64,000 bases of DNA from Proteobacteria bacterium UBA7415 (GTDB lineage: Bacteria; Pseudomonadota; Gammaproteobacteria; Arenicellales; Arenicellaceae), in contig DKML01000020.1 of assembly GCA_002470515.1 (NCBI GenBank), positions 213,754-277,753 of the forward strand, in the 5' to 3' direction. A program made the translations under genes and the position numbers. Every line of letters begins with the position of its first letter. Positions within the stretch are counted from its first letter, which is position 1. This document shows positions 1 to 64,000 of this stretch, piece after piece. The notes beneath the pieces are model-generated. The model had not been told where the DNA came from, ran no database searches, and saw only the letters and a program-made list of their open reading frames with translations.

Positions 1-1
1 A

Positions 2-172
2 CGAGCGACTGTCGAAATGCAACGGACCATGGGTGACTACGAGTTTCTATTGGCACCTGAAGAGCGCGACAACTTACGAAAAGAGTACCAACTAGAATTT
101 GCACGGTATAAGTCTTTGCCACGTCAACAACGAAATGCACTACGAAGAGGTTTAGAAAACGCAGATGAATAA
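2..172 (+). CDS. C-terminal end of an unknown protein (partial)
   Basis: The frame is open from the window edge and ends at TAA 170-172, giving the last 56 residues of a protein whose start lies outside. The visible part is highly charged and alpha-helical, with motifs such as APEERDNLR and SLPRQQRNALRRGLE. This spacing of 'LP..QR..LR' resembles DUF3106-type proteins, but the fragment is too short to assign. Its stop overlaps the start of the efflux adaptor gene (ATG 165), so the two are probably cotranscribed and translationally coupled. Confidence 0.55.
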   Translation, partial: RATVEMQRTMGDYEFLLAPEERDNLRKEYQLEFARYKSLPRQQRNALRRGLENADE

Positions 173-1289
173 CACGATCAATAGGAGGTCGCTTGCGAAG
201 CGGTGTGTTACTGCTCTGTTAGTACTAGGTTTGTTAAGCAATTTAGTTGGGTGTGAGGGTGATGAACTTGTCATTGAAGACCGGCTGCGGCCTGTACGTT
301 TTGTTACGATTAGTGATTCAGACCAGTCACGACGAAGTACGTTTCCGGGCGTTTCCCAGTCTGCGCGAGAATCACGCCTGAGCTTTAAGGTGGCAGGCAC
401 AGTAGCGGATATTCCGGTGCAAGTGGGCGACTCTATAGCCGCGGGCACGGTAATTGCTAAGCTAGATCCTTCGGCCTACGAATTGCAATTACAACAAGCT
501 CAAGCCAACGTCGCGCAATCTCGTGCTGCATCGCGTAATGCCAAAGCAGCCTATGAACGTACTCGATCTTTATACGCGAACAACAATGCAGCACTGGGTG
601 ATTTAGACGCAGCACGTGCGGCTTCTGAGTCGGCTGAGGCACAACAGAGGTCTGCTGGAAAGTCTTTGGAATTAGCTCAGCTCAATTTGTCATACACTCG
701 ACTGTCAGTCGATATTGACTGCAGTGTTGACTCTATTTCGGTAGAAATAAACGAAAACGTATCTTCATCGTCTGAAGTAGCACGCGTCAATTGCAGTGAT
801 GATATTGAAGTTGAGGTAACTGTGCCGGAAAGCACGGTAACGGGGCTTAAAAAAGGCAACTCTGCGCGTTTACAGTTTGACGCGTTGGCTAATCGTGACT
901 TTGACGGTGAGATCGTGGAGATTGGTAATGGTATCGGCGGCGTAGGCTCGACGTTTCCTGTCACTGTTGCCGTTAAAGAGTCAGATCCAGCGTTACGTCC
1001 TGGTTTGGCTGTTGCTGTGTCGTTTTCTGTAGCGAACCCCGATGTGGCGAGTAAAGATGTGCTCATACCATTGTCGTCGCTAATCAAGCGGACTGATGGC
1101 ACGTACGTTTTTGTTGTTGTTCCTGACGATACTGAGCCAACGCAAGGCGTTGTCGAACTGCGGGAAGTAAGCGCGGGTGATTTGACGTCATCAGGCATTC
1201 AAATAATTGACGGTCTGAGTTCGGGAGAGCGAGTAGTCACTGCAGGCGTATCTTTTTTGCGCGACCAGCAAGCTGTCGCACTTCCTTAA
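165..1289 (+). CDS. RND efflux periplasmic adaptor lipoprotein (MFP/HlyD family)
   Basis: 374 aa, normal length for the AcrA/MexA membrane fusion family. These proteins bridge an inner-membrane RND pump and an outer-membrane channel. Residues 1-30 form a lipoprotein signal ending in the lipobox L-V-G-C, with the lipidated Cys at residue 30, so the mature protein is anchored and periplasmic. The lipoyl-like half-motif (VAGTVADIPVQVGDSI) follows near residue 75, then a short coiled-coil hairpin rich in Ala/Gln (about 105-170), then the beta-barrel and membrane-proximal domains. The permease gene starts 52 bp downstream, so the pair is one transport unit. No TolC-like gene is nearby, so the pump probably borrows a general outer-membrane channel. 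The substrate cannot be read from sequence. The start overlaps the preceding gene by 8 bp. Confidence 0.9.
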   Translation: MNNTINRRSLAKRCVTALLVLGLLSNLVGCEGDELVIEDRLRPVRFVTISDSDQSRRSTFPGVSQSARESRLSFKVAGTVADIPVQVGDSIAAGTVIAKLDPSAYELQLQQAQANVAQSRAASRNAKAAYERTRSLYANNNAALGDLDAARAASESAEAQQRSAGKSLELAQLNLSYTRLSVDIDCSVDSISVEINENVSSSSEVARVNCSDDIEVEVTVPESTVTGLKKGNSARLQFDALANRDFDGEIVEIGNGIGGVGSTFPVTVAVKESDPALRPGLAVAVSFSVANPDVASKDVLIPLSSLIKRTDGTYVFVVVPDDTEPTQGVVELREVSAGDLTSSGIQIIDGLSSGERVVTAGVSFLRDQQAVALP

Positions 1290-1341
1290 GGTCAGAGCGT
1301 TAAACGCAGGCTAAACATAAGCATATGCGCATCAGAACATT

Positions 1342-4300
1342 ATGAATCTAACGCAGTTTTCCCTTAAAAATGACCGCACAGTCCTGGCTCTTATAGGAAT
1401 ACTGTTCTTATTCGGTTTGCAGTCGTTTGTCAGTATTCCCAAGCAACAAGATCCTGGGTTTACGATTCGGACTGCGGTAGTCTCAACACGTTTTGATGGT
1501 GCGAGTCCTGCGCGTGTTGAACAACTGGTGACCAAGCGTATCGAAGAAAAAGTTCAGGAGATGCCTGAGCTCGACTTTATTACAAGTGAATCGCTACCTG
1601 GACAGTCCATCGTCATGGTTAACTTTCAAGAAAGTTACGTTGAAATGCAGCCGATTTTTGACGATTTGCGACGCAAGATCGAGGATATTGAATCGAAACT
1701 TCCTGTAGGAGTCCAAAAACCTCGAGTTAACGATCAATTCGGCGATATTTTTGGCAGCGTTTATAGCCTAACCGGCGAAGGTTATAGCTATGCAGAGTTG
1801 GCTGATATAGCCGAAGAAATACGCGACGAGTTACTCAAGGACTCTGATGTCGCCAAAGTACGGATCCATGGCGAACAAAAGCAAGTCGTCTTTATTGATT
1901 ACAAAAGCGCTACGCTGACTGAGTTGGGGATCTCCCCGCAGCAATTAGCCGGAATCCTGAGCAAGATCAATATTGTCTCGGCAGGCGGGAATATCTTAAG
2001 TGGCACCGAACGACTTACACTTGAGCCTAGCGGTAACTTTGAAACCATTGAGGATATTAAACGTACCGTAGTTCCCATTCCCAATGTTGGTTTAGTCTAT
2101 CTAGCGGACATAGCCAATGTTTACCAAGCTTACGACGACCCAACAACAAAGCTAACTAGAGTGAACGGTAAGCCCGGGTTGGCAATAGCGGTATCTATGC
2201 GAGAGGGTGGCGACATTCTTAAGCTGGGTAAGCGCTTAGACGATATGGTTCCAGTGCTAGAAGCTGGCTATCCATGGGGCATAAAACTCGATAAGATTTG
2301 GTTTCAAGCCGATCTAGTCAAAGAGGGGGTTGGTAACTTTGTATCCAGCCTATCTCAGTCTGTATTGATTGTTGTTGCTGTGATGCTGTTCTTTTTGGGT
2401 ATGAGGACAGGCTTTGTGGTAGCAAGTCTTATTCCTTTAGCCATCATGATTTCGTTTTACTTCATGCAGGTTTTCTCAATCACCATAAACCAAGTCTCTT
2501 TGGCTGCTTTGATCATTGCACTTGGCTTGCTTGTGGACAATGCGATTGTGATCGTTGAATCTATATTGGTAAAACGAGAAGAGGGTGCTTCTGCGGTTGA
2601 TGCCGCAGTGCAAGCGGGGGGTGAGTTATTAACGCCTTTACTCGTCTCTTCCTTGACCACTGCAGCGGCCTTTATGCCCATTGCTCTCGCTGAATCAGCG
2701 GTTGGTGAATACACCTCAGATATTTTCTACGTGGTGACTATCGCGCTCCTGACCTCATGGGTCTTGGCGATGGCGTTCCTGCCTATTCTGTCTATGTACG
2801 CAATGAAAAATGTTGAGCCCGGCGAAAAAGATCGCACGAATTCATCAGCGTACGCGCTCTATAAGCGCTACTTGCTTTGGACCCTCAAGCATAGATTAGT
2901 CACGTTGATAGGCGTCGTACTGACGTTTTGGCTCGCTTTAACCATGATGGGTTTAGTACCACAGAAATTTATTGAGGGCTCTGAAGATCCCGTATTTACC
3001 GCTAAATTGGAGCTGCCATTAGGAAGTTCTATTGAAACCAGCGAGGCGTTAGTCAAAGATCTAGACGCGTTTCTGGTAGCTGAATTTATGTCCGACCCTG
3101 ATAGTGATGAATCAAGTGAGACGCAAGGACCACAAATTAAGAGTTGGGCAACATTTATTGGTGAGGGCGGTCCGCGACTCTCGTTAGGCTTAAACCCACC
3201 TAATGAAAACCCAGCGAATTCGTTTATGGTCGTCAATACGCGAAATGGTGCCGATGTTGAGCCGATTGTCGCGGCTATTGAAGGCTTTTTAACGGAACAA
3301 CACCCTGACTTATCTAAGCAAGTATCTGCACTTGAAAACGGTCCGCCGGTAGGTTATCCGATAATAATGCGTGTGCAAGGCGAGAGTATTGATGACCTAT
3401 ATCGCGTGGCTGAAGAAGCAACGCTGCTCTTGTACGACAATCCTAAAGTGCTGTCGGTTAAGAACTCATGGGGGCTGCCGGCTAAGAAATTGTTGGTTTC
3501 CATTAGCCAAGAGCGCGCACAACGAGCAGGTGTTACCAGTGACGATGTAGCCTATGCGCTGCGAGCGAACTTGCAAGGCCAGCAACTGTCTGAATATCGT
3601 AACGAAGACAAGCTCTTACCAATTTTGCTAAGAGCCGATATTCGTGACCGCGAAGATATTAGTAAACTGGACGGTTTGAGTGTGTTTTCGACCTCGAGCA
3701 ACCGTGTTGTACCTTTGAGCCAAGTTGCTGACGTTGAACTTGCGTTTCAACCAGGTGTAATCGAAAGGCGTGATCGGATTAGAACGCTGTCGCTTAAGAC
3801 ACAGCTCAAGCCTGGGTTTTCGGCGGCCGAAGTAACCGATGAGTTGCTGCCAGAAATGACCAATGCTAGTCTGAGTTGGCCTTCAGGTGTAACGTTTGAC
3901 GTTGGTGGCGAGAGCCGTGAATCTGACGATGCCGCGTCATCAATTGGCGATAAGCTCCCTATCGCTTTTATGATTATTTTGTTATTACTAGTCTCGCAAT
4001 TCAATTCGTTACGAAGTCCAGTCATCATAATGGTCACAATCCCATTAGGGTTGATCGGTGTCGTAATCGGGCTTTTAGTTGCAAGGTCATCATTTGGCTT
4101 TTTCACAATTCTTGGCATTATTGCGTTGTCGGGCATCATAATAAACAACGCCATCGTATTAATTGATCGAATTAACATAGAACGTAATCAATTGGGTAAG
4201 CCGGCTGCAAATGCGATAATTGATGCTTGCTGTCAACGTTTACGCCCGATTTTTCTTGCGAGTTGTACCACCGTGTTGGGTATGATGCCTTTGTTGTGGG

Positions 4301-4431
4301 GCGGCACAGCAATGTTCCGTCCAATGGCCGTCAGTATTATTTTCGGCCTTGCCTTTGCCACACTATTAACATTGTTCGTCGTGCCGATATTGTATTCGGT
4401 GCTCTATCGAGTGAATTACAAGGAGATTTAA
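1342..4431 (+). CDS. RND efflux permease (AcrB/MexB superfamily)
   Basis: 1029 aa, full length for a proton-driven RND pump of the inner membrane. The duplicated layout is visible: one N-terminal TM helix, a large periplasmic loop, a TM bundle around residues 330-530, a second periplasmic loop and a C-terminal TM bundle (about 870-1025). The TM4 motif reads GLLVDNAIVIVE: the proton-relay pair Asp-Asp of AcrB is Asp-Asn here, as in many RND pumps outside the HAE1 drug subgroup. A matching NNAIVLIDRI motif lies in the second half. It follows the lipoprotein adaptor and probably shares its transcript. The substrate (drug, solvent or metabolite) is unknown. I see no metal-binding signature typical of CusA-type pumps. 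Confidence 0.92.
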   Translation: MNLTQFSLKNDRTVLALIGILFLFGLQSFVSIPKQQDPGFTIRTAVVSTRFDGASPARVEQLVTKRIEEKVQEMPELDFITSESLPGQSIVMVNFQESYVEMQPIFDDLRRKIEDIESKLPVGVQKPRVNDQFGDIFGSVYSLTGEGYSYAELADIAEEIRDELLKDSDVAKVRIHGEQKQVVFIDYKSATLTELGISPQQLAGILSKINIVSAGGNILSGTERLTLEPSGNFETIEDIKRTVVPIPNVGLVYLADIANVYQAYDDPTTKLTRVNGKPGLAIAVSMREGGDILKLGKRLDDMVPVLEAGYPWGIKLDKIWFQADLVKEGVGNFVSSLSQSVLIVVAVMLFFLGMRTGFVVASLIPLAIMISFYFMQVFSITINQVSLAALIIALGLLVDNAIVIVESILVKREEGASAVDAAVQAGGELLTPLLVSSLTTAAAFMPIALAESAVGEYTSDIFYVVTIALLTSWVLAMAFLPILSMYAMKNVEPGEKDRTNSSAYALYKRYLLWTLKHRLVTLIGVVLTFWLALTMMGLVPQKFIEGSEDPVFTAKLELPLGSSIETSEALVKDLDAFLVAEFMSDPDSDESSETQGPQIKSWATFIGEGGPRLSLGLNPPNENPANSFMVVNTRNGADVEPIVAAIEGFLTEQHPDLSKQVSALENGPPVGYPIIMRVQGESIDDLYRVAEEATLLLYDNPKVLSVKNSWGLPAKKLLVSISQERAQRAGVTSDDVAYALRANLQGQQLSEYRNEDKLLPILLRADIRDREDISKLDGLSVFSTSSNRVVPLSQVADVELAFQPGVIERRDRIRTLSLKTQLKPGFSAAEVTDELLPEMTNASLSWPSGVTFDVGGESRESDDAASSIGDKLPIAFMIILLLLVSQFNSLRSPVIIMVTIPLGLIGVVIGLLVARSSFGFFTILGIIALSGIIINNAIVLIDRINIERNQLGKPAANAIIDACCQRLRPIFLASCTTVLGMMPLLWGGTAMFRPMAVSIIFGLAFATLLTLFVVPILYSVLYRVNYKEI

Positions 4432-4523
4432 TCATTCTCAACCGCTCAGTAAATTGCTGCTGCGATCACTGACGCGGTCGACACAAAGCATTTCTGTCGA
4501 AAACTTACTAAACTAATTATCAA

Positions 4524-4543
4524 TAAAGTGCTTTTACACTTTA
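4524..4543 (+). terminator. Possible weak hairpin after the RND operon
   Basis: TAAAGTG (4524-4530) and CACTTTA (4537-4543) are perfect 7-bp arms around a 6-nt loop. No T-run follows, so this may be a weak terminator or an operator upstream of ssb rather than a true intrinsic terminator. Confidence 0.3.
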
Positions 4544-4612
4544 GAACGTATAGCGCTCGCGTTAATATAGCGCCCATAAACAATTAATCGCCTAAGATCA
4601 GGTGGAGACAGA

Positions 4613-5167
4613 ATGGCCAGAGGGATAAATAAAGTAATTTTGGTTGGAAATTTAGGCAACGATCCGGAAGTTCGTTATTCGGCTAACGGTGCAGCTATTG
4701 CCAATATCAGTATTGCTACGAAGGAATCATGGAAAGACAAGAATACTGGCGAACAGCAAGAACGTACAGAATGGCATCGAGTGGTGATGTTTAATCGTCT
4801 GGGCGAGATTGCTGGCGAGTATTTGCGTAAGGGTTCCCAAGTGTATATTGAAGGTAAACTTCAAACTCGCAAATGGCAGGACCAAAGTGGTAATGACCGG
4901 TACAGCACTGAGATTGTCGCCAACGAGATGCAGATGTTGGGTGGTCGTGGTGGCGATATGGGGGGTGGCAGTGCTCCTTCTCAAAACCGGCCTCAGTCGA
5001 ATCAAGGCGCGCCTAGCCAAGGTGCATCTAATCAAGGCGGACCTCAAGGAGGGCCCAACCCCGGCTATGGCGGACCACAAGGTGTCCAGCAGGGCGGTTC
5101 TCAAGGAGGAGCAAGCAATTCAGCCCCTGCTCCGATGAATGATTTTGATGATGACATTCCATTCTGA
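4613..5167 (+). CDS. ssb: Single-stranded DNA-binding protein SSB
   Basis: 184 aa. SSB coats single-stranded DNA during replication, repair and recombination as a homotetramer. Residues 1-110 are the OB fold, beginning [21 protein letters not shown] and including the conserved [24 protein letters not shown] block. Residues 112-170 are a low-complexity Gly/Gln/Pro/Ser linker. The C-terminus is the acidic tail DFDDDIPF, which binds partner proteins such as exonuclease I and RecO. The ribosome-binding site GGTGGAG is placed well before ATG 4613. I see no LexA-like box upstream. The gene stands alone and is closed by a strong terminator at 5204-5230. Confidence 0.97.
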
Positions 5168-5203
5168 GCAATACACAAATGATAACTGTTGATTAAAATC
5201 ATT

Positions 5204-5230
5204 AAGGGTCTTTTTTTAAAGGCCCTTTTT
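5204..5230 (+). terminator. Rho-independent terminator of ssb
   Basis: AAGGGTC (5204-5210) pairs with GGCCCTT (5221-5227; one G-U pair) around a T/A-rich loop, followed by a T-run. It sits 37 bp after the ssb stop codon. Confidence 0.8.
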
Positions 5231-5269
5231 TACTGGCATTAAAAAAGAAGTCATAAAAGGAAATTAATT

Positions 5270-6016
5270 TTGAAGATCGTCGTATCTATCTTGCTGTTGT
5301 GTCTGAGTACACCTATTTGGGCTATAAATGAGTCGATGGTCGATATTTCTATTTTAAAATCTAGAGACGGTAAATGGACGCTAACGTACCAAACGCACAA
5401 GCCTGCGTCGCGACTCAGTTTCGTTCGAAATCCAGATAATTCTCGAATTGAACGCTGGAAGCCGATAACTTCAGATTTTGAGATTGTTTCTATTGAAAAT
5501 CAGGAGTATTTGATTAAAAAAGATGGCTCTAACTTTAACAAAGTGAGTTTGCTTTTAACTCCAACATATAAGCATCTTTCGAAGGATTACGCCCCTTTTT
5601 CGCCATATTCAAGCGATGGAAGCTTAATCTACACAGGGCGACTATTTGCCTGTATTGATACATGCCGTGATGAAGTTAACCAGTGGCAACTTTCAATGCA
5701 AGTGCCAGAAGGCGAGCACATGATCGTTGCTGGTAAAGTGCTTACAGGCGCTACCAGTTGGATAGATACTGATGACGGCATGAATGTATATGTTGGTTCT
5801 CAGAAGCCCATTGAAACTCAAAATGTTATAGCGGTGATTGATCATGGGTTACCAGAAAGAATAAAGCGTTCATTAGATACGGACATTCCTAAATTGATGA
5901 ATTATTTCGAGCAGAGGTTAGGAGAAATTAAAGGAGTTAAACCAACTTTATTTGCTTCATACGCCAATATTGATGGGCACTCATCTCAAGGTGTGGTAAC
6001 ACCTTGGATATCGTAA
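5270..6016 (+). pseudogene. Exported protein, 3'-truncated by a junction with the next gene
   Basis: The TTG start at 5270 is supported by AAAAGGA 8 bases upstream. The product is 248 aa with a clear Sec signal peptide (hydrophobic residues 4-17, cleavage after IWA about residue 18). The rest is soluble and beta-rich, with a Cys pair (ACIDTC) near residue 125-130, so it would be periplasmic or secreted. I do not recognise the family; the late motif FEQRLGEIKGVKPTLFASY looks like the middle of a longer protein. After GHSSQG near 5990 the reading runs into the carbamoyltransferase sequence out of frame and stops at 6014-6016. I read it as the front portion of a longer gene that has lost its end. 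Confidence 0.6.
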
Positions 6017-7326
6017 AAGAGATCCATTTCCCACACTCGCTAGGGTTGCTTTATTCCGCATTTACTTACTACACTGGATTTAGAGTCAACTCGGGTGAGT
6101 ACAAAGTTATGGGGCTTGCTCCTTATGGTGAACCCAAGTATGTGGACCTCATCCTAGAGCATCTGATCGATGTTAAAGAAGACGGTTCATATCGTTTAGA
6201 TCAACGCTATTTCAATTATTGCACGGGCTTAACCATGACGAATAAGCGCTTTTACGACTTATTTGGACGGCCCGCACGCAAACCTGACGAGGAACCGCTA
6301 GAGCAGTTCCATATGGATATTGCGGCATCTGTACAAGCTGTTACTGAAATTATTGTCCTGCGACTTACAGAGTCGATCGCGGCTGAGACAGGAATCCGCA
6401 ACTTATGTCTAGCGGGTGGTGTTGCGCTTAACTGCGTGGCAAACGGCAAGATATTACGCGCTAAGCATTTTGACAATGTCTGGATTCAACCCGCTGCTGG
6501 TGACGCCGGAGGAGCGTTAGGCGCTGCTCAAGCCTACGCACACCTTGCATGCGACTTACCCAGAACAGTGAAACCTAACGACGCGATGCAAGACTCTTAC
6601 CTTGGATGCGAATTTAGTGATGACGACATTCGTCAGCGCTTGGATTCAGTTGGCGCTATTTACAAGAAACTCTCACACCATGATCTTATAGCCCAGACGG
6701 CTAGAGTGCTCGCTGATGAAAAAGTGGTTGGTTGGTTTCAAGGCCGCATGGAGTTTGGGCCAAGAGCCTTAGGAGGCCGTTCGATTCTAGGCGATCCTCG
6801 CTCACAGGGTATGCAGAAGAATCTAAATTTGAAGATTAAATATCGCGAATCATTTCGACCTTTTGCACCTTCTGTATTGCGCAGTGAAGTTGGCAATTGG
6901 TTTGACCTAGATGGCGACAGCCCCTATATGCTTCTGGTTGATAAAGTAAAAGAAGACAAGTGCCTTCAAATGGATGAAGAGCAGGGCAAGTTGTTCGGGA
7001 TTGATAAGCTGAATGTACCCCGTTCTGAACTCCCTGCGATTACGCACGTAGACTATTCAGCACGGATACAGACAGTGCACGAAGAAACTAACCCACATTA
7101 CCACCAGCTTATAAGCGAGTTTTTCGCCTTAACCGGGTGCCCAGTGGTGGTTAACACTAGTTTTAACGTGCGCGGTGAGCCAATAGTGTGCACGCCAGAA
7201 GACGCTTTCAACTGCTTTATGGGTACCGAGATGGACGCTCTGAGTATAGGTAACTTTATATTGCATAAGGGCGACCAAAACCCGGGTTTGAAGCGAGATT
7301 ATAAGAGCGCCTTTAAACTAGACTAA
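5995..7326 (+). pseudogene. NodU/CmcH-type carbamoyltransferase, 5'-truncated
   Basis: About 440 aa of a family normally near 570-610 aa, which transfers a carbamoyl group from carbamoyl phosphate to hydroxyl groups of sugars, antibiotics or other metabolites. Recognisable blocks are EIHFPHSLGLLYSAFTYYTG, VMGLAPYGEP, the ASKHA nucleotide-binding motif LCLAGGVALNCVANGK, GRMEFGPRALGGRSILGDPR of the C-terminal YrdC-like domain, and VVVNTSFNVRGEPIV near the end. Family-like sequence starts at about 5995 (GNTLDIVKEIH). The preceding N-terminal 150-170 residues, which carry the first half of the ASKHA fold and its metal-binding His motif, are absent, and an in-frame stop lies upstream at 5971-5973. 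A TTG at 6004 could start a fragment but has no ribosome site. It is probably non-functional, unless the junction is an assembly error. Confidence 0.8.
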
Positions 7327-7357
7327 TTCTTTGCATTCATACGTTAATAGCTACGCA

Positions 7358-7394
7358 CAAAAAAAGGCTCCTCGTGAAGAAGAGCCTTTTATTT
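7358..7394. terminator. Bidirectional intrinsic terminator between carbamoyltransferase remnant and aceA
   Basis: GGCTC (7366-7370) and GAGCC (7381-7385) form the stem core. A-tracts flank it on the left and T-tracts on the right, so it can end transcription from both converging genes. The minus-strand version, for aceA, ends in a run of seven T. Confidence 0.75.
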
Positions 7395-7404
7395 GTCTTT
7401 GCCT

Positions 7405-7445
7405 CAAGCTGCCTTTAGGTTAGAAACTTACCTAAAGGCAGCTTG
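7405..7445. repeat. Long perfect inverted repeat in the aceA 3' region
   Basis: CAAGCTGCCTTTAGGT (7405-7420) and its exact complement (7430-7445) form a 16-bp perfect stem with a 9-nt loop. It lies between the aceA stop codon and the terminator at 7358-7394, so it would be transcribed in the aceA 3' UTR. It has no T-run of its own. Confidence 0.8.
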
Positions 7446-7478
7446 CAGGCGACATAGCTATTAAACCAGTCTTAAAAC

Positions 7479-9065
7479 TTAGCCAAACTGATTCATAGTA
7501 TTGTCTTCACCGGCTGCCTTAAGTGCTGCGTCACCAGAGAAATACTCCTTGTGATCATCTCCAATGTTCGACCCGGCCATGTCTTGGTGCTTAACACAAG
7601 CTAGTCCTTGACGTATTTCTTTGCGTTGAACGCCTTTAACATAAGCCAACATGCCTTCTTCGCCAAAGTAACCTTTTGCTAGGTTGTCGGTAGACAATGC
7701 TGCGGTGTGGTAAGTAGGCAATGTGATCAAGTGATGGAAAATGCCGGCTTTCGCTGCGCCATCGCGTTGGAAGTTCTGGATCATGTCATCAGCACGAACG
7801 GCTAACTCAGAATCATCATATTTGACATCCATCAAACCATCACGATCATACTTTGACACATCTTCACCAGCTTCAACCATTAGGTCGTATGCTTGCTGTC
7901 TGAAGCTTAACGTCCAGTTAAACGAAGGTGAGTTGTTGTAGACCAATTTTGCATTAGGTACAACTTCACGAATGCTGTCGACCATCGTACCAATTTGACC
8001 AACGTGAGGTTTTTCAGTTTCGATCCAGATAAGGTCAGCACCGTTTTGTAGGCTAGTGATGCAGTCCAATACGCAACGTTCTTCGCCTGTACCTTCTTTA
8101 AATTGAAACAGGCCGCTAGCGAGACGCTTGGGACGTACGAGGCTACCGTTTTGATGAATAACGACATCGCCGTTTTTCATTTGTGCTGGCGTAAGTTCTT
8201 CGCAATCTAAGAACGCATTGTATTGGTCGCCTAAATCACCAGGCTGGTCAGTTACGGCAATTTGTTTGGTAAGACCCGCACCCAAAGAGTCAGTACGTGC
8301 AACGATAACGCCATCATCTACGCCTAATTCCATGAATGCGTAACGTACCGCACGGATCTTGGCTAGAAAGTCAGAATGAGGAACAGTTACTTTACCGTCT
8401 TGGTGACCGCACTGTTTTTCGTCTGACACTTGGTTTTCGATTTGAATGGCACATGCGCCAGCTTCAATCATTTGCTTGGCCAAAAGGTAAGTCGCTTCTG
8501 CGTTACCAAAGCCAGCATCAATATCAGCAATAATTGGCACTACGTGTGTTTCAAAGTTGTCTATTTTGTCTTGTACAGCGCGAGCCGTAACTTCGTCTTT
8601 AGCGGCATCGAGCTCTTTAAACAAATGACGAAGTTCACGTGCGTCAGCTTGTCTTAAGAACGTATACAGTTCTTCAATTAATGCAGAAACACTTGTTTTC
8701 TCATGCATTGATTGGTCTGGCAATGGGCCAAACTCAGAACGTAAAGCAGCAATCATCCAGCCAGAAAGGTAGAGGTAGCGCTTACTTGTAGTTCCGTGGT
8801 GTTTTTTCACAGCGATCATTTTTTGCTGAGCGATAAAACCATGCCAGCAACCAAGAGATTGTGTGTATTGAGCAGAATCAGCGTCATAATCAGCCATGTC
8901 TTGGCGCATAATGCCAGCTGTATATCGAGCGATTTCGATGCCAGTCTGGAAGCGATTTTGCACACGCATACGTGCTGCGTATTCAGGGTTTATGCCTTCG
9001 AAGGCGGTGCCATTGTTCGCAATAAGTTTGCTAGCGGCTTTAATTTCATCTTGGTAGTTCGACAT
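7479..9065 (-). CDS. aceA: Isocitrate lyase (long, about 530-aa class)
   Basis: 528 aa. It cleaves isocitrate to glyoxylate and succinate, the first step of the glyoxylate shunt, in the cytoplasm. The active-site loop reads DEKQCGH, with the catalytic Cys; this KQCGH form and the length match the Pseudomonas-type subclass rather than the 434-aa E. coli enzyme (KKCGH). Other family blocks are VVPIIADIDAGFGN, GACAIQIENQVSD, NSPSFNWTLSF and LPTYHTAALS. The ATG start at 9065 gives the expected N-terminus. It is divergent from glcB, the second shunt enzyme, across a 515-bp spacer, so both may be controlled from the shared spacer. No aceK gene for isocitrate dehydrogenase kinase is visible here. 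Confidence 0.97.
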   Translation of the reverse strand: MSNYQDEIKAASKLIANNGTAFEGINPEYAARMRVQNRFQTGIEIARYTAGIMRQDMADYDADSAQYTQSLGCWHGFIAQQKMIAVKKHHGTTSKRYLYLSGWMIAALRSEFGPLPDQSMHEKTSVSALIEELYTFLRQADARELRHLFKELDAAKDEVTARAVQDKIDNFETHVVPIIADIDAGFGNAEATYLLAKQMIEAGACAIQIENQVSDEKQCGHQDGKVTVPHSDFLAKIRAVRYAFMELGVDDGVIVARTDSLGAGLTKQIAVTDQPGDLGDQYNAFLDCEELTPAQMKNGDVVIHQNGSLVRPKRLASGLFQFKEGTGEERCVLDCITSLQNGADLIWIETEKPHVGQIGTMVDSIREVVPNAKLVYNNSPSFNWTLSFRQQAYDLMVEAGEDVSKYDRDGLMDVKYDDSELAVRADDMIQNFQRDGAAKAGIFHHLITLPTYHTAALSTDNLAKGYFGEEGMLAYVKGVQRKEIRQGLACVKHQDMAGSNIGDDHKEYFSGDAALKAAGEDNTMNQFG

Positions 9066-9205
9066 ATTTAGGTACCTGGGTGTAGTTACCGAGTTTGGTG
9101 ACTTGCTACTGTTTCACCAGAGCATTAATTAGTGTGTTGTTCATCTAAAGCCATTAGCCATTCATGAAAAAAGCGTCTGTGCCAGTAAATGAAAGCTGCG
9201 GAGTT

Positions 9206-9229
9206 ACGTTATAAACTTTGTAATAACGT
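9206..9229. promoter_or_regulatory. Dyad in the aceA-glcB spacer (possible operator)
   Basis: ACGTTAT (9206-9212) and ATAACGT (9223-9229) are perfect 7-bp arms 10 nt apart. The site lies about 140 bp upstream of aceA and 350 bp from glcB, where a regulator of the glyoxylate shunt could bind. Which regulator is unknown. Confidence 0.35.
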
Positions 9230-9291
9230 CAATCTCTGCAATGGCGCGTACAATACCTGTACTTTAGGGTCGTTCAAAGAGAGGACTCACA

Positions 9292-9393
9292 ATGACTACT
9301 ATTCGCTGTTTGAATACTACTCAAGAATCCATTACTTTGGTCAATAGTCTAGGCTGTATAAGCCTAATGAATGTCAAAAATCAGTACTTTTAG
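9292..9393 (+). CDS. Possible 33-aa small protein or leader between aceA and glcB
   Basis: The 515-bp spacer between aceA and glcB contains an ATG at 9292 preceded by GAGAGGA at suitable spacing, which opens a 33-codon frame ending in TAG 9391-9393. The product (MTTIRCLNTT... start) has no recognisable domain. The frame also contains a small inverted repeat TAGGCT/AGCCTA near its end. It could be a real small protein, a regulatory upstream ORF in a long glcB leader, or chance. Nothing else coding is evident in the spacer. Confidence 0.3.
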   Translation: MTTIRCLNTTQESITLVNSLGCISLMNVKNQYF

Positions 9394-9580
9394 TCTAAAA
9401 CACAGGTATAAACGCTCCTTAACATCCGAAATACGAGTAAATTACCTGTGTCAAAAATCAATTCAGATGGTTTAGGTTCCGACAGAATCGATTAGGCGTT
9501 AAACGAGTAACAGCACAGACGCAAAAAGACTTGCTTGGTCTACCCAATAATTACCATTAACTCTAAAAATATTTAATTTC

Positions 9581-11791
9581 ATGAACAAACACGCTGAAAA
9601 TTACCTTCAAAAAGTAGACCTTCAAGTTGCATCGTCGCTTGTCGACTTTGTAGAAAACGAAGTCTTGCCAGGGCTCGACATTAGCGCATCTGGTTTCTGG
9701 CAGTCTTTGTCTGGTGTGGTCAATGAATTGACTCCACAGAATATTGCTTTGCTCGAAGAGCGAGATGAACTTCAAGCGAAGTTAGATGTGTGGAATGCTG
9801 CTCACAAAGACAGTTTTAGTCCTAGCGATTACAAAAAGTTCTTGCAGGAGATAGGCTATTTAGTGCCAGAAGGTAGTGAATTCAAAATTTCCACAGAAAA
9901 TGTTGATGACGAAATTGCGCGCCAGGCTGGGCCTCAATTAGTTGTGCCGACCTCAAACGCACGCTTCGCTCTCAATGCAACCAATGCTAGATGGGGTAGT
10001 CTTTATGATGCGCTCTACGGCACAGACGCTATTCCTTCGGATCATGGTGCTCAAGCGACAGGCGCATACAACCCTTTACGTGGCGACAAAGTAATTGCAT
10101 TTGGGCGTGCGTTTTTAGACGAGCATTTCCCTATTGTAGGCAGCGATGGGCGTCAAATGAGTCACGTCAGTGCTCTTGCGTACACAATTCAAACAAGCAG
10201 TTCAGGTGCCTATGTGCTTCATATTGGCACGCAAGCAGGTAATGCTGGTTTAGAAACACCCGCGAAATTCATAGGCTTTCAAGGTGCCCCTGAGAACCCA
10301 TCGTCGATTTTATTGACCCACAACGGCCTGCGTGTAGCGATAGAGATTGATCCTACGTCAGCAATTGGAGCTACCGACAAGGCCGGTGTAAAAGATTTAA
10401 CCATGGAAGCGGCATTAACAACTATCCAAGACTTCGAAGACTCGGTTGCGGCAGTTGATGCCCAAGATAAAATTGGCGTGTACCGAAATTGGCTAGGCCT
10501 TATGAAGGGTGACCTTGAAGAGTCGTTCCAAAAGGGCGGCAAGGCAATGACTCGCGCACTGGCTAACGATAAAACTTATGTTGGCACCGATGGTCATGAT
10601 TTAGTATTGCACGGGCGCAGCTTGTTGTTCTGTCGCAATGTAGGACATTTAATGAGCAATCCAGCAATCATTGATGCTAACGGTCGTGAAATCCAAGAAG
10701 GCATTATGGATGCCATGTTCAGCAGCACAATTGCCTTGCACGACTTAAAAGGTTCGAACACTCGAAAGAACTCACGTACGGGTAGTGTGTACATTGTTAA
10801 GCCGAAAATGCACGGCCCTAAGGAAGCCGCGTTTGCAAATACGCTGTTTGACCGTGTCGAAGACGAACTTGGTTTAGCCAGACACTCTCTAAAAATAGGA
10901 GTGATGGACGAAGAACGCCGAACGACGGTCAACCTTAAGGAATGTATACGCGCTGTAAAAGACCGCGTCGTATTTATTAATACCGGATTTTTAGATAGAA
11001 CCGGTGATGAGATTCATACCAGCATGTTGCTCGGTCCAATGACAACTAAAGCGGGTATCAAGCAGCAAGCCTGGATTAAGGCCTACGAAAACTGGAATGT
11101 TGATATCGGTTTGGAATGTGGTTTAAGCGGTCGAGCGCAGATTGGTAAGGGTATGTGGGCGATGCCCGATGAAATGGCGCAAATGCTGGTCGAAAAAATC
11201 GGTCACCCTAAGTCCGGAGCCAATACTGCATGGGTGCCTTCGCCTATTGGCGCAACACTGCACTCAACGCACTATCATCAGGTGAATGTGTTCGATGTGC
11301 AAAAAGACCTTGCCAAGCGCGCCAGAGCCTCATTAGATGACATTTTAACGATTCCGCTTAAGGCAAAAGACCAAAACTTTAGCGCCGATGAGGTTCAGCG
11401 TGAGCTAGACAATAATGCCCAAGGAATTCTCGGTTATGTTGTTCGTTGGATTGATCAGGGAGTAGGGTGCTCTAAAGTGCCTGATATCAACAATGTTGGT
11501 CTTATGGAAGACCGAGCGACTTTACGTATTTCCAGTCAGCACTTAGCTAACTGGTTAGAGCACGGCATAACAACCGAAGTTGCTATTCGCGATACGTTTA
11601 AGCGTATGGCGGCCATCGTTGACGAGCAAAATGCGCATGACCCTGTTTATGTGCCAATGTGCAAAAACCTTGAAGAGAGCATCGCGTATCAAGCAGCTCT
11701 TGCCTTAGTGTTTAAAGGTAAAGAGCAACCTAGTGGCTACACCGAGCCGCTATTGCACCAGTATCGTTTGGCATTGAAAGCGTCGATGTAG
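9581..11791 (+). CDS. glcB: Malate synthase G
   Basis: 736 aa, the usual size of the monomeric G isoform. It condenses glyoxylate with acetyl-CoA to malate and completes the glyoxylate shunt. Family features seen: the N-terminal helical clasp ([10 protein letters not shown]), [19 protein letters not shown] in the barrel with the catalytic Arg region, [17 protein letters not shown] and [17 protein letters not shown] with metal-binding Glu/Asp residues, and the C-terminal plug block [27 protein letters not shown] with the general-base Asp. The start at ATG 9581 has no strong ribosome site but gives the normal N-terminus. It is divergent from aceA, so this organism keeps the two shunt genes together. 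Confidence 0.97.
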
Positions 11792-11960
11792 GCGAAGGAA
11801 AGAAAGTAGCTTACATCGCGTGAAGCCCTATCAAGGCGCTATGCCTTGCTCAATATAAGCTCAGGTCTTGATAATGTATTAATCAGGGCCTTTAGCTCAT
11901 GGTGTCGCGACTCACCTAATGGTAGCATTCGACCACCATGAACTTTCATTATTAATTCTA

Positions 11961-13067
11961 ATGTCTGAAGCTTTAACAGCCCAGATCAAACAGCATCTAG
12001 CTGCCGTTATTGATCCCTACACACAACAATCTCTTACGGCTAATAAGGCCCTAAAATCGCTTGAAATAAGTGATTCAAAAGTTGTACTTAAATTGCGTAA
12101 GGGTTATCCGGTTGCGCTGGCTTCTGAAACATTGAGCCAATTGATCCAACAGGCCTTGCGCGATGTCGTGTTTGAGCAGCGTGATTTGGATATTGAGATT
12201 GAGCAGCACATTATTTCTCATTCTGTTCAGCAAGGTACACAGGCCGTAAAGGGCATTAAAAATATCATTGCTATTGCGTCCGGCAAAGGAGGCGTGGGTA
12301 AGTCAACCGTGTCTGCAAATTTGGCGCTTGCACTAAGCCGCGCTGGGGCTAACGTCGCTGTATTAGATGCTGACATTTATGGACCAAGCCAACCAAGAAT
12401 GCTAGGTATTAGCGGTAAGCCAGATGCTTTAGAAAATAAGATGCTAGTGCCTATGCGTAATATGGGCATTAAGATTATGTCCATCGGTTTTATGATCGAA
12501 GAAGACACGCCAATGATTTGGCGCGGGCCTATGGTTACCCAAGCCTTGGAGCAGATGTTACGAGGCACCGCTTGGGATGATGATGGCCAAGATGTTGACT
12601 ATCTCATTATTGACCTGCCACCAGGCACGGGCGACATTCAACTTACATTGTCACAAAAAGTACCCGTAACCGGTGCCGTAATTGTTACCACACCTCAAGA
12701 CATAGCCTTACTTGATGCGCGTAAAGCGGTCAAAATGTTTGAGAAAGTCGAGATTCCTATTTTTGGTGTGATCGAGAACATGAGTGTTCACATATGCAGC
12801 AAGTGTGGTCATCAAGAAGCGATCTTTGGTGCGCATGGTGCTGAAAAAATGGCCGAGCAGTACAATCTTGAGCTGTTAGGTGAAATTCCTTTAGAAATGG
12901 GTATTCGCGAACAAGCCGATTCTGGCAAGCCCATAGTAGAGTCTGCGCCTGATTCAGACGCTGCTGCTATATTTGTACAGGTGGCTCTGCGGGTTGCCGC
13001 ACAGCTCTCGATGTCTAAGCAAGACTTTGCATCGAAGTTCCCTAATATTGTGGTTGAGAAGTCGTAG
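11961..13067 (+). CDS. mrp: Mrp/NBP35-family iron-sulfur carrier ATPase
   Basis: 368 aa from ATG 11961. Mrp (ApbC) is a cytoplasmic P-loop ATPase that holds and delivers Fe-S clusters. The N-terminal about 90 residues are the DUF59/MIP18-like domain. The deviant Walker A GKGGVGKST follows near residue 110, then DADIYGPSQPRMLG, the Walker B/switch LIIDLPPGTGD, and the CSKCGH motif whose two Cys bind the bridging cluster in the dimer. The frame extends upstream to ATG 11919, but the first 14 codons look unlike the family and lack a better ribosome site, so I prefer 11961. It stands upstream of aroC with a 51-bp gap. Confidence 0.93.
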   Translation: MSEALTAQIKQHLAAVIDPYTQQSLTANKALKSLEISDSKVVLKLRKGYPVALASETLSQLIQQALRDVVFEQRDLDIEIEQHIISHSVQQGTQAVKGIKNIIAIASGKGGVGKSTVSANLALALSRAGANVAVLDADIYGPSQPRMLGISGKPDALENKMLVPMRNMGIKIMSIGFMIEEDTPMIWRGPMVTQALEQMLRGTAWDDDGQDVDYLIIDLPPGTGDIQLTLSQKVPVTGAVIVTTPQDIALLDARKAVKMFEKVEIPIFGVIENMSVHICSKCGHQEAIFGAHGAEKMAEQYNLELLGEIPLEMGIREQADSGKPIVESAPDSDAAAIFVQVALRVAAQLSMSKQDFASKFPNIVVEKS

Positions 13068-13118
13068 ATAAGAGATTGATATTAAAGCGATAAATTACTT
13101 AAACTAAGAAGATATAAA

Positions 13119-14225
13119 ATGAGCGATAGCGCAATAGGGAAGTTATTCAGAGTGACCACGTACGGTGAGAGCCATGGACTTGGGCTGGGCTGTATTGTTG
13201 ATGGCTGCCCTCCAGGCTTGGAGTTAAGCGAAACCGACTTGCAAGGTGACCTTGATCGCCGCAAACCAGGCCAATCTCGGTATACAACGCAAAGGCGTGA
13301 AGCTGACGAAGTCAGTATTATGTCTGGCGTTTTCGAAGGTAAAACGACCGGCACTTCTATTGGGTTAACCATCCCTAATACTGATCAAAAATCCAAAGAT
13401 TACTCAAACATCTTAGATAAGTTCAGGCCGGGTCATGCTGACTATACTTATTACCACAAGTACGGAAACCGTGATTATCGCGGTGGTGGTCGTTCTTCGG
13501 CGCGCACTACAGCGATGATTGTTGCTGCAGGCGGTATAGCTAAAAAGTATCTTAATTCCAAAGAAGGTATCGTAATTACAGGCTATTTGGCACAAATGGG
13601 TTCAGTAAAAGCCCAACAGATTGATCTAGCAGAGTCTCGCAACAATGCCTTTAATTGCCCCGACGTCAATAAGGTAGCAGAGATGGAAGACCTTATTACA
13701 CAGTTGCGCCGAGACGGCGACTCTGTGGGCGCTAAAGTAACAGTAATCGCTCAGAATATGCCGGTCGGTTTGGGTGAGCCTGTCTTTAATGAGCTGGATG
13801 CAGATTTAGCAAAAGCACTTATGAGTATTAATGCGGTAAAAGGCGTCGAAATTGGGGCTGGCTTTAACAGCGTTGAACAACGCGGATCTGAGCATCGAGA
13901 TGAAATGTTCCCTGATGGCTTTGCGACCAATAACGCAGGCGGCATATTGGGCGGTATTTCCAGTGGCCAAGATGTGATTGCCAGTATTGCGCTTAAGCCA
14001 ACTTCTAGTATTACTAAGCCGGGTAACAGCATAAACACAAAGGGCGAGCCGGTTGAAATTGTGACGAAAGGGCGGCATGACCCGTGCGTGGGTATCCGGG
14101 CAGTGCCTATCGCTGAAGCAATGGCAGCAATTGTTATCATGGACCACTACCTACGACATCGCGCGCAAAATGCAGATGTGAGTGGTTTGTCCGCCCCGAT
14201 AGCAGGGTCAAGACCATGTCGTTGA
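13119..14225 (+). CDS. aroC: Chorismate synthase
   Basis: 368 aa, normal length. It converts 5-enolpyruvylshikimate-3-phosphate to chorismate, the last shared step to aromatic amino acids, using reduced FMN. The three family signatures are present: [18 protein letters not shown] at the N-terminus, [29 protein letters not shown] near residue 105, and the C-terminal [21 protein letters not shown]. The flavin-binding block [21 protein letters not shown] is also intact. It lies 51 bp after mrp; whether the two share a transcript is unclear. Confidence 0.98.
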
Positions 14226-14370
14226 TTCAGGATCGGCATTAAGAAGCTTTAGATTCTCTAATAAGCGACCTTAATCTAGACTAAAAGTTTGTTGAAACTG
14301 AGCTTATCTATACAGCGACTATTTATACTACGTGTCTAATTAAGAACTGCTAATAAATTAGTCCAACGCT

Positions 14371-15801
14371 ATGAAAGTTGTCTATTGGTTACGCCAAGAC
14401 TTACGAATACAAAGTAATTACGCCCTTAGCCACGCGTGCGCGGTCGGTGAGGTTTACCCTGTCTTTATAGCCCCCCAAAACACCGGAGGTGCTTCAAAGT
14501 GGTGGCTTCATCAGAGCTTGAAATCACTCGGCGATGCGTATCAAAGTAAAGATATAGCGTTAGCCTTGGCGGCGGGTGATCCAATTGAATGCATTACCAC
14601 GCTCAGCAATGCACTGCATGCCGACTTGGTTGTTTGGAATCGGGTGTACACGCCTGATGGCATCGAGTTAGGCGAGATTATGCGCAACGCCCTTGATGAA
14701 TTGAACATCAAGCATCGGTCATTCAATTCTCAGCTACTGCTTGAACCAACTAAAGTGTTTAACAAGCAGGGCACGCCATTTAAAGTGTTTACACCGTTTT
14801 GGCGTCATTGTAGAAGTTTCTTAGAGCCGCAAACCGCGCCTAAGCTCTCCGCCTTCAAAACTCAATCAAGCGACCCTATCGCGGCACTTGGCTCGCATTC
14901 AAGGTCTTTAGATGAATTGGGCCTAACGCCGTCCAATCCTGACTGGGCCGCCGAGTTTTCTGAATTTTGGTCTCCTGGCGAAGCAGGCGCGCAGGCACAG
15001 TGGCAAGAATTCATGGACGACAGTGTGGATGACTACGGTGACGGCCGAGACTTTCCTGCATTGGGCAAAACCTCGGGTCTATCTCCGCATTTGGCATGGG
15101 GCGAGATTAGTCCAGAACAGATTTTTGCTGAATGTTGTGTGGCTATTGATTCTGGTCAAGCAGATGCCGTCAATGCCAATAAGTTTCTATCAGAAATCGG
15201 CTGGCGTGAGTTTTGCAGCTATTTATTGTGCCACTTTCCACACTTACCAGAACAAGCTTTTAACGCGAAGTTTGATGCCTTTCCATGGCAACAGAATCAA
15301 GACTACTTAAAGGCATGGCAACAGGGCAAAACAGGCTATCCGATCGTTGATGCGGGTATGCGCGAGCTTTGGCAAAGTGGGTACATGCACAATCGCGTTC
15401 GTATGATTGTCGCATCATTCCTAACTAAGCACTTAATGCTTGATTGGCGAGAGGGTGCCGACTGGTTCTGGGATACGTTGCTTGATGCCGATCTTGCCAA
15501 TAATACAGCCGGTTGGCAGTGGGCAGCAGGCTGCGGTGCCGACGCTGCGCCTTACTTTAGAATATTTAACCCCATTCTTCAGGGGCAGAAATTTGATAAA
15601 AGAGGCGAGTACGTACGCCAATGGGTGCCTGAACTAGCGACGATCCCAGATAAGTGGCTATATACGCCTTGGGAAGCGCCTGTAGAAGTCTTAGAGCAGA
15701 GTAATGTGGTGCTCGGCTCCACCTACCCAATGCCAGTGGTTGATCACAAGCAAGCTCGTGAATTGGCTCTTTCAACATATCAGCAGATGAAAGCGGGCTA
15801 A
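14371..15801 (+). CDS. phr: Deoxyribodipyrimidine photolyase / cryptochrome (class I)
   Basis: 476 aa. It repairs UV-induced cyclobutane pyrimidine dimers with blue light and FAD. Residues 1-130 form the alpha/beta antenna-binding domain (VVYWLRQDLRIQSNYAL). The C-terminal two thirds form the helical FAD domain: SGLSPHLAWGEISPEQ, FLSEIGWREFC, HNRVRMIVASFLTKHLMLDWREGADWFWDTLLDADLANNTAGWQWAAGCGADAAPYFRIFNP, with the Asn-Asn and Trp residues around the flavin, and QGQKFDKRGEYVRQWVPEL. This arrangement matches CPD photolyases rather than cryptochrome-DASH. The stop codon overlaps the start of the following DUF3820 gene by one base, so the two are coupled. Confidence 0.94.
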   Translation: MKVVYWLRQDLRIQSNYALSHACAVGEVYPVFIAPQNTGGASKWWLHQSLKSLGDAYQSKDIALALAAGDPIECITTLSNALHADLVVWNRVYTPDGIELGEIMRNALDELNIKHRSFNSQLLLEPTKVFNKQGTPFKVFTPFWRHCRSFLEPQTAPKLSAFKTQSSDPIAALGSHSRSLDELGLTPSNPDWAAEFSEFWSPGEAGAQAQWQEFMDDSVDDYGDGRDFPALGKTSGLSPHLAWGEISPEQIFAECCVAIDSGQADAVNANKFLSEIGWREFCSYLLCHFPHLPEQAFNAKFDAFPWQQNQDYLKAWQQGKTGYPIVDAGMRELWQSGYMHNRVRMIVASFLTKHLMLDWREGADWFWDTLLDADLANNTAGWQWAAGCGADAAPYFRIFNPILQGQKFDKRGEYVRQWVPELATIPDKWLYTPWEAPVEVLEQSNVVLGSTYPMPVVDHKQARELALSTYQQMKAG

Positions 15802-16145
15802 TGAACGAACGAGATATTGATAAGACAGCTGACGATAATCACGAGAAGAGTCAGAATAACAGCCCAGCTGAAGGAGTAGGCCGTACCGCAATAGACGAGG
15901 AGCTTAGTCTCGCATTAGGGTTTGATCAGGAAGATCTACTAGCCCTAGCGACATCGCAAATGCCGTTTGGTAAATATGCAGGACGACCGTTGATTACTCT
16001 GCCTGAGGAATATCTATTCTGGTTTCGCAAGCATGGCTTTCCAAATGATCGGCTTGGCAAATTAATGGCCCTTTGCTTAGAACTCAAAATAGAAGGCTTG
16101 GATGGACTCTTGATGCCTTTAGTTAAAAGTCGACTACGCAGCTAG
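15801..16145 (+). CDS. DUF3820 family protein
   Basis: 114 aa. The first 50 residues are polar and probably disordered. The rest is a DUF3820 domain, with the characteristic block MPFGKYAGRPLITLPEEYLFWFRKHGFPNDRLGKLMALCLELKIEGLDGLL. The family is small, cytoplasmic and of unsettled function; some members are annotated as quorum-sensing-regulated virulence factors. It starts on the last base of the photolyase stop codon (TAATG), which implies cotranslation. It converges with the DUF393 gene 6 bp away. Confidence 0.85.
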   Translation: MNERDIDKTADDNHEKSQNNSPAEGVGRTAIDEELSLALGFDQEDLLALATSQMPFGKYAGRPLITLPEEYLFWFRKHGFPNDRLGKLMALCLELKIEGLDGLLMPLVKSRLRS

Positions 16146-16151
16146 CGAGCA

Positions 16152-16529
16152 TTACACATAGCCAAGCTTACATGCTCGATTGCCCGCCCATTTTGTGTAA
16201 ACGTAGTCAGCTATATTCTTAATTAATGGCCAGCGTAACGGTCTAAAGAGCCACCCAATCGGTGTGTATGACCACGCGGCTACCGTGGCATCTAGCCCAG
16301 TCTTCCACTGATCAGTTTCGGTATGTAAATGTAGAACGCTGAGGAATAGCGTTCGATGATCTGGCACTGTTTTGTCTAAAGATGGCAGTTGCCATTGGTT
16401 TAGATCCACTTTGTGGATATCTTCAAGTCGTAACTCCGCACGCTTTAAGCGGCGGAGCAGCTTCATTTCTTTGCTGCACATTGCGCAGCGGCCATCGTAG
16501 AACAAGGTGGATTGCATTAATGAGCTCAT
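16152..16529 (-). CDS. DCC-family (DUF393) thiol-disulfide oxidoreductase-like protein
   Basis: 125 aa. The N-terminus carries LFYDGRCAMCSKEM, the DxxCxxC-like 'DCC' motif of the DUF393 family (usually YDGDCxxC). It is followed by the SVLHLHTETDQWKTGLDATVAAW block, in which members carry helix-forming residues, and by a Trp/Arg-rich C-terminal segment (WLFRPLRWPLIKNIAD). The two Cys suggest a thioredoxin-like redox role, but no member's function is well established. It lies convergent to the DUF3820 gene. Confidence 0.85.
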   Translation of the reverse strand: MSSLMQSTLFYDGRCAMCSKEMKLLRRLKRAELRLEDIHKVDLNQWQLPSLDKTVPDHRTLFLSVLHLHTETDQWKTGLDATVAAWSYTPIGWLFRPLRWPLIKNIADYVYTKWAGNRACKLGYV

Positions 16530-16703
16530 ATCATCTGACTAATTTTTCGCTTGCAATAATATATGCAAATACATAATTCCTTGTGATGAGTATTGCCAAA
16601 AGATAGACTAAGCAATTAAACGCTGACTCTTGGTAGCATAATGATGCAACACGAGCAGTGGGTTAATAGCCTAAACAATTAAAACTCAAAAACAGGTAAA
16701 GTA

Positions 16704-18134
16704 ATGGCAGGTTCTCGCGAGCAGTTTAGATCTAGATTGGGATTCATTTTAGCCGCGGCTGGTTCTGCGGTTGGAATTGGTAACTTGGTTGGTTTTCCAG
16801 TAAACGCAGCGAAAAATGGTGGGGCAGCATTCTTGTTGATCTACGCCTTATTTGTCGTGTTTTTATGCTTGCCTGTGATGATGGCAGAAATGTCATTGGG
16901 TAGAAAAACACAGCGAAACCCTTTAGGTGCCTATAAGGCTATAGGTGGGGAAGACTCCCGTTGGAACTTTGGCGGTTGGTTGGCGCTTGTTACGCCTTTT
17001 ATGATTGCCGTTTTTTATCAAGTTCTGACGGTTTGGCTATTGGGTTACTTTATTGGTGCTGTGTCAGGAAATTTGGATGCGATGGCGCAACCAGGCTACT
17101 TCAATGAGTTTATCAACGGTAATGGGGTATTCATGTACCTGTTTATCTTAACCTTGTTGATAGGCATCATTCTCAACTCAGGGGTTCAAAATGGCATCGA
17201 GCGATTAGCCAAAGTGCTAATGCCGTCTTTGGTCATTATGCTGCTCGCTTTAACTACGTTTGTTTTAACCTTGCCTAACGCCTTTCTTGGTGTTGAGTAC
17301 TACTTGGTACCCGACTTTAGCAAGATTGGCCCTGAGGTCGTCTCCAATGCACTGAGCCAAGCATTTTTCTCACTATCGTTGGGTATGGGTATCTTGATCA
17401 CCTATGGCAGCTATGTGAGCCATAAGGAAAGTATTAGCGGCGGGGCTAAGATGGTTGCGGTTGTTGATACATCGGTGGCTTTCTTTGCAGGTCTTTTGAT
17501 CCTGCCTGCCATTTTTGTTTTTAACCCATTAACCAACCCAGAAGAACTTTCGACTTCTTCTGTGTCGTTAGTCTTTACTTTCTTACCTAAAATATTCTTG
17601 TCGATGCAGGACACGCTTGGATACATAGGCGCTAATTTGTTTGCTAGCGCATTCTTCCTACTGGTGTTCTTTGCTGCGTTGACGTCGCAGGTATCAATTT
17701 TGCAAGTGCCGATTAGTGCCTTTCAAGATGAGCTTAAGTACAGTCGCAAGAAGAGTGTGATCGCTCTTGGTATTACCAGTCTTTTGCTGGTGTTAGCGTG
17801 TACTGTCTCTTTTGGTCGTATTGAGTTTTTTACTCAATTCTTAAATTACGGCGGAGCAGACAAGTCATTTTTTGATCTGGTGTACGATATTTTTTATGAC
17901 ACGATATTGCCGCTCAATGGTTTTATAGTCTGCTTATTCGTTGCCTATAAATGGCGGCTTTCAAAGCTTGACGAAGAAATGGCGATAGGCGACCCTAAGT
18001 TCCTTGGCTCGTTTACACACCGTTACGTTAATTTTGCGCTGGGTACGTTTATCCCCGTTGTTTTACTAGGTGTGTTCGTGAATACCGTTTGTATTAAGTT
18101 CTTAGGTTTTAGCTTGATTGGAGCCCTAGGTTAA
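16704..18134 (+). CDS. Sodium-dependent NSS-family transporter (first copy)
   Basis: 476 aa, about 11-12 hydrophobic helices, in the inner membrane. The neurotransmitter:sodium symporter (LeuT/SLC6) family uses Na+ to import amino acids or similar small molecules. TM1 carries the unwound Na+/substrate segment AAAGSAVGIGNLVGFPVNAAKNGG; the usual GNIWRFPY is GNLVGFPV here, so the substrate pocket differs from the second copy at 18750. TM6 region: SQAFFSLSLGMGILITYGSYVS. The substrate is unknown. The only gene between the copies is smpB, on the opposite strand. Confidence 0.92.
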   Translation: MAGSREQFRSRLGFILAAAGSAVGIGNLVGFPVNAAKNGGAAFLLIYALFVVFLCLPVMMAEMSLGRKTQRNPLGAYKAIGGEDSRWNFGGWLALVTPFMIAVFYQVLTVWLLGYFIGAVSGNLDAMAQPGYFNEFINGNGVFMYLFILTLLIGIILNSGVQNGIERLAKVLMPSLVIMLLALTTFVLTLPNAFLGVEYYLVPDFSKIGPEVVSNALSQAFFSLSLGMGILITYGSYVSHKESISGGAKMVAVVDTSVAFFAGLLILPAIFVFNPLTNPEELSTSSVSLVFTFLPKIFLSMQDTLGYIGANLFASAFFLLVFFAALTSQVSILQVPISAFQDELKYSRKKSVIALGITSLLLVLACTVSFGRIEFFTQFLNYGGADKSFFDLVYDIFYDTILPLNGFIVCLFVAYKWRLSKLDEEMAIGDPKFLGSFTHRYVNFALGTFIPVVLLGVFVNTVCIKFLGFSLIGALG

Positions 18135-18217
18135 GCGCCTAGCCGGGAAAGTCAGCGCTGGGATGAGACATAGTTTTGTTGATTCCCAGTTAAAGTATTG
18201 CAACCTGAGTGCAATTG

Positions 18218-18688
18218 TCAGCCGCTTTTAAGCACACGACGTTGTTCGCGTTTCCAGTCGCGATCTTTGATCGAAGCACGCTTATCGTGCTGTTTCTTAC
18301 CTTTGGCTAAGCCAACCTTGAGCTTGGCGCGGCCTCGCTTCCAATATAGTTCGAGCGGCGCTAATGTATAACCAGCCCTCTCAACCTGGCCAATAAGACG
18401 GCTTATCTCATAACCTTTCATCAATAACTTGCGTTCACGTATTGGGTTGGCCGTAACGTGTGTAGACGCCGAGACAAGTGGTGTTAGATGCGCGCCAAGT
18501 AAGTACAACTCGCCGTTCTTTATGCCAACGTAAGCTTCCTTCAGATGGGCGCGTCCGGCCCGCATGCTCTTTACTTCCCAACCTTCAAGCGCAATCCCAG
18601 CTTCGAAGTCTTCTTCGATAAAAAAGTCGAAGCGGGCCTTCTTATTGCTAGCGATAGTGTTGCTGGGTAATTTCTTTGGCTTTGCCAT
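18218..18688 (-). CDS. smpB: SsrA-binding protein SmpB
   Basis: 156 aa. It binds tmRNA and stalled ribosomes in trans-translation. The beta-barrel RNA-binding core is intact ([40 protein letters not shown], and LGAHLTPL), as is the basic C-terminal tail [25 protein letters not shown], which reads the empty mRNA channel. No ssrA (tmRNA) gene is recognisable in this window. In many gammaproteobacteria smpB is directly divergent from ratA-rnfH; here an NSS transporter gene stands between them. Confidence 0.97.
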
Positions 18689-18749
18689 GGTGTTGAGAGG
18701 GTATAATCAAAACGTGGATGATACTCCCCTAGCTTAGAGACATAAACAA

Positions 18750-20144
18750 ATGACGCAAAAAGAAGCTCTAAAACCAGCCAGAAAGAGAACAACATGGGGT
18801 TCTTACGGTGCTTTTCTGATTGCAGCTATCGGCTCGTCTATTGGTTTAGGTAATATATGGAAGTTTCCGTATGAGGCGGGCCTGCACGGCGGCGGTACAT
18901 TCTTAATCGTTTATTTGCCAAGTGTATTGTTAGTAGCGCTGCCTTTAATGGTCTCAGAACTAATGATCGGGCGTATTGGTAAGAGTCATCCAGTGCAGTC
19001 GATACGCGTTATTGTTGCGCGCTGGCGCTTATCTACCCTGTGGCCGTCTATTGGCTGGTTGGGTATGTTAACCAGCCTCATCATCTTCTCTTATTACAGT
19101 GTCGTTGCAGGATGGACTCTCTATTACGTGATGAACTCCGCAGCAGGGGCGTTCGAAAACGTACCTGCCGAAATTGTTCAACGCTCCTTTGGTGTGTTGC
19201 TCAGCAATACAGAACAGCTATTGATCTGGCACAGCGTATTTGTACTCATAGTGGTTCTGGTACTCGCGCAAGACATTCGTAAAGGCCTAGAAATGCTAAT
19301 GCGCTTTCTAATGCCTTTGTTTATCGCAGCCGTCGTCTGGCTCTTCTATTTTGCGGCTGATGTTGGCAATATGCCCGCCGCTTTAGAGTTTATGTTTACC
19401 GTGCGATGGGAGTTTTTAACGTTTGAGCTTTTTGTCAGTGCGCTAACCCAAGCATTATTCTCAATGAGCATCGGCATGGGCATTTTGATGATGTACGGAG
19501 CCTATCTGTCGGATCATCGCCCGCTAATCGGCGCTGCAGTGATCATTACCGTATTTGATACAGCGATCGCGCTTATTATGAGTGTGATGATCTTCGCAAT
19601 TGTGTTTGCGTTCGGGATGCGTCCAGACTCAGGAGCTGGGCTTATCTTCGAAACACTGCCGGTCGCTTTTTCTCAAATACAGGAAAATAGTGTATGGATC
19701 AGCACCACATTCTTCTCGCTCATGTTTGCTGCCGCCTTGTTTTCGGGACTTGCGTTGCTTGAACCCGCTATTGCTTGGTTGAGTGAACGTTATGAAATGG
19801 GTCGTCGCCAAGCCGCGTGGATGGTGGGTGTTATCGTCTGGGCGTTCGGTTTGTTGTCAATTTTTTCGTACAGCGACTTTAATTTTGCTTTTTACTATTT
19901 TGGTGTAGAACGCTTAGGAGGTTATTTTGATTTCTTCAATATCTTGTCAACGCATGTACTGATGCCATTAACAGCTCTGTTTATTGCGTTGTTCGCTGGT
20001 TGGGTGATTAGCCGTGAGGAAGCCTTAAAATCTTTACAAGTCCGAGCCGGCATATCGTTTACACTGTGGCGTTTATTTACGCGGTACACAGCGCCATTGT
20101 TTCTGATAATTACTCTCTTAATGGTTTTGTTCGTTCCGGCGTAG
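18750..20144 (+). CDS. Sodium-dependent NSS-family transporter (second copy)
   Basis: 464 aa, 11-12 predicted membrane helices. TM1 has the canonical NSS segment AAIGSSIGLGNIWKFPYEAGLHGGG, where the unwound helix binds Na+ and substrate, and TM6 includes ALTQALFSMSIGMGILMMYGAYLS. It is only distantly similar to the copy at 16704, so it is probably an old duplication or separate acquisition with a different substrate. It starts 61 bp from smpB, divergently, and is followed by ratA after 99 bp. The substrate (amino acid or other solute) is unknown. Confidence 0.92.
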   Translation: MTQKEALKPARKRTTWGSYGAFLIAAIGSSIGLGNIWKFPYEAGLHGGGTFLIVYLPSVLLVALPLMVSELMIGRIGKSHPVQSIRVIVARWRLSTLWPSIGWLGMLTSLIIFSYYSVVAGWTLYYVMNSAAGAFENVPAEIVQRSFGVLLSNTEQLLIWHSVFVLIVVLVLAQDIRKGLEMLMRFLMPLFIAAVVWLFYFAADVGNMPAALEFMFTVRWEFLTFELFVSALTQALFSMSIGMGILMMYGAYLSDHRPLIGAAVIITVFDTAIALIMSVMIFAIVFAFGMRPDSGAGLIFETLPVAFSQIQENSVWISTTFFSLMFAAALFSGLALLEPAIAWLSERYEMGRRQAAWMVGVIVWAFGLLSIFSYSDFNFAFYYFGVERLGGYFDFFNILSTHVLMPLTALFIALFAGWVISREEALKSLQVRAGISFTLWRLFTRYTAPLFLIITLLMVLFVPA

Positions 20145-20243
20145 TTTGTTCGTGTGCGCAGGTTCCTTTTAGTTGATCCTATCTTATAAAAATCAATTAC
20201 CGGCCTGTTTACTCTTTATTACACTCTAGTTCAGTCTCATATA

Positions 20244-20693
20244 ATGCATATTGAAAAGTCCTCCATACTGCCGTACAGCACTGAACAGATGTATTCTGTG
20301 GTCACCGATATTGAAGCGTACCCTACGTTTCTTGACTGGTGCACGAGTGCGGCGGTTGAGCATTCTGAATCAACCCTAGATGACACACATATTTGCGTAG
20401 CGAGTTTAGATATAGCCTTTAAGCGGCTTTCGCTCGCGTTTACTACCCGCAATGTAAACCGCCTTAACGATTCAGTTGAAATGCAATTAGTGACAGGGCC
20501 ATTTTCACATTTAGAAGGCCGATGGAACTTTGCACCCTTAAGCGATGATGCGAGCAAGGTGAGCCTTTCAATGCAGTTTGAATTCGAGAGTATTCTGACC
20601 AGAAAGTTGATTGGCAGCGTGTTTGAACAGTTAGTTGGTAGCCAAATCAACGCCTTTGAGAAACGCGCGAAGAATCTGTATGACGTTGACTAG
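20244..20693 (+). CDS. ratA: RatA / COQ10-type START-domain protein
   Basis: 149 aa, a single START-like (polyketide cyclase) domain. The N-terminus HIEKSSILPYSTEQMYSVVTDIEAYPTFLDWC is typical of the family, and the last helix contains SVFEQLVGSQINAFEKRAKNLY. The eukaryotic homologue Coq10 binds ubiquinone; the E. coli protein is annotated as the RatA toxin acting on 50S subunits, though a role with quinones is also plausible. It is followed 34 bp later by rnfH, the conserved partner. Confidence 0.88.
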   Translation: MHIEKSSILPYSTEQMYSVVTDIEAYPTFLDWCTSAAVEHSESTLDDTHICVASLDIAFKRLSLAFTTRNVNRLNDSVEMQLVTGPFSHLEGRWNFAPLSDDASKVSLSMQFEFESILTRKLIGSVFEQLVGSQINAFEKRAKNLYDVD

Positions 20694-20727
20694 CTCACCA
20701 TTTAAAGACTGTGATTAAAATCAAGCT

Positions 20728-21048
20728 ATGAATAAAATACCTGTATCTGTTGTCTATGCTGAGAAAGAGCAACAATGGGTTTTTGAGTGTTCTGTTATGC
20801 GTGGTGATAATGCACTTGAATTAGTTCAACAGTCTGGCTTTATGGACAAGATCCCGAGCCTTAAGGGCAAGGAACTTAGGTCGTTGGAGCTTGCGGTGTT
20901 TGCTCAGCCGATTAGTCATGACCACTTGCTGGTGGAGGGTGATCGCGTCGAAATTATTCGCCCACTGACAGCCGACCCTAAAGTGGTCAGGCGCGAAATG
21001 GCGAAACTAGGCAAAACAATAGGTAAGCAACGAGACGAAGGCGAATAG
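20728..21048 (+). CDS. rnfH: RnfH-family ubiquitin-like protein
   Basis: 106 aa. A small beta-grasp protein, PVSVVYAEKEQQWVFECSVMRGDNALELVQQSGF at the N-terminus and HDLLVEGDRVEIIRPLTADPK near residue 70-85, the standard RnfH/RatB signature. Its biochemical role is not established despite the name. It forms a conserved pair with ratA and is followed by a 10-bp perfect hairpin at 21051-21074. Confidence 0.9.
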   Translation: MNKIPVSVVYAEKEQQWVFECSVMRGDNALELVQQSGFMDKIPSLKGKELRSLELAVFAQPISHDHLLVEGDRVEIIRPLTADPKVVRREMAKLGKTIGKQRDEGE

Positions 21049-21050
21049 AT

Positions 21051-21074
21051 CGAGCCGTTAAAGATAACGGCTCG
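21051..21074 (+). terminator. Hairpin after rnfH
   Basis: CGAGCCGTTA (21051-21060) and TAACGGCTCG (21065-21074) form a perfect 10-bp stem with loop AAGA, starting 2 bases after the rnfH stop. No T-run follows on either strand, so it may stabilise the message end or act with Rho rather than be a classical terminator. It lies between the convergent rnfH and ppsA genes. Confidence 0.5.
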
Positions 21075-21116
21075 ACACAGTAGCAATAACAGTATTAGCG
21101 CTTAGTCGTTAGCTAG

Positions 21117-21162
21117 AAGAGCCTTCAGCTTTTTATCTTAAGAGCCTTCAGCTTTTTATCTT
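21117..21162. repeat. Two exact tandem copies of 23 bp at the ppsA 3' end
   Basis: Bases 21117-21139 and 21140-21162 are identical. The copy at 21140-21162 carries the last codons and the stop of ppsA (minus strand); the other copy lies just beyond the stop. Confidence 0.9.
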
Positions 21163-23517
21163 AGAAAGCCTTTCCCAGGTTTCGATAACTGAGTCCGGGT
21201 TAAGCGATACAGAGTCAATACCTTGAGCAAACAACCATTCTGCAAGCTCGGGATGATCTGATGGGCCTTGCCCACAGATACCTACGTATTTTCCAGCCTT
21301 ATTACAGGCCTTAATCGCCATTGACAGCATTTTCATCACAGCAGGGTTCCGTTCATCAAACAAGTGAGAAACAATACCTGAGTCGCGATCTAAGCCTAAA
21401 GTGAGCTGAGTCATGTCGTTTGAGCCGATCGAAAAGCCATCAAAATACTCTAAGAACTCTTCAGCGAGTAGGGCGTTGGCTGGTAGCTCGCACATCATGA
21501 TGATTTTAAGACCGTTCTCGCCACGTTTAAGACCGTTTTCGGCCAGTAAATCGATTACTTGCGATGCCTCGTCTGTAGTTCGCACGAAAGGTATCATGAT
21601 TTCGACATTGGTTAAGCCCATTACCTCGCGCACATAACGTACGGCGCGGCACTCTAGTTCAAAGCAATCACGCATCTCAGGAGCGATGTAACGCGATGCT
21701 CCTCGGAAACCAAGCATTGGGTTCTCTTCGTCAGGCTCATAGTCATGACCGCCAACCATGTGGGCGTACTCATTGGATTTGAAATCTGACAAGCGCACGA
21801 TTACACGTTTAGGACTAAAGGCGGCACCTAGCGTCGCAATACCTTCAGACAATTTCTGTACGAAAAATTCAGTTGGTGAAGGGTATCCAGCGCAATATTC
21901 ATCAATAATCGCTTTAACGTCATTACTCTGGCGATCGTATTCAATAAGCGCTTTTGGATGAACACCAATCATGCGGTTAATAATAAATTCTAATCGCGCT
22001 AAACCAATACCTTCGTGTGGCAACTGTGCAAATGTAAACGCTCTGTCTGGGTTTCCAACATTCTGCATAATCTTAAACGGAATCTCAGGCATCTTGTCCA
22101 TCTGGGTTACCTGACGTTCAAAATCCAATAAACCATCGTAAATAAAGCCAGTATCACCTTCGGCGCAAGACACAGTTACATCGCGACCCGTTTCCAATTT
22201 TTCGGTCGCGTCACCACAACCTACAATTGCGGCAATGCCGAGCTCTCGGGCAATGATGGCCGCGTGGCAGGTACGCCCACCACGGTTGGTTACAATCGCA
22301 GATGCACGCTTCATTACAGGCTCCCAATCGGGATCCGTCATATCCGTTACGAGAATATCGCCATCTTGAACAATGTTCATTTGATCGATCGAGTCAACTT
22401 TACGTACTCGGCCACTGGCAATCTTCTGACCGATAGAGCGGCCTTCTACAATGACTTCACCGCGGTTTTTTAACAAGTACGATGTCTTAATATTGGCATC
22501 GGCTTGGCTTGTTACTGTTTCAGGGCGAGCTTGAACGATGTACAGTTTTTTGTCGTCACCATCTTTGGCCCATTCAATATCCATTGGGCGGCCATAATGC
22601 TCTTCGATCACAAGCGCTTGTCGTGCTAATTCTTCTACATCCGCATCGTTAATCGAGAACTCGCGGCGGTCAGACAAACTCACATCTACTGTATTGACCG
22701 AACGACCCGCTGAGGTGTCATTGGAATAGACCATTTTGATTAGCTTGCTGCCCAAATTACGACGTACAACAGCAGGTTTGCCCGAGCGTAAAGTAGGCTT
22801 GTGAACATAAAACTCGTCAGGGTTTACGGAGCCTTGAACTACCGTTTCTCCCAGGCCATATGAAGAAGTTACAAACACCACATCATCAAAACCTGATTCT
22901 GTATCAAGCGTAAACATAACGCCGGCCGATCCTGTTTCGCTGCGCACCATGCGCTGGATGCCTGCTGACAAGGCTACGTTTTCATGCGCGTAGCCCTGAT
23001 GTACTCGATACGATATAGCTCGATCATTAAACAATGACGCAAATACTTCGTGAACCGCTTGTCTCACCGAAGCAGCGCCTTCGATGTTTAGGAATGTTTC
23101 TTGTTGGCCTGCAAATGAAGCATCTGGTAGATCTTCCGCGGTTGCCGAAGAACGAACGGCGACTTTAAGTCCGTCATTACCGTCCTGCATTGAGACAAAC
23201 GCTTCTTGCAAGGCTTTATCAAACGCAGGCTGGAAAGGCGTTTCAGTTACCCATCGACGAATATCGGCGCCGGCTGAGGTAAGGGCATCAATATCATCTA
23301 CGTCTAAGGCATTGAGTCGATCATTGATACGCTTGTTCAAGCCGTCAGTGGCTAAGAATTCTCGGTAAGCTTCTGCTGTTGTAGCAAAGCCATTGGGGAC
23401 CGAGACGCCGAGATTACTCAAGTTGGCGAGCATTTCGCCTAGTGAGGCGTTTTTGCCGCCTACTGACTCTACGTCGTTAATGGATAGTTGATCGAGGGGG
23501 ATAGTGTAAGTAGTCAC
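21148..23517 (-). CDS. ppsA: Phosphoenolpyruvate synthase
   Basis: 789 aa. It converts pyruvate and ATP to phosphoenolpyruvate, AMP and phosphate for gluconeogenesis. The N-terminal ATP-grasp part begins with [14 protein letters not shown] and includes [27 protein letters not shown]. The phosphohistidine swivel domain has [23 protein letters not shown] with the catalytic His. The C-terminal PEP-binding barrel includes [27 protein letters not shown] sequence and the [12 protein letters not shown] block with the active-site Cys. It is divergent from ppsR, its regulator. The last codons lie in a tandem 23-bp duplication. With aceA and glcB it fits growth on acetyl-CoA-yielding substrates. Confidence 0.97.
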
Positions 23518-23733
23518 GAAATAATTTGCGTTTAGGGGGCTAATTTGAGGCGAAGTTTATCATGCCAAACACTTAGAACAAGTTATCATCAGTCAAATAA
23601 CCTCTTTGCTTGAGCGCACAGTTAAAAATAACGTTGATACGTGTCTTTTATTTGTCTTGATCTATGAATCTACACGTTCACGAATTTGTGGTTATTAAAC
23701 GCCAACTAATCGACGAATCATGAGTACCTCATA

Positions 23734-24594
23734 ATGGAACCTAGAAGCGGAAGCATTAAACGAAAAGTTTACTTTTTATCTGACAGCACCGGACGTACTG
23801 CCGAGAGTTTAGGTAAAAGCCTGTTAGTTCAGTTTCCTCAAATCCAGTTCGACAGCGTAACGCGACGTTTTGTCGATTCAATTGAAAAGGCACGGAAGGT
23901 CGCCGACGAAATCGAGAAAGTGTCGAGACAAGAGTCGTTTCGACCCATTGTTATCGACACAATCGTAAACTCTGAGGTCAGTGAAATTATTCGTGCGAGT
24001 AATTGTTATTACATAGATATTTTCTCTACCTTCCTTGCACCGTTAGAGCAAGAACTGGGTGTTACCTCAGCCCACAATGTTGGCCATCCGGCTATTTTTA
24101 AGGAAGACAGTAGGGCCGTTGACCAGGCCTACATGCAGCGCATTAACGCCGTTCATTTCGCATTAGCCAATGATGATGGTATGCACTTACATAAATATAA
24201 GGATGCCGATATTATTTTGGTGGGCGTGTCGCGTACTGGTAAAACTCCGTCGAGTATTTATCTGGGTATGCAGTACGGAATCAAAGCCGCTAACTATCCT
24301 TTAATTCCGGATGACTTAGAAAGTAATAAATTACCGAGCGCTATTGCTGATTTTCAAAAGAAACTTTTTGGTTTAACCATTCGGCCTGCGCGTTTGTCCG
24401 AGATCCGCAACGAGCGTAAACCCAATAGTGAGTATGCAACGTTGCGAACCTGTGTGGATGAGGTGCGCCAAGCTGAGACGCTTTATCGTCAGTATCGGAT
24501 TCCTTATATAGATACCACGGCGTTATCGATTGAAGAGATTGCGGCGCGTATGATAGAGCGGGCCAATATAGACAAAAAGGCCGTTAGTCTTTAA
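23734..24594 (+). CDS. ppsR: PEP synthase regulatory kinase/pyrophosphorylase
   Basis: 286 aa. A DUF299 bifunctional enzyme: it inactivates PpsA by ADP-dependent phosphorylation of a Thr and reactivates it by Pi-dependent dephosphorylation. Seen: the N-terminal FLSDSTGRTAESLGKSLL, the central DAHN-like TSAHNVGHPA region, and the P-loop VGVSRTGKTPSSIYLGMQYGIKAANYPL. It is divergent from ppsA across 216 bp. The preceding spacer shows nothing else I can identify. Confidence 0.95.
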   Translation: MEPRSGSIKRKVYFLSDSTGRTAESLGKSLLVQFPQIQFDSVTRRFVDSIEKARKVADEIEKVSRQESFRPIVIDTIVNSEVSEIIRASNCYYIDIFSTFLAPLEQELGVTSAHNVGHPAIFKEDSRAVDQAYMQRINAVHFALANDDGMHLHKYKDADIILVGVSRTGKTPSSIYLGMQYGIKAANYPLIPDDLESNKLPSAIADFQKKLFGLTIRPARLSEIRNERKPNSEYATLRTCVDEVRQAETLYRQYRIPYIDTTALSIEEIAARMIERANIDKKAVSL

Positions 24595-24629
24595 CGGATG
24601 CTTTTTCTAAGTCACGAACTACAGCAGTA

Positions 24630-25103
24630 ATGACAGACTCTCAAGCTAAAATTGATGAGCGTTGGATGGAACATGCGCTTGATCTTGCGTTAAAAGCTCA
24701 GGCAGATAGCGAAGTGCCGGTAGGTGCCGTTATTGTTAACCCTGCGACTGATGAACTATTAGGTGAGGGGTTTAATCAGGCTATTAAACAAAATGATCCG
24801 ACTGCCCATGCGGAAGTAGTGGCATTGCGCGCAGCATCGCAACATTGCGCCAACTATCGGCTTCCCGATGCTACTTTGTACGTTACGCTTGAGCCGTGCG
24901 CGATGTGTGCAGGCGCCTTGGTGCATGCTCGCATTGCCCGAGTTGTAATCGCAGCTGTTGAGCCTCGAGCGGGCGCTGCAGGATCGGTGTTTAACCTCGT
25001 CGACAATCCTAAGCTCAACCATCGATGTGAAGTGAGTTTTGGGCCTGGTTCGTTGCGATCTGAAACAATGCTTAAGAACTTTTTTAAGATGAAAAGACAA
25101 TAA
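24630..25103 (+). CDS. tadA: tRNA-specific adenosine deaminase TadA
   Basis: 157 aa. It deaminates A34 to inosine in tRNA-Arg(ACG). The zinc site is complete: HAE in DPTAHAEVVALRAA (His ligand and catalytic Glu) and PCAMCAGALVHARI (two Cys ligands). Other family blocks are SEVPVGAVIV and YVTLEPC. It starts 35 bp after ppsR and may be cotranscribed with it. It converges with the HIT gene 11 bp away. Confidence 0.95.
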   Translation: MTDSQAKIDERWMEHALDLALKAQADSEVPVGAVIVNPATDELLGEGFNQAIKQNDPTAHAEVVALRAASQHCANYRLPDATLYVTLEPCAMCAGALVHARIARVVIAAVEPRAGAAGSVFNLVDNPKLNHRCEVSFGPGSLRSETMLKNFFKMKRQ

Positions 25104-25114
25104 TAAACAATAAC

Positions 25115-25552
25115 TTAAAATGCATTCCTAATCTTTTCTGCCACCTTTGCAAGGTGTTCTGGATCGCTTGGTATAGCGCCATGTGCCCCAGCATTCAAAA
25201 TTGAGCCCGGTAGAATATGAAAATGGATATGCGGCACAGTTTGTCCGCCTTTAGAGCCATTCAACTGCACTATAGAAAAGCCATCGGCGTTCATCGCTTT
25301 CTGCACGGCCCTTGCCACTATCTGAGTGTGCTTGATTAAATTCGCTAAAGAGTCGGGTTCAATATCTAAAAACGTAACCGCAGGACGCTTGGGTATGACC
25401 AGTGTGTGTCCTTCGCGCTGCGGCATGATATCCATGAACGCAAGACAGTCGTCGTTCTCGAAGACACTTATGCTTGGAATCTCACCACGTAGAATTTTCG
25501 CAAAAATGTTCGAATCATCATACGGGGTCGCAAAAGTAATGGCATCTGTCAT
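25115..25552 (-). CDS. HIT-family nucleotide hydrolase/transferase
   Basis: 145 aa. The histidine triad is seen as VPHIHFHILPGS near the C-terminus, with the N-terminal block NIFAKILRGEIPSISVFENDDCLAFMDIMPQREGHTLVIPKR. HIT proteins cleave nucleotide-phosphate or phosphoramidate bonds in the cytoplasm. The exact substrate is unknown. The length and N-terminus resemble the Hint branch. It converges with tadA. Confidence 0.92.
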   Translation of the reverse strand: MTDAITFATPYDDSNIFAKILRGEIPSISVFENDDCLAFMDIMPQREGHTLVIPKRPAVTFLDIEPDSLANLIKHTQIVARAVQKAMNADGFSIVQLNGSKGGQTVPHIHFHILPGSILNAGAHGAIPSDPEHLAKVAEKIRNAF

Positions 25553-25734
25553 AGTTTTATCTTGTGTGATTTTTGTGTTGTGGAAGTTATATGAGGTGTG
25601 TGGTGTCCAATGTAGGAGAATATAAACCCTTTATTCGGCACTGCAACGCATTACTCGGTAACAGTGCTCGATTAAGCAGTAGTTCTTTATGTTTAGCAAT
25701 AACTTGGCTTGAATACAGCCAAAGGAGTTAAGTA

Positions 25735-25776
25735 ATGCTAACATCCGCCCTTGCTTTTGCTCAATTACCCTTGTAA
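25735..25776 (+). CDS. Possible 13-codon leader peptide before the flavin reductase
   Basis: The 306-bp spacer between the HIT gene and the flavin reductase holds AAAGGAG at 25721-25727 followed by ATG 25735, opening the short frame MLTSALAFAQLPL that stops at 25774-25776. The ribosome site is stronger than those of most genes here. It may be a regulatory upstream ORF or the remnant of a signal peptide. I see no other feature in this spacer. Confidence 0.25.
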   Translation: MLTSALAFAQLPL

Positions 25777-25858
25777 CGCTTAATTAGGTTCAGGTCAGTT
25801 CAAGAGCCAGGACCGATTTTTTAGTAAAACCAGATGATAAAAGACTAGTTAGTAAAAC

Positions 25859-26350
25859 ATGAATACACAAGAGAAACACAAGCGCTTGCGCTCAGCCTTT
25901 GGACAATTTGCCACTGGGATCACTGTGATCACAACGCGTGATGGTTCAGGTAAACCAGTCGGCATTACCGCTAATAGTTTTGCGTCAGTATCGCTAGAGC
26001 CAGCCTTGGTCTCTTGGTGCATCGATAAAAATGCTACTCGTTATGCCGAATTTGCAGAAGCAGAATACTTTACTATTAGCATTTTAAACTCCGAACAACG
26101 AACTGTATCGGACTTGTTCGCAATGCGCAGTTGGGACAGTAGCTTATTTGACGAAGTAGAATGGTTTGAAGGGCACAATACGGTCCCACAATTGCCCGGT
26201 GTTCTCGCCCGTTTTCACTGTAAAACCAAAAACTTATATGAGGGTGGCGATCATACGATTATTGTCGGTTTAGTCGAAGACTTTGACGCAGATCCACAAT
26301 CACCCTTGGTGTTTTTTCAAGGCGACTATCTAACGGTTCATGGAAAATAA
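25859..26350 (+). CDS. Flavin reductase-like FMN-binding protein
   Basis: 163 aa. A split-barrel flavin reductase domain: LRSAFGQFATGITVITTRDGSGKPVGITANSFASVSLEPALVSWCID, then LARFHCKTKNLYEGGDHTIIVGLVEDF. Relatives (HpaC, NtaB type) supply reduced flavin to two-component monooxygenases, but some are flavoproteins of other function. No partner monooxygenase is adjacent. Its end overlaps the next gene by 11 bp, so the two are cotranslated. Confidence 0.88.
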   Translation: MNTQEKHKRLRSAFGQFATGITVITTRDGSGKPVGITANSFASVSLEPALVSWCIDKNATRYAEFAEAEYFTISILNSEQRTVSDLFAMRSWDSSLFDEVEWFEGHNTVPQLPGVLARFHCKTKNLYEGGDHTIIVGLVEDFDADPQSPLVFFQGDYLTVHGK

Positions 26351-26807
26351 GGCTCCGCTAGAAAATAAAGTCCCACCACCTATTATTTTGATCGCGGCGC
26401 TGTTTATAATGCGTGCGATCGCAAGCTTCGATCCATTCATACAGGCTTGGGCGTACTCTATAAGCTTAGGTTGGCTGTTTGTAATTATCGGCTGCGCAAT
26501 CAGTCTTTCTGGCATGAGGAGCTTTGTACGAGCAAAAACTACGGTAGATCCGCTAAACCCTCAAAAGGCGAGTCGATTAGTTACGTCTGGAATATTTAGC
26601 TTTACCCGTAATCCCATGTATCTAGGCATGGCTGCGATAAGTGTCGGCGGTGCAGTGTACCTACAAAGCCCATTAGCTGTGTTTGGTGTGGTTGCGTTTG
26701 TTGTCTACATTCAACGTTTTCAGATACGGCCAGAAGAAAAGGCTATGCAGACGCTATTTGGTGAGCAGTTTGCACACTACAAACAACGCACTCGACGCTG
26801 GTTGTAG
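26340..26807 (+). CDS. Isoprenylcysteine methyltransferase-like membrane protein
   Basis: 155 aa with about four hydrophobic helices, in the inner membrane. The C-terminal half carries the ICMT/PEMT signature: LVTSGIFSFTRNPMYLGMAAISVGGAVYL, followed by IRPEEKAMQTLFGEQFAHYKQRTRRWL, where family members bind S-adenosylmethionine (RNPxY and the EE motif). In bacteria, members methylate phospholipids or other small acceptors; the acceptor is unknown here. It overlaps the flavin reductase by 11 bp. Confidence 0.82.
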   Translation: MENKAPLENKVPPPIILIAALFIMRAIASFDPFIQAWAYSISLGWLFVIIGCAISLSGMRSFVRAKTTVDPLNPQKASRLVTSGIFSFTRNPMYLGMAAISVGGAVYLQSPLAVFGVVAFVVYIQRFQIRPEEKAMQTLFGEQFAHYKQRTRRWL

Positions 26808-26881
26808 TCTCTAGTGTCCTAGAGCCTGAATTAGGCTAACGGACGGTTTTGAAAAACCACGCTTTAGGCGCAACTCTATTT

Positions 26882-28180
26882 CTATTTAAGTTCTTGATCG
26901 ATCACTAAACGCACAACTTCGTTGGCGCTTTGGATTATTCGTACAGGCGTTGCCTGAAAGTCTCCCGCACTTGCTATCGGTTGGCCTGAAAGGCTTACCC
27001 GAGCGCTAATTTCAATGTTTTCGAATTTAGATAACTGAAGTTGCTCCATCATCGAATCTCGATCACTCAAAACCAATTGTGCTGGAAGAGTAGATACTCT
27101 GTAGCGTTTAACCGCTAGTGGTGCTCTGGGGCCGCCTACAGCTCGTGCAATGACAAATACTAAGGTTTGCGGATCTAGCTGGCTGATTATTGACGGATCT
27201 ATGAGCACTGATACTCTAATACCGTCCACCGCTGAGGCATTAGACGATTCTGTTGTGTCGGCTACGACAGGAGCGGAATCTTGCTTAGTTCCTTGTGCAT
27301 TCGCGCCTGGCAATAATGTCTCGGCATCAATTTGGGCGAGAATATCGGCTAACTCAGACTGCCGCTCTGGCATCTCGGCCAATAAAGGCAATAATGTTTG
27401 CCAATAGCCCTTTGCTGATGCGTTGTCGCCATTTTGTACAGCATTCAAACCTGCTAGCCAAAGGGCTTGCGGTTGTTGCGGGTCAAGTTCTAGCGCCTGA
27501 CTAACGTACTCCATTGGCTTGCCACTTAACTGACCTTGAGCATTGAGAGCACTTGCATCGGCAAGTGCAGCGAACGTAACCGCATTGTCACCGCCTAATC
27601 GTAATACCTGCAGGTAAGCGCGTTCGGCTTCGGCGTAGCGTCCTAACCCTAGGTACGTTCGAGACAACACACGCCAACCATCGAGATCGTCTGGGTTTGC
27701 ATCTAGTCGTGTTTCAATCTCCTTGACCATTTCTGAAACCTCAGCAATATCAAATGCTGGTTCCTGGGTTTGTACTTCGGCCATTAACGTGACGACTTCA
27801 GGGTTCCCAACCCAGTAGTAATAGATAGCGGCACTAGAGAGGGGCAATACAACGGCAAGAATTAAGGCGGTACGTCGGGCAGTTGCTCTTTGTTGAGGGG
27901 GCAGGCCTGCATCGCGATGCACCTTAATAACCTCGCTCGAATCCATCTCTAAGGCGAGATTTGATTCGAGTTCATCTTTTAGCGCTGCAAATTGATCATC
28001 GTCAAGCTTGCCAGACGTATGCTGTTGCTCTAGTTCGCTGAGTCGTGATCTAAGAAACGATATATTTGAATTATCGCCATCAACCATACGACCTTCGTTT
28101 ACTGAACCCAGTAAGGGTCTTACCGCCAACCACAGTGCAAACAAACAGATCGAAAGAGCGATCAGTACAAAAAGGGTCAT
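26882..28180 (-). CDS. ccmI: Cytochrome c maturation protein CcmI
   Basis: 432 aa. CcmI is the apocytochrome c chaperone of System I. Two N-terminal TM segments (residues 1-22 and about 100-120) flank a short cytoplasmic coiled-coil region (LRSRLSELEQQHTSGKLDDDQFAALKDELE). The periplasmic part has TPR repeats (DLDGWRVLSRTYLGLGRYAEAERAYLQVLRLGGDNA) and a C-terminal immunoglobulin-like domain. It is last in the ccm operon and overlaps ccmH by 4 bp. Confidence 0.93.
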   Translation of the reverse strand: MTLFVLIALSICLFALWLAVRPLLGSVNEGRMVDGDNSNISFLRSRLSELEQQHTSGKLDDDQFAALKDELESNLALEMDSSEVIKVHRDAGLPPQQRATARRTALILAVVLPLSSAAIYYYWVGNPEVVTLMAEVQTQEPAFDIAEVSEMVKEIETRLDANPDDLDGWRVLSRTYLGLGRYAEAERAYLQVLRLGGDNAVTFAALADASALNAQGQLSGKPMEYVSQALELDPQQPQALWLAGLNAVQNGDNASAKGYWQTLLPLLAEMPERQSELADILAQIDAETLLPGANAQGTKQDSAPVVADTTESSNASAVDGIRVSVLIDPSIISQLDPQTLVFVIARAVGGPRAPLAVKRYRVSTLPAQLVLSDRDSMMEQLQLSKFENIEISARVSLSGQPIASAGDFQATPVRIIQSANEVVRLVIDQELK

Positions 28181-28776
28181 GAGTCATCACTCCGTGGTGA
28201 ATTTAGTAATTCTTTGGCGCGGCTTAAAGCCGCTGAAGTTGCACCTTTTTCTTCTGAGCTTTTGGCTTGTTGTGGTTTAGTCGTACGACCAAAAAAGAAC
28301 CATAAGCCCAGCAAAAGTGCACTCAAAGGCGCGACCCATATGAATGCGGTGTAAGCGGTAAATGGGGTTCTGTACAGAACGAAATCACCATAGCGTTCCT
28401 GCATGAAGCTACTGATTTGCGCATCAGATTTGCCAGCGCGCAACATGTCAGCGGTCTTTTGCCTAAGATCTTTAGCTAAGTCTGCATCTGAGTCGGCCAA
28501 GCTTTGGTTTTGGCAAACGAGGCAGCGAAACTCTTTAATCAACTGGTTATAACGTTGTTCTAGTTCAGGTGAATCAAATGACTGAGCTTCGAGTATTGCG
28601 TATGAGTTGGAGACTGCAAAGAAACTCAAGCTAAACGCAAGCGTAAACGCTGCTAGGCGCTTTAGACAAATAGCGAGCGTCTGAGATAGCTTAGCTGTAG
28701 TTTCCAATCGCCCCACACTAGAATCAGTCATTGAGATAGTGGATTTATTCATAATTATTGCTTTATTAGTTTTCAT
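28177..28776 (-). CDS. ccmH: Cytochrome c maturation thioredoxin-like protein CcmH
   Basis: 199 aa. CcmH reduces or holds the heme-binding CXXCH cysteines of apocytochrome c. The LRCxxCQNQS motif is FRCLVCQNQSLADSDADLAKDLRQK, with a C-terminal TM helix after FVLYRTPFTAYTAFIWVAPL. The N-terminus is long: about 30 residues before the signal/TM segment, so a later Met may be the true start. The ATG used (28776) overlaps the ccmG stop as ATGA, which supports it. Confidence 0.93.
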   Translation of the reverse strand: MKTNKAIIMNKSTISMTDSSVGRLETTAKLSQTLAICLKRLAAFTLAFSLSFFAVSNSYAILEAQSFDSPELEQRYNQLIKEFRCLVCQNQSLADSDADLAKDLRQKTADMLRAGKSDAQISSFMQERYGDFVLYRTPFTAYTAFIWVAPLSALLLGLWFFFGRTTKPQQAKSSEEKGATSAALSRAKELLNSPRSDDS

Positions 28777-29330
28777 CGTGCACTCAAATCGCTAGATCCG
28801 CTCAAATCGAACAGAGGCAGAATATCTTTTTCGATGACCTCTGCTGTGACTGGGCCTGTGTGCTTGTAGATGATTGTGCCAAACTCATCAATAATGAACG
28901 TTTCGGGCACACCGTAAACGCCCCATTCAATACCAACGTCGCCTTTAATGTCGGTCGGGATATGAGTATAGGGATCGCCTCGTTGAGCTAGCCAAGCGAC
29001 TGCATCGCTAGCTTCATCCTTATAATTGAGACCAACTAAAGGAATAGATGTTTGCTGGGCTAACTGGTTAAATATAGGGTGCTCATAACGACAAGACACA
29101 CACCAAGAAGCCCACACGTTAAGTATCCAACGTTGGCCCTTCAATTGATCAGGCGTAAACGTGGTGTTTTCCACCTTCAACTCAGCCAGTTCAAAGGCGG
29201 GTGCAGGCTTGTCTATAAACGTCGAAGGTAGCTGTTCCGGATTAAGTGATAAACCTATTCCTAGGAATAGAGCAAGCACCAAGAACACGGCTAGTGGCAA
29301 AACAAAAGGTAAGCTTTTTTTGTTTATCAT
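28773..29330 (-). CDS. ccmG: Thiol:disulfide interchange protein CcmG/DsbE
   Basis: 185 aa. A membrane-anchored periplasmic thioredoxin that keeps apocytochrome cysteines reduced. One N-terminal TM helix (about 8-27), then a thioredoxin fold with the active site WASWCVSCRYEHP and the cis-Pro region YGVPETFIIDEFGTI. Its stop overlaps the ccmH start. Confidence 0.95.
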   Translation of the reverse strand: MINKKSLPFVLPLAVFLVLALFLGIGLSLNPEQLPSTFIDKPAPAFELAELKVENTTFTPDQLKGQRWILNVWASWCVSCRYEHPIFNQLAQQTSIPLVGLNYKDEASDAVAWLAQRGDPYTHIPTDIKGDVGIEWGVYGVPETFIIDEFGTIIYKHTGPVTAEVIEKDILPLFDLSGSSDLSAR

Positions 29331-29358
29331 TGTTGTTATGAGTAGTTGTGTGTAGCTC

Positions 29359-31311
29359 TTAGGCTTCTTTCTTAACGACTTTGGGGATTCTATAGCGCTT
29401 ATCGAAACACGCGATTAGTGCACCCAGAGCCATGAAAAAACCACCCAGCCAAATGCAGGCAACGAACGAGCGTATATAGATTCGAACGCTCCACGAGCCT
29501 TTATCAATAGGTTCGCCCAATGAAACGTACAAATCGCGGCTGAGCGTCGTGTCAATTGCGGCCTCGGTCATTGGGTTGCCACTAGAGTAGAAGCGCTTTT
29601 GAGGGTATAGATTTAGTTCGTTTTTCTGGCCCGCAAAAGAAACCATGAACTTGCCTTCTTGGGCCGTATAGTTTGCTTCGCGCTTTTGTCTAACGCCATC
29701 AAATCTAAACTCGTAACCGCCTAGCTCATAGGTTTCACCAGGGTTCAATTTAATATCTTTCTCAAGGCTGTAAACGTTGACGTGGGTTACGCCAATAATA
29801 AATACCGCTAAGCCGATATGTGCGACCATCATGCCCCATGTGGAAGCGGGAGTCGTACGAATTGCGTTTAGTTTGTCGGACTGAAATTTGAGCCGTTCAA
29901 AGCCCGCATTTAACGACCAAATTAAAACCCAGATTCCGAGCGTTAAACCCAGAAAGCCAGACCACTTGAACTCTTCCAGGGAAAGCATGGTTGTAAACGC
30001 AGCCGAACTTAGCATCGAGACAGTAAGGATTACTAAGCTTGGCGTGATAAAGCGGCTAGGGTGATCCTGCTTCCAGCGACTCATTGAGCCAATGCCTACG
30101 ATGACGGCCAAGGGAATCGTTAAAATCGCAAACATCGAATCGAAGTAGGGCGGGCCAACCGAGAGTTTTTGTCCGGTTAGCGCATCGATAATAAGAGGAT
30201 ACAGGGTGCCTACCAAGACCATGAATGCAGCACTCATTAGCAACACATTGTTTGTAAACAACGCGCTCTCTTTGGAAAAAGTTTTAAATTTTGTTGATGA
30301 CGTAAATGTATGAGCCTTAGCTGCAAATAAGGTTAAGGAACCACCGATCACGACCACTAAAAAGGCCAATATGAATAGACCGCGTGTTGGATCGCTGGCG
30401 AATGAGTGAACCGACGTCAAAACGCCAGAACGCACCAAAAACGTGCCTAACAGACTTAACGAAAACGCAAGGATGGCAAGCAGTGCTGTCCATGCCTTAA
30501 ACGCACTTCGCTTTTCAGTTACGGATAAAGAGTGGATTAATGCTGTACCCACTAACCACGGCATAAAAGAGGCATTTTCAACAGGATCCCAGAACCACCA
30601 GCCGCCCCAGCCGAGCTCGTAATATGCCCACCAGCTCCCTAAAACAATCCCGATGGTCAGAAACAACCAGGCCATTAGAGTCCATGGGCGAGACCAACGA
30701 GCCCACGCCGTATCGAGCTTTCCACCTAGTATGGCTGCAATTGCAAATGCAAACGCAACGCTAAAGCCCACATAACCCATGTACAACATAGGAGGGTGAA
30801 TTAGAAACCCGAAGTCTTGCAAAAGCGGATTCAACTCTCTTCCATCTAATGGTACTGGAAAGATTCTTTCGAACGGGCTTGATGTAAACAGAGTAAATGC
30901 GACAAAGCCGATACTCACAAAGCCTAGTATTGAAAGGACCCTTGCGATCATCTCAAGCGGGATGTTGCGACTAAATCGGGCCACCAACGCACTCCAACCA
31001 CTGAGCATAAGTAGCCAGAGTAGCAGAGAACCCTCGTGACCACCCCAAACACCAGAAAGCCTGTATACCAAGGGCTGCTGTAGGTTTGAAGTATTAGCCA
31101 CGTAAGAAATTGAAAAGTCGTTTAGATAAAAACCATAGGTTAAGATCGCATACGACAGAGCAACAATTAAAAATTGCGCGTACGTTGCACTGCGAGCAAA
31201 GTGCAACATTGCGGTGTTGTTTTTTTGGAGTCCAACTAACGGAATCACAAACTGCACTATGGATAAGATCAGCGCTAACACCAGAGTAAACTGGCCTAAT
31301 TCACCTAACAT
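29359..31311 (-). CDS. ccmF: Heme lyase subunit CcmF
   Basis: 650 aa, about 14-15 TM helices in the inner membrane. CcmF with CcmH joins heme to apocytochrome c. The tryptophan-rich heme-handling WWD domain is present (GWGGWWFWDPVENASFMPWLVGTALIH), along with the GGHEGSLLLW segment and a conserved C-terminal periplasmic loop. It is the largest gene of the operon, 28 bp upstream of ccmG. Confidence 0.97.
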   Translation of the reverse strand: MLGELGQFTLVLALILSIVQFVIPLVGLQKNNTAMLHFARSATYAQFLIVALSYAILTYGFYLNDFSISYVANTSNLQQPLVYRLSGVWGGHEGSLLLWLLMLSGWSALVARFSRNIPLEMIARVLSILGFVSIGFVAFTLFTSSPFERIFPVPLDGRELNPLLQDFGFLIHPPMLYMGYVGFSVAFAFAIAAILGGKLDTAWARWSRPWTLMAWLFLTIGIVLGSWWAYYELGWGGWWFWDPVENASFMPWLVGTALIHSLSVTEKRSAFKAWTALLAILAFSLSLLGTFLVRSGVLTSVHSFASDPTRGLFILAFLVVVIGGSLTLFAAKAHTFTSSTKFKTFSKESALFTNNVLLMSAAFMVLVGTLYPLIIDALTGQKLSVGPPYFDSMFAILTIPLAVIVGIGSMSRWKQDHPSRFITPSLVILTVSMLSSAAFTTMLSLEEFKWSGFLGLTLGIWVLIWSLNAGFERLKFQSDKLNAIRTTPASTWGMMVAHIGLAVFIIGVTHVNVYSLEKDIKLNPGETYELGGYEFRFDGVRQKREANYTAQEGKFMVSFAGQKNELNLYPQKRFYSSGNPMTEAAIDTTLSRDLYVSLGEPIDKGSWSVRIYIRSFVACIWLGGFFMALGALIACFDKRYRIPKVVKKEA

Positions 31312-31363
31312 AGGTTAGATCTCCGAGATTTTTTAACAATAAGGGGGTTGCGATGAGTAGGCA

Positions 31364-31828
31364 TTAGATTTCGACCTTCCCCTCGCTCAGTTCGCACTTG
31401 TTGGCTTGCGCTTGCATCATTGCTTCGGCGGCTTCTTTTGGAACATAGTTCTCGTCATGCTTTGCTAAGACCTGACTTGCAACCAAGGTCTTATCGCTGC
31501 GAAACTTACCCGCCGAGATGATGGCTTGGCCTTCACGGAAAAGGTCAGGCAGTATTCCTGTGTATTGAATAGTTACTTCTTCTTCGCAATCCGTTACTAC
31601 AAAGCGCTGTGTTACATCGTCTTCAAGGCGTTCGACAGAGCCTTTCTTGACAATGCCAGCAACTTTATATTGCTGCGCGGGATTAATGACTTCTGTTTGC
31701 ACTTCTGATGGTGTCAAAAAGTACTCAATGCTGCTGTTCATAGCCTTTAAAGCGAGAAAAGTAGTCACCGTTATGCCGACTAGGAGTAGGGCTACGGTGG
31801 TTAAACGTCGTTTTTGAGTAGGGCTCAT
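31364..31828 (-). CDS. ccmE: Heme chaperone CcmE
   Basis: 154 aa. CcmE carries heme from CcmC to CcmF in the periplasm. An N-terminal TM helix (about 8-27) precedes an OB-fold domain ending in LAKHDENYVP, where the His forms the covalent heme bond and the Tyr is conserved. The ATG overlaps the ccmD stop (ATGA). Confidence 0.95.
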   Translation of the reverse strand: MSPTQKRRLTTVALLLVGITVTTFLALKAMNSSIEYFLTPSEVQTEVINPAQQYKVAGIVKKGSVERLEDDVTQRFVVTDCEEEVTIQYTGILPDLFREGQAIISAGKFRSDKTLVASQVLAKHDENYVPKEAAEAMMQAQANKCELSEGKVEI

Positions 31829-31998
31829 ACGTCAAATTTATCCTTACGTTGTAGTTGGGTGATCAAGCGCCGTCGAATTCTAGCATTGCGCCGCTTTGCC
31901 AAGATGAAAATTGAAAGAATTGCGAGCATAGACAGCCCCCAAGAAGTCCAAACATATGGTGCATGGCCGCCCATATATAAAAATTCGCCTAAACTCAA
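31825..31998 (-). CDS. ccmD: Heme exporter subunit CcmD (TTG start, 57 codons)
   Basis: A 57-codon frame between ccmC and ccmE on the minus strand. It starts with TTG at 31998, four bases after the ccmC stop and preceded by GAGG, and ends in TGA that overlaps the ccmE ATG. The product reads MSLGEFLYMGGHAPYVWTSW at its N-terminus, the canonical CcmD pattern (GGHxxYVW), followed by one TM helix and a basic cytoplasmic tail. It stabilises release of holo-CcmE from CcmABC. An internal ATG (before GGHAPYVW) is a possible alternative start. The gene is short enough to be missed by automatic calling. Confidence 0.9.
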   Translation of the reverse strand: MSLGEFLYMGGHAPYVWTSWGLSMLAILSIFILAKRRNARIRRRLITQLQRKDKFDV

Positions 31999-32002
31999 TT
32001 GA

Positions 32003-32764
32003 TTAACCTCGTTTTATCCATGTTTTTGCCATGCCTTGTACCCATTGCTTGCCTTTGTTTTCTTCTAGAACATGGGCTCGAAGGTTGAGAAACAGCGCAT
32101 AACCATAAAAGAACGTTGCCGAACCCGCCATCAATAGTAGTGGCGTAAGCATGCTTGGGGGCATTGCCGGTCCGCCATCGCGGAACACCGTTTGGCCTTG
32201 ATGCAGGCTGCTCCACCATTCAACCGAATAATGAATGATGGGCACAATCACAACTCCGACGATACTGAGGAGCGCAGTGGCTCGTTCACCAATGCGTCTT
32301 TCATCAAAAGCGTGATACATCGAAAAAATACCGACATACAAAAATAGTAGAATCAACTCAAAGGTAAGGCGTGCGTCCCAAACCCACCACGTACCCCAAG
32401 TGGGTTTAGCCCAGAGGCTGCCTGTAATCAGGGCCAGTGCTGTAAACACCGCTCCAATAGGCGCCGAGCAAATTACCACCGCGAATGCCATTTTCATACG
32501 CCAGATCAAGGCGATTGCTGCAGCAACAGCCATAATTACGTAAATCATGAGCGATAGCCAAGCGGCAGGCACATGCACAAAAATAATTCGGTAGCTATCG
32601 CCCTGTTGATAGTCGGCCGGTGCAACCACTAAGCCGAGATAAGCGCCTGGAATAAATAGCGCCAGGGCTAGCAGTCCAAAAATAGGCGTCGTTACCGTTG
32701 AGATAGGATAAAACTCTTTGGGCGAGCCAAGCTGGTGGTAAAAGCGGTTTAAGATAGAAAACAC
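32003..32764 (-). CDS. ccmC: Heme exporter protein CcmC
   Basis: 253 aa with six TM helices. CcmC attaches heme to CcmE through the WWD domain, seen as AKPTWGTWWVWDARLTFELILLFLY, with flanking conserved His residues (FVHVPAAW and IIHYSVEWW). It lies between ccmB and ccmD, with small gaps. Confidence 0.96.
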   Translation of the reverse strand: MFSILNRFYHQLGSPKEFYPISTVTTPIFGLLALALFIPGAYLGLVVAPADYQQGDSYRIIFVHVPAAWLSLMIYVIMAVAAAIALIWRMKMAFAVVICSAPIGAVFTALALITGSLWAKPTWGTWWVWDARLTFELILLFLYVGIFSMYHAFDERRIGERATALLSIVGVVIVPIIHYSVEWWSSLHQGQTVFRDGGPAMPPSMLTPLLLMAGSATFFYGYALFLNLRAHVLEENKGKQWVQGMAKTWIKRG

Positions 32765-32785
32765 AATATCCTCAGCTCAAAAGCG

Positions 32786-33463
32786 TTATTCAATGGTTAG
32801 GCGAAGAGCCGCTGCAATAGCAAACGGCGCAAGCGTAATGGCAAGCACAGCAATAGCCGCAAGTGCGTACAGTTCGGTGGCGATACTAAAGCCTTGAGCA
32901 CTAGACCCCAAGGTACTTGCGCCAAATATTAATATAGGGATTGTTAACGGCAAGGTGACAACTGTGATGAGCAAGCCACTTCGCTCGAGCGTAACCGTTA
33001 ACGCGGCGCCAATTGCGCCAATTAAAAGAATGCTGGGAGTACCAAGCAACAGGCTCAGAGCCAAGACTGCAAATAAATCCCAGGGAAGGGCGTAGGTGAC
33101 AGCAATGATTGGCGCCATAAGAACTAAGGCAAGGCCTGTAGTACACCAATGCGCTGCTACTTTAGCGAAAACCGCCAGAGGCACTGAACGATGGCCAATA
33201 AGCCATTGCTCGATTAGCCCATCGCGAAGATCGTCTTTAAACAAAGATTCTAAGCTCAACATAAGGGCGAGTAATACGGCAACCCAAATAACACTCCCAC
33301 CAATTTGGCTCAATACACCATTGCCGCCGAGGCTGTCTGAGGGAACGCTAAACGGGAAAAGTAACGCAATCAATACAAATAAACACAAGGGTTGACCAAT
33401 TGCACTCGAGTTTTTGAGCAACAACTGGCATTCACGCTTGAAGAATAGGGTGAATGTATTCAC
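32786..33463 (-). CDS. ccmB: Heme exporter permease CcmB
   Basis: 225 aa, six TM helices. CcmB is the membrane subunit of the CcmAB ABC complex that powers release of holo-CcmE. Recognised by FKRECQLLLKNSSAIGQPLCLFVLIALLFPFS at the N-terminus, the LFKDDLRDGLIEQWLIGHRS block and GTPSILLIGAIGAALTVTLERSG. It overlaps ccmA by 4 bp. Confidence 0.95.
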   Translation of the reverse strand: MNTFTLFFKRECQLLLKNSSAIGQPLCLFVLIALLFPFSVPSDSLGGNGVLSQIGGSVIWVAVLLALMLSLESLFKDDLRDGLIEQWLIGHRSVPLAVFAKVAAHWCTTGLALVLMAPIIAVTYALPWDLFAVLALSLLLGTPSILLIGAIGAALTVTLERSGLLITVVTLPLTIPILIFGASTLGSSAQGFSIATELYALAAIAVLAITLAPFAIAAALRLTIE

Positions 33464-34164
33464 GAGGCATCCATGCTCATTGCGTTGTTAGTTGCAGATG
33501 CGATAACTAATTCCTGAAGGTATGGGCTTAATCGAGAATCAGCTAGGCCTTGATGATGGGTTAGCAATATGGCGCCTTGCGTGCGTAAATGCTCCTCAAA
33601 CAACGAAATGAACAACTCACGCCCTCTCACGTCAATACCTGTAAGTGGTTCATCTAGCATCCATACGGGCTGCTGAGATAACAGCACGCGCGCTAGACTC
33701 AGCCGACGTCTTTGGCCAAACGAAAGGCTTTTAGTAAGTAAGTCTGCGCAATCAAGTATGCCGACTCTGTGCAAGTATTCATCCAAGTCTACGCTGCTTG
33801 AACGTTGAGCAGTTTCGTAGGCGTACGTCGTGGAATAAAAACCATTGTAAAACTCAAGATTTTCCAATGCAGTGAGTTCAGGCTTTAATCCGTCGCTATG
33901 ACCTAAATACGCAAAGCATGGGGCCGGCGAAGCTTCTGGGTCGGTAGTATGGCTCAACCACTGGACTGCATCGCTTTGGGGTTTTTGACCGCCATCAAGT
34001 AATCCAGCAATCTGACGCAACATGCTAGTCTTACCTGAACCGTTACTGCCAATAATGTGCCAGCATTGTTCTTCATGCACGCTAAAGGTGATGTCCGAGA
34101 ACAACTGCTTATCACCGCGTTGGCATGATAATTCGTTGACCTTCAGTAATGTGTTTGAAGTCAT
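33460..34164 (-). CDS. ccmA: Cytochrome c biogenesis ABC ATPase CcmA
   Basis: 234 aa. The ATPase of the CcmABCD complex. Walker A is GSNGSGKTSML, the signature is LSFGQRRRLSLARVLL, and Walker B is VWMLDEPLTGID. The signature has F in place of the usual S of LSGGQ, which is common in CcmA (LSxGQ). It is the first gene of the nine-gene ccm operon. The 287-bp spacer upstream, shared with the divergent PPK2 gene, should contain its promoter. Confidence 0.95.
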   Translation of the reverse strand: MTSNTLLKVNELSCQRGDKQLFSDITFSVHEEQCWHIIGSNGSGKTSMLRQIAGLLDGGQKPQSDAVQWLSHTTDPEASPAPCFAYLGHSDGLKPELTALENLEFYNGFYSTTYAYETAQRSSSVDLDEYLHRVGILDCADLLTKSLSFGQRRRLSLARVLLSQQPVWMLDEPLTGIDVRGRELFISLFEEHLRTQGAILLTHHQGLADSRLSPYLQELVIASATNNAMSMDAS

Positions 34165-34451
34165 TTAAGCGAGTTTATTCGTTGTTTCGGGTAGTTTGGG
34201 TAAGTAGGGACTTTGGCTAATGCGTGTTTTGATCTAAATTAACCTGAGTTTTGATACCATTCTAACTATAAGGAGAGTAGATATGTAAACGCACCTTTTG
34301 GGCACCTATTTACGTAACTATTCATATGCTAAAAGATGTACCAATAGACTTGCTAAGCTGAGCGATTTTGCAATAGCGAGAGTTTAGCAATACCATCCAT
34401 TCCTTGCACCTCATTCAGCGCATTTGCGCACAAGTCCTTTAAGGAGATTCT

Positions 34452-35270
34452 GTGAACAAACTTGATACAACCGCATTTCGATACACAGGCATTAAACCAG
34501 ATATTAAAAACCTAGAGACTGACGTAGATCAAGGTTTCTCTAAAAAGGAATTAAAGAAGATTAAATCCACGCTATCTGAGTCATTGGAAGAACTGCAACA
34601 ACGCTTATATGCGCAAAGCAAACAGTCCGTATTGATCGTTCTACAGGCTATGGACGCTGCCGGTAAAGACAGCACTACAAAAAAGCTCACGTTGGGTCTA
34701 AATGCGCAAGGCTGCCAAATCCATTCATTTAAAAAGCCGACAGATATTGAGATGGCGCATGATTTTCTTTGGCGCATTCACAAACGAGTTCCCGCTCAAG
34801 GGGAAATCACTTTGTTTAATCGTTCTCACTACGAAGACGTATTGATTGTAAAAGTTCATGGATGGGCTGACATAAATGAGATAGATCGACGCTATAACTA
34901 CATAAATGCCTTTGAATCATCACTTGAGGATCGCGGAACTCGAGTGATTAAAATAATGCTTAATATTAGCCCTGAGTACCAATTAGAGCGATTCAAGCGT
35001 CGACTTGAAATACCGGGGAAAAATTGGAAATTTAATCCTGGCGATTTAGATGAACGGGCGCATTGGGATTCGTATATGGAGGCATTTTCTACCGCTATTG
35101 AGCGCTGTGCGCGTGATTCCGCTCCGTGGTACATAGTACCTGCTGAAAATAGAAGCTTTAGGGATGCGCTCATCGCACAGATTTTGCATGATACCTTGTT
35201 AGAAATGGACCCACAGTATCCTGAGCCTGACTATGACCTTAAAGCATTCACGTCTGAGTCAATTAGCTGA
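34452..35270 (+). CDS. PPK2-family polyphosphate kinase
   Basis: 272 aa, one PPK2 domain. These enzymes phosphorylate nucleoside mono- or diphosphates from polyphosphate. The GTG start at 34452 has AAGGAG eight bases upstream. Motifs: Walker A-like MDAAGKDSTTKKL, SFKKPTDIEMAHDFLWRIHKRVP, and the lid/Walker B region LFNRSHYEDVLIVKVHG. The length and single-domain form suggest class I or III rather than the two-domain class II; the acceptor (AMP, ADP or GDP) cannot be told. Its 3' end lies within an imperfect 25-bp tandem repeat. A strong ribosome site followed at once by ATG-TAA occurs 170 bp upstream. Confidence 0.9.
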   Translation: MNKLDTTAFRYTGIKPDIKNLETDVDQGFSKKELKKIKSTLSESLEELQQRLYAQSKQSVLIVLQAMDAAGKDSTTKKLTLGLNAQGCQIHSFKKPTDIEMAHDFLWRIHKRVPAQGEITLFNRSHYEDVLIVKVHGWADINEIDRRYNYINAFESSLEDRGTRVIKIMLNISPEYQLERFKRRLEIPGKNWKFNPGDLDERAHWDSYMEAFSTAIERCARDSAPWYIVPAENRSFRDALIAQILHDTLLEMDPQYPEPDYDLKAFTSESIS

Positions 35271-35317
35271 ACGTCACTTTTAAGTTCTAGTCGCTGAACG
35301 CTACTTTGATATTCTAG
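35266..35317. repeat. Imperfect tandem repeat covering two convergent gene ends
   Basis: 35266-35290 and 35293-35317 match at about 20 of 25 positions, period 27. The first copy includes the PPK2 stop codon; the second includes the stop codon (TAG, minus strand) of the TPR/Sel1 gene. Confidence 0.7.
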
Positions 35318-37131
35318 TTATTGAGCGACTCTAAATTTCTTACGGCCGCGGCGTCGCCTTGTGCTGCGGCTTTCTCGAACCATTCAATTGCTGTGCGCCG
35401 TGAACTAGAAACACCAAGTCCTCGTGCGTACAGTATCCCTAAATTGGTCTGAGCACCGGCATAGCCTTGTTCAGCGGATGCGCGATACCAAAAGAACGCC
35501 TCTTTGTAATCTCTAGGTAGCACTAATCCGTCTTCGTAAAGACTGCCTAGGTCGGATTGTGCCCATGCTCTTCCTTCAGCTGCGAATGCCTGAATCGCGG
35601 GTAGTGCTGCTCTGATGATGCGGTCTGCTTCATTACGGTTCTCCGGAAAGCCTCTACCTAAAAAATGCATGTAGGCAATTCGAAATTGCGCCCGCGAAAT
35701 GCCTTTATCGGCCAAAGGCTTGAGCAGAGCAGCTGCAGAAGCATAGTCTCCTTGGTAATATGCGGCGAGACCTCGCTCCAAATACTGACGATCGAATGCG
35801 GCTTGTTCGGACGCTTCTTGTTCAGGAGTCCGTGATTGAGAGACCGTCGACCCATTGGTGTTTCTGGTAGGCACGTTATTGCTGGTAGATACATTATTTC
35901 TGGCTGCCGGAATAGTCTCTGCAGCGGTAATTTGTGCGGGCGTATCTACATTTAATAAATCAGGAGATCCATTATCAGAATTATCTCGCTCAGAACGATC
36001 ATTGTCTTGCGGCGGCACACTAGATTGGTTTTGTTGTTGCGCCGCTAGCGCTCTTTTGCTAAGAGGCTGGGCGCGACTGACAATTGCTTCGATCATCTCA
36101 ATAGACGGATTCTCAGGAGCAATCACGCCAACTGTTGCCAAATAACCCGCAGCCGCTTGATATTGTCCAGCAAGAGCCGCCGTATTGGCTAGTTCGATAT
36201 AAGTATTTGCAATATTCTCGACGCCAGCGTTTGCCGCCTCATTGTTTGGGGCAAGTTCAAGTACCTGTTTGTAGAACGACCAAGCATTGTTCTGCGCGGG
36301 AAGAATGTAGTTTTCGCTCGCAAATGCGGTACTCGCTCGTTCTAGCAATCGCTCAATTTGAACAGCTTTTTCTGCCGTTTCAATGATCTCGGCTAGTTGC
36401 GCATACTCATCTGAGTCTTGGTTTAGCTCAGCCAATTTATTTAAAGAAGATCGCGCAGCAACGAAATTACCCTGATTGGCCGATGAAGTGCCTGTGCTTA
36501 AAAAACGACCATTAATGTATTTCAAGCCTCTTTTCGCATCAACACTTGTTGGGTTTAGTTCGAGTATCTCGCGATAGGTATCGGCGGCATTGCGGCCTTG
36601 TGGCAAGGTGTAGTTTCCTTCGATAAGGTAACCTTCTGCCAATTCAAGCAGCTCCTTACTGCGAGTTTCTATGTAGTCCTGCTCACGAAAGTCCTCGGCT
36701 CGTGGAATGTCAGTATCACGTACAAAAGAGCTCGCAACACCTTCATTTAATTCAGGAATCTCATCGGCTCGAGACTCGGTATAAAAAGACTTAGTTTCGA
36801 TCTGCTCTCCCTCTAGCGCTACCTCAGTCACTCCCTTTTGATCTTGAGGCCAAAAGAAAGCCAATAATATTAAAGAAACGATGGAGAAGGCCGCTACATT
36901 TATCACCCCGAAGGAATTAATCTTGGCCCAAACAAAATGCCTCATGCTTTTGCTTGTGACTCCCTTTAAGTCCCCGCCTAGGTCACCGCCCAATACTCTA
37001 GGTTTGCGCCGTCGAGCTGTGATTGTGTCGGCCGCAGCTTCGCCATCACGCTTAATTCGTGGTTCTGCTCTGCGCGCTTTTTTGGCGCGCAAGGCTTTTT
37101 CTAACTCTGAACGACTCGGAGGCGCTGACAT
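35314..37131 (-). CDS. Membrane-anchored TPR/Sel1 repeat protein
   Basis: 605 aa. Residues 1-70 are basic and cytoplasmic, followed by one TM helix (about 75-95). The periplasmic part starts with acidic sequence, then several TPR-like units spaced by 'LPQGRNAADTYREILELNPTSVDAKRGL'-type repeats (about 165-330), a Ser/Thr/Asn-rich linker (about 365-430), and three C-terminal Sel1 units (YLERGLAAYYQGDYASAAALLKPLADKG; AQSDLGSLYEDGLVLPRDYKEAFFWYRASAEQGYAGAQTNLGILYARGLG). Such proteins scaffold complexes in the envelope. No specific function can be assigned. Confidence 0.8.
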   Translation of the reverse strand: MSAPPSRSELEKALRAKKARRAEPRIKRDGEAAADTITARRRKPRVLGGDLGGDLKGVTSKSMRHFVWAKINSFGVINVAAFSIVSLILLAFFWPQDQKGVTEVALEGEQIETKSFYTESRADEIPELNEGVASSFVRDTDIPRAEDFREQDYIETRSKELLELAEGYLIEGNYTLPQGRNAADTYREILELNPTSVDAKRGLKYINGRFLSTGTSSANQGNFVAARSSLNKLAELNQDSDEYAQLAEIIETAEKAVQIERLLERASTAFASENYILPAQNNAWSFYKQVLELAPNNEAANAGVENIANTYIELANTAALAGQYQAAAGYLATVGVIAPENPSIEMIEAIVSRAQPLSKRALAAQQQNQSSVPPQDNDRSERDNSDNGSPDLLNVDTPAQITAAETIPAARNNVSTSNNVPTRNTNGSTVSQSRTPEQEASEQAAFDRQYLERGLAAYYQGDYASAAALLKPLADKGISRAQFRIAYMHFLGRGFPENRNEADRIIRAALPAIQAFAAEGRAWAQSDLGSLYEDGLVLPRDYKEAFFWYRASAEQGYAGAQTNLGILYARGLGVSSSRRTAIEWFEKAAAQGDAAAVRNLESLNN

Positions 37132-37348
37132 AATTATTAATTCGAAAAGTGCGTGTTTTAACGGCGCGTTATAGGTTTAACGCGCGAACCTAAACGCTGT
37201 GACTGCGCATAATACTATTGCTAGCTACAAATTACACCGAACATTAACGACCAGTGAGCTAAATCGATAAATGCAGTGCTCTTAGTGCGTAGCATCGCGG
37301 ACTCAATTTCTGCAGCGCTGGATGGCTATTAGACTTGCCTAGCCCTTA

Positions 37349-37384
37349 ATAAAGAAAGGCAAGCCGAAGCTTGCCTTTCTTTAT
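37349..37384 (-). terminator. Intrinsic terminator of the hsp20 gene
   Basis: ATAAAGAAAGGCAAGC (37349-37364) and its exact complement (37369-37384) make a 16-bp perfect stem. On the minus strand the loop is the stable UUCG tetraloop closed by C-G. T-rich sequence follows the stem. Confidence 0.85.
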
Positions 37385-37425
37385 CCAAGTACAATACACG
37401 TACTTTTTTCGCGGAATAAGCTGCG

Positions 37426-37902
37426 TTAAGCGGCCGCTTCTTCGCGTTTGTGGTCGATCACTTTCGCGGAGCTTTGAGTGCCACTCCCAATACTGATCTT
37501 TCTGGGCTTCATAGCCTCAGGGACTTCTTTCACCAAACGTACGCTTAACAGACCGTCTTTAAGATCGGCACCGACGACTTCGATGTGGTCAGCTAAATTG
37601 AACTTTCTCTCGAAAGTGCGCGTTGCGATTCCTTGATGTAGGAATTGTCCTTTTGTTTCAGCAGGATCTTTCTTGCCAGTAATGGTCAAGACGCCTTTTT
37701 CGACTTGCATGTCTAGCTCATCTTGAGTGAATCCAGCAACAGCAACGGTAATTGCATAGTTGTCATCTTCTAGAGCCTCGATGTTGTAAGGCGGGTAACC
37801 AGCTGATTTTTTTTCTGTTTGAGAAGCGGCGTCTAACAACGACTCAAAACGGTCAAAGCCAACACTGCTACGGTAAAGAGGGGTAAGGTCAATTCTATTC
37901 AT
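37426..37902 (-). CDS. Hsp20/IbpA-type small heat-shock chaperone
   Basis: 158 aa from ATG 37902, which has GGAG six bases upstream; a TTG four codons earlier is open but poorer. ATP-independent holdase that binds unfolding proteins. The IbpA-like N-terminus is MNRIDLTPLYRSSVGFDRFESLLD, and the alpha-crystallin domain runs through YNIEALEDDNYAITVAVAGFTQDELDM... to LADHIEVVGADLKDGLLSVRLVKEVPEAMKPRKISI. I could not find a convincing sigma-32 promoter upstream. The terminator at 37349-37384 follows. Confidence 0.93.
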   Translation of the reverse strand: MNRIDLTPLYRSSVGFDRFESLLDAASQTEKKSAGYPPYNIEALEDDNYAITVAVAGFTQDELDMQVEKGVLTITGKKDPAETKGQFLHQGIATRTFERKFNLADHIEVVGADLKDGLLSVRLVKEVPEAMKPRKISIGSGTQSSAKVIDHKREEAAA

Positions 37903-38119
37903 TTTTATCTCCAAAATTATTCTTAAATAAGCAATAAAGTATTTTAAATCATTAGCTTACAGTCTCTTGTTAGACTTGTTGTGCTAATGGCTTATCGGCT
38001 CCATTGGACACCGACACTAAGCATTTAATGCTTTTTTGGAGTACTTCAAGGGTAAGTCGAAAAAAAATTATATTTTTCTTTGTGTGGTCAGTAAGAAGCT
38101 CAAAATTGAGTCTTCATTT

Positions 38120-38734
38120 CTACCTAATTGGCTTTGCATACGCCAATCGTTCTAAAGTGTTTGTGGTGTGGTATCCATCTAATCCAGATACACAGACTGT
38201 TTGAGCCGACTCGATACACACTTTTCCATCGTCTTCAATCCAGTCTGTTGATTTAATATGAATCTCATCAATTTCGCCAATGATCATGATGGTGTTGTTA
38301 ACGGCTAAATTGACTTGTTCAACTAACCGCATCCCTAAGCGAATAGCGCTTTCGGCCACATAGGGCGCAGGGAAATCCAAGTTAAGGGCCGACAAACCGG
38401 CTTTCTCGAACTCTGATTCCTCACGTTCGTAACGCGCTGATGTGTGATGCGCCTTTGGGTAAATACTTTGGTTTACCTGGTTAAGTGTGTAGCAGCCTGT
38501 TTCGATGATGTTTTCTAGGGTGTGTCGCTCTACCGTATGGGGCCTGTTGATAAACGCTAACAGTGCTGGATCCGCTCCTAAATGGACCACTGAAGACACA
38601 ATACAAAGATTGTCTAAACCGTTTAGGCCTCGAGTGCCCACTAAATTGGCGCTTTTGAAACCACTGAGGGAATTTATAAAGTGTGCTCGATAGCGTTGGT
38701 CCATCTCTTTAATGTCTTGTTTGGTATATTTCAT
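38120..38734 (-). CDS. Flavin reductase-like domain protein
   Basis: 204 aa, one flavin reductase-like FMN-binding domain. Family features: SGFKSANLVGTRGLNGLDNLCIVSSVVHLGADPALLAFINRPHTVERHTLENIIETGCYTLNQVN. Longer than the HpaC type and closer to the group annotated only as flavin reductase/FMN-binding split barrel. It is divergent from the SDR gene, with a perfect 18-bp palindrome in the shared 120-bp spacer. Confidence 0.8.
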   Translation of the reverse strand: MKYTKQDIKEMDQRYRAHFINSLSGFKSANLVGTRGLNGLDNLCIVSSVVHLGADPALLAFINRPHTVERHTLENIIETGCYTLNQVNQSIYPKAHHTSARYEREESEFEKAGLSALNLDFPAPYVAESAIRLGMRLVEQVNLAVNNTIMIIGEIDEIHIKSTDWIEDDGKVCIESAQTVCVSGLDGYHTTNTLERLAYAKPIR

Positions 38735-38783
38735 ATAGACTCGCGGTTTAAAATTTTGTGGCTATGTTTCATGCTCGTAGCAT

Positions 38784-38801
38784 GCGAACAAGCTTGTTCG
38801 C
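38784..38801. promoter_or_regulatory. Perfect 18-bp palindrome between divergent genes (operator candidate)
   Basis: GCGAACAAGCTTGTTCGC is exactly self-complementary. It lies 50 bp before the flavin reductase-like gene and 54 bp before the SDR gene, in the place where a dimeric regulator of both would bind. Confidence 0.5.
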
Positions 38802-38854
38802 GTACTCAATTTTAGGGTATTCGTTAACGCTAATAATTAGGTATCAGTGTAATA

Positions 38855-39535
38855 ATGAAAAAGGCTTTGGTGATTGGTGCACAAGGCACAATTGGAGCAG
38901 CCATAGTAGACCACTTGCAAGGTCGATATGAAGTGCACGCATTGAGTCGCAACAAAACAGATTTTAGTGAAGAAGGGCTTAAAGACGCCGCTACGGCGCT
39001 ACAGTTAAAACTTGATGATCCGAGCCCATTCGAGCTAATTATTTGTACTATTGGTTTTTTAAGCAAGCCTGGAGTATCGCCCGAGAAAAAACTGGCTGAT
39101 CTTGATGCGCAATCATTAATGGAATATTTTTCGGTAAACGCTGTAATTCCGGCGCTCTGTCTTAAATATTTTTCGCCAATGCTTAAGCGAGACAGCAAGT
39201 CTTGTTTTGCTGTACTAAGTGCAATGGTGGGTAGTATTCAAGATAATAAGCTCGGTGGCTGGTATGGTTACCGCAGCTCTAAAGCGGCGTTAAATATGTT
39301 AATTAAAACCGCTTCAATTGAGTTGAAAAGAACCAATAAAGTAAGCGTAGTCGTGGCAATACACCCCGGTACAACTATTGGGCCCTTGACTCAACCATTT
39401 TCGAAAAACATAGATAAATCAAAGTATTACGAGCCACAGCTCAGTGCTCAACGAATAGTTGACGTATGCGAGTCATGCGAAATCGATGATTCTGGTCAAT
39501 TATTTAACTGGGATGGCAAACGTCTTAATTGGTAA
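38855..39535 (+). CDS. Short-chain dehydrogenase/reductase
   Basis: 226 aa. Rossmann-fold NAD(P)-binding protein with the N-terminal motif VIGAQGTIGAAIVDHL, an NAV-type motif (FSVNAVIPAL) and the catalytic YRSSK with an upstream Ser (LSAMVGSIQDN). The length and the late HPGTT match the CsgA/SniffeR-like subgroup. The substrate is unknown. It lies 11 bp before the RsmB-like gene and may be cotranscribed with it. Confidence 0.88.
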   Translation: MKKALVIGAQGTIGAAIVDHLQGRYEVHALSRNKTDFSEEGLKDAATALQLKLDDPSPFELIICTIGFLSKPGVSPEKKLADLDAQSLMEYFSVNAVIPALCLKYFSPMLKRDSKSCFAVLSAMVGSIQDNKLGGWYGYRSSKAALNMLIKTASIELKRTNKVSVVVAIHPGTTIGPLTQPFSKNIDKSKYYEPQLSAQRIVDVCESCEIDDSGQLFNWDGKRLNW

Positions 39536-39546
39536 TAAACACTTAA

Positions 39547-40845
39547 ATGCAATATCCCGCACAAGTACAAGCTTGCATCGACCTATTAGCGGTGCAACTC
39601 AAAAACCAATCGGTTGCCGATAGGCTGCTGTATGGCTATTTTAGAGGTCGCCGTTATATTGGCAGTAAGGACCGAGCTAAAATAACAGAGTTGTTCTACG
39701 CATTTATGCGACAACGTTTGCGCATTGAACATTATGCACACGCATTACAGATCGAACTAAGCCCCGAACATTGTGTTGCTATAGGTCTTTGGCTAGACGG
39801 TGCCGAACTGCGTGAGGTTTTCACTGGTGACAAGTATCAGCCGTCCAAGCTCTCGCACGATGTGCTCGAGCGCCTGAATGGAGCCGATCTCAGCTCAATC
39901 GAACTCCCAATAAACGTTGAATACAACGTACCCAGTTGGCTTATTCCTTATTTCTCTCAAAACGAGCTTAATGAAGAGCTTTGTTTAGAGCTCAAAGCAC
40001 TGAATCAAGAGGCGCCAGTCGATATTCGAGTGAATACACTCTCTACAACTCGAGAAGAGGTTTTAGAGGAACTGCGTTTTCTAGATATTTCTGCGCAGGC
40101 AACAACTTTATCTGAGCTAGGCATTCGCTTTACACAGCGTGTGCCGGTTTCTAACTTGGCTCTGTTCAAGAAGGGTGGGTTTGAAGTTCAAGACGAAGGG
40201 TCTCAATTGCTCGCGGCGGCCTGCGGTGTCTCTGCGGGAGACAAGGTTATAGATTTTTGCGCTGGTGCTGGCGGAAAAACGCTTGCTTTGGCCGCCGCCA
40301 TGAACAACAAGGGCACGATTATTGCGTGTGATATTAGTGAGCCACGGCTCAATGAGTTGTCTAAGCGAGCTAAACGGGCAGGGGTGTTCAACGTTCGTCC
40401 ACTGCTGTTGAACCACGAGCACGATAAACGCCTTAAAAGACACATTAAGACCGCTGATGTAGTGCTAATAGATGCGCCTTGTTCTGGTTCAGGTGCTTGG
40501 CGTCGCAACCCTGATGCGCGATTTAATATTTCTGAAGATTGGTTAACGGATCTCACCAAACTACAGAGTGCCATTTTGGATAGTGCATCGCGATTAGTTA
40601 AACCAGAAGGGCGATTAGTTTACGCCACTTGCTCGATGTTTAACATTGAAAACGAAGATAAAATATCCAATTTTTTAAATAAAAACAATGGTTTATATGA
40701 CTTATTGAATGTAGATTCAGTTCTTACGAACGCTTCGAGTGAATCAGGGTTTCTAAAGCTTTCGCCAGCCAAATCAAACACGGATGGTTTTTTCGCAGCG
40801 GTTCTGCAAAGACGTCCTGAAGCTAAGGACGATGCTGAGGCATAG
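39547..40845 (+). CDS. RsmB/NOP2-family RNA cytosine-C5 methyltransferase
   Basis: 432 aa. SAM-dependent m5C methyltransferase. An N-terminal helical NusB-like or family-specific domain is followed by VPSWLIPYF and the SAM-binding core VIDFCAGAGGKTLALAAAM. The catalytic Cys motifs are DAPCSGSGAWRRNPD (motif IV) and YATCSMFNIENED (motif VI). It resembles RsmB (16S C967) but lacks the clear RsmB N-terminal NusB sequence, so I give no symbol. A terminator follows at 40865-40890. Confidence 0.9.
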   Translation: MQYPAQVQACIDLLAVQLKNQSVADRLLYGYFRGRRYIGSKDRAKITELFYAFMRQRLRIEHYAHALQIELSPEHCVAIGLWLDGAELREVFTGDKYQPSKLSHDVLERLNGADLSSIELPINVEYNVPSWLIPYFSQNELNEELCLELKALNQEAPVDIRVNTLSTTREEVLEELRFLDISAQATTLSELGIRFTQRVPVSNLALFKKGGFEVQDEGSQLLAAACGVSAGDKVIDFCAGAGGKTLALAAAMNNKGTIIACDISEPRLNELSKRAKRAGVFNVRPLLLNHEHDKRLKRHIKTADVVLIDAPCSGSGAWRRNPDARFNISEDWLTDLTKLQSAILDSASRLVKPEGRLVYATCSMFNIENEDKISNFLNKNNGLYDLLNVDSVLTNASSESGFLKLSPAKSNTDGFFAAVLQRRPEAKDDAEA

Positions 40846-40864
40846 TCAAAGACATAAAACTCAC

Positions 40865-40890
40865 TCCCTAAATACTTAGGGAATAAGTTT
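40865..40890 (+). terminator. Terminator after the RNA methyltransferase gene
   Basis: TCCCTAA (40865-40871) and TTAGGGA (40876-40882) form a perfect stem with loop ATAC; AACT/AGTT extends it after an internal loop, and a run of T follows from about 40888. Confidence 0.65.
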
Positions 40891-40953
40891 TTGTGCCTTA
40901 AATAAGGCCTTTCAATTACGTCTAACTACCAAAAATCTTAGTACTAGTTAGTG

Positions 40954-41709
40954 CTAATTGTTACCCAGCTTAAACTTAAGCCCCTTAACTTTGTCGCCTA
41001 GCTTGTCCTTAACGGTATCATTTATTTTTTCGTTAACCTTTTCGTTAACTTCCTCTTGAACTCGGCGTTTCACTTCGTTCGCTAGAGCCTTAATTTCTTG
41101 AGTCGCGTAGTTCTTCACTTGAGCGCTAACGTGGCTGGTTAAGCGAACCGTGATTATGTCTGCAATCTGCTCAGGTGTACCGACTAAGCCTGTTATAACA
41201 AAGTCATCCATTATAAATGAACGCTGTCCGAGCTTATCTGAAGACACATTAACTTTTGCTCTATTTAAACTAAAAGAATTAATGGTGATTTCAGGCATCC
41301 CTTCGTCAACTTCATCTTCTGTAATTTCTTCATCAACTGGCATGTTGTCAACCAGGTCTTCAAAATTACTGCGTGTGCCTATTAAATCTGCATTAATTAC
41401 AGGTTCGTCGATTAATATCGATTTAATTAGTTGGTTTTGATAATCCACATCCGCCTTAAGTGTGCTAATTTCGATCGCATTAACTGATGTGTAACCACTC
41501 ACATTAGCAATCGACATACCTTTAATTAAAGCTGAGCCATTACGTAAATCGGTCTCAACTGATTCTACCGTTAGCGTTGAGCCCAGTGCTGCCGTACCTT
41601 CAGCTTCGATAGTATCTTTGATCATGCCGTCCAAATTGCTTAAAAACACCGTTGAGGCGACGGCAATTATAATAACGAGAACAAGTAATCCAATTAGTAA
41701 TTTTTTCAT
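40954..41709 (-). CDS. AsmA-like membrane-anchored protein
   Basis: 251 aa. One N-terminal TM helix (about 4-23), followed by a periplasmic beta-rich stretch in the pattern of AsmA/DUF748-type proteins: GSTLTVESVETDLRNGSALIKGMSIANVSGY...A.EISTLKADVDYQNQLIKSILIDEPVINADL. The C-terminal third is highly charged and helical (EVKRRVQEEVNEKVNEKINDTVKDKLGDKVKGL), probably a coiled coil. Larger relatives act in lipid transport to the outer membrane; this is a short version. GGTGAAG lies just upstream of ATG 41709. Confidence 0.7.
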   Translation of the reverse strand: MKKLLIGLLVLVIIIAVASTVFLSNLDGMIKDTIEAEGTAALGSTLTVESVETDLRNGSALIKGMSIANVSGYTSVNAIEISTLKADVDYQNQLIKSILIDEPVINADLIGTRSNFEDLVDNMPVDEEITEDEVDEGMPEITINSFSLNRAKVNVSSDKLGQRSFIMDDFVITGLVGTPEQIADIITVRLTSHVSAQVKNYATQEIKALANEVKRRVQEEVNEKVNEKINDTVKDKLGDKVKGLKFKLGNN

Positions 41710-41881
41710 GACTTCACCTTTAGAATTGTGAGTGTATAGCGGTGCTATTGCCGCTTATCTTATCGACTTATACCGAAAAACAAAAGGGGCGAATGGCCTA
41801 CGAGAATTCGTCCGTATTATTACGGTTGATAAAATCGGAGGCTTTTTAAGATTATCTTCCCTAAAAACTACTACTCTTACA

Positions 41882-42799
41882 CTACGAATCTAGGTTCGAA
41901 ATACCATGTCGTTTCAGAATCGAATATAGGGTGGTGCGATTTAGGTCCATTGATTCGGCCGATTTGGAAACATTAAAATTATTTTTGCGCAAAGAATATA
42001 AAACCAACTCTTTTTCCAACTGATCGTGGGCTTCTTTGAACGAGATTTTATTGCTTGAAAAGTCCGAACAAACGTCTAAAACGTTTGCCGCTACGCCTCG
42101 CTCGACGCTAAAGGGCAGGTATAGCCGTATATCTGTAATACGGTGTACGCTCTCATAGTAAAGGGAAACAAGAAGAAAGACGGTGCTAAAGACTGGCATT
42201 AGGAGCGTGGCGGTAAAGTTAATACCTACTAACTGTAAAAGTACTATTCCAACCGCTAACAAGACGATAGGAGACAAGGAAAGCAGTGAGTACCAGCAAC
42301 GAATTTCTGTGTCGGCGTCTTTAGCCGTAACGAGGCCGTTGATTAAAACGGATAAGAACGCGCCCATGCCGATAAGAACCGAAGCTTGAAATAGCGGGTA
42401 AATCTCTCCTCGTGTAGCCGCTATGGTAATTCCTGTAGCTACACTGCCGTTGACAATTCCGTCAGTAAAAAACAGTAGAGCAGAAAAAATGGATGCGTAG
42501 ATAAACAGGCCTGTAATAATCGGCACTGAAAGAGAACGACGATGAACTGTAAAGTTTGCGTAGTTCAGCATGAATACTAGCGCCCACATAGACACTGCGT
42601 AGTAGGCTCTTGCAACAAAGTTGGCTGACTCGAAGTGCATATTAAATTGCACAATAGACATAACTTCGGCTGAGTTGTGAAGCGCAAACACAGCGAGTAA
42701 TGCAGTGAATGCAAACGAATGCTTGGCTTTATAAGCGTAGTACAGAATGCAGACCTTGACCATCAAGGCAGTGATTCCGGGTATGTAGGCCAGTTCCAT
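41882..42799 (-). CDS. Membrane protein with C-terminal Fis-type DNA-binding domain
   Basis: 305 aa. The first about 220 residues hold seven likely TM helices (for example YIPGITALMVKVCILYYAY, VPIITGLFIYASIFSALLFF, FTATLLMPVFSTVFLLVSLYY), similar in layout to the 7TM sensor regions of some histidine kinases. After a linker, residues about 265-302 are a Fis-type HTH: LEKELVLYSLRKNNFNVSKSAESMDLNRTTLYSILKRHGI, the form that ends NtrC-type activators. No AAA+ domain or kinase domain lies between. I read it as a one-component membrane transcription regulator that would act on DNA from the membrane. It lies downstream of the catabolic operon but is separated from it by a fragment and about 190 bp. 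Confidence 0.7.
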   Translation of the reverse strand: MELAYIPGITALMVKVCILYYAYKAKHSFAFTALLAVFALHNSAEVMSIVQFNMHFESANFVARAYYAVSMWALVFMLNYANFTVHRRSLSVPIITGLFIYASIFSALLFFTDGIVNGSVATGITIAATRGEIYPLFQASVLIGMGAFLSVLINGLVTAKDADTEIRCWYSLLSLSPIVLLAVGIVLLQLVGINFTATLLMPVFSTVFLLVSLYYESVHRITDIRLYLPFSVERGVAANVLDVCSDFSSNKISFKEAHDQLEKELVLYSLRKNNFNVSKSAESMDLNRTTLYSILKRHGISNLDS

Positions 42800-42986
42800 A
42801 ATAATTTCCCAACAATAAGAGAGACTTGCTTAGGCTTCGGAGACGTCTTTAGTCGAGACCACAACGTATAACGACCTTACGTGTGTGTAGCTCGTGTTGG
42901 GTATTCTTTATCCATAAACACTATCTTATTCTACCATACGTTGTGATAAAGCCTATAAAGCCCGTACAATTCGACAGGTTTCGTCG

Positions 42987-43225
42987 CTAGAACGTGTAGC
43001 AAAATTGGCCTGCAGTCAATCCAGATCCAGAAAAACAGCCTCCAATTCGGTCACCCCTTTGAATTTCAGGGCGGTTGAGTAACTGCTGATAACTAATGGC
43101 AAAAGTTGCAGTAGTAATGTTTCCTAGCAACGGGTAGGTCCTAATCATTCTGTCGGCCCCAACTACAGTTATTGTCATCAAGTCTGCCCCATCTACATTC
43201 AATGCTTTAGAAGAATGGGCGCATT
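42987..43225 (-). pseudogene. C-terminal remnant of a thiolase-fold (KAS III-like) synthase
   Basis: An open frame on the minus strand ends at TAG 42987-42989 and runs up to and into the acetoacetyl-CoA synthetase gene, with no own start or ribosome site. Its residues read RTYPLLGNITTATFAISY and then GDRIGGCFSGSGLTAGQF. This resembles the last helix-strand region of 3-oxoacyl-ACP synthase III-type enzymes (GNT/S.AT.. and GD.....G.GLT.G), with the Asn of the catalytic region kept. About three quarters of such an enzyme, including the active-site Cys, is missing. I treat it as a decayed gene fragment; chance similarity is possible. Confidence 0.45.
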
Positions 43226-45175
43226 TTAAGTAAAATTTGTAACGCTGATCATTTGATACTCCTCTAAGCATTCTGGATTAATTATAGCCTCGATGTTATT
43301 TACAGGTCTGCCATTAATCAGGTTGCCAACAACGCCTTCTATTTTTTTACCTGATCGCGTGTATGGGATATCGTTTACCTGTATCACGTGCCTAGGAACA
43401 TGACGAGGTGTGGTTTTTGAACGAATTGCCAGTTTTATCTCATTAATTCTATCTTGAGTCAGCTGTTCGTCTTCAACCATTTTCACAAAGAGTGCCACTT
43501 CTACATCACCAGCAATTTTTCTACCTATGCACACAGAATCTTCTATGTAATGAAGCGGTTCGGTCTGACGATAAATTTCGCTTGTGCCAATTCGGACGCC
43601 CCCTGGATTGAGGGTCGAGTCACTGCGCCCAAAAAATACCGCGCCCCCATACTCGCTTACCAGAATATAGTCACCGTGATGCCACAAGCCTGGGTAGCGA
43701 TCGAAATACGCTTTATTCAGGCGTTCGTTGTTAGGATCATCAAGAAAATAGATTGGTCTAGATGGGAAACTTTGCAAGCACACAAGTTCCCCTTCTTCAC
43801 CTATTAACACCGCACCGTTTTCATCTACGCAGGCAGAATCCATTCCCAGCGGTGCGCATTGACACTCTCCTCGATAGACGGGAAGAACTGGATTACCACC
43901 GTAGAAGCAGCCTAGGATATCGGTGCCACCAGCAATACTAGACAGAAGCACATCAGACTTTAGGTTCTGATAAACAAAATCATACTGTTCCGGCAATAGG
44001 GGCGACCCAGTAGAGAGAATGGTTTCGAGACTGTCCAGGTTCAGAGAGGATAAAGCTGTATTAGAGTCTTCTAATGCACGAAGAAACTTTGGCGACGTAC
44101 CGAAAATATTGATTTGATGTTTTTCGATCATACCGAGGTAATCCGGCATGCTAGGAAACCCGGGCGAACCATCGTAGAGGACCACTGTTGACCCAAAATA
44201 AAGCGAGCTGATCAACCAGTTCCACATCATCCAACCGCAGGTTGTAAAGAAGAATATTCGCTTCTCGGCGGTCAGATCGCAGTGCAGGCCGAGTTCCTTA
44301 ATGTTTTGGATAAGGGTTCCGCCAACAGAGTGAACGATGCACTTAGGCTTGCCGGTGGTGCCAGACGAATACATGATGTACAACGGGTCTGCAAAAGCGC
44401 GAGGAACAAAAGAGGGTGTGCCGATAGCATTGGACATATTAGGCCATGGCTCGAGTAGATCATGGTCGTCGAAATCGTGGCTATCATCGTTCAAGCAAAC
44501 GACAAATACCCGCTTAATGGAAGGCACTTGCGAGATTACTTCTGATATTTTTGGCAGACAGTCAAAATACTTTCCGCCATAGTAGTAACCAGCGGCGGCA
44601 ACTAAAACCGAAGGTTTGGATTGCGAGAATCGATCAATCACACCGTCAATACCGAAATCTGAACTGGTCGATGTAAAGACTCCTCCAAGTGCCGTTGCAG
44701 CAAGCATTGCGACAGCCGTTTCAGGAACGTTTGGCATATAGCATGCCAGCACATCCCCGGTCGAGAAATCTGAACTAATCGTATTCTGAAACGTAGAAAC
44801 CTGAGCTCGCAGTTGAGAATAAGTCAATGATCTCTGATGGCCATTCTCTAACACAGAAATAAGTGCGGTGTGTTGCTCCTCGCCTTTGGCCAGTAGATTC
44901 TCCGCGAAATTTAAGGAAACCTTAGGAAACCAACCATATTGTTCAAAGCCACTGTCTAGGTTGGCCGGGCTTAGTTCGCCTTCATACGCGATGTTAAACC
45001 AGTCAAAAAGCTCACTCCAAAATTCATTGGGATCACTAACTGAGTAGCGATGTAATGAGGCATAGTCATCAAATACGGCACCGGCTCTGTTTGACATATG
45101 CTGCATGAAGAGCCACATTTGACTGTTGGTTTTACGCGACTCACTTGGCCGCCAAAGCTCTACTGATTCAACCAT
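43226..45175 (-). CDS. Acetoacetyl-CoA synthetase
   Basis: 649 aa, the normal length of acetoacetate-CoA ligases. It activates acetoacetate to acetoacetyl-CoA with ATP in the cytoplasm. Seen: the N-terminal ACS cap motif FPKVSLNFAENLLAKG, the P-loop MYSSGTTGKPKCIVHSVGG, TTCGWMMWNWLISSL, GGVRIGTSEIYRQTEPL, and the A10 motif YTRSGKKIE with the acyl-adenylating Lys. It is the last gene of the seven-gene minus-strand operon, 4 bp after the CaiB-like gene. Confidence 0.92.
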   Translation of the reverse strand: MVESVELWRPSESRKTNSQMWLFMQHMSNRAGAVFDDYASLHRYSVSDPNEFWSELFDWFNIAYEGELSPANLDSGFEQYGWFPKVSLNFAENLLAKGEEQHTALISVLENGHQRSLTYSQLRAQVSTFQNTISSDFSTGDVLACYMPNVPETAVAMLAATALGGVFTSTSSDFGIDGVIDRFSQSKPSVLVAAAGYYYGGKYFDCLPKISEVISQVPSIKRVFVVCLNDDSHDFDDHDLLEPWPNMSNAIGTPSFVPRAFADPLYIMYSSGTTGKPKCIVHSVGGTLIQNIKELGLHCDLTAEKRIFFFTTCGWMMWNWLISSLYFGSTVVLYDGSPGFPSMPDYLGMIEKHQINIFGTSPKFLRALEDSNTALSSLNLDSLETILSTGSPLLPEQYDFVYQNLKSDVLLSSIAGGTDILGCFYGGNPVLPVYRGECQCAPLGMDSACVDENGAVLIGEEGELVCLQSFPSRPIYFLDDPNNERLNKAYFDRYPGLWHHGDYILVSEYGGAVFFGRSDSTLNPGGVRIGTSEIYRQTEPLHYIEDSVCIGRKIAGDVEVALFVKMVEDEQLTQDRINEIKLAIRSKTTPRHVPRHVIQVNDIPYTRSGKKIEGVVGNLINGRPVNNIEAIINPECLEEYQMISVTNFT

Positions 45176-45179
45176 AGTA

Positions 45180-46280
45180 CTACCTACTTTCTTGCAGCCA
45201 ACTGGAGATTATTTTATCGAAGTCGCTTTCAATTGCGTTCCTTGGCGGTTGATTCGCAGAGTGAGTGAACCTTGGGGCTGCTTGTGCCTGTAAGTGCTCA
45301 TTATGCGTTCCGTAAACATTTCGGCTTTGCATATGCGGATGCTCAGCGGCTTCATCTGGGTTTAGAACCGGCGCAAAGCAAGCGTCGGTGCCTTCCAATA
45401 GTTCGCACCAATCCAGTTGGGTCTTGCTGGCAAAGAGAGCCTTAAAGGCTTCCTTTTGATTGGGCCAGGCGTCAATGTCAAATTGTTTAGCAAATTCAGG
45501 TTTCTCCGCTACACCGATTTTATCGATCAGGAGTTTATAAAAGTGGGGTTCTAAGGCACCAACGCTTACAAATTTTCCGTCGCTACACTCATAAGTATCA
45601 AACCAATGCGGGCCATCAAGAATACTTTTTCCGCGTTCATTTACCACAGTGCCCGAACTGCGCAGTGAGAGAACGAGGTTCATCATGTGTGCGCTGCCAT
45701 CGACCATGGCGGCATCTACAACATCTCCTTTGCCGGTGCGTTGAGCATTCAATATACAAGCCAACATGCCTATTGTTAGATAGAGAGCACCACCGCCTAT
45801 ATCACCTGCCAACGTTGGTGGGGCAAAGGGAGGCTCGCCGGGTCTACCTGCGTACCAGAGGGCACCGGAAAGCGCTATATAGTTAATGTCGTGTCCTGCC
45901 GCTTGAGATAACGGACCAGTTTGCCCCCAACCAGTGACGCGACCATACGCAAGAGCAGGGTTAACTTCATGGCAGATGCTAGGCCCGAGTTCTAACCGTT
46001 CCATAACACCGGGGCGCATACCTTCAATTAAACCGTCTGCATGCTTTACCATTTCGAGCAACTTCGCGCGGTCGCCTGAATCCTTAAGGTCTAGTTGCAC
46101 GATGCGTTTATTGCGTTTGTAGATTGTGTTGTGACCGATATCACCTACCGGAGGTTCTCCAGTGCTTGGTCTTTCAACCACCACAACGTCCGCGCCCATA
46201 TCGGCTAGGTGCATCCCACAGAACGGGGCAGGGCCAATGCCTTCTATCTCGATAATTCGAATTCCAGAAAGTATGCTCAT
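45180..46280 (-). CDS. CaiB/BaiF CoA-transferase family, alpha-methylacyl-CoA racemase type
   Basis: 366 aa. Family III CoA-transferase fold. The motifs IEIEGIGPAPFCGMHLADMGADVVVVERP, RNKRIVQLDLKD, GMRPGVMERLELGP, VTGWGQTGPLSQAAGHDINYIALSGAL and APPTLAGDIGGGALYLTIGMLA are typical of alpha-methylacyl-CoA racemases, where the His of GHDINY and a downstream Asp act as bases. It would epimerise a 2-methylacyl-CoA, or move CoA between acids if it is a transferase. The racemase reading is favoured by the sequence. It lies in the middle of the operon. Confidence 0.88.
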   Translation of the reverse strand: MSILSGIRIIEIEGIGPAPFCGMHLADMGADVVVVERPSTGEPPVGDIGHNTIYKRNKRIVQLDLKDSGDRAKLLEMVKHADGLIEGMRPGVMERLELGPSICHEVNPALAYGRVTGWGQTGPLSQAAGHDINYIALSGALWYAGRPGEPPFAPPTLAGDIGGGALYLTIGMLACILNAQRTGKGDVVDAAMVDGSAHMMNLVLSLRSSGTVVNERGKSILDGPHWFDTYECSDGKFVSVGALEPHFYKLLIDKIGVAEKPEFAKQFDIDAWPNQKEAFKALFASKTQLDWCELLEGTDACFAPVLNPDEAAEHPHMQSRNVYGTHNEHLQAQAAPRFTHSANQPPRNAIESDFDKIISSWLQESR

Positions 46281-46286
46281 AATGTC

Positions 46287-49200
46287 TTAAGCACCCGCTT
46301 GCAGTGATATTATCTTGCTGTAAGCATCAAGCATCTTCTCTAGTTGAAGGTGGTATTCAGTCACACTGGCTTCCTTCACGTGTCCGTAGCCTCTGATTTT
46401 TTCGGGTAAGGATGCTATCTGTACCGCTAGCGGATAGTTGTCATTGTTCAAGGATGAACAAACTGTCTTAATCGTCTCTTCATAATCAACAATCAATTGT
46501 CGTTCCATCTTACGCTCCGACGATTTGCCAAAAACATCAAATGCCGTACCCCTTAAAAGTTTCAATTTTGAAAGCACTCTAAAAAGCGGTAACACCCAAG
46601 GCCCGAAAGTCATTTTCTTAGGCAGTCCACTTACCTTATCCTTAGGCGCGATAGACGGCGGCGAGAGGTTAAATTGCAATTTAAAGTCACCTTCAAATTC
46701 GGCGTTTAGCTTACGTTTAAATTCAGGGTCGCTATAGAGACGGCCAACTTCATACTCGTCTTTATAAGCCATTAGCTTATAGCCGTAACGAGCTACGGCC
46801 ATGCTGAGTTCGTTCTTTTTATCTAAGCTAGATTCGGCCGTTTTTGTGGCATCCACCATGCTTAGATATCGCTGAGCATATTTCGAATCTTGGTATAAAG
46901 TCAGTTCGGTTGTTCGGTGCTCAATTAGTTGCTCCAAGGTTTTAGGAAACTCGATTTGTGAGCCTGAATTGCGATTAGCTATCTCGATTACGGCATCTAA
47001 GTCATGAGCAACACATCGTCCCCACTCAAATGCGGTTTGATTCCACTTTGGTGAGACTCCGTTTAATTCGATTGCCTGATATATCGAAGTTTTTGACAGC
47101 GGCACCAAGCCTTTCTGCCAAGTAAAGCCGAGCAACAGCAGATTCGCACCGATAGAATTTCCGAGTAATTTCACAGCAAGGTCAGAAGCGTTCAAATAGG
47201 TAGTCTTTTCCGAGTCTAAGACACTAATCAGGCGGTCTTTAACATTGTCAGAAGGGTATTGAAGGTCTGGGTCTCGAGTGAAATCGCCTGTGATCGCCTT
47301 GTTGGTATTTATCACTGCGGTTGTTCTTCGTTTCGAGAAAGTATCGAGTACCGCATCACTGGCGATGGTTAACATGTCATAGCCCAGCACTAAATCGGCA
47401 CTGGCAGCATTTATTCGCGCGGAATTTATATCATCCGGTTTATTTGCAATGCGTGTGTGAGTTAATACCGCACCGCCTTTTTGTGCGAAGCCCATTTGGT
47501 CCACAATCGACACGCCTTTTTTATCTATGTGCGCTGCCATTCCTATGAGTGCACCAACGGTAATGACTCCAGTACCACCAACACCGCCAGATAAAACACC
47601 ATAGGTGCCCCCCGAAGGTATATTGGCAATAACGGGCTCAGGCAGATTGAAAAGGTCTGGTGACGCGCCTTCTACTGCAGTGCCTTTACGCATATCACCC
47701 CCAAGCACTGTCACAAAGCTTGGGCAGAAACCGTTGTTACATGAGTAATCTTTGTTACAGGCCGATTGATCTATCTTGCGCTTACGGCCAAATTCGGTTT
47801 CTGTAGGTAACACGGCAACGCAATTGGATTTTTTACTGCAATCCCCACAGCCTTCACACACTCTGTCGTTGATGAACATTCGTTTTGCTGGGTCGGGAAA
47901 TGTCCCACGTTTACGCCTTCGACGCTTTTCTGCAGCGCAAGTTTGGTCGTATATCAGAATCGACACGCCTTCGATCTCACGCATTTCTCGTTGTACTAGC
48001 TCTAGATCTTCTCGATGGTGGATAGTGGTACCGGCAGCGAAGTTGGAGTCAGTGCTATATTTCTCTGGCTCGTCGGTAACAACCGCGATACGTTCAATGC
48101 CTTCACCGCGCATTTGATTGGTGATTTGCGGAACGCTGATAGGGCCATCAACAGGTTGGCCACCCGTCATGGCAACAGCATCATTGAAAAGGATCTTATA
48201 GGTGATGTTCACCCCAGATGCGACGGCTGAGCGGATAGCGAGAGTGCCGGAGTGATAGTAAGTGCCATCCCCTAACTGTTGAAATACATGCTTTGTTTTT
48301 ACAAATGGTGCCTGGCCTATCCAAGGAACACCTTCGCCGCCCATTTGGGTGGCGTATCCGACATCACGGTCCATCCAATAGGCCATGAAATGGCAGCCTA
48401 CGCCGCCATAGGCTCTACTGCCTTCGGGCACCTTAGTCGATGAGTTATGTGGACAGCCTGAACAAAAGTAGGGCAGGCGAGTCAATGCTAACGCTTCTCT
48501 ATCTTGACTACGAGCTAATTGAGTATCGAGTACATTCAGTCGACCACTTAGGTCAACATCTACGTATAACTTTTGGATACGAGCGGCAATGATCCGGGCA
48601 ATTCTGTCTGTATGCAAATTACCGTAGTTTTCGGTCATCAAAAGACCCGCTTCGTCGCGTCTACCAACAATACTGGGGCGTTGAGCTTCAGGTAAGTGAT
48701 AGCAAACATCACGAAGTGCATTCTCTATTTGTTCACGTTTATCCTCTATTACCAATATATCACTCAAGCCAGCAGCAAACTCTTTGTAGGTCTCACGATC
48801 AACAGGAAAGGGCATAGCCACCTTAAGAATACGAACACCCATTGAGCTTAGGTTCGCCTCACTTAAACCTAGGTCTTTTATAGCTTGCAAAGCATCGCGC
48901 CAAGTTTTACCCATCGCAGCGATTCCAAATTTTGGCATCTCGCTGTCGTGTGTCACTCTGTTCAACTTATTCGCTCGTGCAAATGCAACAGCTGCTGGAA
49001 GTTTGTAACGAAGCAGTCGCTCTTCTTGAAATGCCCAACTGTCGCCCACGCGAGAGTTAACTCCGTCAGAGGGAAATTTGAACTCGGGTGTCACAATTTG
49101 AATTTGGTCATGAGCTGCATTGATCGACGCTGCCGTTTCTATGGTTTCAGGCAGTAATTTATAACCAACCCACGCACCAGAGAAACGAGAAAGGGCAATA

Positions 49201-49757
49201 CCATACAGCGCCATATCAAATACATCTTGAATGTCCGCGGGGTATAACACTGGCATCAATAAATCTTCAAACAGAAGCTCAGAATGGTAGGCGTCTACCG
49301 TCGAGGTCTGTGCTGGATCATCACCAGCTAAGACCAATACGCCACCATGTTTTGAAGACCCCCAATAGTTAGCTTGACGCATCGCATCTAAACTTTGGTC
49401 TAGACCGGGCCCCTTGCCATACCACATTGAGTAGACGCCGTCGTAATTGGCGTCGTTATGAAAATGAGTTTGCTGCGACCCCCAGATAGCCGTAGCAGCC
49501 ATATGTTCATTAACGGCAGGCCAAAACTTAACATGGTGCTCTTTGGCTAGTTCTTCAGCGCGCCACATCTCTTGGTCCATAACCGTCATTGGCGAGCCAC
49601 GGTATCCAGAAATAAAGCCAGCCGTGTTCAAGCCTGCGGCCATGTCTCGTCTTCGTTGAACCATGAGCACTCGCACAAGTGCTTGCGAGCCAGTTAAATA
49701 TATTCGCCCCGAATCAAAGGTGTATTTGTCCTGCAGGGTAACTACTTGTTGATTCAT
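46287..49757 (-). CDS. Fused indolepyruvate/2-oxoacid:ferredoxin oxidoreductase
   Basis: 1156 aa, the length of the aerobic single-chain IOR family. It oxidatively decarboxylates a 2-oxoacid to an acyl-CoA using TPP and Fe-S clusters; characterised relatives act on aryl pyruvates. Residues 1-330 resemble the IorA pyrimidine-binding part. The TPP-binding region follows (CSGCPHNSSTKVPEG, GGVGCHFMAYWMDRDVGYATQMGGEGV, ILFNDAVAMTGGQPVDG). A Cys-rich cluster region sits near residue 630-680 (VCEGCGDCSKKSNC, CNKDYSCNNGFCPSF), then a gamma-subunit-like part (GGVGGTGVITVGALIGMAAH), and the C-terminal DUF6537-like domain. It overlaps the hydroxy-acid oxidase gene by 4 bp, which suggests that they act in sequence. 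Confidence 0.92.
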   Translation of the reverse strand: MNQQVVTLQDKYTFDSGRIYLTGSQALVRVLMVQRRRDMAAGLNTAGFISGYRGSPMTVMDQEMWRAEELAKEHHVKFWPAVNEHMAATAIWGSQQTHFHNDANYDGVYSMWYGKGPGLDQSLDAMRQANYWGSSKHGGVLVLAGDDPAQTSTVDAYHSELLFEDLLMPVLYPADIQDVFDMALYGIALSRFSGAWVGYKLLPETIETAASINAAHDQIQIVTPEFKFPSDGVNSRVGDSWAFQEERLLRYKLPAAVAFARANKLNRVTHDSEMPKFGIAAMGKTWRDALQAIKDLGLSEANLSSMGVRILKVAMPFPVDRETYKEFAAGLSDILVIEDKREQIENALRDVCYHLPEAQRPSIVGRRDEAGLLMTENYGNLHTDRIARIIAARIQKLYVDVDLSGRLNVLDTQLARSQDREALALTRLPYFCSGCPHNSSTKVPEGSRAYGGVGCHFMAYWMDRDVGYATQMGGEGVPWIGQAPFVKTKHVFQQLGDGTYYHSGTLAIRSAVASGVNITYKILFNDAVAMTGGQPVDGPISVPQITNQMRGEGIERIAVVTDEPEKYSTDSNFAAGTTIHHREDLELVQREMREIEGVSILIYDQTCAAEKRRRRKRGTFPDPAKRMFINDRVCEGCGDCSKKSNCVAVLPTETEFGRKRKIDQSACNKDYSCNNGFCPSFVTVLGGDMRKGTAVEGASPDLFNLPEPVIANIPSGGTYGVLSGGVGGTGVITVGALIGMAAHIDKKGVSIVDQMGFAQKGGAVLTHTRIANKPDDINSARINAASADLVLGYDMLTIASDAVLDTFSKRRTTAVINTNKAITGDFTRDPDLQYPSDNVKDRLISVLDSEKTTYLNASDLAVKLLGNSIGANLLLLGFTWQKGLVPLSKTSIYQAIELNGVSPKWNQTAFEWGRCVAHDLDAVIEIANRNSGSQIEFPKTLEQLIEHRTTELTLYQDSKYAQRYLSMVDATKTAESSLDKKNELSMAVARYGYKLMAYKDEYEVGRLYSDPEFKRKLNAEFEGDFKLQFNLSPPSIAPKDKVSGLPKKMTFGPWVLPLFRVLSKLKLLRGTAFDVFGKSSERKMERQLIVDYEETIKTVCSSLNNDNYPLAVQIASLPEKIRGYGHVKEASVTEYHLQLEKMLDAYSKIISLQAGA

Positions 49758-50908
49758 AGATGGTTCCTTGCGATGTGGCGTTCGCTTATTTGATTAATTG
49801 ATGTGACGCCTAACAGGCCCATGTCACGCTCAAGCTCTTCTTTTAATATGCCAAGCACCTTGCTTACACCTGCCTCGCCACCGGCCGCTAAACCGTAGAT
49901 ATAGGGTCTTGCAAAGGAGCAAGCGTCGGCTCCCATGGCCAGTGCTTTAATTATGTGTGTGCCTCTGCGAATTCCGCTGTCGGCAATGATTTCAATTTTG
50001 TCTCCCACAGCGTCGCGAATATTAGCGATTTGATGAATCGTCGGCATGACTCCATCTAATTGTCGGCCGCCATGGGTCGAGACAATAATGGCGCTGGCCC
50101 CTACATCGATGGCCTTTTTAGCGTCTTCAACCGAGAGAATGCCTTTTAGCGCTAGCGGGCCGTCCCAGTTGTTTCGGAACTCAGCGATATCGTTCCAGGT
50201 CACCGAAACGTCGAATAACGAGTGCGCCAACTCAAAAGTGTTCATGCCACCACCAAACGCATCAACTTTATGCGCAATATTGGACATTTCGAAATCTTGA
50301 TTTGAGGCAAGAAAGGGCAAAGACCAAGCAGGCTTAGCAGCAAACTGGAAAAAAGTAGATGGCTTGATCTTAGGAGGAAAGCTTAAGCCGCTGCGCAAAT
50401 CTCGCTCTCTATTACCACCAATCGAACTATCTACCGTAATGCAGATGCTATTAAAGTTCGCCGCCTTAGCGCGCGATAAAAACTCCAACGAGATGCCGCG
50501 ATCTTTGAAAACATACACTTGGAACATCTTAGGGCCCTTAGTCACGGCACCAATCTCTTCAATGCTCGCTGTACCGAAGGTGGCGAGGGAATAGATAATG
50601 CCTAACTCATCTGCCGCTGTTGCCACACCAAACTCTTTGTCTTGATGATATAGGCGACTCGCACCGCTGGGCCCACAGAAAAAGGGAAGGTCCATTTCCA
50701 CGCCCAAAACCTTTGTTTTGGTGTTAATTGAACTGACATCAACGAGCGTTTCGGGAATCAGAGAATAATGATCAAACGCGCTTACATTTTGGCGAAGGGT
50801 GATCTCATCTTCCGCACCGCCATCCATATATTCGAATATAGCGTGAGGCAGTTTTCGCTTCGCAATTTTTCGAAAATCAGCTACGTTGTAACAATTTTTA
50901 ATTGACAT
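49754..50908 (-). CDS. FMN-dependent 2-hydroxy-acid oxidase/dehydrogenase
   Basis: 384 aa. A (beta/alpha)8-barrel of the lactate dehydrogenase LldD/mandelate dehydrogenase/glycolate oxidase family, which oxidises L-2-hydroxy acids to 2-oxoacids. N-terminal DFRKIAKRKLPHAIFEYMDGGAEDEITLRQN; FMN-phosphate site ALKGILSVEDAKKAIDVGASAIIVSTHGGRQLDG, with the catalytic His in STHGGRQLD; ADSGIRRGTHIIKALAMGADACSFARPYIYGLAAGGEAGV. The substrate-binding Arg lies in the same block. The end overlaps the oxidoreductase gene that would consume its 2-oxoacid product. Confidence 0.93.
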   Translation of the reverse strand: MSIKNCYNVADFRKIAKRKLPHAIFEYMDGGAEDEITLRQNVSAFDHYSLIPETLVDVSSINTKTKVLGVEMDLPFFCGPSGASRLYHQDKEFGVATAADELGIIYSLATFGTASIEEIGAVTKGPKMFQVYVFKDRGISLEFLSRAKAANFNSICITVDSSIGGNRERDLRSGLSFPPKIKPSTFFQFAAKPAWSLPFLASNQDFEMSNIAHKVDAFGGGMNTFELAHSLFDVSVTWNDIAEFRNNWDGPLALKGILSVEDAKKAIDVGASAIIVSTHGGRQLDGVMPTIHQIANIRDAVGDKIEIIADSGIRRGTHIIKALAMGADACSFARPYIYGLAAGGEAGVSKVLGILKEELERDMGLLGVTSINQISERHIARNHL

Positions 50909-50942
50909 ATTTTTGCTCTTAGAAGGCTCTCTTTGGTTTGCT

Positions 50943-52091
50943 CTAGAAGGCAGATAAGCCGGTAAGTTGGCGGCCGATGATCAGTTTTTGAACCTCGGTA
51001 GTGCCTTCGGTAAATGAAAACACTTTTACGGCGCGACTGTAGTACTCAACTGGGTATTCTTTAGTTATGCCGCTGCCGCCGTGAATTTGAACAGCATCAG
51101 CTACTATCTCGCAGGCGAGCTCAGTGCCATACCACTTTGACATTGCCGCTTGTAGCTGGGGATCTTCGCCGCGATCGATCATATCCAACGATTTTAGTGC
51201 CATTAATTTGCCTGCTTCTAGCTTCGTGCGCATTTCAGCTAACTTGGCTTGAATCAGCTGCTTGCCAGCAATTGCAGACCCGAATTGCTTGCGCTCACCA
51301 GCGAATGCCAAAGCCTCATCAAAGGCTGCTTGTGCAATGCCAAGCGACATAAGAGCGACAATAGGCCGTGAGGATGATAAGAGCTTCATCATATGAGCCA
51401 TCGCTTTAGGAGCAGGCACCATCACTCGGTGAGCGGGCACCTTGGTGTCCGAGAAAAATACTTGCGCAGTAGACTGACTATTAAGGGCTGTTTTATTTAG
51501 ATTGCTGGTTTCGTAGCCGTCATCACGCTCTACTAAAATCAAACCAAGCCCTTGGTCGTCATCGCCCTCTACGAACCTGGCAAGCAGTAGAATAAAATCG
51601 GAATAGCCACCGCTGGATATCCATGTTTTCTCGCCATTGATAAGGTATACGTCTCCGGCTTTTTTCGCTTTGACTTGCAAAGATGCAACGTCAGAGCCGC
51701 CAGATGGTTCAGACATCCCTACACAACCCAAGATATCTCCTGCCATCATTTCGGGTAGATACTTGGATTTGATATTTTCAGGCGCGCCGGCCATCAACTT
51801 ACTAGTGATACCCATGATCTGTGTGGTGATGCAAATATCGGGGGATGCTTTCGCCAGGTCATGCATCATCAAACCATAACTGACAAGATCAAGTCCCATA
51901 CCGCCATCAGCCTCGGAGACAAATCCGTTGACAATACCGAATGGGATAAGCTTTTTCTGCAATTCAACAGCGAGCTCTTTGTCGATATATTTGTCGCGAT
52001 ATTGATGAGCAATAGGCTTGATTTCAGCATCGAGAAATCGATTAAAACTATCGATGAGTAATTGTTGTTCTTCAGTGTAAGAGAAATTCAT
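50943..52091 (-). CDS. Acyl-CoA dehydrogenase (canonical EGT type)
   Basis: 382 aa, FAD-dependent, forms trans-2-enoyl-CoA from acyl-CoA. Signature GCVGMSEPSGGSDVASLQVKAKKAGDVYLINGEKTWISSGG (FAD/substrate) and YSRAVKVFSFTEGTTEVQKLIIGRQL near the end, with the catalytic-base Glu position of short- and medium-chain members (TEGT). It could act on a 2-methyl-branched or aryl acyl-CoA, given the racemase in the operon, but chain specificity is not readable. It lies 34 bp upstream of the hydroxy-acid oxidase gene. Confidence 0.93.
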   Translation of the reverse strand: MNFSYTEEQQLLIDSFNRFLDAEIKPIAHQYRDKYIDKELAVELQKKLIPFGIVNGFVSEADGGMGLDLVSYGLMMHDLAKASPDICITTQIMGITSKLMAGAPENIKSKYLPEMMAGDILGCVGMSEPSGGSDVASLQVKAKKAGDVYLINGEKTWISSGGYSDFILLLARFVEGDDDQGLGLILVERDDGYETSNLNKTALNSQSTAQVFFSDTKVPAHRVMVPAPKAMAHMMKLLSSSRPIVALMSLGIAQAAFDEALAFAGERKQFGSAIAGKQLIQAKLAEMRTKLEAGKLMALKSLDMIDRGEDPQLQAAMSKWYGTELACEIVADAVQIHGGSGITKEYPVEYYSRAVKVFSFTEGTTEVQKLIIGRQLTGLSAF

Positions 52092-52188
52092 AACGCGCCA
52101 GCTTGAGATTAGGGCTTAAGGTTACGAACTAAGTCTGTGTCTTGCCTATCATTTTTGGCAAACAGCCTGTCAAAGTTAGATATATCGC

Positions 52189-53871
52189 CTATAGACCCAA
52201 TTTTTCAGTGACCGTATCGCGCATAACAAACTTTTGAATCTTACCAGTCACTGTCATGGGGAATTCATCAACAAACTCAACATACCGGGGCTTTTTGAAA
52301 TGGGCTATTTGGCCATCACAATAGGCTTTGATTTCATCTTCATTTAGTTGCTCACCGACAACTGTTTTGATCCACACGCAAAGCTCCTCACCATACTTTT
52401 TATCTGGCACCCCAAACGCGGCAACTTCCATCACCTTGGGATGCGTGTACAGAAAGTCTTCTACTTCTTTGGGGTAAATATTCTCGCCGCCTCGAATCAC
52501 CATGTCTTTAAGCCGACCAGTGATGTTGCCATAACCATTCTCGTCGATGACAGCTAGATCTCCTGTGTGCATCCACTGCGCTGAATCAATTGTTTCAGCC
52601 GTTTTCTCGGGCTCATCCCAGTAGCCTTGCATCACAGAATATCCACGGGTCAAAAGCTCACCTTGCACGCCTCGAGGAACTATTCTGCCGTTTTCGTCAA
52701 TGACCTTGACCTGCACATGCGGATGAACTTTGCCCACAGTGGAGATTCTTAGATCTATGCTATCGCTGGTACTGGATTGAAAACTGACTGGGCTGGTTTC
52801 AGTCATGCCGTATGCAATGGTAACTTGGCTCATGTGCATATCAGTAATGACTCGCTTCATAACCTCTTCAGGGCAGGGTGAGCCTGCCATTATACCGCTG
52901 CGCAGTGATGACAAGTCGTAATCATTGAAGCTTGGCTCGGCTAGTTCAGCCACAAACATGGTTGGCACACCGTATAGCACTGTGCACTTTTCGGCTGCCA
53001 CTGTTTGTAATGCGGTCACTGGGTCGAAACCTAGATCCGGCAACACCATGGTTGAGCCGTGCGTGATACACCCGAGGTTACCCATTACCATGCCAAAGCA
53101 ATGATAGAGTGGAACTGGTATACAGATTCGATCCTTGCTTTCTAAGTTAATAGCTTCTCCAACAAAAAAACCATTGTTCAGAATATTAAAATGGCTAAGC
53201 GTTGCGCCCTTTGGAGATCCTGTTGTGCCGCTGGTGAATTGAATGTTAATTGGATCGTCCGGCGACAGCCTGGTTTGAATTTCGTCTAAAGCGATAATGT
53301 CATCATGAGAGGCCAGCTGGAGTACTTGATCAAAGCTATAGAATCCTTCACGACGTTCCCGTCCCGTCTGTATTACAAACTTTAAGTGAGGGAGTCGTTT
53401 GGATGTTAGATTTCCAAGTTTGGAAGATGTAATCTCTGGCGCCAATGTTTCGATCATCTCGAGATAATTACTTGTTTTGAATTCATCCCAGAGCACTAGG
53501 CCCCGACATCCAGCCTTGTTGAGTGCAAACTCTAGTTCGGTCAGCCGATAGGCAGGGTTTATATTGACCAAAATTAGGCCGGCTTTGGCAGTAGCAAATT
53601 GGGTGATTACCCATTCAGCGCAATTGGGCGCCCATATCCCTACGCGATCGCCTGGAACCAAGCCAAGCCTTATCAATGACGCAGCGAATTGCTTTGCTTT
53701 TTCCTCCAGTTGGAGATAGTTAAGTCGTATTCCTTGATGGTGAGACACTAGTGCTTCATTGTCAGCCCATTGTTCACTGGCGTCACTTAGTGCCTCGCCA
53801 ATGGTTTGGTAAATTAGAGGTTGATCGCTAACCCCATGAACATAGCTAAGTTGAGTAGTATTCAATTTCAC
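52189..53871 (-). CDS. AMP-forming acyl-CoA ligase (fatty-acid or aryl-CoA type)
   Basis: 560 aa. Adenylate-forming enzyme that makes acyl-CoA from a free acid, ATP and CoA. Motifs: [21 protein letters not shown] (P-loop), [15 protein letters not shown] (A5), [39 protein letters not shown] (A7-A8) and [12 protein letters not shown] (A10, catalytic Lys). The GTG start at 53871 is 14 bp after the transporter stop, so these two genes are coupled. The family includes FadD-like and short/medium-chain ligases; the substrate is unknown. Confidence 0.92.
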
Positions 53872-53884
53872 CCCATTGAAATGA

Positions 53885-55153
53885 TTAATCGACTATTTTT
53901 TCGCCGCTGCCAAAGAAAAGAAAAATACACGCGCCAACCAAGGATATCGCTGCTGTAACAATAAAAACATTGTCGTACGACCCTGTTGAAGTCAATATAT
54001 AACCCGCAATGGGCGCGCCTAACGCGCCAGCAAGAGTTCCAAATGTATTTACGGTGCCATACAAGATGTCAGCGAATTTAGGCGTGATATCAAGACAATT
54101 AGGTACGATCGCTGCGAATGAAAAAGCCGTTATCCCTAAGGCGCAAAACATCAGTAAGGTGGCTATTTCTGGAGAGGTTGCGTCACGCATAAAAATCATC
54201 ATGACGGCTCCTCCAATCAAACCGAAGCCAACCATTAGCTTGCGAGTGAGTGTGAGTGAAATTCCTTTCTTAATCATGCTATCACCAACCCAACCTCCGA
54301 CATTTAACATCAAGAACATGGATATCCAAGGGAATAGGGAATATATTCCTGCGCCTGAAATATTCAAACCATGCACATCTGCAAAATAGCTCGGCAGCCA
54401 CGACAAAAAGATATAAAGAGTCCAAGAGGATGCGAAACCAGCCGTACAGAGTGCCCAGACTTGTTTTTTTGTAAGCAATTCTCTCCATGGGATATTCTTT
54501 GCCTTTTCGGTAACGCCACCTCCTGCCTCAATTAGAGCAACTTCTTTAGCACTAATCGTGGGGTGTGTCGCAGGTTGGTCGGTGACGAAAAAGTACCAAA
54601 ATATGACCCAAATAAAACCGCTAGCACCAAACAAATAGAAAATTGCTGGCCAACCATAAGCGTTTATAATCCAGCCTCCCAAGAGCAGGGCCAATATGGT
54701 GCCCATGATCGCTCCGGAGGACAGAAATCCCATTGCTCTGGTCTGTTCATTTTTGGGAAACCAGCGGCCAACAATGCCCAATGAAGAAGGTGCCAAGCCA
54801 GCCTCGCCAACGCCCATCAAAAATCTCACTGCAAACAGAGCGGGAAGTGACAACATCGCGGCGGTTGGAGTTAGTATGGTGAAAATTGACCAAAAAACCA
54901 CAGCGGAACCCAACACCAGTTTACCTCCGTACCGATTAGCTAGGTAGCCACCGCCGATTTGCATCAGAAGGTAACCCCAAAAGAATGAGCTGAATACATA
55001 ACCTTTTGTGGTATCGCTCCAACCGAACTCTTGTTGCATACTAATCGCGGCAAGAGAAATATTGACGCGATCTAAGTAACAGATGATGAAAGCTAAAAAT
55101 GCTAACAATAGAAGTGTGTATCGTTTTTGCCAGAATGTCTTAGTCTCTGTCAT
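53885..55153 (-). CDS. MFS transporter of the anion:cation symporter type
   Basis: 422 aa from ATG 55153; a TTG five codons earlier is open but has no family support. Twelve predicted TM helices, with the MFS loop 2-3 motif [15 protein letters not shown] and [41 protein letters not shown]. This N-terminal pattern belongs to the ACS group, which imports carboxylates (tartrate, hexuronates, phthalate, galactonate and relatives). It is the first gene of the operon that ends in acetoacetyl-CoA synthetase and is the likely uptake step. Substrate inferred only. Confidence 0.9.
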
Positions 55154-55312
55154 AGCTCTTCGTCTCAATTTTTAGCTGGTGTTTTATAAATTCTAACACC
55201 GTTAATTTGTCAAATTGGGCACACCGTGCGTCTAAAAGCAAAGTGCGGAGGGTTCTTGCTTCGAATCTATTCAGCTTCAGTTACCATTAGCGATCATACT
55301 TGGAGAATGATT

Positions 55313-56404
55313 ATGTATAACGCCATCGACGATTTTTCAGATAGCTATAGTGAATCGCGTAAGAAGTTTCTATCAGCCATGGCTGGCAAGGGTGACGTGG
55401 TCTCGATACCTCATTCATTAAAGGGTCCAGATGGTGAAGATCTTTCCATGGATTTCGGTGTATTAGGCAAGCCAGACGCAAAACTTGGACTAGTGTTAGT
55501 TTCTGGCACGCACGGCCCAGAAGGCCTATGTGGTTCGGGAGCGCAAACAGGGTTCCTTAACTCTGGGATGCTAGACGACCTATCTGACATTAGAGTCATC
55601 ATCTTACACGCGCATAACCCCTACGGATTTGCATGGTGGCGCCGGACTAATGAAGACAATATTGATCTAAATAGAAATTACTATGACTTCTCTGTGCCGT
55701 TCACTCCCCACCCAGGCTATGACATATTGCGGCCTACCATGGTTCCTGATGAATGGGACCCGGAGGAGGTTGCTGCAGGTTTAGGAGTTTATGAGAAAGA
55801 ACATGGCAAGGTAGGTTTATTAGCCGCGATGGTCAGCGGCCAGAGCCATGACCCTGGTGGATTGTTTTATCGTGGTTCAGGACCATCTTGGTCTAGGCTA
55901 ACCGTTGAGGCAACGCTACCTGGATTATTAGCCGAACAAACTCATGTCGCGCTCATTGATTACCATACTGGCTTGGGGCCTTTTGGAGTGCCTTACATAG
56001 TGCATGGCTATGAAAAGGACACCATTGAGTTTCAGGCTTTTGAAACAGCTTTTGAAGGCGAAGCTCGTTCAACCATGGACACCGAAAACTTAGACGAAGA
56101 TTTACCGGCTTCTCCCGAAGGGCCTCTTGTTCTGTCTATGCAAGCTGTGCTGCCAAACAAACAAAACTACGCCGCGGTCATCGAGTATGGAACAGTACCA
56201 CCAGAACAAGTATTTACAACATTAATGGAAGATAACTGGGTTCATGCTCACGGTAAACTCGACACAGAGCAGGGTCGAGCAGCAAAGGACAGAATGAAAG
56301 AGTGTTTTTATCCTAGCTCAGATAAATGGAAAGGGATGATTTGGGAACGCTCGGTTTGGTCGATTAACTGCGCAGTTAAATTGCTCAGAGATGAAACTGC
56401 CTGA
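55313..56404 (+). CDS. DUF2817 family protein (M14-like carboxypeptidase fold)
   Basis: 363 aa from ATG 55313, chosen because GGAG lies 7 bp upstream; earlier in-frame starts up to 55226 are open but have no such site. It has the DUF2817 core: VLVSGTHGPEGLCGSGAQTGF, with the His and Glu that would bind Zn, HAHNPYGFAWWRRTNEDNIDLNRNYYDF, and IDYHTGLGPFGVPYIVHGY. This matches an M14 zinc carboxypeptidase-like fold. Biochemical function is not established for the family. It is divergent from the MFS gene. A role in cleaving an amide or peptide-like precursor of the island's substrate is possible but unproven. Confidence 0.85.
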   Translation: MYNAIDDFSDSYSESRKKFLSAMAGKGDVVSIPHSLKGPDGEDLSMDFGVLGKPDAKLGLVLVSGTHGPEGLCGSGAQTGFLNSGMLDDLSDIRVIILHAHNPYGFAWWRRTNEDNIDLNRNYYDFSVPFTPHPGYDILRPTMVPDEWDPEEVAAGLGVYEKEHGKVGLLAAMVSGQSHDPGGLFYRGSGPSWSRLTVEATLPGLLAEQTHVALIDYHTGLGPFGVPYIVHGYEKDTIEFQAFETAFEGEARSTMDTENLDEDLPASPEGPLVLSMQAVLPNKQNYAAVIEYGTVPPEQVFTTLMEDNWVHAHGKLDTEQGRAAKDRMKECFYPSSDKWKGMIWERSVWSINCAVKLLRDETA

Positions 56405-56616
56405 ATTAGTCTTGCTGAGATAAGCACGTTTGTAGGTAGGGGGCGAAAATTACTTTAATGGATTAACGACTGTGCGAGTTCTGCTCTAAATTGACGTTCT
56501 AGAGTATCGCGTATTGTCATTTAGCGTAGCGAAGAATCTAAAAACTCTAGTAGAGCCTTCTATCATGAATCAAAGACCTACGCCTCTACATGCAAGGTTG
56601 CCAAGCCTTTGGAGCG

Positions 56617-56731
56617 TTACACAGTAATCACAATGACCGTGATGAGAATAGCGATGACGGCTGTCCAAATTAGATAGGGTATTCGTTTTCAGCTTCGGCT
56701 CTTTCGGATCAGAATAGGCTGCACAACCCAA
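56617..56731 (-). pseudogene. Possible frameshifted small membrane protein
   Basis: The 333-bp spacer after the DUF2817 gene has no ordinary gene. On the minus strand, one frame opened by TTG 56731 reads GCAAYSDPKEPKLK, and the next frame, shifted by one base at an AAAA run near 56685, continues IPYLIWTAVIAILITVIVIT and stops at 56617-56619. Joined, they would make a 38-aa protein with one TM helix. It could be a frameshifted small gene, a sequencing slip, or coincidence. Confidence 0.3.
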
Positions 56732-56737
56732 AAGGTG

Positions 56738-57175
56738 TCAAACTCTACTTTCTATTAAGGAGCTATTTTTAAGTAGCAGGATTACCCTACCATCTTGATT
56801 GATTACTTTGCTTTCATACTGAACAATCCCTCTGTCGGCTAAGGACTTACTTCGTCGTTTAGCCATAGGTTGCTGCTCTACGTAGATAGTATCGTTGGCA
56901 TAAAGTGGCTGCTCTAAGCGCATCTCGTCACAGCCTAGGCCACACACTGTTGCTGTTTGCTCCGTTATTGGGAATTCCAATTTGCGCCACAATGCCATGA
57001 TGTGAATGCCAGAAGCGATTAAACCTCCAAACTCAGATTCTAAGCCAGCCTGAACATCGGTATGAATCGCGCGCGGATCAAACTGCAAAGCAAAGTCGAT
57101 AATTTCCTGTTCCCTAACGGTATAGCTCTCTGATTGAAATTCTTCCCCGATTTCAATGTCTTCATAAAAGCGCAT
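56738..57175 (-). CDS. MaoC-like enoyl-CoA hydratase/dehydratase (first copy)
   Basis: 145 aa, a single hot-dog MaoC domain. It hydrates a 2-enoyl-CoA, or dehydrates a 3-hydroxyacyl-CoA. N-terminal FYEDIEIGEEFQSESYTVREQEIIDFALQFDPRAIHTD, with the Asp-His catalytic pattern (hydratase motif D..IHTD), then LIASGIHIMALWRKL. Probably cotranscribed with the ligase gene upstream, 40 bp away. Confidence 0.9.
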   Translation of the reverse strand: MRFYEDIEIGEEFQSESYTVREQEIIDFALQFDPRAIHTDVQAGLESEFGGLIASGIHIMALWRKLEFPITEQTATVCGLGCDEMRLEQPLYANDTIYVEQQPMAKRRSKSLADRGIVQYESKVINQDGRVILLLKNSSLIESRV

Positions 57176-57215
57176 GGCTATTCAAATTCAATAGGTTGAG
57201 TTAATTGAGGTCTCA

Positions 57216-58823
57216 CTATTTTTTCCATTCTTTCTCACGCAATTCAATGCGACGAATTTTGCCGCTAATAGTTTTTGGAAGTTCAGTTACGAACTCAATT
57301 TTCCGAGGGTATTTAAACGGAGCGGTGAGCGTTTTAACGTGGCCCTGTAACTCTTTAATTAGGTTGTCACCAGGTTCATAATTTGGCGCTAAAATGACGA
57401 ATGCTTTAACCACCTCACCTCTAACATCGTCTGGAGAAGACACCACTGCATTTTCTAACACAGCAGGGTGTTCTTGTATCGCGCTCTCAACCTCGAATGG
57501 ACCTATGCGGTAGCCAGACGAAATAATGACATCGTCAGACCGAGAGACGAACCAAAAATAGCCGTCATCATCTTTATACGCTCGATCACCTGTGTAGTAC
57601 CAGTCTCCTTTAAACGCCTCACTGGTTTTCTCAGGATTGTGACGATACTCCTTGAATAGCCCAAGAGGGCGATTTGGTTTAACTCGAATGGCGATATTTC
57701 CTTCAAGCCCAGCCTCAACAACTTCGCCATCATCGTCAACCACGTCTAGGTCAAAACCAGGCGAAGGTTGCCCCATTGAACCGGGCCGCACTTCTTCACC
57801 AGGAAACGACGCGCATATAATCACAGTTTCAGTTTGACCATAGCCTTCGCGAATAGATAATCCTGTATTGGCTTTCCAGAAATCGATCACCTCTGCATTC
57901 AATGGTTCGCCAGCGCTGACGACTTCTCTGAGCTTGGGTATCTCAAGCGTGCTTAAGTCTTGCTGTACCAATAACCGATAAACTGTAGGCGGCGCACAAA
58001 ATACGTTAATTGGGTATTGTTGAAGTAAGTCCAAAGCCTGTTGTGGGTTAAATACGGGTTCCTCAGGTATGAACACCGTGGCACCTACAGACCACGGTCC
58101 GAATAAGGCGCTGTAGCCAATTTTGGCCCAACCAGTATCAGTGATACACCAAATTAGATCGCCTGCGCTCAGGTTGAGCCAAAACTTGCCAGTTACCTCA
58201 TGGCCAACGCCTGAAGAGGCATGTGTGTGGATGGTCATTTTCGGATAGCCAGTAGTGCCTGACGTGAAATAGCAAATCGCATCCTCATCAGCATCCGTTT
58301 CCACCGGTGTGTGGCGGCTCGATGCTGAATCCACCTCAGTATCGTAATGCACCCAATTCTCGAATGAATCTCCAACAGCGATTTTAACGTTACAGCTTTC
58401 AACTTCATCGCCATGCACAAGCTTATTCAGTAAGTTGCCTTGTACAATTAGTGTCGACGCCTTCGCTGTCTTAATTCGATAATCCAAGTCGCGGGCAGAT
58501 AAGCTCACAGTCCCAGGTGAAACTACGGCACCAATCCGTAAACATGCCAACACGAGCTCCCACCACGCAGGCAACTTGCTGACAACCAATATCACAAGGT
58601 CGCCGCGTTTTACTCCAGCATCAAGCAGAACGTTTGCCGCTTGCTTAGATCGTTCGGCCATCTTCTGATAGCTGATTATCTGTTCAGAGCCATCAACACC
58701 AAGCCAATGCAACGCTGCAGTATTTGGTCTTTCAATCGCGTGCTGATCCATGATATCGACCGCAAAATTAAATTTATCTTTTTGTGGCCACTTAAATTCT
58801 TGTCTTTCTTGCTGATAGTTCAT
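57216..58823 (-). CDS. AMP-forming acyl-CoA synthetase (medium-chain/propionate-like type)
   Basis: 535 aa. Adenylate-forming ligase. YFTSGTTGYPKMTIHTHAS (P-loop), WCITDTGWAKIGYSALFGPWSVGATVFI typical of ACSM/acetyl-CoA synthetase-like enzymes, REGYGQTETVII (A5), YYTGDRAYKDDDGYFWFVSRSDDVIISSGYRIGPFEVESA (A7-A8), and TISGKIRRIELREKEW (A10, catalytic Lys). It begins an operon with the MaoC hydratase, so the pair would activate and hydrate the same kind of acid. Divergent from the acyl-CoA dehydrogenase gene at 59015. Confidence 0.92.
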   Translation of the reverse strand: MNYQQERQEFKWPQKDKFNFAVDIMDQHAIERPNTAALHWLGVDGSEQIISYQKMAERSKQAANVLLDAGVKRGDLVILVVSKLPAWWELVLACLRIGAVVSPGTVSLSARDLDYRIKTAKASTLIVQGNLLNKLVHGDEVESCNVKIAVGDSFENWVHYDTEVDSASSRHTPVETDADEDAICYFTSGTTGYPKMTIHTHASSGVGHEVTGKFWLNLSAGDLIWCITDTGWAKIGYSALFGPWSVGATVFIPEEPVFNPQQALDLLQQYPINVFCAPPTVYRLLVQQDLSTLEIPKLREVVSAGEPLNAEVIDFWKANTGLSIREGYGQTETVIICASFPGEEVRPGSMGQPSPGFDLDVVDDDGEVVEAGLEGNIAIRVKPNRPLGLFKEYRHNPEKTSEAFKGDWYYTGDRAYKDDDGYFWFVSRSDDVIISSGYRIGPFEVESAIQEHPAVLENAVVSSPDDVRGEVVKAFVILAPNYEPGDNLIKELQGHVKTLTAPFKYPRKIEFVTELPKTISGKIRRIELREKEWKK

Positions 58824-58972
58824 TTTGCTGTTTCAAACCGCTCTAATCGTGAGTGGCCTAGTGTATTGATAAATGGGGCTAAAATAAAACTCATGTTACC
58901 CAGAACACCATGCTGACATAACAATTGCAGTAAATGCATCACGCAAAGCCGTGCTGTTATAGTTTGCTCTAT

Positions 58973-58978
58973 TATAAT
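58973..58978 (+). promoter_or_regulatory. Candidate -10 box (TATAAT) upstream of the acyl-CoA dehydrogenase
   Basis: A perfect TATAAT at 58973-58978, 36 bp before ATG 59015. I could not find a good -35 at 16-18 bp. Candidate only. Confidence 0.35.
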
Positions 58979-59014
58979 GGGGCCAACATTAATCTGTATT
59001 CTGACTGAGCCGCT

Positions 59015-60190
59015 ATGAATTTTCGCTTAACCGAGGAACAAGATCTATTAGTTGAAACCGCATTGAACATTGGGGCAAAGTTCGACCCAGACTATTGGCT
59101 AAAGATGGATCAAGCCAGTTCGTACCCTGTTGAGTTTTTCGATTCAATTGCTGCGCACGGCTTCTTTTCACTCGGCATTGATTCAGCCTATGGCGGAACT
59201 CCTGCTGGAATGATGGAGTTAGCACTATCGATGGAAGGCTTGTGCCGAGGCGGAGCAGGGGGAGGGCCCGCACTGGGTTATCTGTTTGGCACTTTGGGGG
59301 CTAATATCCTCAATGCCAATGCCAACGATGCACAAAAATCCCAGTATTTGCCCGATATGGCCGCCGGGACATCAATGTGTGCGTTTGGATTATCTGAACC
59401 AGATGCCGGTACCAATTCTCTTAACATGTCTACTTTTGCCAAAAAGGATGGTAGTGATTACATCATTTCTGGCAGCAAATGGTATATCACCAATATTGAG
59501 CGGTCAGACGCCATCGTTGTGGTTGCAAGAACTCAAAAGCTCGATGAATCTGCAAGCCGAAGCGATGGTGTAAGTTTGTTCATAGTTGATTTACCCAATG
59601 ATAGTTTGACCTACAGCCCGATAGAAAAACACGCCTATGGGTATTATAAGTCTCATATGGTTTTCTTGGACGATGTACGAGTGCCAAAAGAAGCTTTAAT
59701 AGGAACTGAAGGTCAAGGGTTCAGACAAATCTTAGGCACTCTAAACCCTGAACGAATTTTGGTGGCCGCTGGCGCCGTGGGTATTGCTCGATTAGCGATT
59801 GCTACAGCCGTCAAATATGCCAATGAGCGAGCGGTATTCGATCAACCCATTGGCGCACATCAAGCTATCCAACATCCCTTAGCTGCCGCTTACGCAAAAA
59901 TCGAATCAGCTTGGGGAAGTGTAATGCTTGCTGCGAGCCTGCACGATCAAGATGCAAACCCTGTTGAAGTTGGTGCGAAGGCTAACATGGCTAAATACGT
60001 TGCTGTGGAGGCAGCGATTGAAGCGTGCTATCAGGCTATGCAAACACATGGCGGTAATGGTTTCGCTAAGGAGTACCACGTAGAGCGCTGGTGGCGTGAG
60101 GTGCAGCTATTTCGCTTGGCCCCGGTGACCCAGCAAATGACGCTTAATTTTATTTCAGAACATGTGTTGGGTTTGCCACGTTCATATTAA
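59015..60190 (+). CDS. Acyl-CoA dehydrogenase (APVT subgroup, no EGT motif)
   Basis: 391 aa, FAD-dependent. MCAFGLSEPDAGTNSLNMSTFAKKDGSDYIISGSKWYITN and HGGNGFAKEYHVERWWREVQLFRLAPVTQQMTLNFISEHVLGLPRSY are clear family motifs. At the place of the usual Y-E-G-T of short- and medium-chain enzymes it has L-A-P-V, so the catalytic base, if it is a dehydrogenase, would be a Glu elsewhere, as in isovaleryl- and long-chain enzymes. The APVT/GLPRSY ending is a known subgroup. The gene ends 8 bp from the convergent AraC regulator. Confidence 0.9.
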   Translation: MNFRLTEEQDLLVETALNIGAKFDPDYWLKMDQASSYPVEFFDSIAAHGFFSLGIDSAYGGTPAGMMELALSMEGLCRGGAGGGPALGYLFGTLGANILNANANDAQKSQYLPDMAAGTSMCAFGLSEPDAGTNSLNMSTFAKKDGSDYIISGSKWYITNIERSDAIVVVARTQKLDESASRSDGVSLFIVDLPNDSLTYSPIEKHAYGYYKSHMVFLDDVRVPKEALIGTEGQGFRQILGTLNPERILVAAGAVGIARLAIATAVKYANERAVFDQPIGAHQAIQHPLAAAYAKIESAWGSVMLAASLHDQDANPVEVGAKANMAKYVAVEAAIEACYQAMQTHGGNGFAKEYHVERWWREVQLFRLAPVTQQMTLNFISEHVLGLPRSY

Positions 60191-60197
60191 AAACGAA

Positions 60198-61280
60198 TCA
60201 GGCAATCTTAATAACGTTGTTTTTACTATTTCCATCACTAGATTTTCCAGCACCAATATTTTGAGCACGATACTCAGTAGGGCTTAACCCAGTCCATTTT
60301 TTAAAGGCGCGTGACAGATTACTGAAGTCAGAAAACCCTAACAAAAAGGCAACATCGCCTACGGATAAATTGTCTTGACGAAGATACTGCTCTGCTAACT
60401 CTCGTCGAGTTTGATCTAAAATTTCTTGGAAGCTGGTGTCTACTTCGGCCAATTTGTTATGCAAGGTACGCACGCTGAAACACAGTTCACGAGCTACAGT
60501 CGCTTTGCAAAATTCGCCAGTAGGTAAAAGTTCCATTAGCTTTAGCCTAACGCGCATGGCTGTGTTTGCCTTTGCAATACGTTCCATGACTTCAAGAATG
60601 ACTTCATCATTTTGCCTCGCTAACGAGGCATTGGCAGTTGGCAACTGAACATCTAAGTCTTCAGCGTTAAACACCAAGCTATACTCTTCTGCGCCAAAGA
60701 TAATAGGGCAGTCAAAGTACTCTTGAAGCTTTTCTATCATCATTGGGTCTGATTCCGTACCAGGAATTTTCACCGCAGCGGGTTTGAAATGTTCGCCATA
60801 CATCAGTGAAATCATCTTCTTGAACCAAATCAGCGTTCCATACAACAAGACAGATATTTGATGAGCCTTATCTTGATTAGGGGTAATAACAAGCGCGGGC
60901 TCGAACTCTTTATCGTCAAACACCCAATCTTCAGTCGTAGTTAGAAAAGCACCGTAGCGTTCCAAACGGATCAAAAATTTGCGGATGCTCCGACTTGAGA
61001 ACAGGGCAAGTCCCATTGCATGAAATAAAGTAGGCTGAATATGATCGGCGGTTCTGAAAATAAAATACGGATCATTGGTTTCTTTCTCAGCCTCAACCAA
61101 TAATTTGTAGTAATGACTTGTGTGTATTCTGGAATAAGCGCTATTTAGATTAGTATGATCAATTTCCAGTCGTTCAAAAACGGCATTCGCATCAACCCCA
61201 TAAGAGTTCAGTGTTTGGTAAATAATGACGGCCATCCCTCCAAAGAGGGACGGGGTTGACTGCACAGGAGACTCAGACAT
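60198..61280 (-). CDS. AraC-family transcriptional regulator
   Basis: 360 aa from ATG 61280; a GTG three codons earlier is an alternative. The N-terminal about 200 residues form a ligand-binding domain of the PF12625 (AraC-type arabinose-binding-like) kind. The C-terminal 80 residues are the HTH pair: EQYLRQDNLSVGDVAFLLGFSDFSNLSRAFKKWTGLSPTEYRAQN. It lies between the acyl-CoA dehydrogenase and the MaoC gene and may control the neighbouring catabolic genes; this is by position only. Confidence 0.9.
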   Translation of the reverse strand: MSESPVQSTPSLFGGMAVIIYQTLNSYGVDANAVFERLEIDHTNLNSAYSRIHTSHYYKLLVEAEKETNDPYFIFRTADHIQPTLFHAMGLALFSSRSIRKFLIRLERYGAFLTTTEDWVFDDKEFEPALVITPNQDKAHQISVLLYGTLIWFKKMISLMYGEHFKPAAVKIPGTESDPMMIEKLQEYFDCPIIFGAEEYSLVFNAEDLDVQLPTANASLARQNDEVILEVMERIAKANTAMRVRLKLMELLPTGEFCKATVARELCFSVRTLHNKLAEVDTSFQEILDQTRRELAEQYLRQDNLSVGDVAFLLGFSDFSNLSRAFKKWTGLSPTEYRAQNIGAGKSSDGNSKNNVIKIA

Positions 61281-61450
61281 ATTGCACACGAAAGATCATA
61301 TAAATTCTATTCATCACTAGATACTAGAACATAATAATTCTAACCGCCAGCTCAATATCCTTTTAGGTTTTTGAAAGAACGATGCTTGATGCATTTTATC
61401 TTGCTCCGTCTTTACTCTTTAGCTGAATGAATTTCAAAGAAGCTCACTTC

Positions 61451-61903
61451 TTACCAATACCGTAATAGAAAAGTTGCTTCAGCAAGATGCTGATCTGATT
61501 CAATCTCATCGAAACTAACTTGATAGACAACTTCAACACCTTTCTTTCTAGGTTCTACAGCGCTGATGGTAGATGTTATCGCAAGTGTTGTACCCACGTA
61601 AATTGGTCTATAGATGCGAATCTTATCGATTCCTTTCACAATAATACGCGGCACGTTTTGCAGCTCAACATGATCCCAAAAAACTTGCGGGTATAAAGAA
61701 GGCAAAAACAAACCCGGAGTGATAATTCCTTCTAAGCCTGACTCTTTACTTGCCTGCTCATCCCAATGGACCCATTCCTGATTGTTTACGGACAAGCAAT
61801 ATTGTTGAATTTTTTCCAGCGTTATCTCGATTGGATACGAGGTGAATAATGGTAGGCCAATATACGCTTGAAAATCGTCTAAGCCTTTAATAACTGTCTT
61901 CAT
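61451..61903 (-). CDS. MaoC-like dehydratase domain protein (second copy)
   Basis: 150 aa. A hot-dog fold with a short N-terminal helix; QYCLSVNNQEWVHWDEQASKESGLEGIITPGLFLPSLYPQVFW is the recognisable MaoC part (the Asp-His catalytic pattern reads VHWDE, with His two residues before Asp). It differs from the copy at 56738 and probably handles a different acyl-CoA. Divergent from the oxygenase operon at 62116. Confidence 0.75.
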   Translation of the reverse strand: MKTVIKGLDDFQAYIGLPLFTSYPIEITLEKIQQYCLSVNNQEWVHWDEQASKESGLEGIITPGLFLPSLYPQVFWDHVELQNVPRIIVKGIDKIRIYRPIYVGTTLAITSTISAVEPRKKGVEVVYQVSFDEIESDQHLAEATFLLRYW

Positions 61904-62027
61904 GTATCTGTGCTTTCTGGAATGGATTAATGGTCAAAGACTGAGTGATGTAGTAACTGATGTATAGATGTTGATATTCATTATGCCCGATTTGCAGCAC
62001 GTATTAGCATCTTGAGGTATACGCCTT

Positions 62028-62036
62028 TGATATAAT
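62028..62036 (+). promoter_or_regulatory. Extended -10 promoter of the Paa-like oxygenase operon
   Basis: TGATATAAT: the extended -10 (TGn) directly before a perfect TATAAT at 62031-62036. It lies 80 bp upstream of ATG 62116. A TTGAGG at 62012 is too close (13 bp) to be a standard -35, which an extended -10 can do without. Confidence 0.5.
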
Positions 62037-62115
62037 TTGCTCAAGAATCACACAATTGAAGTTTTCCTACGTTTGTTATATCCAAATGCAAACGTACAAA
62101 GAAAAGGCCCTAATT

Positions 62116-63066
62116 ATGGAAAGTGTACACTTTACTGAAAGCCTAGATGAGAATGCAGAAGCTCAGATGATTGCGCGTATTGAATCGGGTGAGCTTATTG
62201 AACACATCGAGGATATGACCCCTGGCTATCGAGAAGCGCTAAAGCAAGTAATTCACATTGCGGCTATCTCAGAAATAACCGTTCTCACCTGGGCTCATAC
62301 GGCTTATGACTCCGCCCCAGATATAGGGGCTAAAATCGCAGTTTGCGCGACTATTCAAGACGAAGTAGGCCACGCACACCAACAGGGTTTGTTGGCAGAA
62401 CGTTTTGGCGTTGACATTCATCACGGCACCTTTGAAGACAGTATAGATAAAATCTTCACTTGGCCGATCATGGAATTCCCAATTCGTAACTATGTTGAGT
62501 TTGTGGTAATGCAGTGTTTACTTGATAGAGCTGGTTTACATTGGACTAAAGACATAGAGCTGCATTCAAGCTTCGCGCCTTATCGTCGTACGCTGCGCAA
62601 GGTTAATTTTGAGGAAGGCTTCCACATGCGCCACGGAGCGCACTGGACCGAGTTCTATTGGAATAACTCCGACGAAACAAAACAAGCGGTTCAGACAGCG
62701 TTTGATTGGTTATTTCCGCATGGCGTAATGTGGTTTGGTAAACCAGATGATCTAAAGTCAAGACCGGCTATGTTGCAATATCAAATTCGGAAATGGAGCA
62801 ATGACTTCATGCGAGATAAATGGCTTCAATCTGCCTGCGCGTTTGCCGCTAAGCACGATATCACAGTGCCCGCTCACTACGATGAGGAACAAAAGAAGTA
62901 CGTATTGGATATGCCGTATCCAATGCTCTATAACCGTGATTACACTTGGACTCAGGAGCAGACCACGCAAAAAGAGTACTGGAGTAACGCGCGCAAGGGT
63001 GGCCCAATGCGGCCTGCGGCCTATGAACGATTACGCCATGAAGAATGGGGTGATCAACTGTGGTAG
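62116..63066 (+). CDS. Divergent PaaA-like oxygenase large subunit
   Basis: 316 aa from ATG 62116, which has AAAAGG eight or so bases upstream; in-frame starts at 62056 and 62086 precede it. Ferritin-like diiron oxygenase of the phenylacetyl-CoA epoxidase PaaA family. Metal-site residues are seen as Glu53 (ISEITVLTW), Glu83/His86 (IQDEVGHAH), Asp137 (DRAG) and Glu167/His170 (NFEEGFHMRHG). The sequence is only distantly like the E. coli PaaA N-terminus. It is followed at once (overlap 7 bp) by the PaaD-like gene. The substrate is a CoA thioester by family, not known here. Confidence 0.88.
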   Translation: MESVHFTESLDENAEAQMIARIESGELIEHIEDMTPGYREALKQVIHIAAISEITVLTWAHTAYDSAPDIGAKIAVCATIQDEVGHAHQQGLLAERFGVDIHHGTFEDSIDKIFTWPIMEFPIRNYVEFVVMQCLLDRAGLHWTKDIELHSSFAPYRRTLRKVNFEEGFHMRHGAHWTEFYWNNSDETKQAVQTAFDWLFPHGVMWFGKPDDLKSRPAMLQYQIRKWSNDFMRDKWLQSACAFAAKHDITVPAHYDEEQKKYVLDMPYPMLYNRDYTWTQEQTTQKEYWSNARKGGPMRPAAYERLRHEEWGDQLW

Positions 63067-63404
63067 CACCAGGCCAGCAACAGAAAAGTATTGTGACCGA
63101 AGCACAGGTTTCATCGGCTTTGGATGCAGTCATCGATCCTCATATGAAAGTTGGAATGAACGATATGGGCATGATTACAGACATAGAGATCGACGATCAA
63201 TCCAACATCGCTATTGGCATGGTCTTTCCGTGCATTGGATGTCCTGCATGGACTTTGATTCAGGACAATATTAAAGCCGAAGTCGGTGCTATTTCCGGCG
63301 CTAAATCAGTATCTGTAAGTGTCGACTGGTCTCATACATGGGAGAGAGAAGACATGAGCGAAAAAGCTAAACAACATGCGCAAACTCATGGTTACCGCAT
63401 TTAA
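63060..63404 (+). CDS. MIP18/DUF59 protein, N-terminal half of PaaD
   Basis: 114 aa, GTG start at 63060 inside the PaaA-like gene. The MIP18-like domain shows VIDPHMKVGMNDMGMITDI and VFPCIGCPAWTLIQDNI, as in PaaD (GCPA), and the ending RWSHTWEREDMSEKAKQHAQTHGYRI-like tail matches the end of that domain (DWxxxxARxxLxxxGI). PaaD is needed for assembly or maturation of the PaaABC complex. The Zn-ribbon that normally follows in the same chain is missing and is encoded separately at 63656. Confidence 0.88.
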   Translation: MVAPGQQQKSIVTEAQVSSALDAVIDPHMKVGMNDMGMITDIEIDDQSNIAIGMVFPCIGCPAWTLIQDNIKAEVGAISGAKSVSVSVDWSHTWEREDMSEKAKQHAQTHGYRI

Positions 63405-63416
63405 GGAGCCAATACG

Positions 63417-63656
63417 ATGATCACAAAAAATTACCCAACTCGAAAGGGCACTAATTACGAAGTGTTTGCCCGGGATAACCCTGAACGGCCGTTGCAACAT
63501 ATTGGCACCGTGCAAGCAGAGAATGAACAGCTTGCGATCGCGCACGCGCGTTTTGTTTACTCAGAGCGACCTTGGGCTGAATTGATCATTGCACCAAGTG
63601 ACGGTTTTCTGGATTGTCTTAGGACTGGCAAGCGCGGCGTTATTGGCATTGCATAG
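63417..63656 (+). CDS. PaaB-like oxygenase subunit
   Basis: 79 aa, small subunit: NYEVFARDNPERPLQHIGTVQAENEQLAIAHARFVYSERPWAELIIAPSDGFL, the standard PaaB pattern (YEVF.R......H.GS..A.....A...AR..Y.RR......W.V.....). It starts 12 bp after the PaaD-like gene with GGAG upstream and overlaps the next gene by one base. In PaaABC, PaaB tethers pairs of PaaAC heterodimers. Confidence 0.87.
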   Translation: MITKNYPTRKGTNYEVFARDNPERPLQHIGTVQAENEQLAIAHARFVYSERPWAELIIAPSDGFLDCLRTGKRGVIGIA

Positions 63657-63883
63657 TGATTGCCAAGCCTAAAAGAAAACCCAATGCCGGCTCAAGTGAT
63701 TTCGCCAAGCGTTACGATGGGACAGTGGCGTGCGCCTGGTGTGAATCTGTTAATACAAAATTATCAAACCCTTTTGGCGGCACTGTTTCAGAAATGCTGT
63801 TCACTTGCAGCGACTGCGGTGAAACCTTTGGTTGGATGAAGTGGCAAATGCTGCGCGATAGTAATGAAAAAATAAAGGCTTAA
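63656..63883 (+). CDS. Zn-ribbon protein, C-terminal half of PaaD
   Basis: 75 aa, GTG start at 63656. Two CxxC pairs: CAWC near residue 26 and CSDC near residue 51, in the frame VACAWCESVNTKLSNPFGGTVSEMLFTCSDCGETFGWMKW. This matches the C-terminal zinc ribbon of PaaD (CPRC...ISEFGSTACKALYRCxxCxxPFDYFK). It therefore supplies the domain missing from the MIP18 gene at 63060, with a paaB-like gene between the halves. The 1-base overlap with paaB-like implies coupling. Confidence 0.85.
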   Translation: MIAKPKRKPNAGSSDFAKRYDGTVACAWCESVNTKLSNPFGGTVSEMLFTCSDCGETFGWMKWQMLRDSNEKIKA

Positions 63884-63884
63884 A

Positions 63885-64000
63885 ATGAACGAGAAAACGC
63901 TTAATAACGAAAATCTATTGGCTGAAATGCTCTGCATCAGTGATACCAAATGGGTGTTAGGTCATTGGTACGCAAAGATCATCCTGAACGGCCGTACTGT
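63885..64000 (+). CDS. PaaC-like oxygenase subunit (partial)
   Basis: Starts at ATG 63885, one base after the preceding stop, and runs off the window. The 38 visible residues (LLAEMLCISDTKWVLGHWYAK) match the start of PaaC-type ferritin-like subunits (L..L.D..L.L..R...W). This completes the order A - D1 - B - D2 - C. The reductase PaaE would be expected beyond the edge. Confidence 0.7.
   Translation, partial: MNEKTLNNENLLAEMLCISDTKWVLGHWYAKIILNGRT

Follow-up and report, generated by a model that had tools for sequence, protein, structure and literature searches.

PaaABCDE is the enzyme that starts the opening of the phenylacetate ring. The stretch of DNA analysed here (64,000 nt, hereafter the window) ends in genes for relatives of PaaA, PaaB, PaaC and PaaD, with PaaD present as two genes on either side of a paaB-like gene, and raises the question whether they encode an ordinary phenylacetyl-CoA epoxidase or a different oxygenase.

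Gene content of the locus and its genome

Five genes with Pfam matches above the curated cut-offs were found (Table 1), which upheld the description in the earlier note of a paaD split around a full paaB-like gene. The genes of A and D1 overlap by 7 nt, while D2 has a GTG start and overlaps the stop of B by 1 nt. C runs beyond the window and ends at L003:10490 (L003 position equals window position minus 54246), the whole gene encoding 283 aa. On the PaaD model TIGR02159, D1 covers positions 3-87 and D2 positions 89-144 of 146, and the two are complementary. A PaaA-type chain paired with a PaaC-type chain, both over the Pfam cut-off (PF05138) and accompanied by PaaB, places the locus in the PaaA/PaaC diiron oxygenase superfamily. 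Scores against the equivalog models were all below cut-off, with 96.6 bits for A (TIGR02156, cut-off 280), 27.9 bits for B (cut-off 85.45), 48.8 bits for C (cut-off 133.35), and 42.3 and 32.2 bits for D1 and D2 (TIGR02159, cut-off 108.15).

Table 1. Genes of the split operon and its neighbours in the window
Feature	Position	Strand	Evidence
A, PaaA-like catalytic subunit	62116-63066	+	316 aa; PF05138 (PaaA_PaaC) 124.3 bits, cut-off 28.5
D1, DUF59/MIP18 half of PaaD	63060-63404	+	114 aa; PF01883 (FeS_assembly_P) 60.3 bits, cut-off 23.5
B, PaaB-like bridging subunit	63417-63656	+	79 aa; PF06243 (PaaB) 33.5 bits, cut-off 27
D2, zinc-ribbon half of PaaD	63656-63883	+	75 aa; PF23451 (Zn_ribbon_PaaD) 51.1 bits, cut-off 27
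C, PaaC-like subunit, first part	63885-64000	+	PF05138 69.8 bits, cut-off 28.5
MaoC-type hydratase, divergent	61451-61903	-	PF01575 39.3 bits, cut-off 27; 24/30 surveyed A-D1-B-D2-C loci
AraC-family regulator	60198-61289	-	PF12625 86.4 bits, PF12833 72.3 bits; relatives in 18/30 loci
LldD-type FMN-dependent dehydrogenase	49754-50908	-	NF008398 329.8 bits, cut-off 376; 11/30 loci
Fused indolepyruvate ferredoxin oxidoreductase family protein	46287-49757	-	NF009589 1561 bits, cut-off 816; 5/30 loci

The genome of the window has a single PaaA/PaaC pair. A genome-wide search with TIGR02159 returned D1, D2 and one partial match on contig 29 (positions 1-98 with stops read through, 47.6 bits against the cut-off of 108.15), and thus no full-length PaaD elsewhere in the genome. 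PaaE had been expected downstream, but the extended contig instead carries genes there for a small ferredoxin, a molybdoenzyme and an NMO-family protein. The best matches of PaaE, PaaK and PaaZ in this genome scored 57.7, 20.7 and 124 bits against cut-offs of 420.8, 646.3 and 562.8, respectively. For the PaaE model, no control genome passed the cut-off but 5 of 23 sampled genomes did, which showed that the model works.

The same 23 genomes, drawn from 41 scan loci, were surveyed for canonical PaaA together with PaaE. Canonical PaaA over the cut-off coexisted with the split operon in 12 genomes, among them that of the isolate HTCC2080 (L026), and PaaE-model matches of at least 377 bits were present in 11 genomes, each about 4 kb or less from canonical PaaA. 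Coexistence was not universal, as 11 of the 23 genomes were without canonical PaaA over the cut-off, many of the genomes being MAGs that may be incomplete; the best PaaE score in these 11 was 128.5 bits (cut-off 420.8).

Distribution and surroundings of the split operon

A total of 46 loci were compared, window included, of which 28 were complete with the order A-D1-B-D2-C, 14 were complete with the order A-D1-B-C-D2 and 4 were cut by a contig end. The split set was collected by likeness to the window and some of the 28 loci are near-copies (e.g., L025-L027), while the canonical set consisted of 13 loci only. The A-D1-B-D2-C order, which the earlier note proposed to look for in other genomes, recurs in 28 loci including the window and is thus due neither to chance nor to assembly error. 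An ordinary PaaD divided by a frameshift or assembly error has next to no probability: errors of this kind do occur in MAGs, as in the database protein P0059, but an intact paaB-like gene separates the halves, as argued in the earlier note, and the order shared by 28 complete loci rules such an error out.

In addition to the genes in Table 1, a CoA-transferase was found near the operon in 10 of 30 surveyed A-D1-B-D2-C loci and a ferredoxin gene in 12 of the 28 complete ones. No ferredoxin match was found in the other 16, 12 of which had flanks of 3 kb or more on either side, so ferredoxin is not the general donor. The LldD-type and indolepyruvate-type genes may be linked to the oxygenase.

Residues, trees and closest known systems

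The PaaA tree separated the split set from the canonical set with support of 100/100, whereas the PaaC tree did so with 100/99 without two long branches (L058 and L067) and with 78/3 when these were included. Loci L034, L035, L039, L051, L053, L054 and L055 (short, or of another family) were left out of the trees, L048 and L049 additionally out of the PaaC trees, and L058 and L067 also out of the second PaaC tree. The A-D1-B-D2-C loci were not recovered as one clade in the PaaC tree, where L020 joined Sulfobacillus and Mycobacterium. Overall, the earlier view of PaaA as divergent holds, and the distinct branch is borne out by PaaA and, only when the two long branches are omitted, by PaaC.

The six iron ligands listed for E. 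coli PaaA (PMC4498308), namely E42, E72, H75, D126, E155 and H158, were intact in the PaaA of the window as well as in all 43 split and all 12 canonical rows. The lysine bridge, consisting of Lys68 with Glu49, Glu72 and Asp126, was missing from the window PaaA. Lys68 was found in 12/12 canonical versus 0/43 split PaaA (Thr in the window), and Glu49 (or Asp) likewise in 12/12 versus 0/43 (Ala in the window). Position 108 was Met in the window and in 29/29 A-D1-B-D2-C rows but Phe in 11/12 canonical rows; Phe108 orients the phenyl group in PaaA. The canonical counts of 12 rows stand apart from L067, which has Lys at 68, Phe at 49 and Asn at 126. A PaaA that keeps the six ligands but is without the lysine bridge appears to be new. 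As Lys and Gly occupy two of the six ligand columns in the PaaC of the window, a catalytic role was rejected for PaaC, which is probably structural.

The PaaD halves were also altered. The window D1 reads DPH with His28 and PCIGCP with Cys58 and Cys61, and in 45 of the 46 split loci the DUF59 pocket has D[PA]H/PCx[GA]C in place of DPE/TYxGC, compared with DPE in 13/13 canonical loci (L066 reads DPEV). The exception is Thermus L058, which has no rebuilt pocket yet a PaaA of the split type; elsewhere the pocket swap tracks the PaaA clade. The AlphaFold model of D1 had a pLDDT of 91.8 and its closest fold was DUF59 (Foldseek 3lno_A, E 6.8e-10; 1uwd is also DUF59). D1 thus resembles SufT and other stand-alone DUF59 proteins as a single domain with this fold (3lno, 1uwd), but where their pocket motif is DPE-X26-31-T-X2/3-C (PMC9045647), D1 reads DPH and P plus CxxC; in SufT a single cysteine is strictly conserved (PMC4982691). 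The window D2 has four ribbon cysteines and is missing the fifth of canonical PaaD, which was found in 0/43 split ribbons, L037 being counted among them with Ser in that column. The rebuilt pocket and the ribbon without the fifth cysteine appear to be new. These residue changes were absent from the earlier note.

Compared with PaaABCDE of the E. coli paa operon (L046), the locus has in common a diiron pair of PaaA and PaaC, the six ligands, PaaB and both PaaD domains. However, its PaaD is split by paaB with an altered DUF59 pocket and ribbon, its PaaA has other residues in place of the lysine bridge and Phe108, there is no PaaE, and its genome is without paaK and paaZ above the cut-off. The haloarchaeal PaaABC systems (Haloferax L059 and Natrinema L065; NF041868 and NF041869) likewise carry the DUF59 domain and the ribbon as two genes and lack a PaaE reductase within the stretches shown, but their order is A-B-C-D1-D2, their PaaA and PaaC fall on the canonical side, their D1 keeps DPE and TYTGCP, and their D2 keeps the fifth cysteine. 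The earlier statement that PaaD is one chain therefore failed, since these canonical-type operons, on plasmids, carry the ribbon as a separate annotated gene. Novelty of the split itself was rejected on the same ground, and so was the idea that the residue swap accompanies the split, as Haloferax and Natrinema, though split, retain DPE and TYTGCP as well as the ribbon cysteine. NCBI names the ribbon half of the Haloferax type 'PaaE'. Benzoyl-CoA epoxidase BoxB is also a PaaA-related diiron CoA-ester epoxidase that needs no PaaE, but it is described as monomeric and fed by BoxA (PMC4498308). For A, an NCBIfam search at E 0.001 gave matches to PaaA and PaaC models only.

A probable separate branch of CoA-ester oxygenases

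Gene content and order, the separate clade, the residue changes and the absence of PaaE above the cut-off, as read from the sequences, point to a branch of its own among the PaaA-type diiron CoA-ester oxygenases, one independent of PaaE that would be partly ferredoxin-fed and matured by D1 and D2 (probability of about 0.72). An acyl- or aryl-CoA ester would bind PaaA, whose diiron site, held by the six ligand residues of E. coli PaaA, would activate O2, and PaaB would bridge PaaA and PaaC. Electrons would not come from PaaE by way of the lysine bridge because both are absent, and a [2Fe-2S] ferredoxin is the likely donor where it is encoded beside the operon, as in the window locus. D1 and D2 would jointly replace PaaD, most likely in loading iron into PaaA. 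The pocket of D1 has Asp-His-Cys-Cys in place of Asp-Glu-Thr-Cys, which may enable D1 to bind iron or a cluster of its own. Phenylacetyl-CoA is probably not the substrate; the different substrate proposed in the earlier note is likely, given the loss of the lysine bridge, the replacement of Phe108 and the canonical PaaA alongside in 12/23 genomes. More tentatively, the family, without the lysine bridge, may be fed by free ferredoxin, and the rebuilt D1 pocket may be a site of Cys-Cys-His type for a metal or cluster, with D1 carrying the iron and D2 docking D1 to PaaA; single-cysteine SufT is reported not to carry iron itself.

Three other explanations were weighed. That D1 and D2, with the DUF59 half D1 as a SufT-like cluster factor, serve the maturation of the ferredoxin next to the operon, or of some other iron-sulfur protein, and not of PaaA would agree with the known involvement of DUF59 proteins in iron-sulfur protein maturation (PMC9045647, PMC4982691), with the wording 'PaaE or PaaA' left open in PMC4498308 and with a CxxC that could bind a cluster. 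Since both halves always lie within the A-B-C gene string and are retained in 16 complete A-D1-B-D2-C loci with no ferredoxin match nearby, this is unlikely. An ordinary phenylacetyl-CoA epoxidase with a rearranged operon, its residue changes being functionally weightless drift, is improbable. The PaaA, PaaB, PaaC and PaaD domains all exceed the Pfam cut-offs with the iron ligands intact, a canonical PaaA over the cut-off that could handle phenylacetate is missing from 11 of the 23 genomes, and in Haloferax-type epoxidases, too, PaaD is split and no PaaE adjoins in the stretch shown. However, the scores are far below the equivalog cut-offs (A 96.6/280, D2 32.2/108.15), all A-D1-B-D2-C rows have other residues at the lysine bridge and at Phe108, 12 of the 23 genomes already have canonical PaaA, and none of PaaK, PaaE and PaaZ is above the cut-off in the genome of the window.

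An alpha-oxidation route, in which the oxygenase 2-hydroxylates an acyl-CoA, the LldD-type enzyme converts the product to a 2-oxo acid, and a shortened acyl-CoA is released by the indolepyruvate-type oxidoreductase, which reduces the ferredoxin feeding the oxygenase, is distinctly improbable. It draws on the neighbouring genes (LldD-type in 11, CoA-transferase in 10 and indolepyruvate-type oxidoreductase in 5 of 30 loci, and ferredoxin in 12 loci) and on the lack of the ring-opening gene PaaZ above the cut-off in the genome of the window. However, of the 30 surveyed loci, several with short flanks, that of the window alone combines the oxidoreductase, LldD and ferredoxin, the ferredoxin-reducing role is an assumption, and thiolase and ChsH2-like genes fit side-chain beta-oxidation or retro-aldol cleavage equally well.

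No paper on the split-PaaD branch was found in the open-access literature searched; in a 2026 survey (PMC13186573), its 32 cases from haloarchaea and also Sulfobacillus thermotolerans were scored as 'partial multicomponent'. For the separate branch proposed here, two points about the canonical enzyme are relevant. PaaD is required in vivo but not in vitro and has been proposed to insert iron into 'PaaE or PaaA' (PMC4498308); a clade with both PaaD halves but without PaaE points to PaaA as the client, and D1 and D2 are two small separable proteins suited to testing the role of PaaD. The lysine bridge has been suggested to carry electrons from PaaE (PMC4498308), and the joint absence of PaaE and the bridge bears on this idea. 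In the Haloferax type, PaaA retains the bridge although no PaaE lies adjacent, which qualifies the electron-path argument. Split operons are named as phenylacetate genes in databases, for example P0013 as 'phenylacetyl-CoA epoxidase subunit PaaA'. Separating the branch would end wrong phenylacetate predictions and flag a CoA-ester pathway.

Operon and downstream genes

The PaaA-like (A), DUF59/MIP18 (D1), PaaB-like (B), zinc-ribbon (D2) and PaaC-like (C) genes claimed in the earlier note were all present at the window positions tabulated below. The operon was tightly packed: D1 started 7 nt upstream of the end of A, and the GTG start codon of D2 shared one base with the stop codon of B. On the PaaD model (146 positions), D1 covered positions 3-87 and D2 positions 89-144; the two add up to a single PaaD, interrupted by a complete PaaB-like gene. 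The window genome (98.46% complete) had one PaaA/PaaC pair, no full-length PaaD was found in it, and the PaaE, PaaK and PaaZ models gave no match above cut-off. The downstream molybdoenzyme belonged to the S/N-oxide reductase family and its start had no obvious export signal by eye. In addition, the gene row on the minus strand resembled steroid side-chain hydratase and aldolase sets.

Features of the window, of its own locus extended past the window end (L003; window position minus 54246) and of two compared loci
Feature	Coordinates	Strand	Remarks
DUF2817 protein	window:55226-56404		287 bits
A	window:62116-63066	+	
D1	window:63060-63404	+	
B	window:63417-63656	+	
D2	window:63656-63883	+	
C	window:63885 to L003:10490	+	ends past window end
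[2Fe-2S] ferredoxin	L003:10530-10865		Pfam Fer2
Molybdoenzyme	L003:10938-13271		777 aa; TIGR00509 (S/N-oxide reductase subfamily), 884.1 bits, cut-off 1017.55
NMO-family flavoenzyme	L003:13261-14391		
MaoC-like (weak match), FAS1-like dehydratase, ChsH2-type OB/zinc-ribbon, thiolase-like	L003:14422-16973	-	in a row
YjgF-like protein, TonB-dependent receptor		-	same series, beyond thiolase-like gene
Thermus operon	L058:5025-7428		plasmid pTF27b
Haloferax 'PaaE'	L059:7478-7645		NF041869

Occurrence, gene orders and phylogeny

A profile scan of the named-genome collection with PaaA and its relatives produced at least 41 loci, and four further split-type loci (PaaD as two genes, divergent PaaA) came from plasmid records (L056, L057, L058 and L060). 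Including the window's own there were 46 loci. The order A-D1-B-D2-C was complete in 28 and A-D1-B-C-D2 in 14; the remaining four (L010, L015, L035 and L042) were interrupted by contig ends, each compatible with one of the two orders. Some loci, such as L025-L027, were near-copies. Hosts of A-D1-B-D2-C were gammaproteobacterial MAGs, isolate HTCC2080, one Hellea and one Rhizobiaceae MAG; those of A-D1-B-C-D2 were haloarchaea, Thermus, Sulfobacillus, Mycobacterium, Amycolatopsis, an Acidothermales MAG, Burkholderiales, Agrobacterium and alphaproteobacteria. Searches of 17 genomes from the same genus (E 1e-10) and of 368 others sampled from the class (E 1e-60) gave no match. Overall, the split-type system is rare and patchy.

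The PaaA tree (56 rows) separated 43 split from 13 canonical rows (phenylacetyl-CoA epoxidase type) with support of 100/100, which confirmed the distinct branch claimed earlier. In this unrooted tree, the 29 A-D1-B-D2-C rows formed a single clade (100/99) nested within A-D1-B-C-D2. In the PaaC tree the same separation had support of 100/99 after removing two long branches and 78/3 when these were kept; after removal, the Rhizobiaceae row grouped with Sulfobacillus and Mycobacterium.

The statement that PaaD is one chain had to be corrected, since Haloferax and Natrinema operons (order A-B-C-D1-D2) likewise have PaaD as two annotated genes. NCBI models exist for both pieces, with the ribbon piece named 'PaaE'; split PaaD alone is already known. 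Unlike the split type, the PaaA and PaaC of these operons fell on the canonical side of the trees. The haloarchaeal protein annotated 'PaaE', a zinc ribbon of 55 aa in Haloferax, represents PaaD's detached ribbon half and not the PaaE reductase. PaaC of the Haloferax and Natrinema plasmids (L059, L065) had a complete aligned diiron ligand set (EEHDEH), unlike bacterial PaaC, and may bind iron.

The Thermus operon was of the split clade, with two PaaB-like genes and an unannotated ribbon match downstream of C. At loci L051, L053, L054 and L055, in genomes of the same taxonomic order, a short PaaA-like gene (235-262 aa) adjoined a 166-173 aa protein matching PaaE; they were treated as another arrangement and excluded from the trees. 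On a Streptomyces sp. Mut1 plasmid (L067), genes for ketoacyl synthases adjoined a PaaA-PaaC-PaaD-like set in which ligand position 126 was Asn and PaaB was not detected. Finally, database protein P0059 joined PaaA and D1 but looks like an assembly frameshift and not a true fusion, since its middle portion was unlike PaaA.

PaaA residues, electron supply and the DUF59 pocket

PMC4498308 lists six PaaA iron ligands and a lysine bridge (Lys68 with Glu49, Glu72 and Asp126) with a suggested role in electron transfer from PaaE. The ligands were intact in 12/12 canonical and 43/43 split rows. Lys68 was present in 12/12 canonical rows but 0/43 split rows (Thr or Ser in all 29 A-D1-B-D2-C rows), as was Glu or Asp at position 49 (12/12 versus 0/43); the lysine bridge is lost from split-type PaaA. 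Database homologues of the window PaaA numbered 93; the lysine was found in none of the 85 with a readable motif (eight unreadable). Phe108, which orients the phenyl group, was replaced by Met in 29/29 A-D1-B-D2-C rows; in A-D1-B-C-D2 this residue was Leu, Val or Phe. Gly127, adjoining ligand Asp126, was Arg in 41/43 split rows. PaaC ligands were degenerate in the window and bacterial canonical PaaC alike.

Of the genomes behind the 41 loci, 23 were sampled: canonical PaaA exceeded the cut-off in 12, and one haloarchaeal PaaA fell just below (264.4, cut-off 280). PaaE-model matches of at least 377 bits occurred in 11 genomes (five above the cut-off of 420.8), each about 4 kb or less from canonical PaaA. 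Sulfobacillus had canonical PaaA without such a match, and Amycolatopsis had an additional weaker one (232.7 bits) away from canonical PaaA. The top PaaE score in the 11 genomes without canonical PaaA over cut-off was only 128.5 bits. On this distribution, the split type very likely functions without PaaE. A ferredoxin gene was close to the operon in 12 of the 28 complete A-D1-B-D2-C loci; the other 16 gave no ferredoxin match, four of them with less than 3 kb on one side. Small [2Fe-2S] proteins were near three haloarchaeal operons. Every one of the 42 complete loci, whichever its order, carried both D1 and D2, and this pattern of presence and absence argues that PaaA would be the PaaD client.

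PMC9045647 gives the pocket shared by DUF59 proteins as DPE-X26-31-T-X2/3-C with a hyperactive cysteine, and PMC4982691 describes SufT as having a single strictly conserved cysteine. The window D1 was confidently predicted to have a DUF59 fold (pLDDT 91.8). The pocket was D[PA]H with PCx[GA]CP in 45/46 split loci, in which Glu is replaced by His, Thr by Pro and a second cysteine yields CxxC; the sole exception was Thermus (DPE, TSLGCP). Canonical-side loci had DPE in 13/13 and T[YS]x[GA]CP in 10/13 (the others two truncated, one PTRLSCP). The fifth ribbon cysteine (as in ACKALYRC) was present in 9/9 readable canonical loci versus 0/43 readable split ribbons, where the column was mostly Ser or Ala. 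The best 120 of 526 D1 database matches had D[PA]H in 119 and PCxxCP in 120, and all were 103-130 aa, so none of those 120 was fused. The best 120 of 7999 E. coli PaaD matches (mostly enterobacterial) had no DPH or PCxxCP, DPE in 116 and the ribbon cysteine in 115. The change in pocket and ribbon tracks the PaaA clade and not the PaaD split.

Neighbouring genes and substrate

Neighbours were surveyed at 30 A-D1-B-D2-C loci within at most 10 kb of flanking sequence on either side, except that some loci offered less and the window offered more. Recurrent genes encoded a MaoC-type hydratase (24/30), AraC-type regulators (18/30), relatives of the window genome's molybdoenzyme (16/30), a thiolase-like protein (14/30), an LldD-type dehydrogenase (11/30), a CoA-transferase (10/30) and an indolepyruvate-type oxidoreductase (5/30). 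The DUF2817 family and an MFS-like transporter family were each found at 9/30 loci, and possibly serve substrate uptake or hydrolysis. The best solved relative of the thiolase-like protein was thiolase 4u4e, with lipid-transfer protein 6ok1 and a benzoylsuccinyl-CoA thiolase subunit ranked lower; the FAS1-like protein matched ChsH1 and ChsH2 weakly. Together, the recurrent neighbours and these relatives indicate catabolism of CoA esters, in which a branched side chain is perhaps degraded; they name no substrate.

Two new findings are the strongest: loss of the lysine bridge together with the absence of PaaE, and the rebuilt DUF59 pocket. Judged from sequence, it is likely, but unproven, that the split-type oxygenase uses a substrate other than the canonical one.
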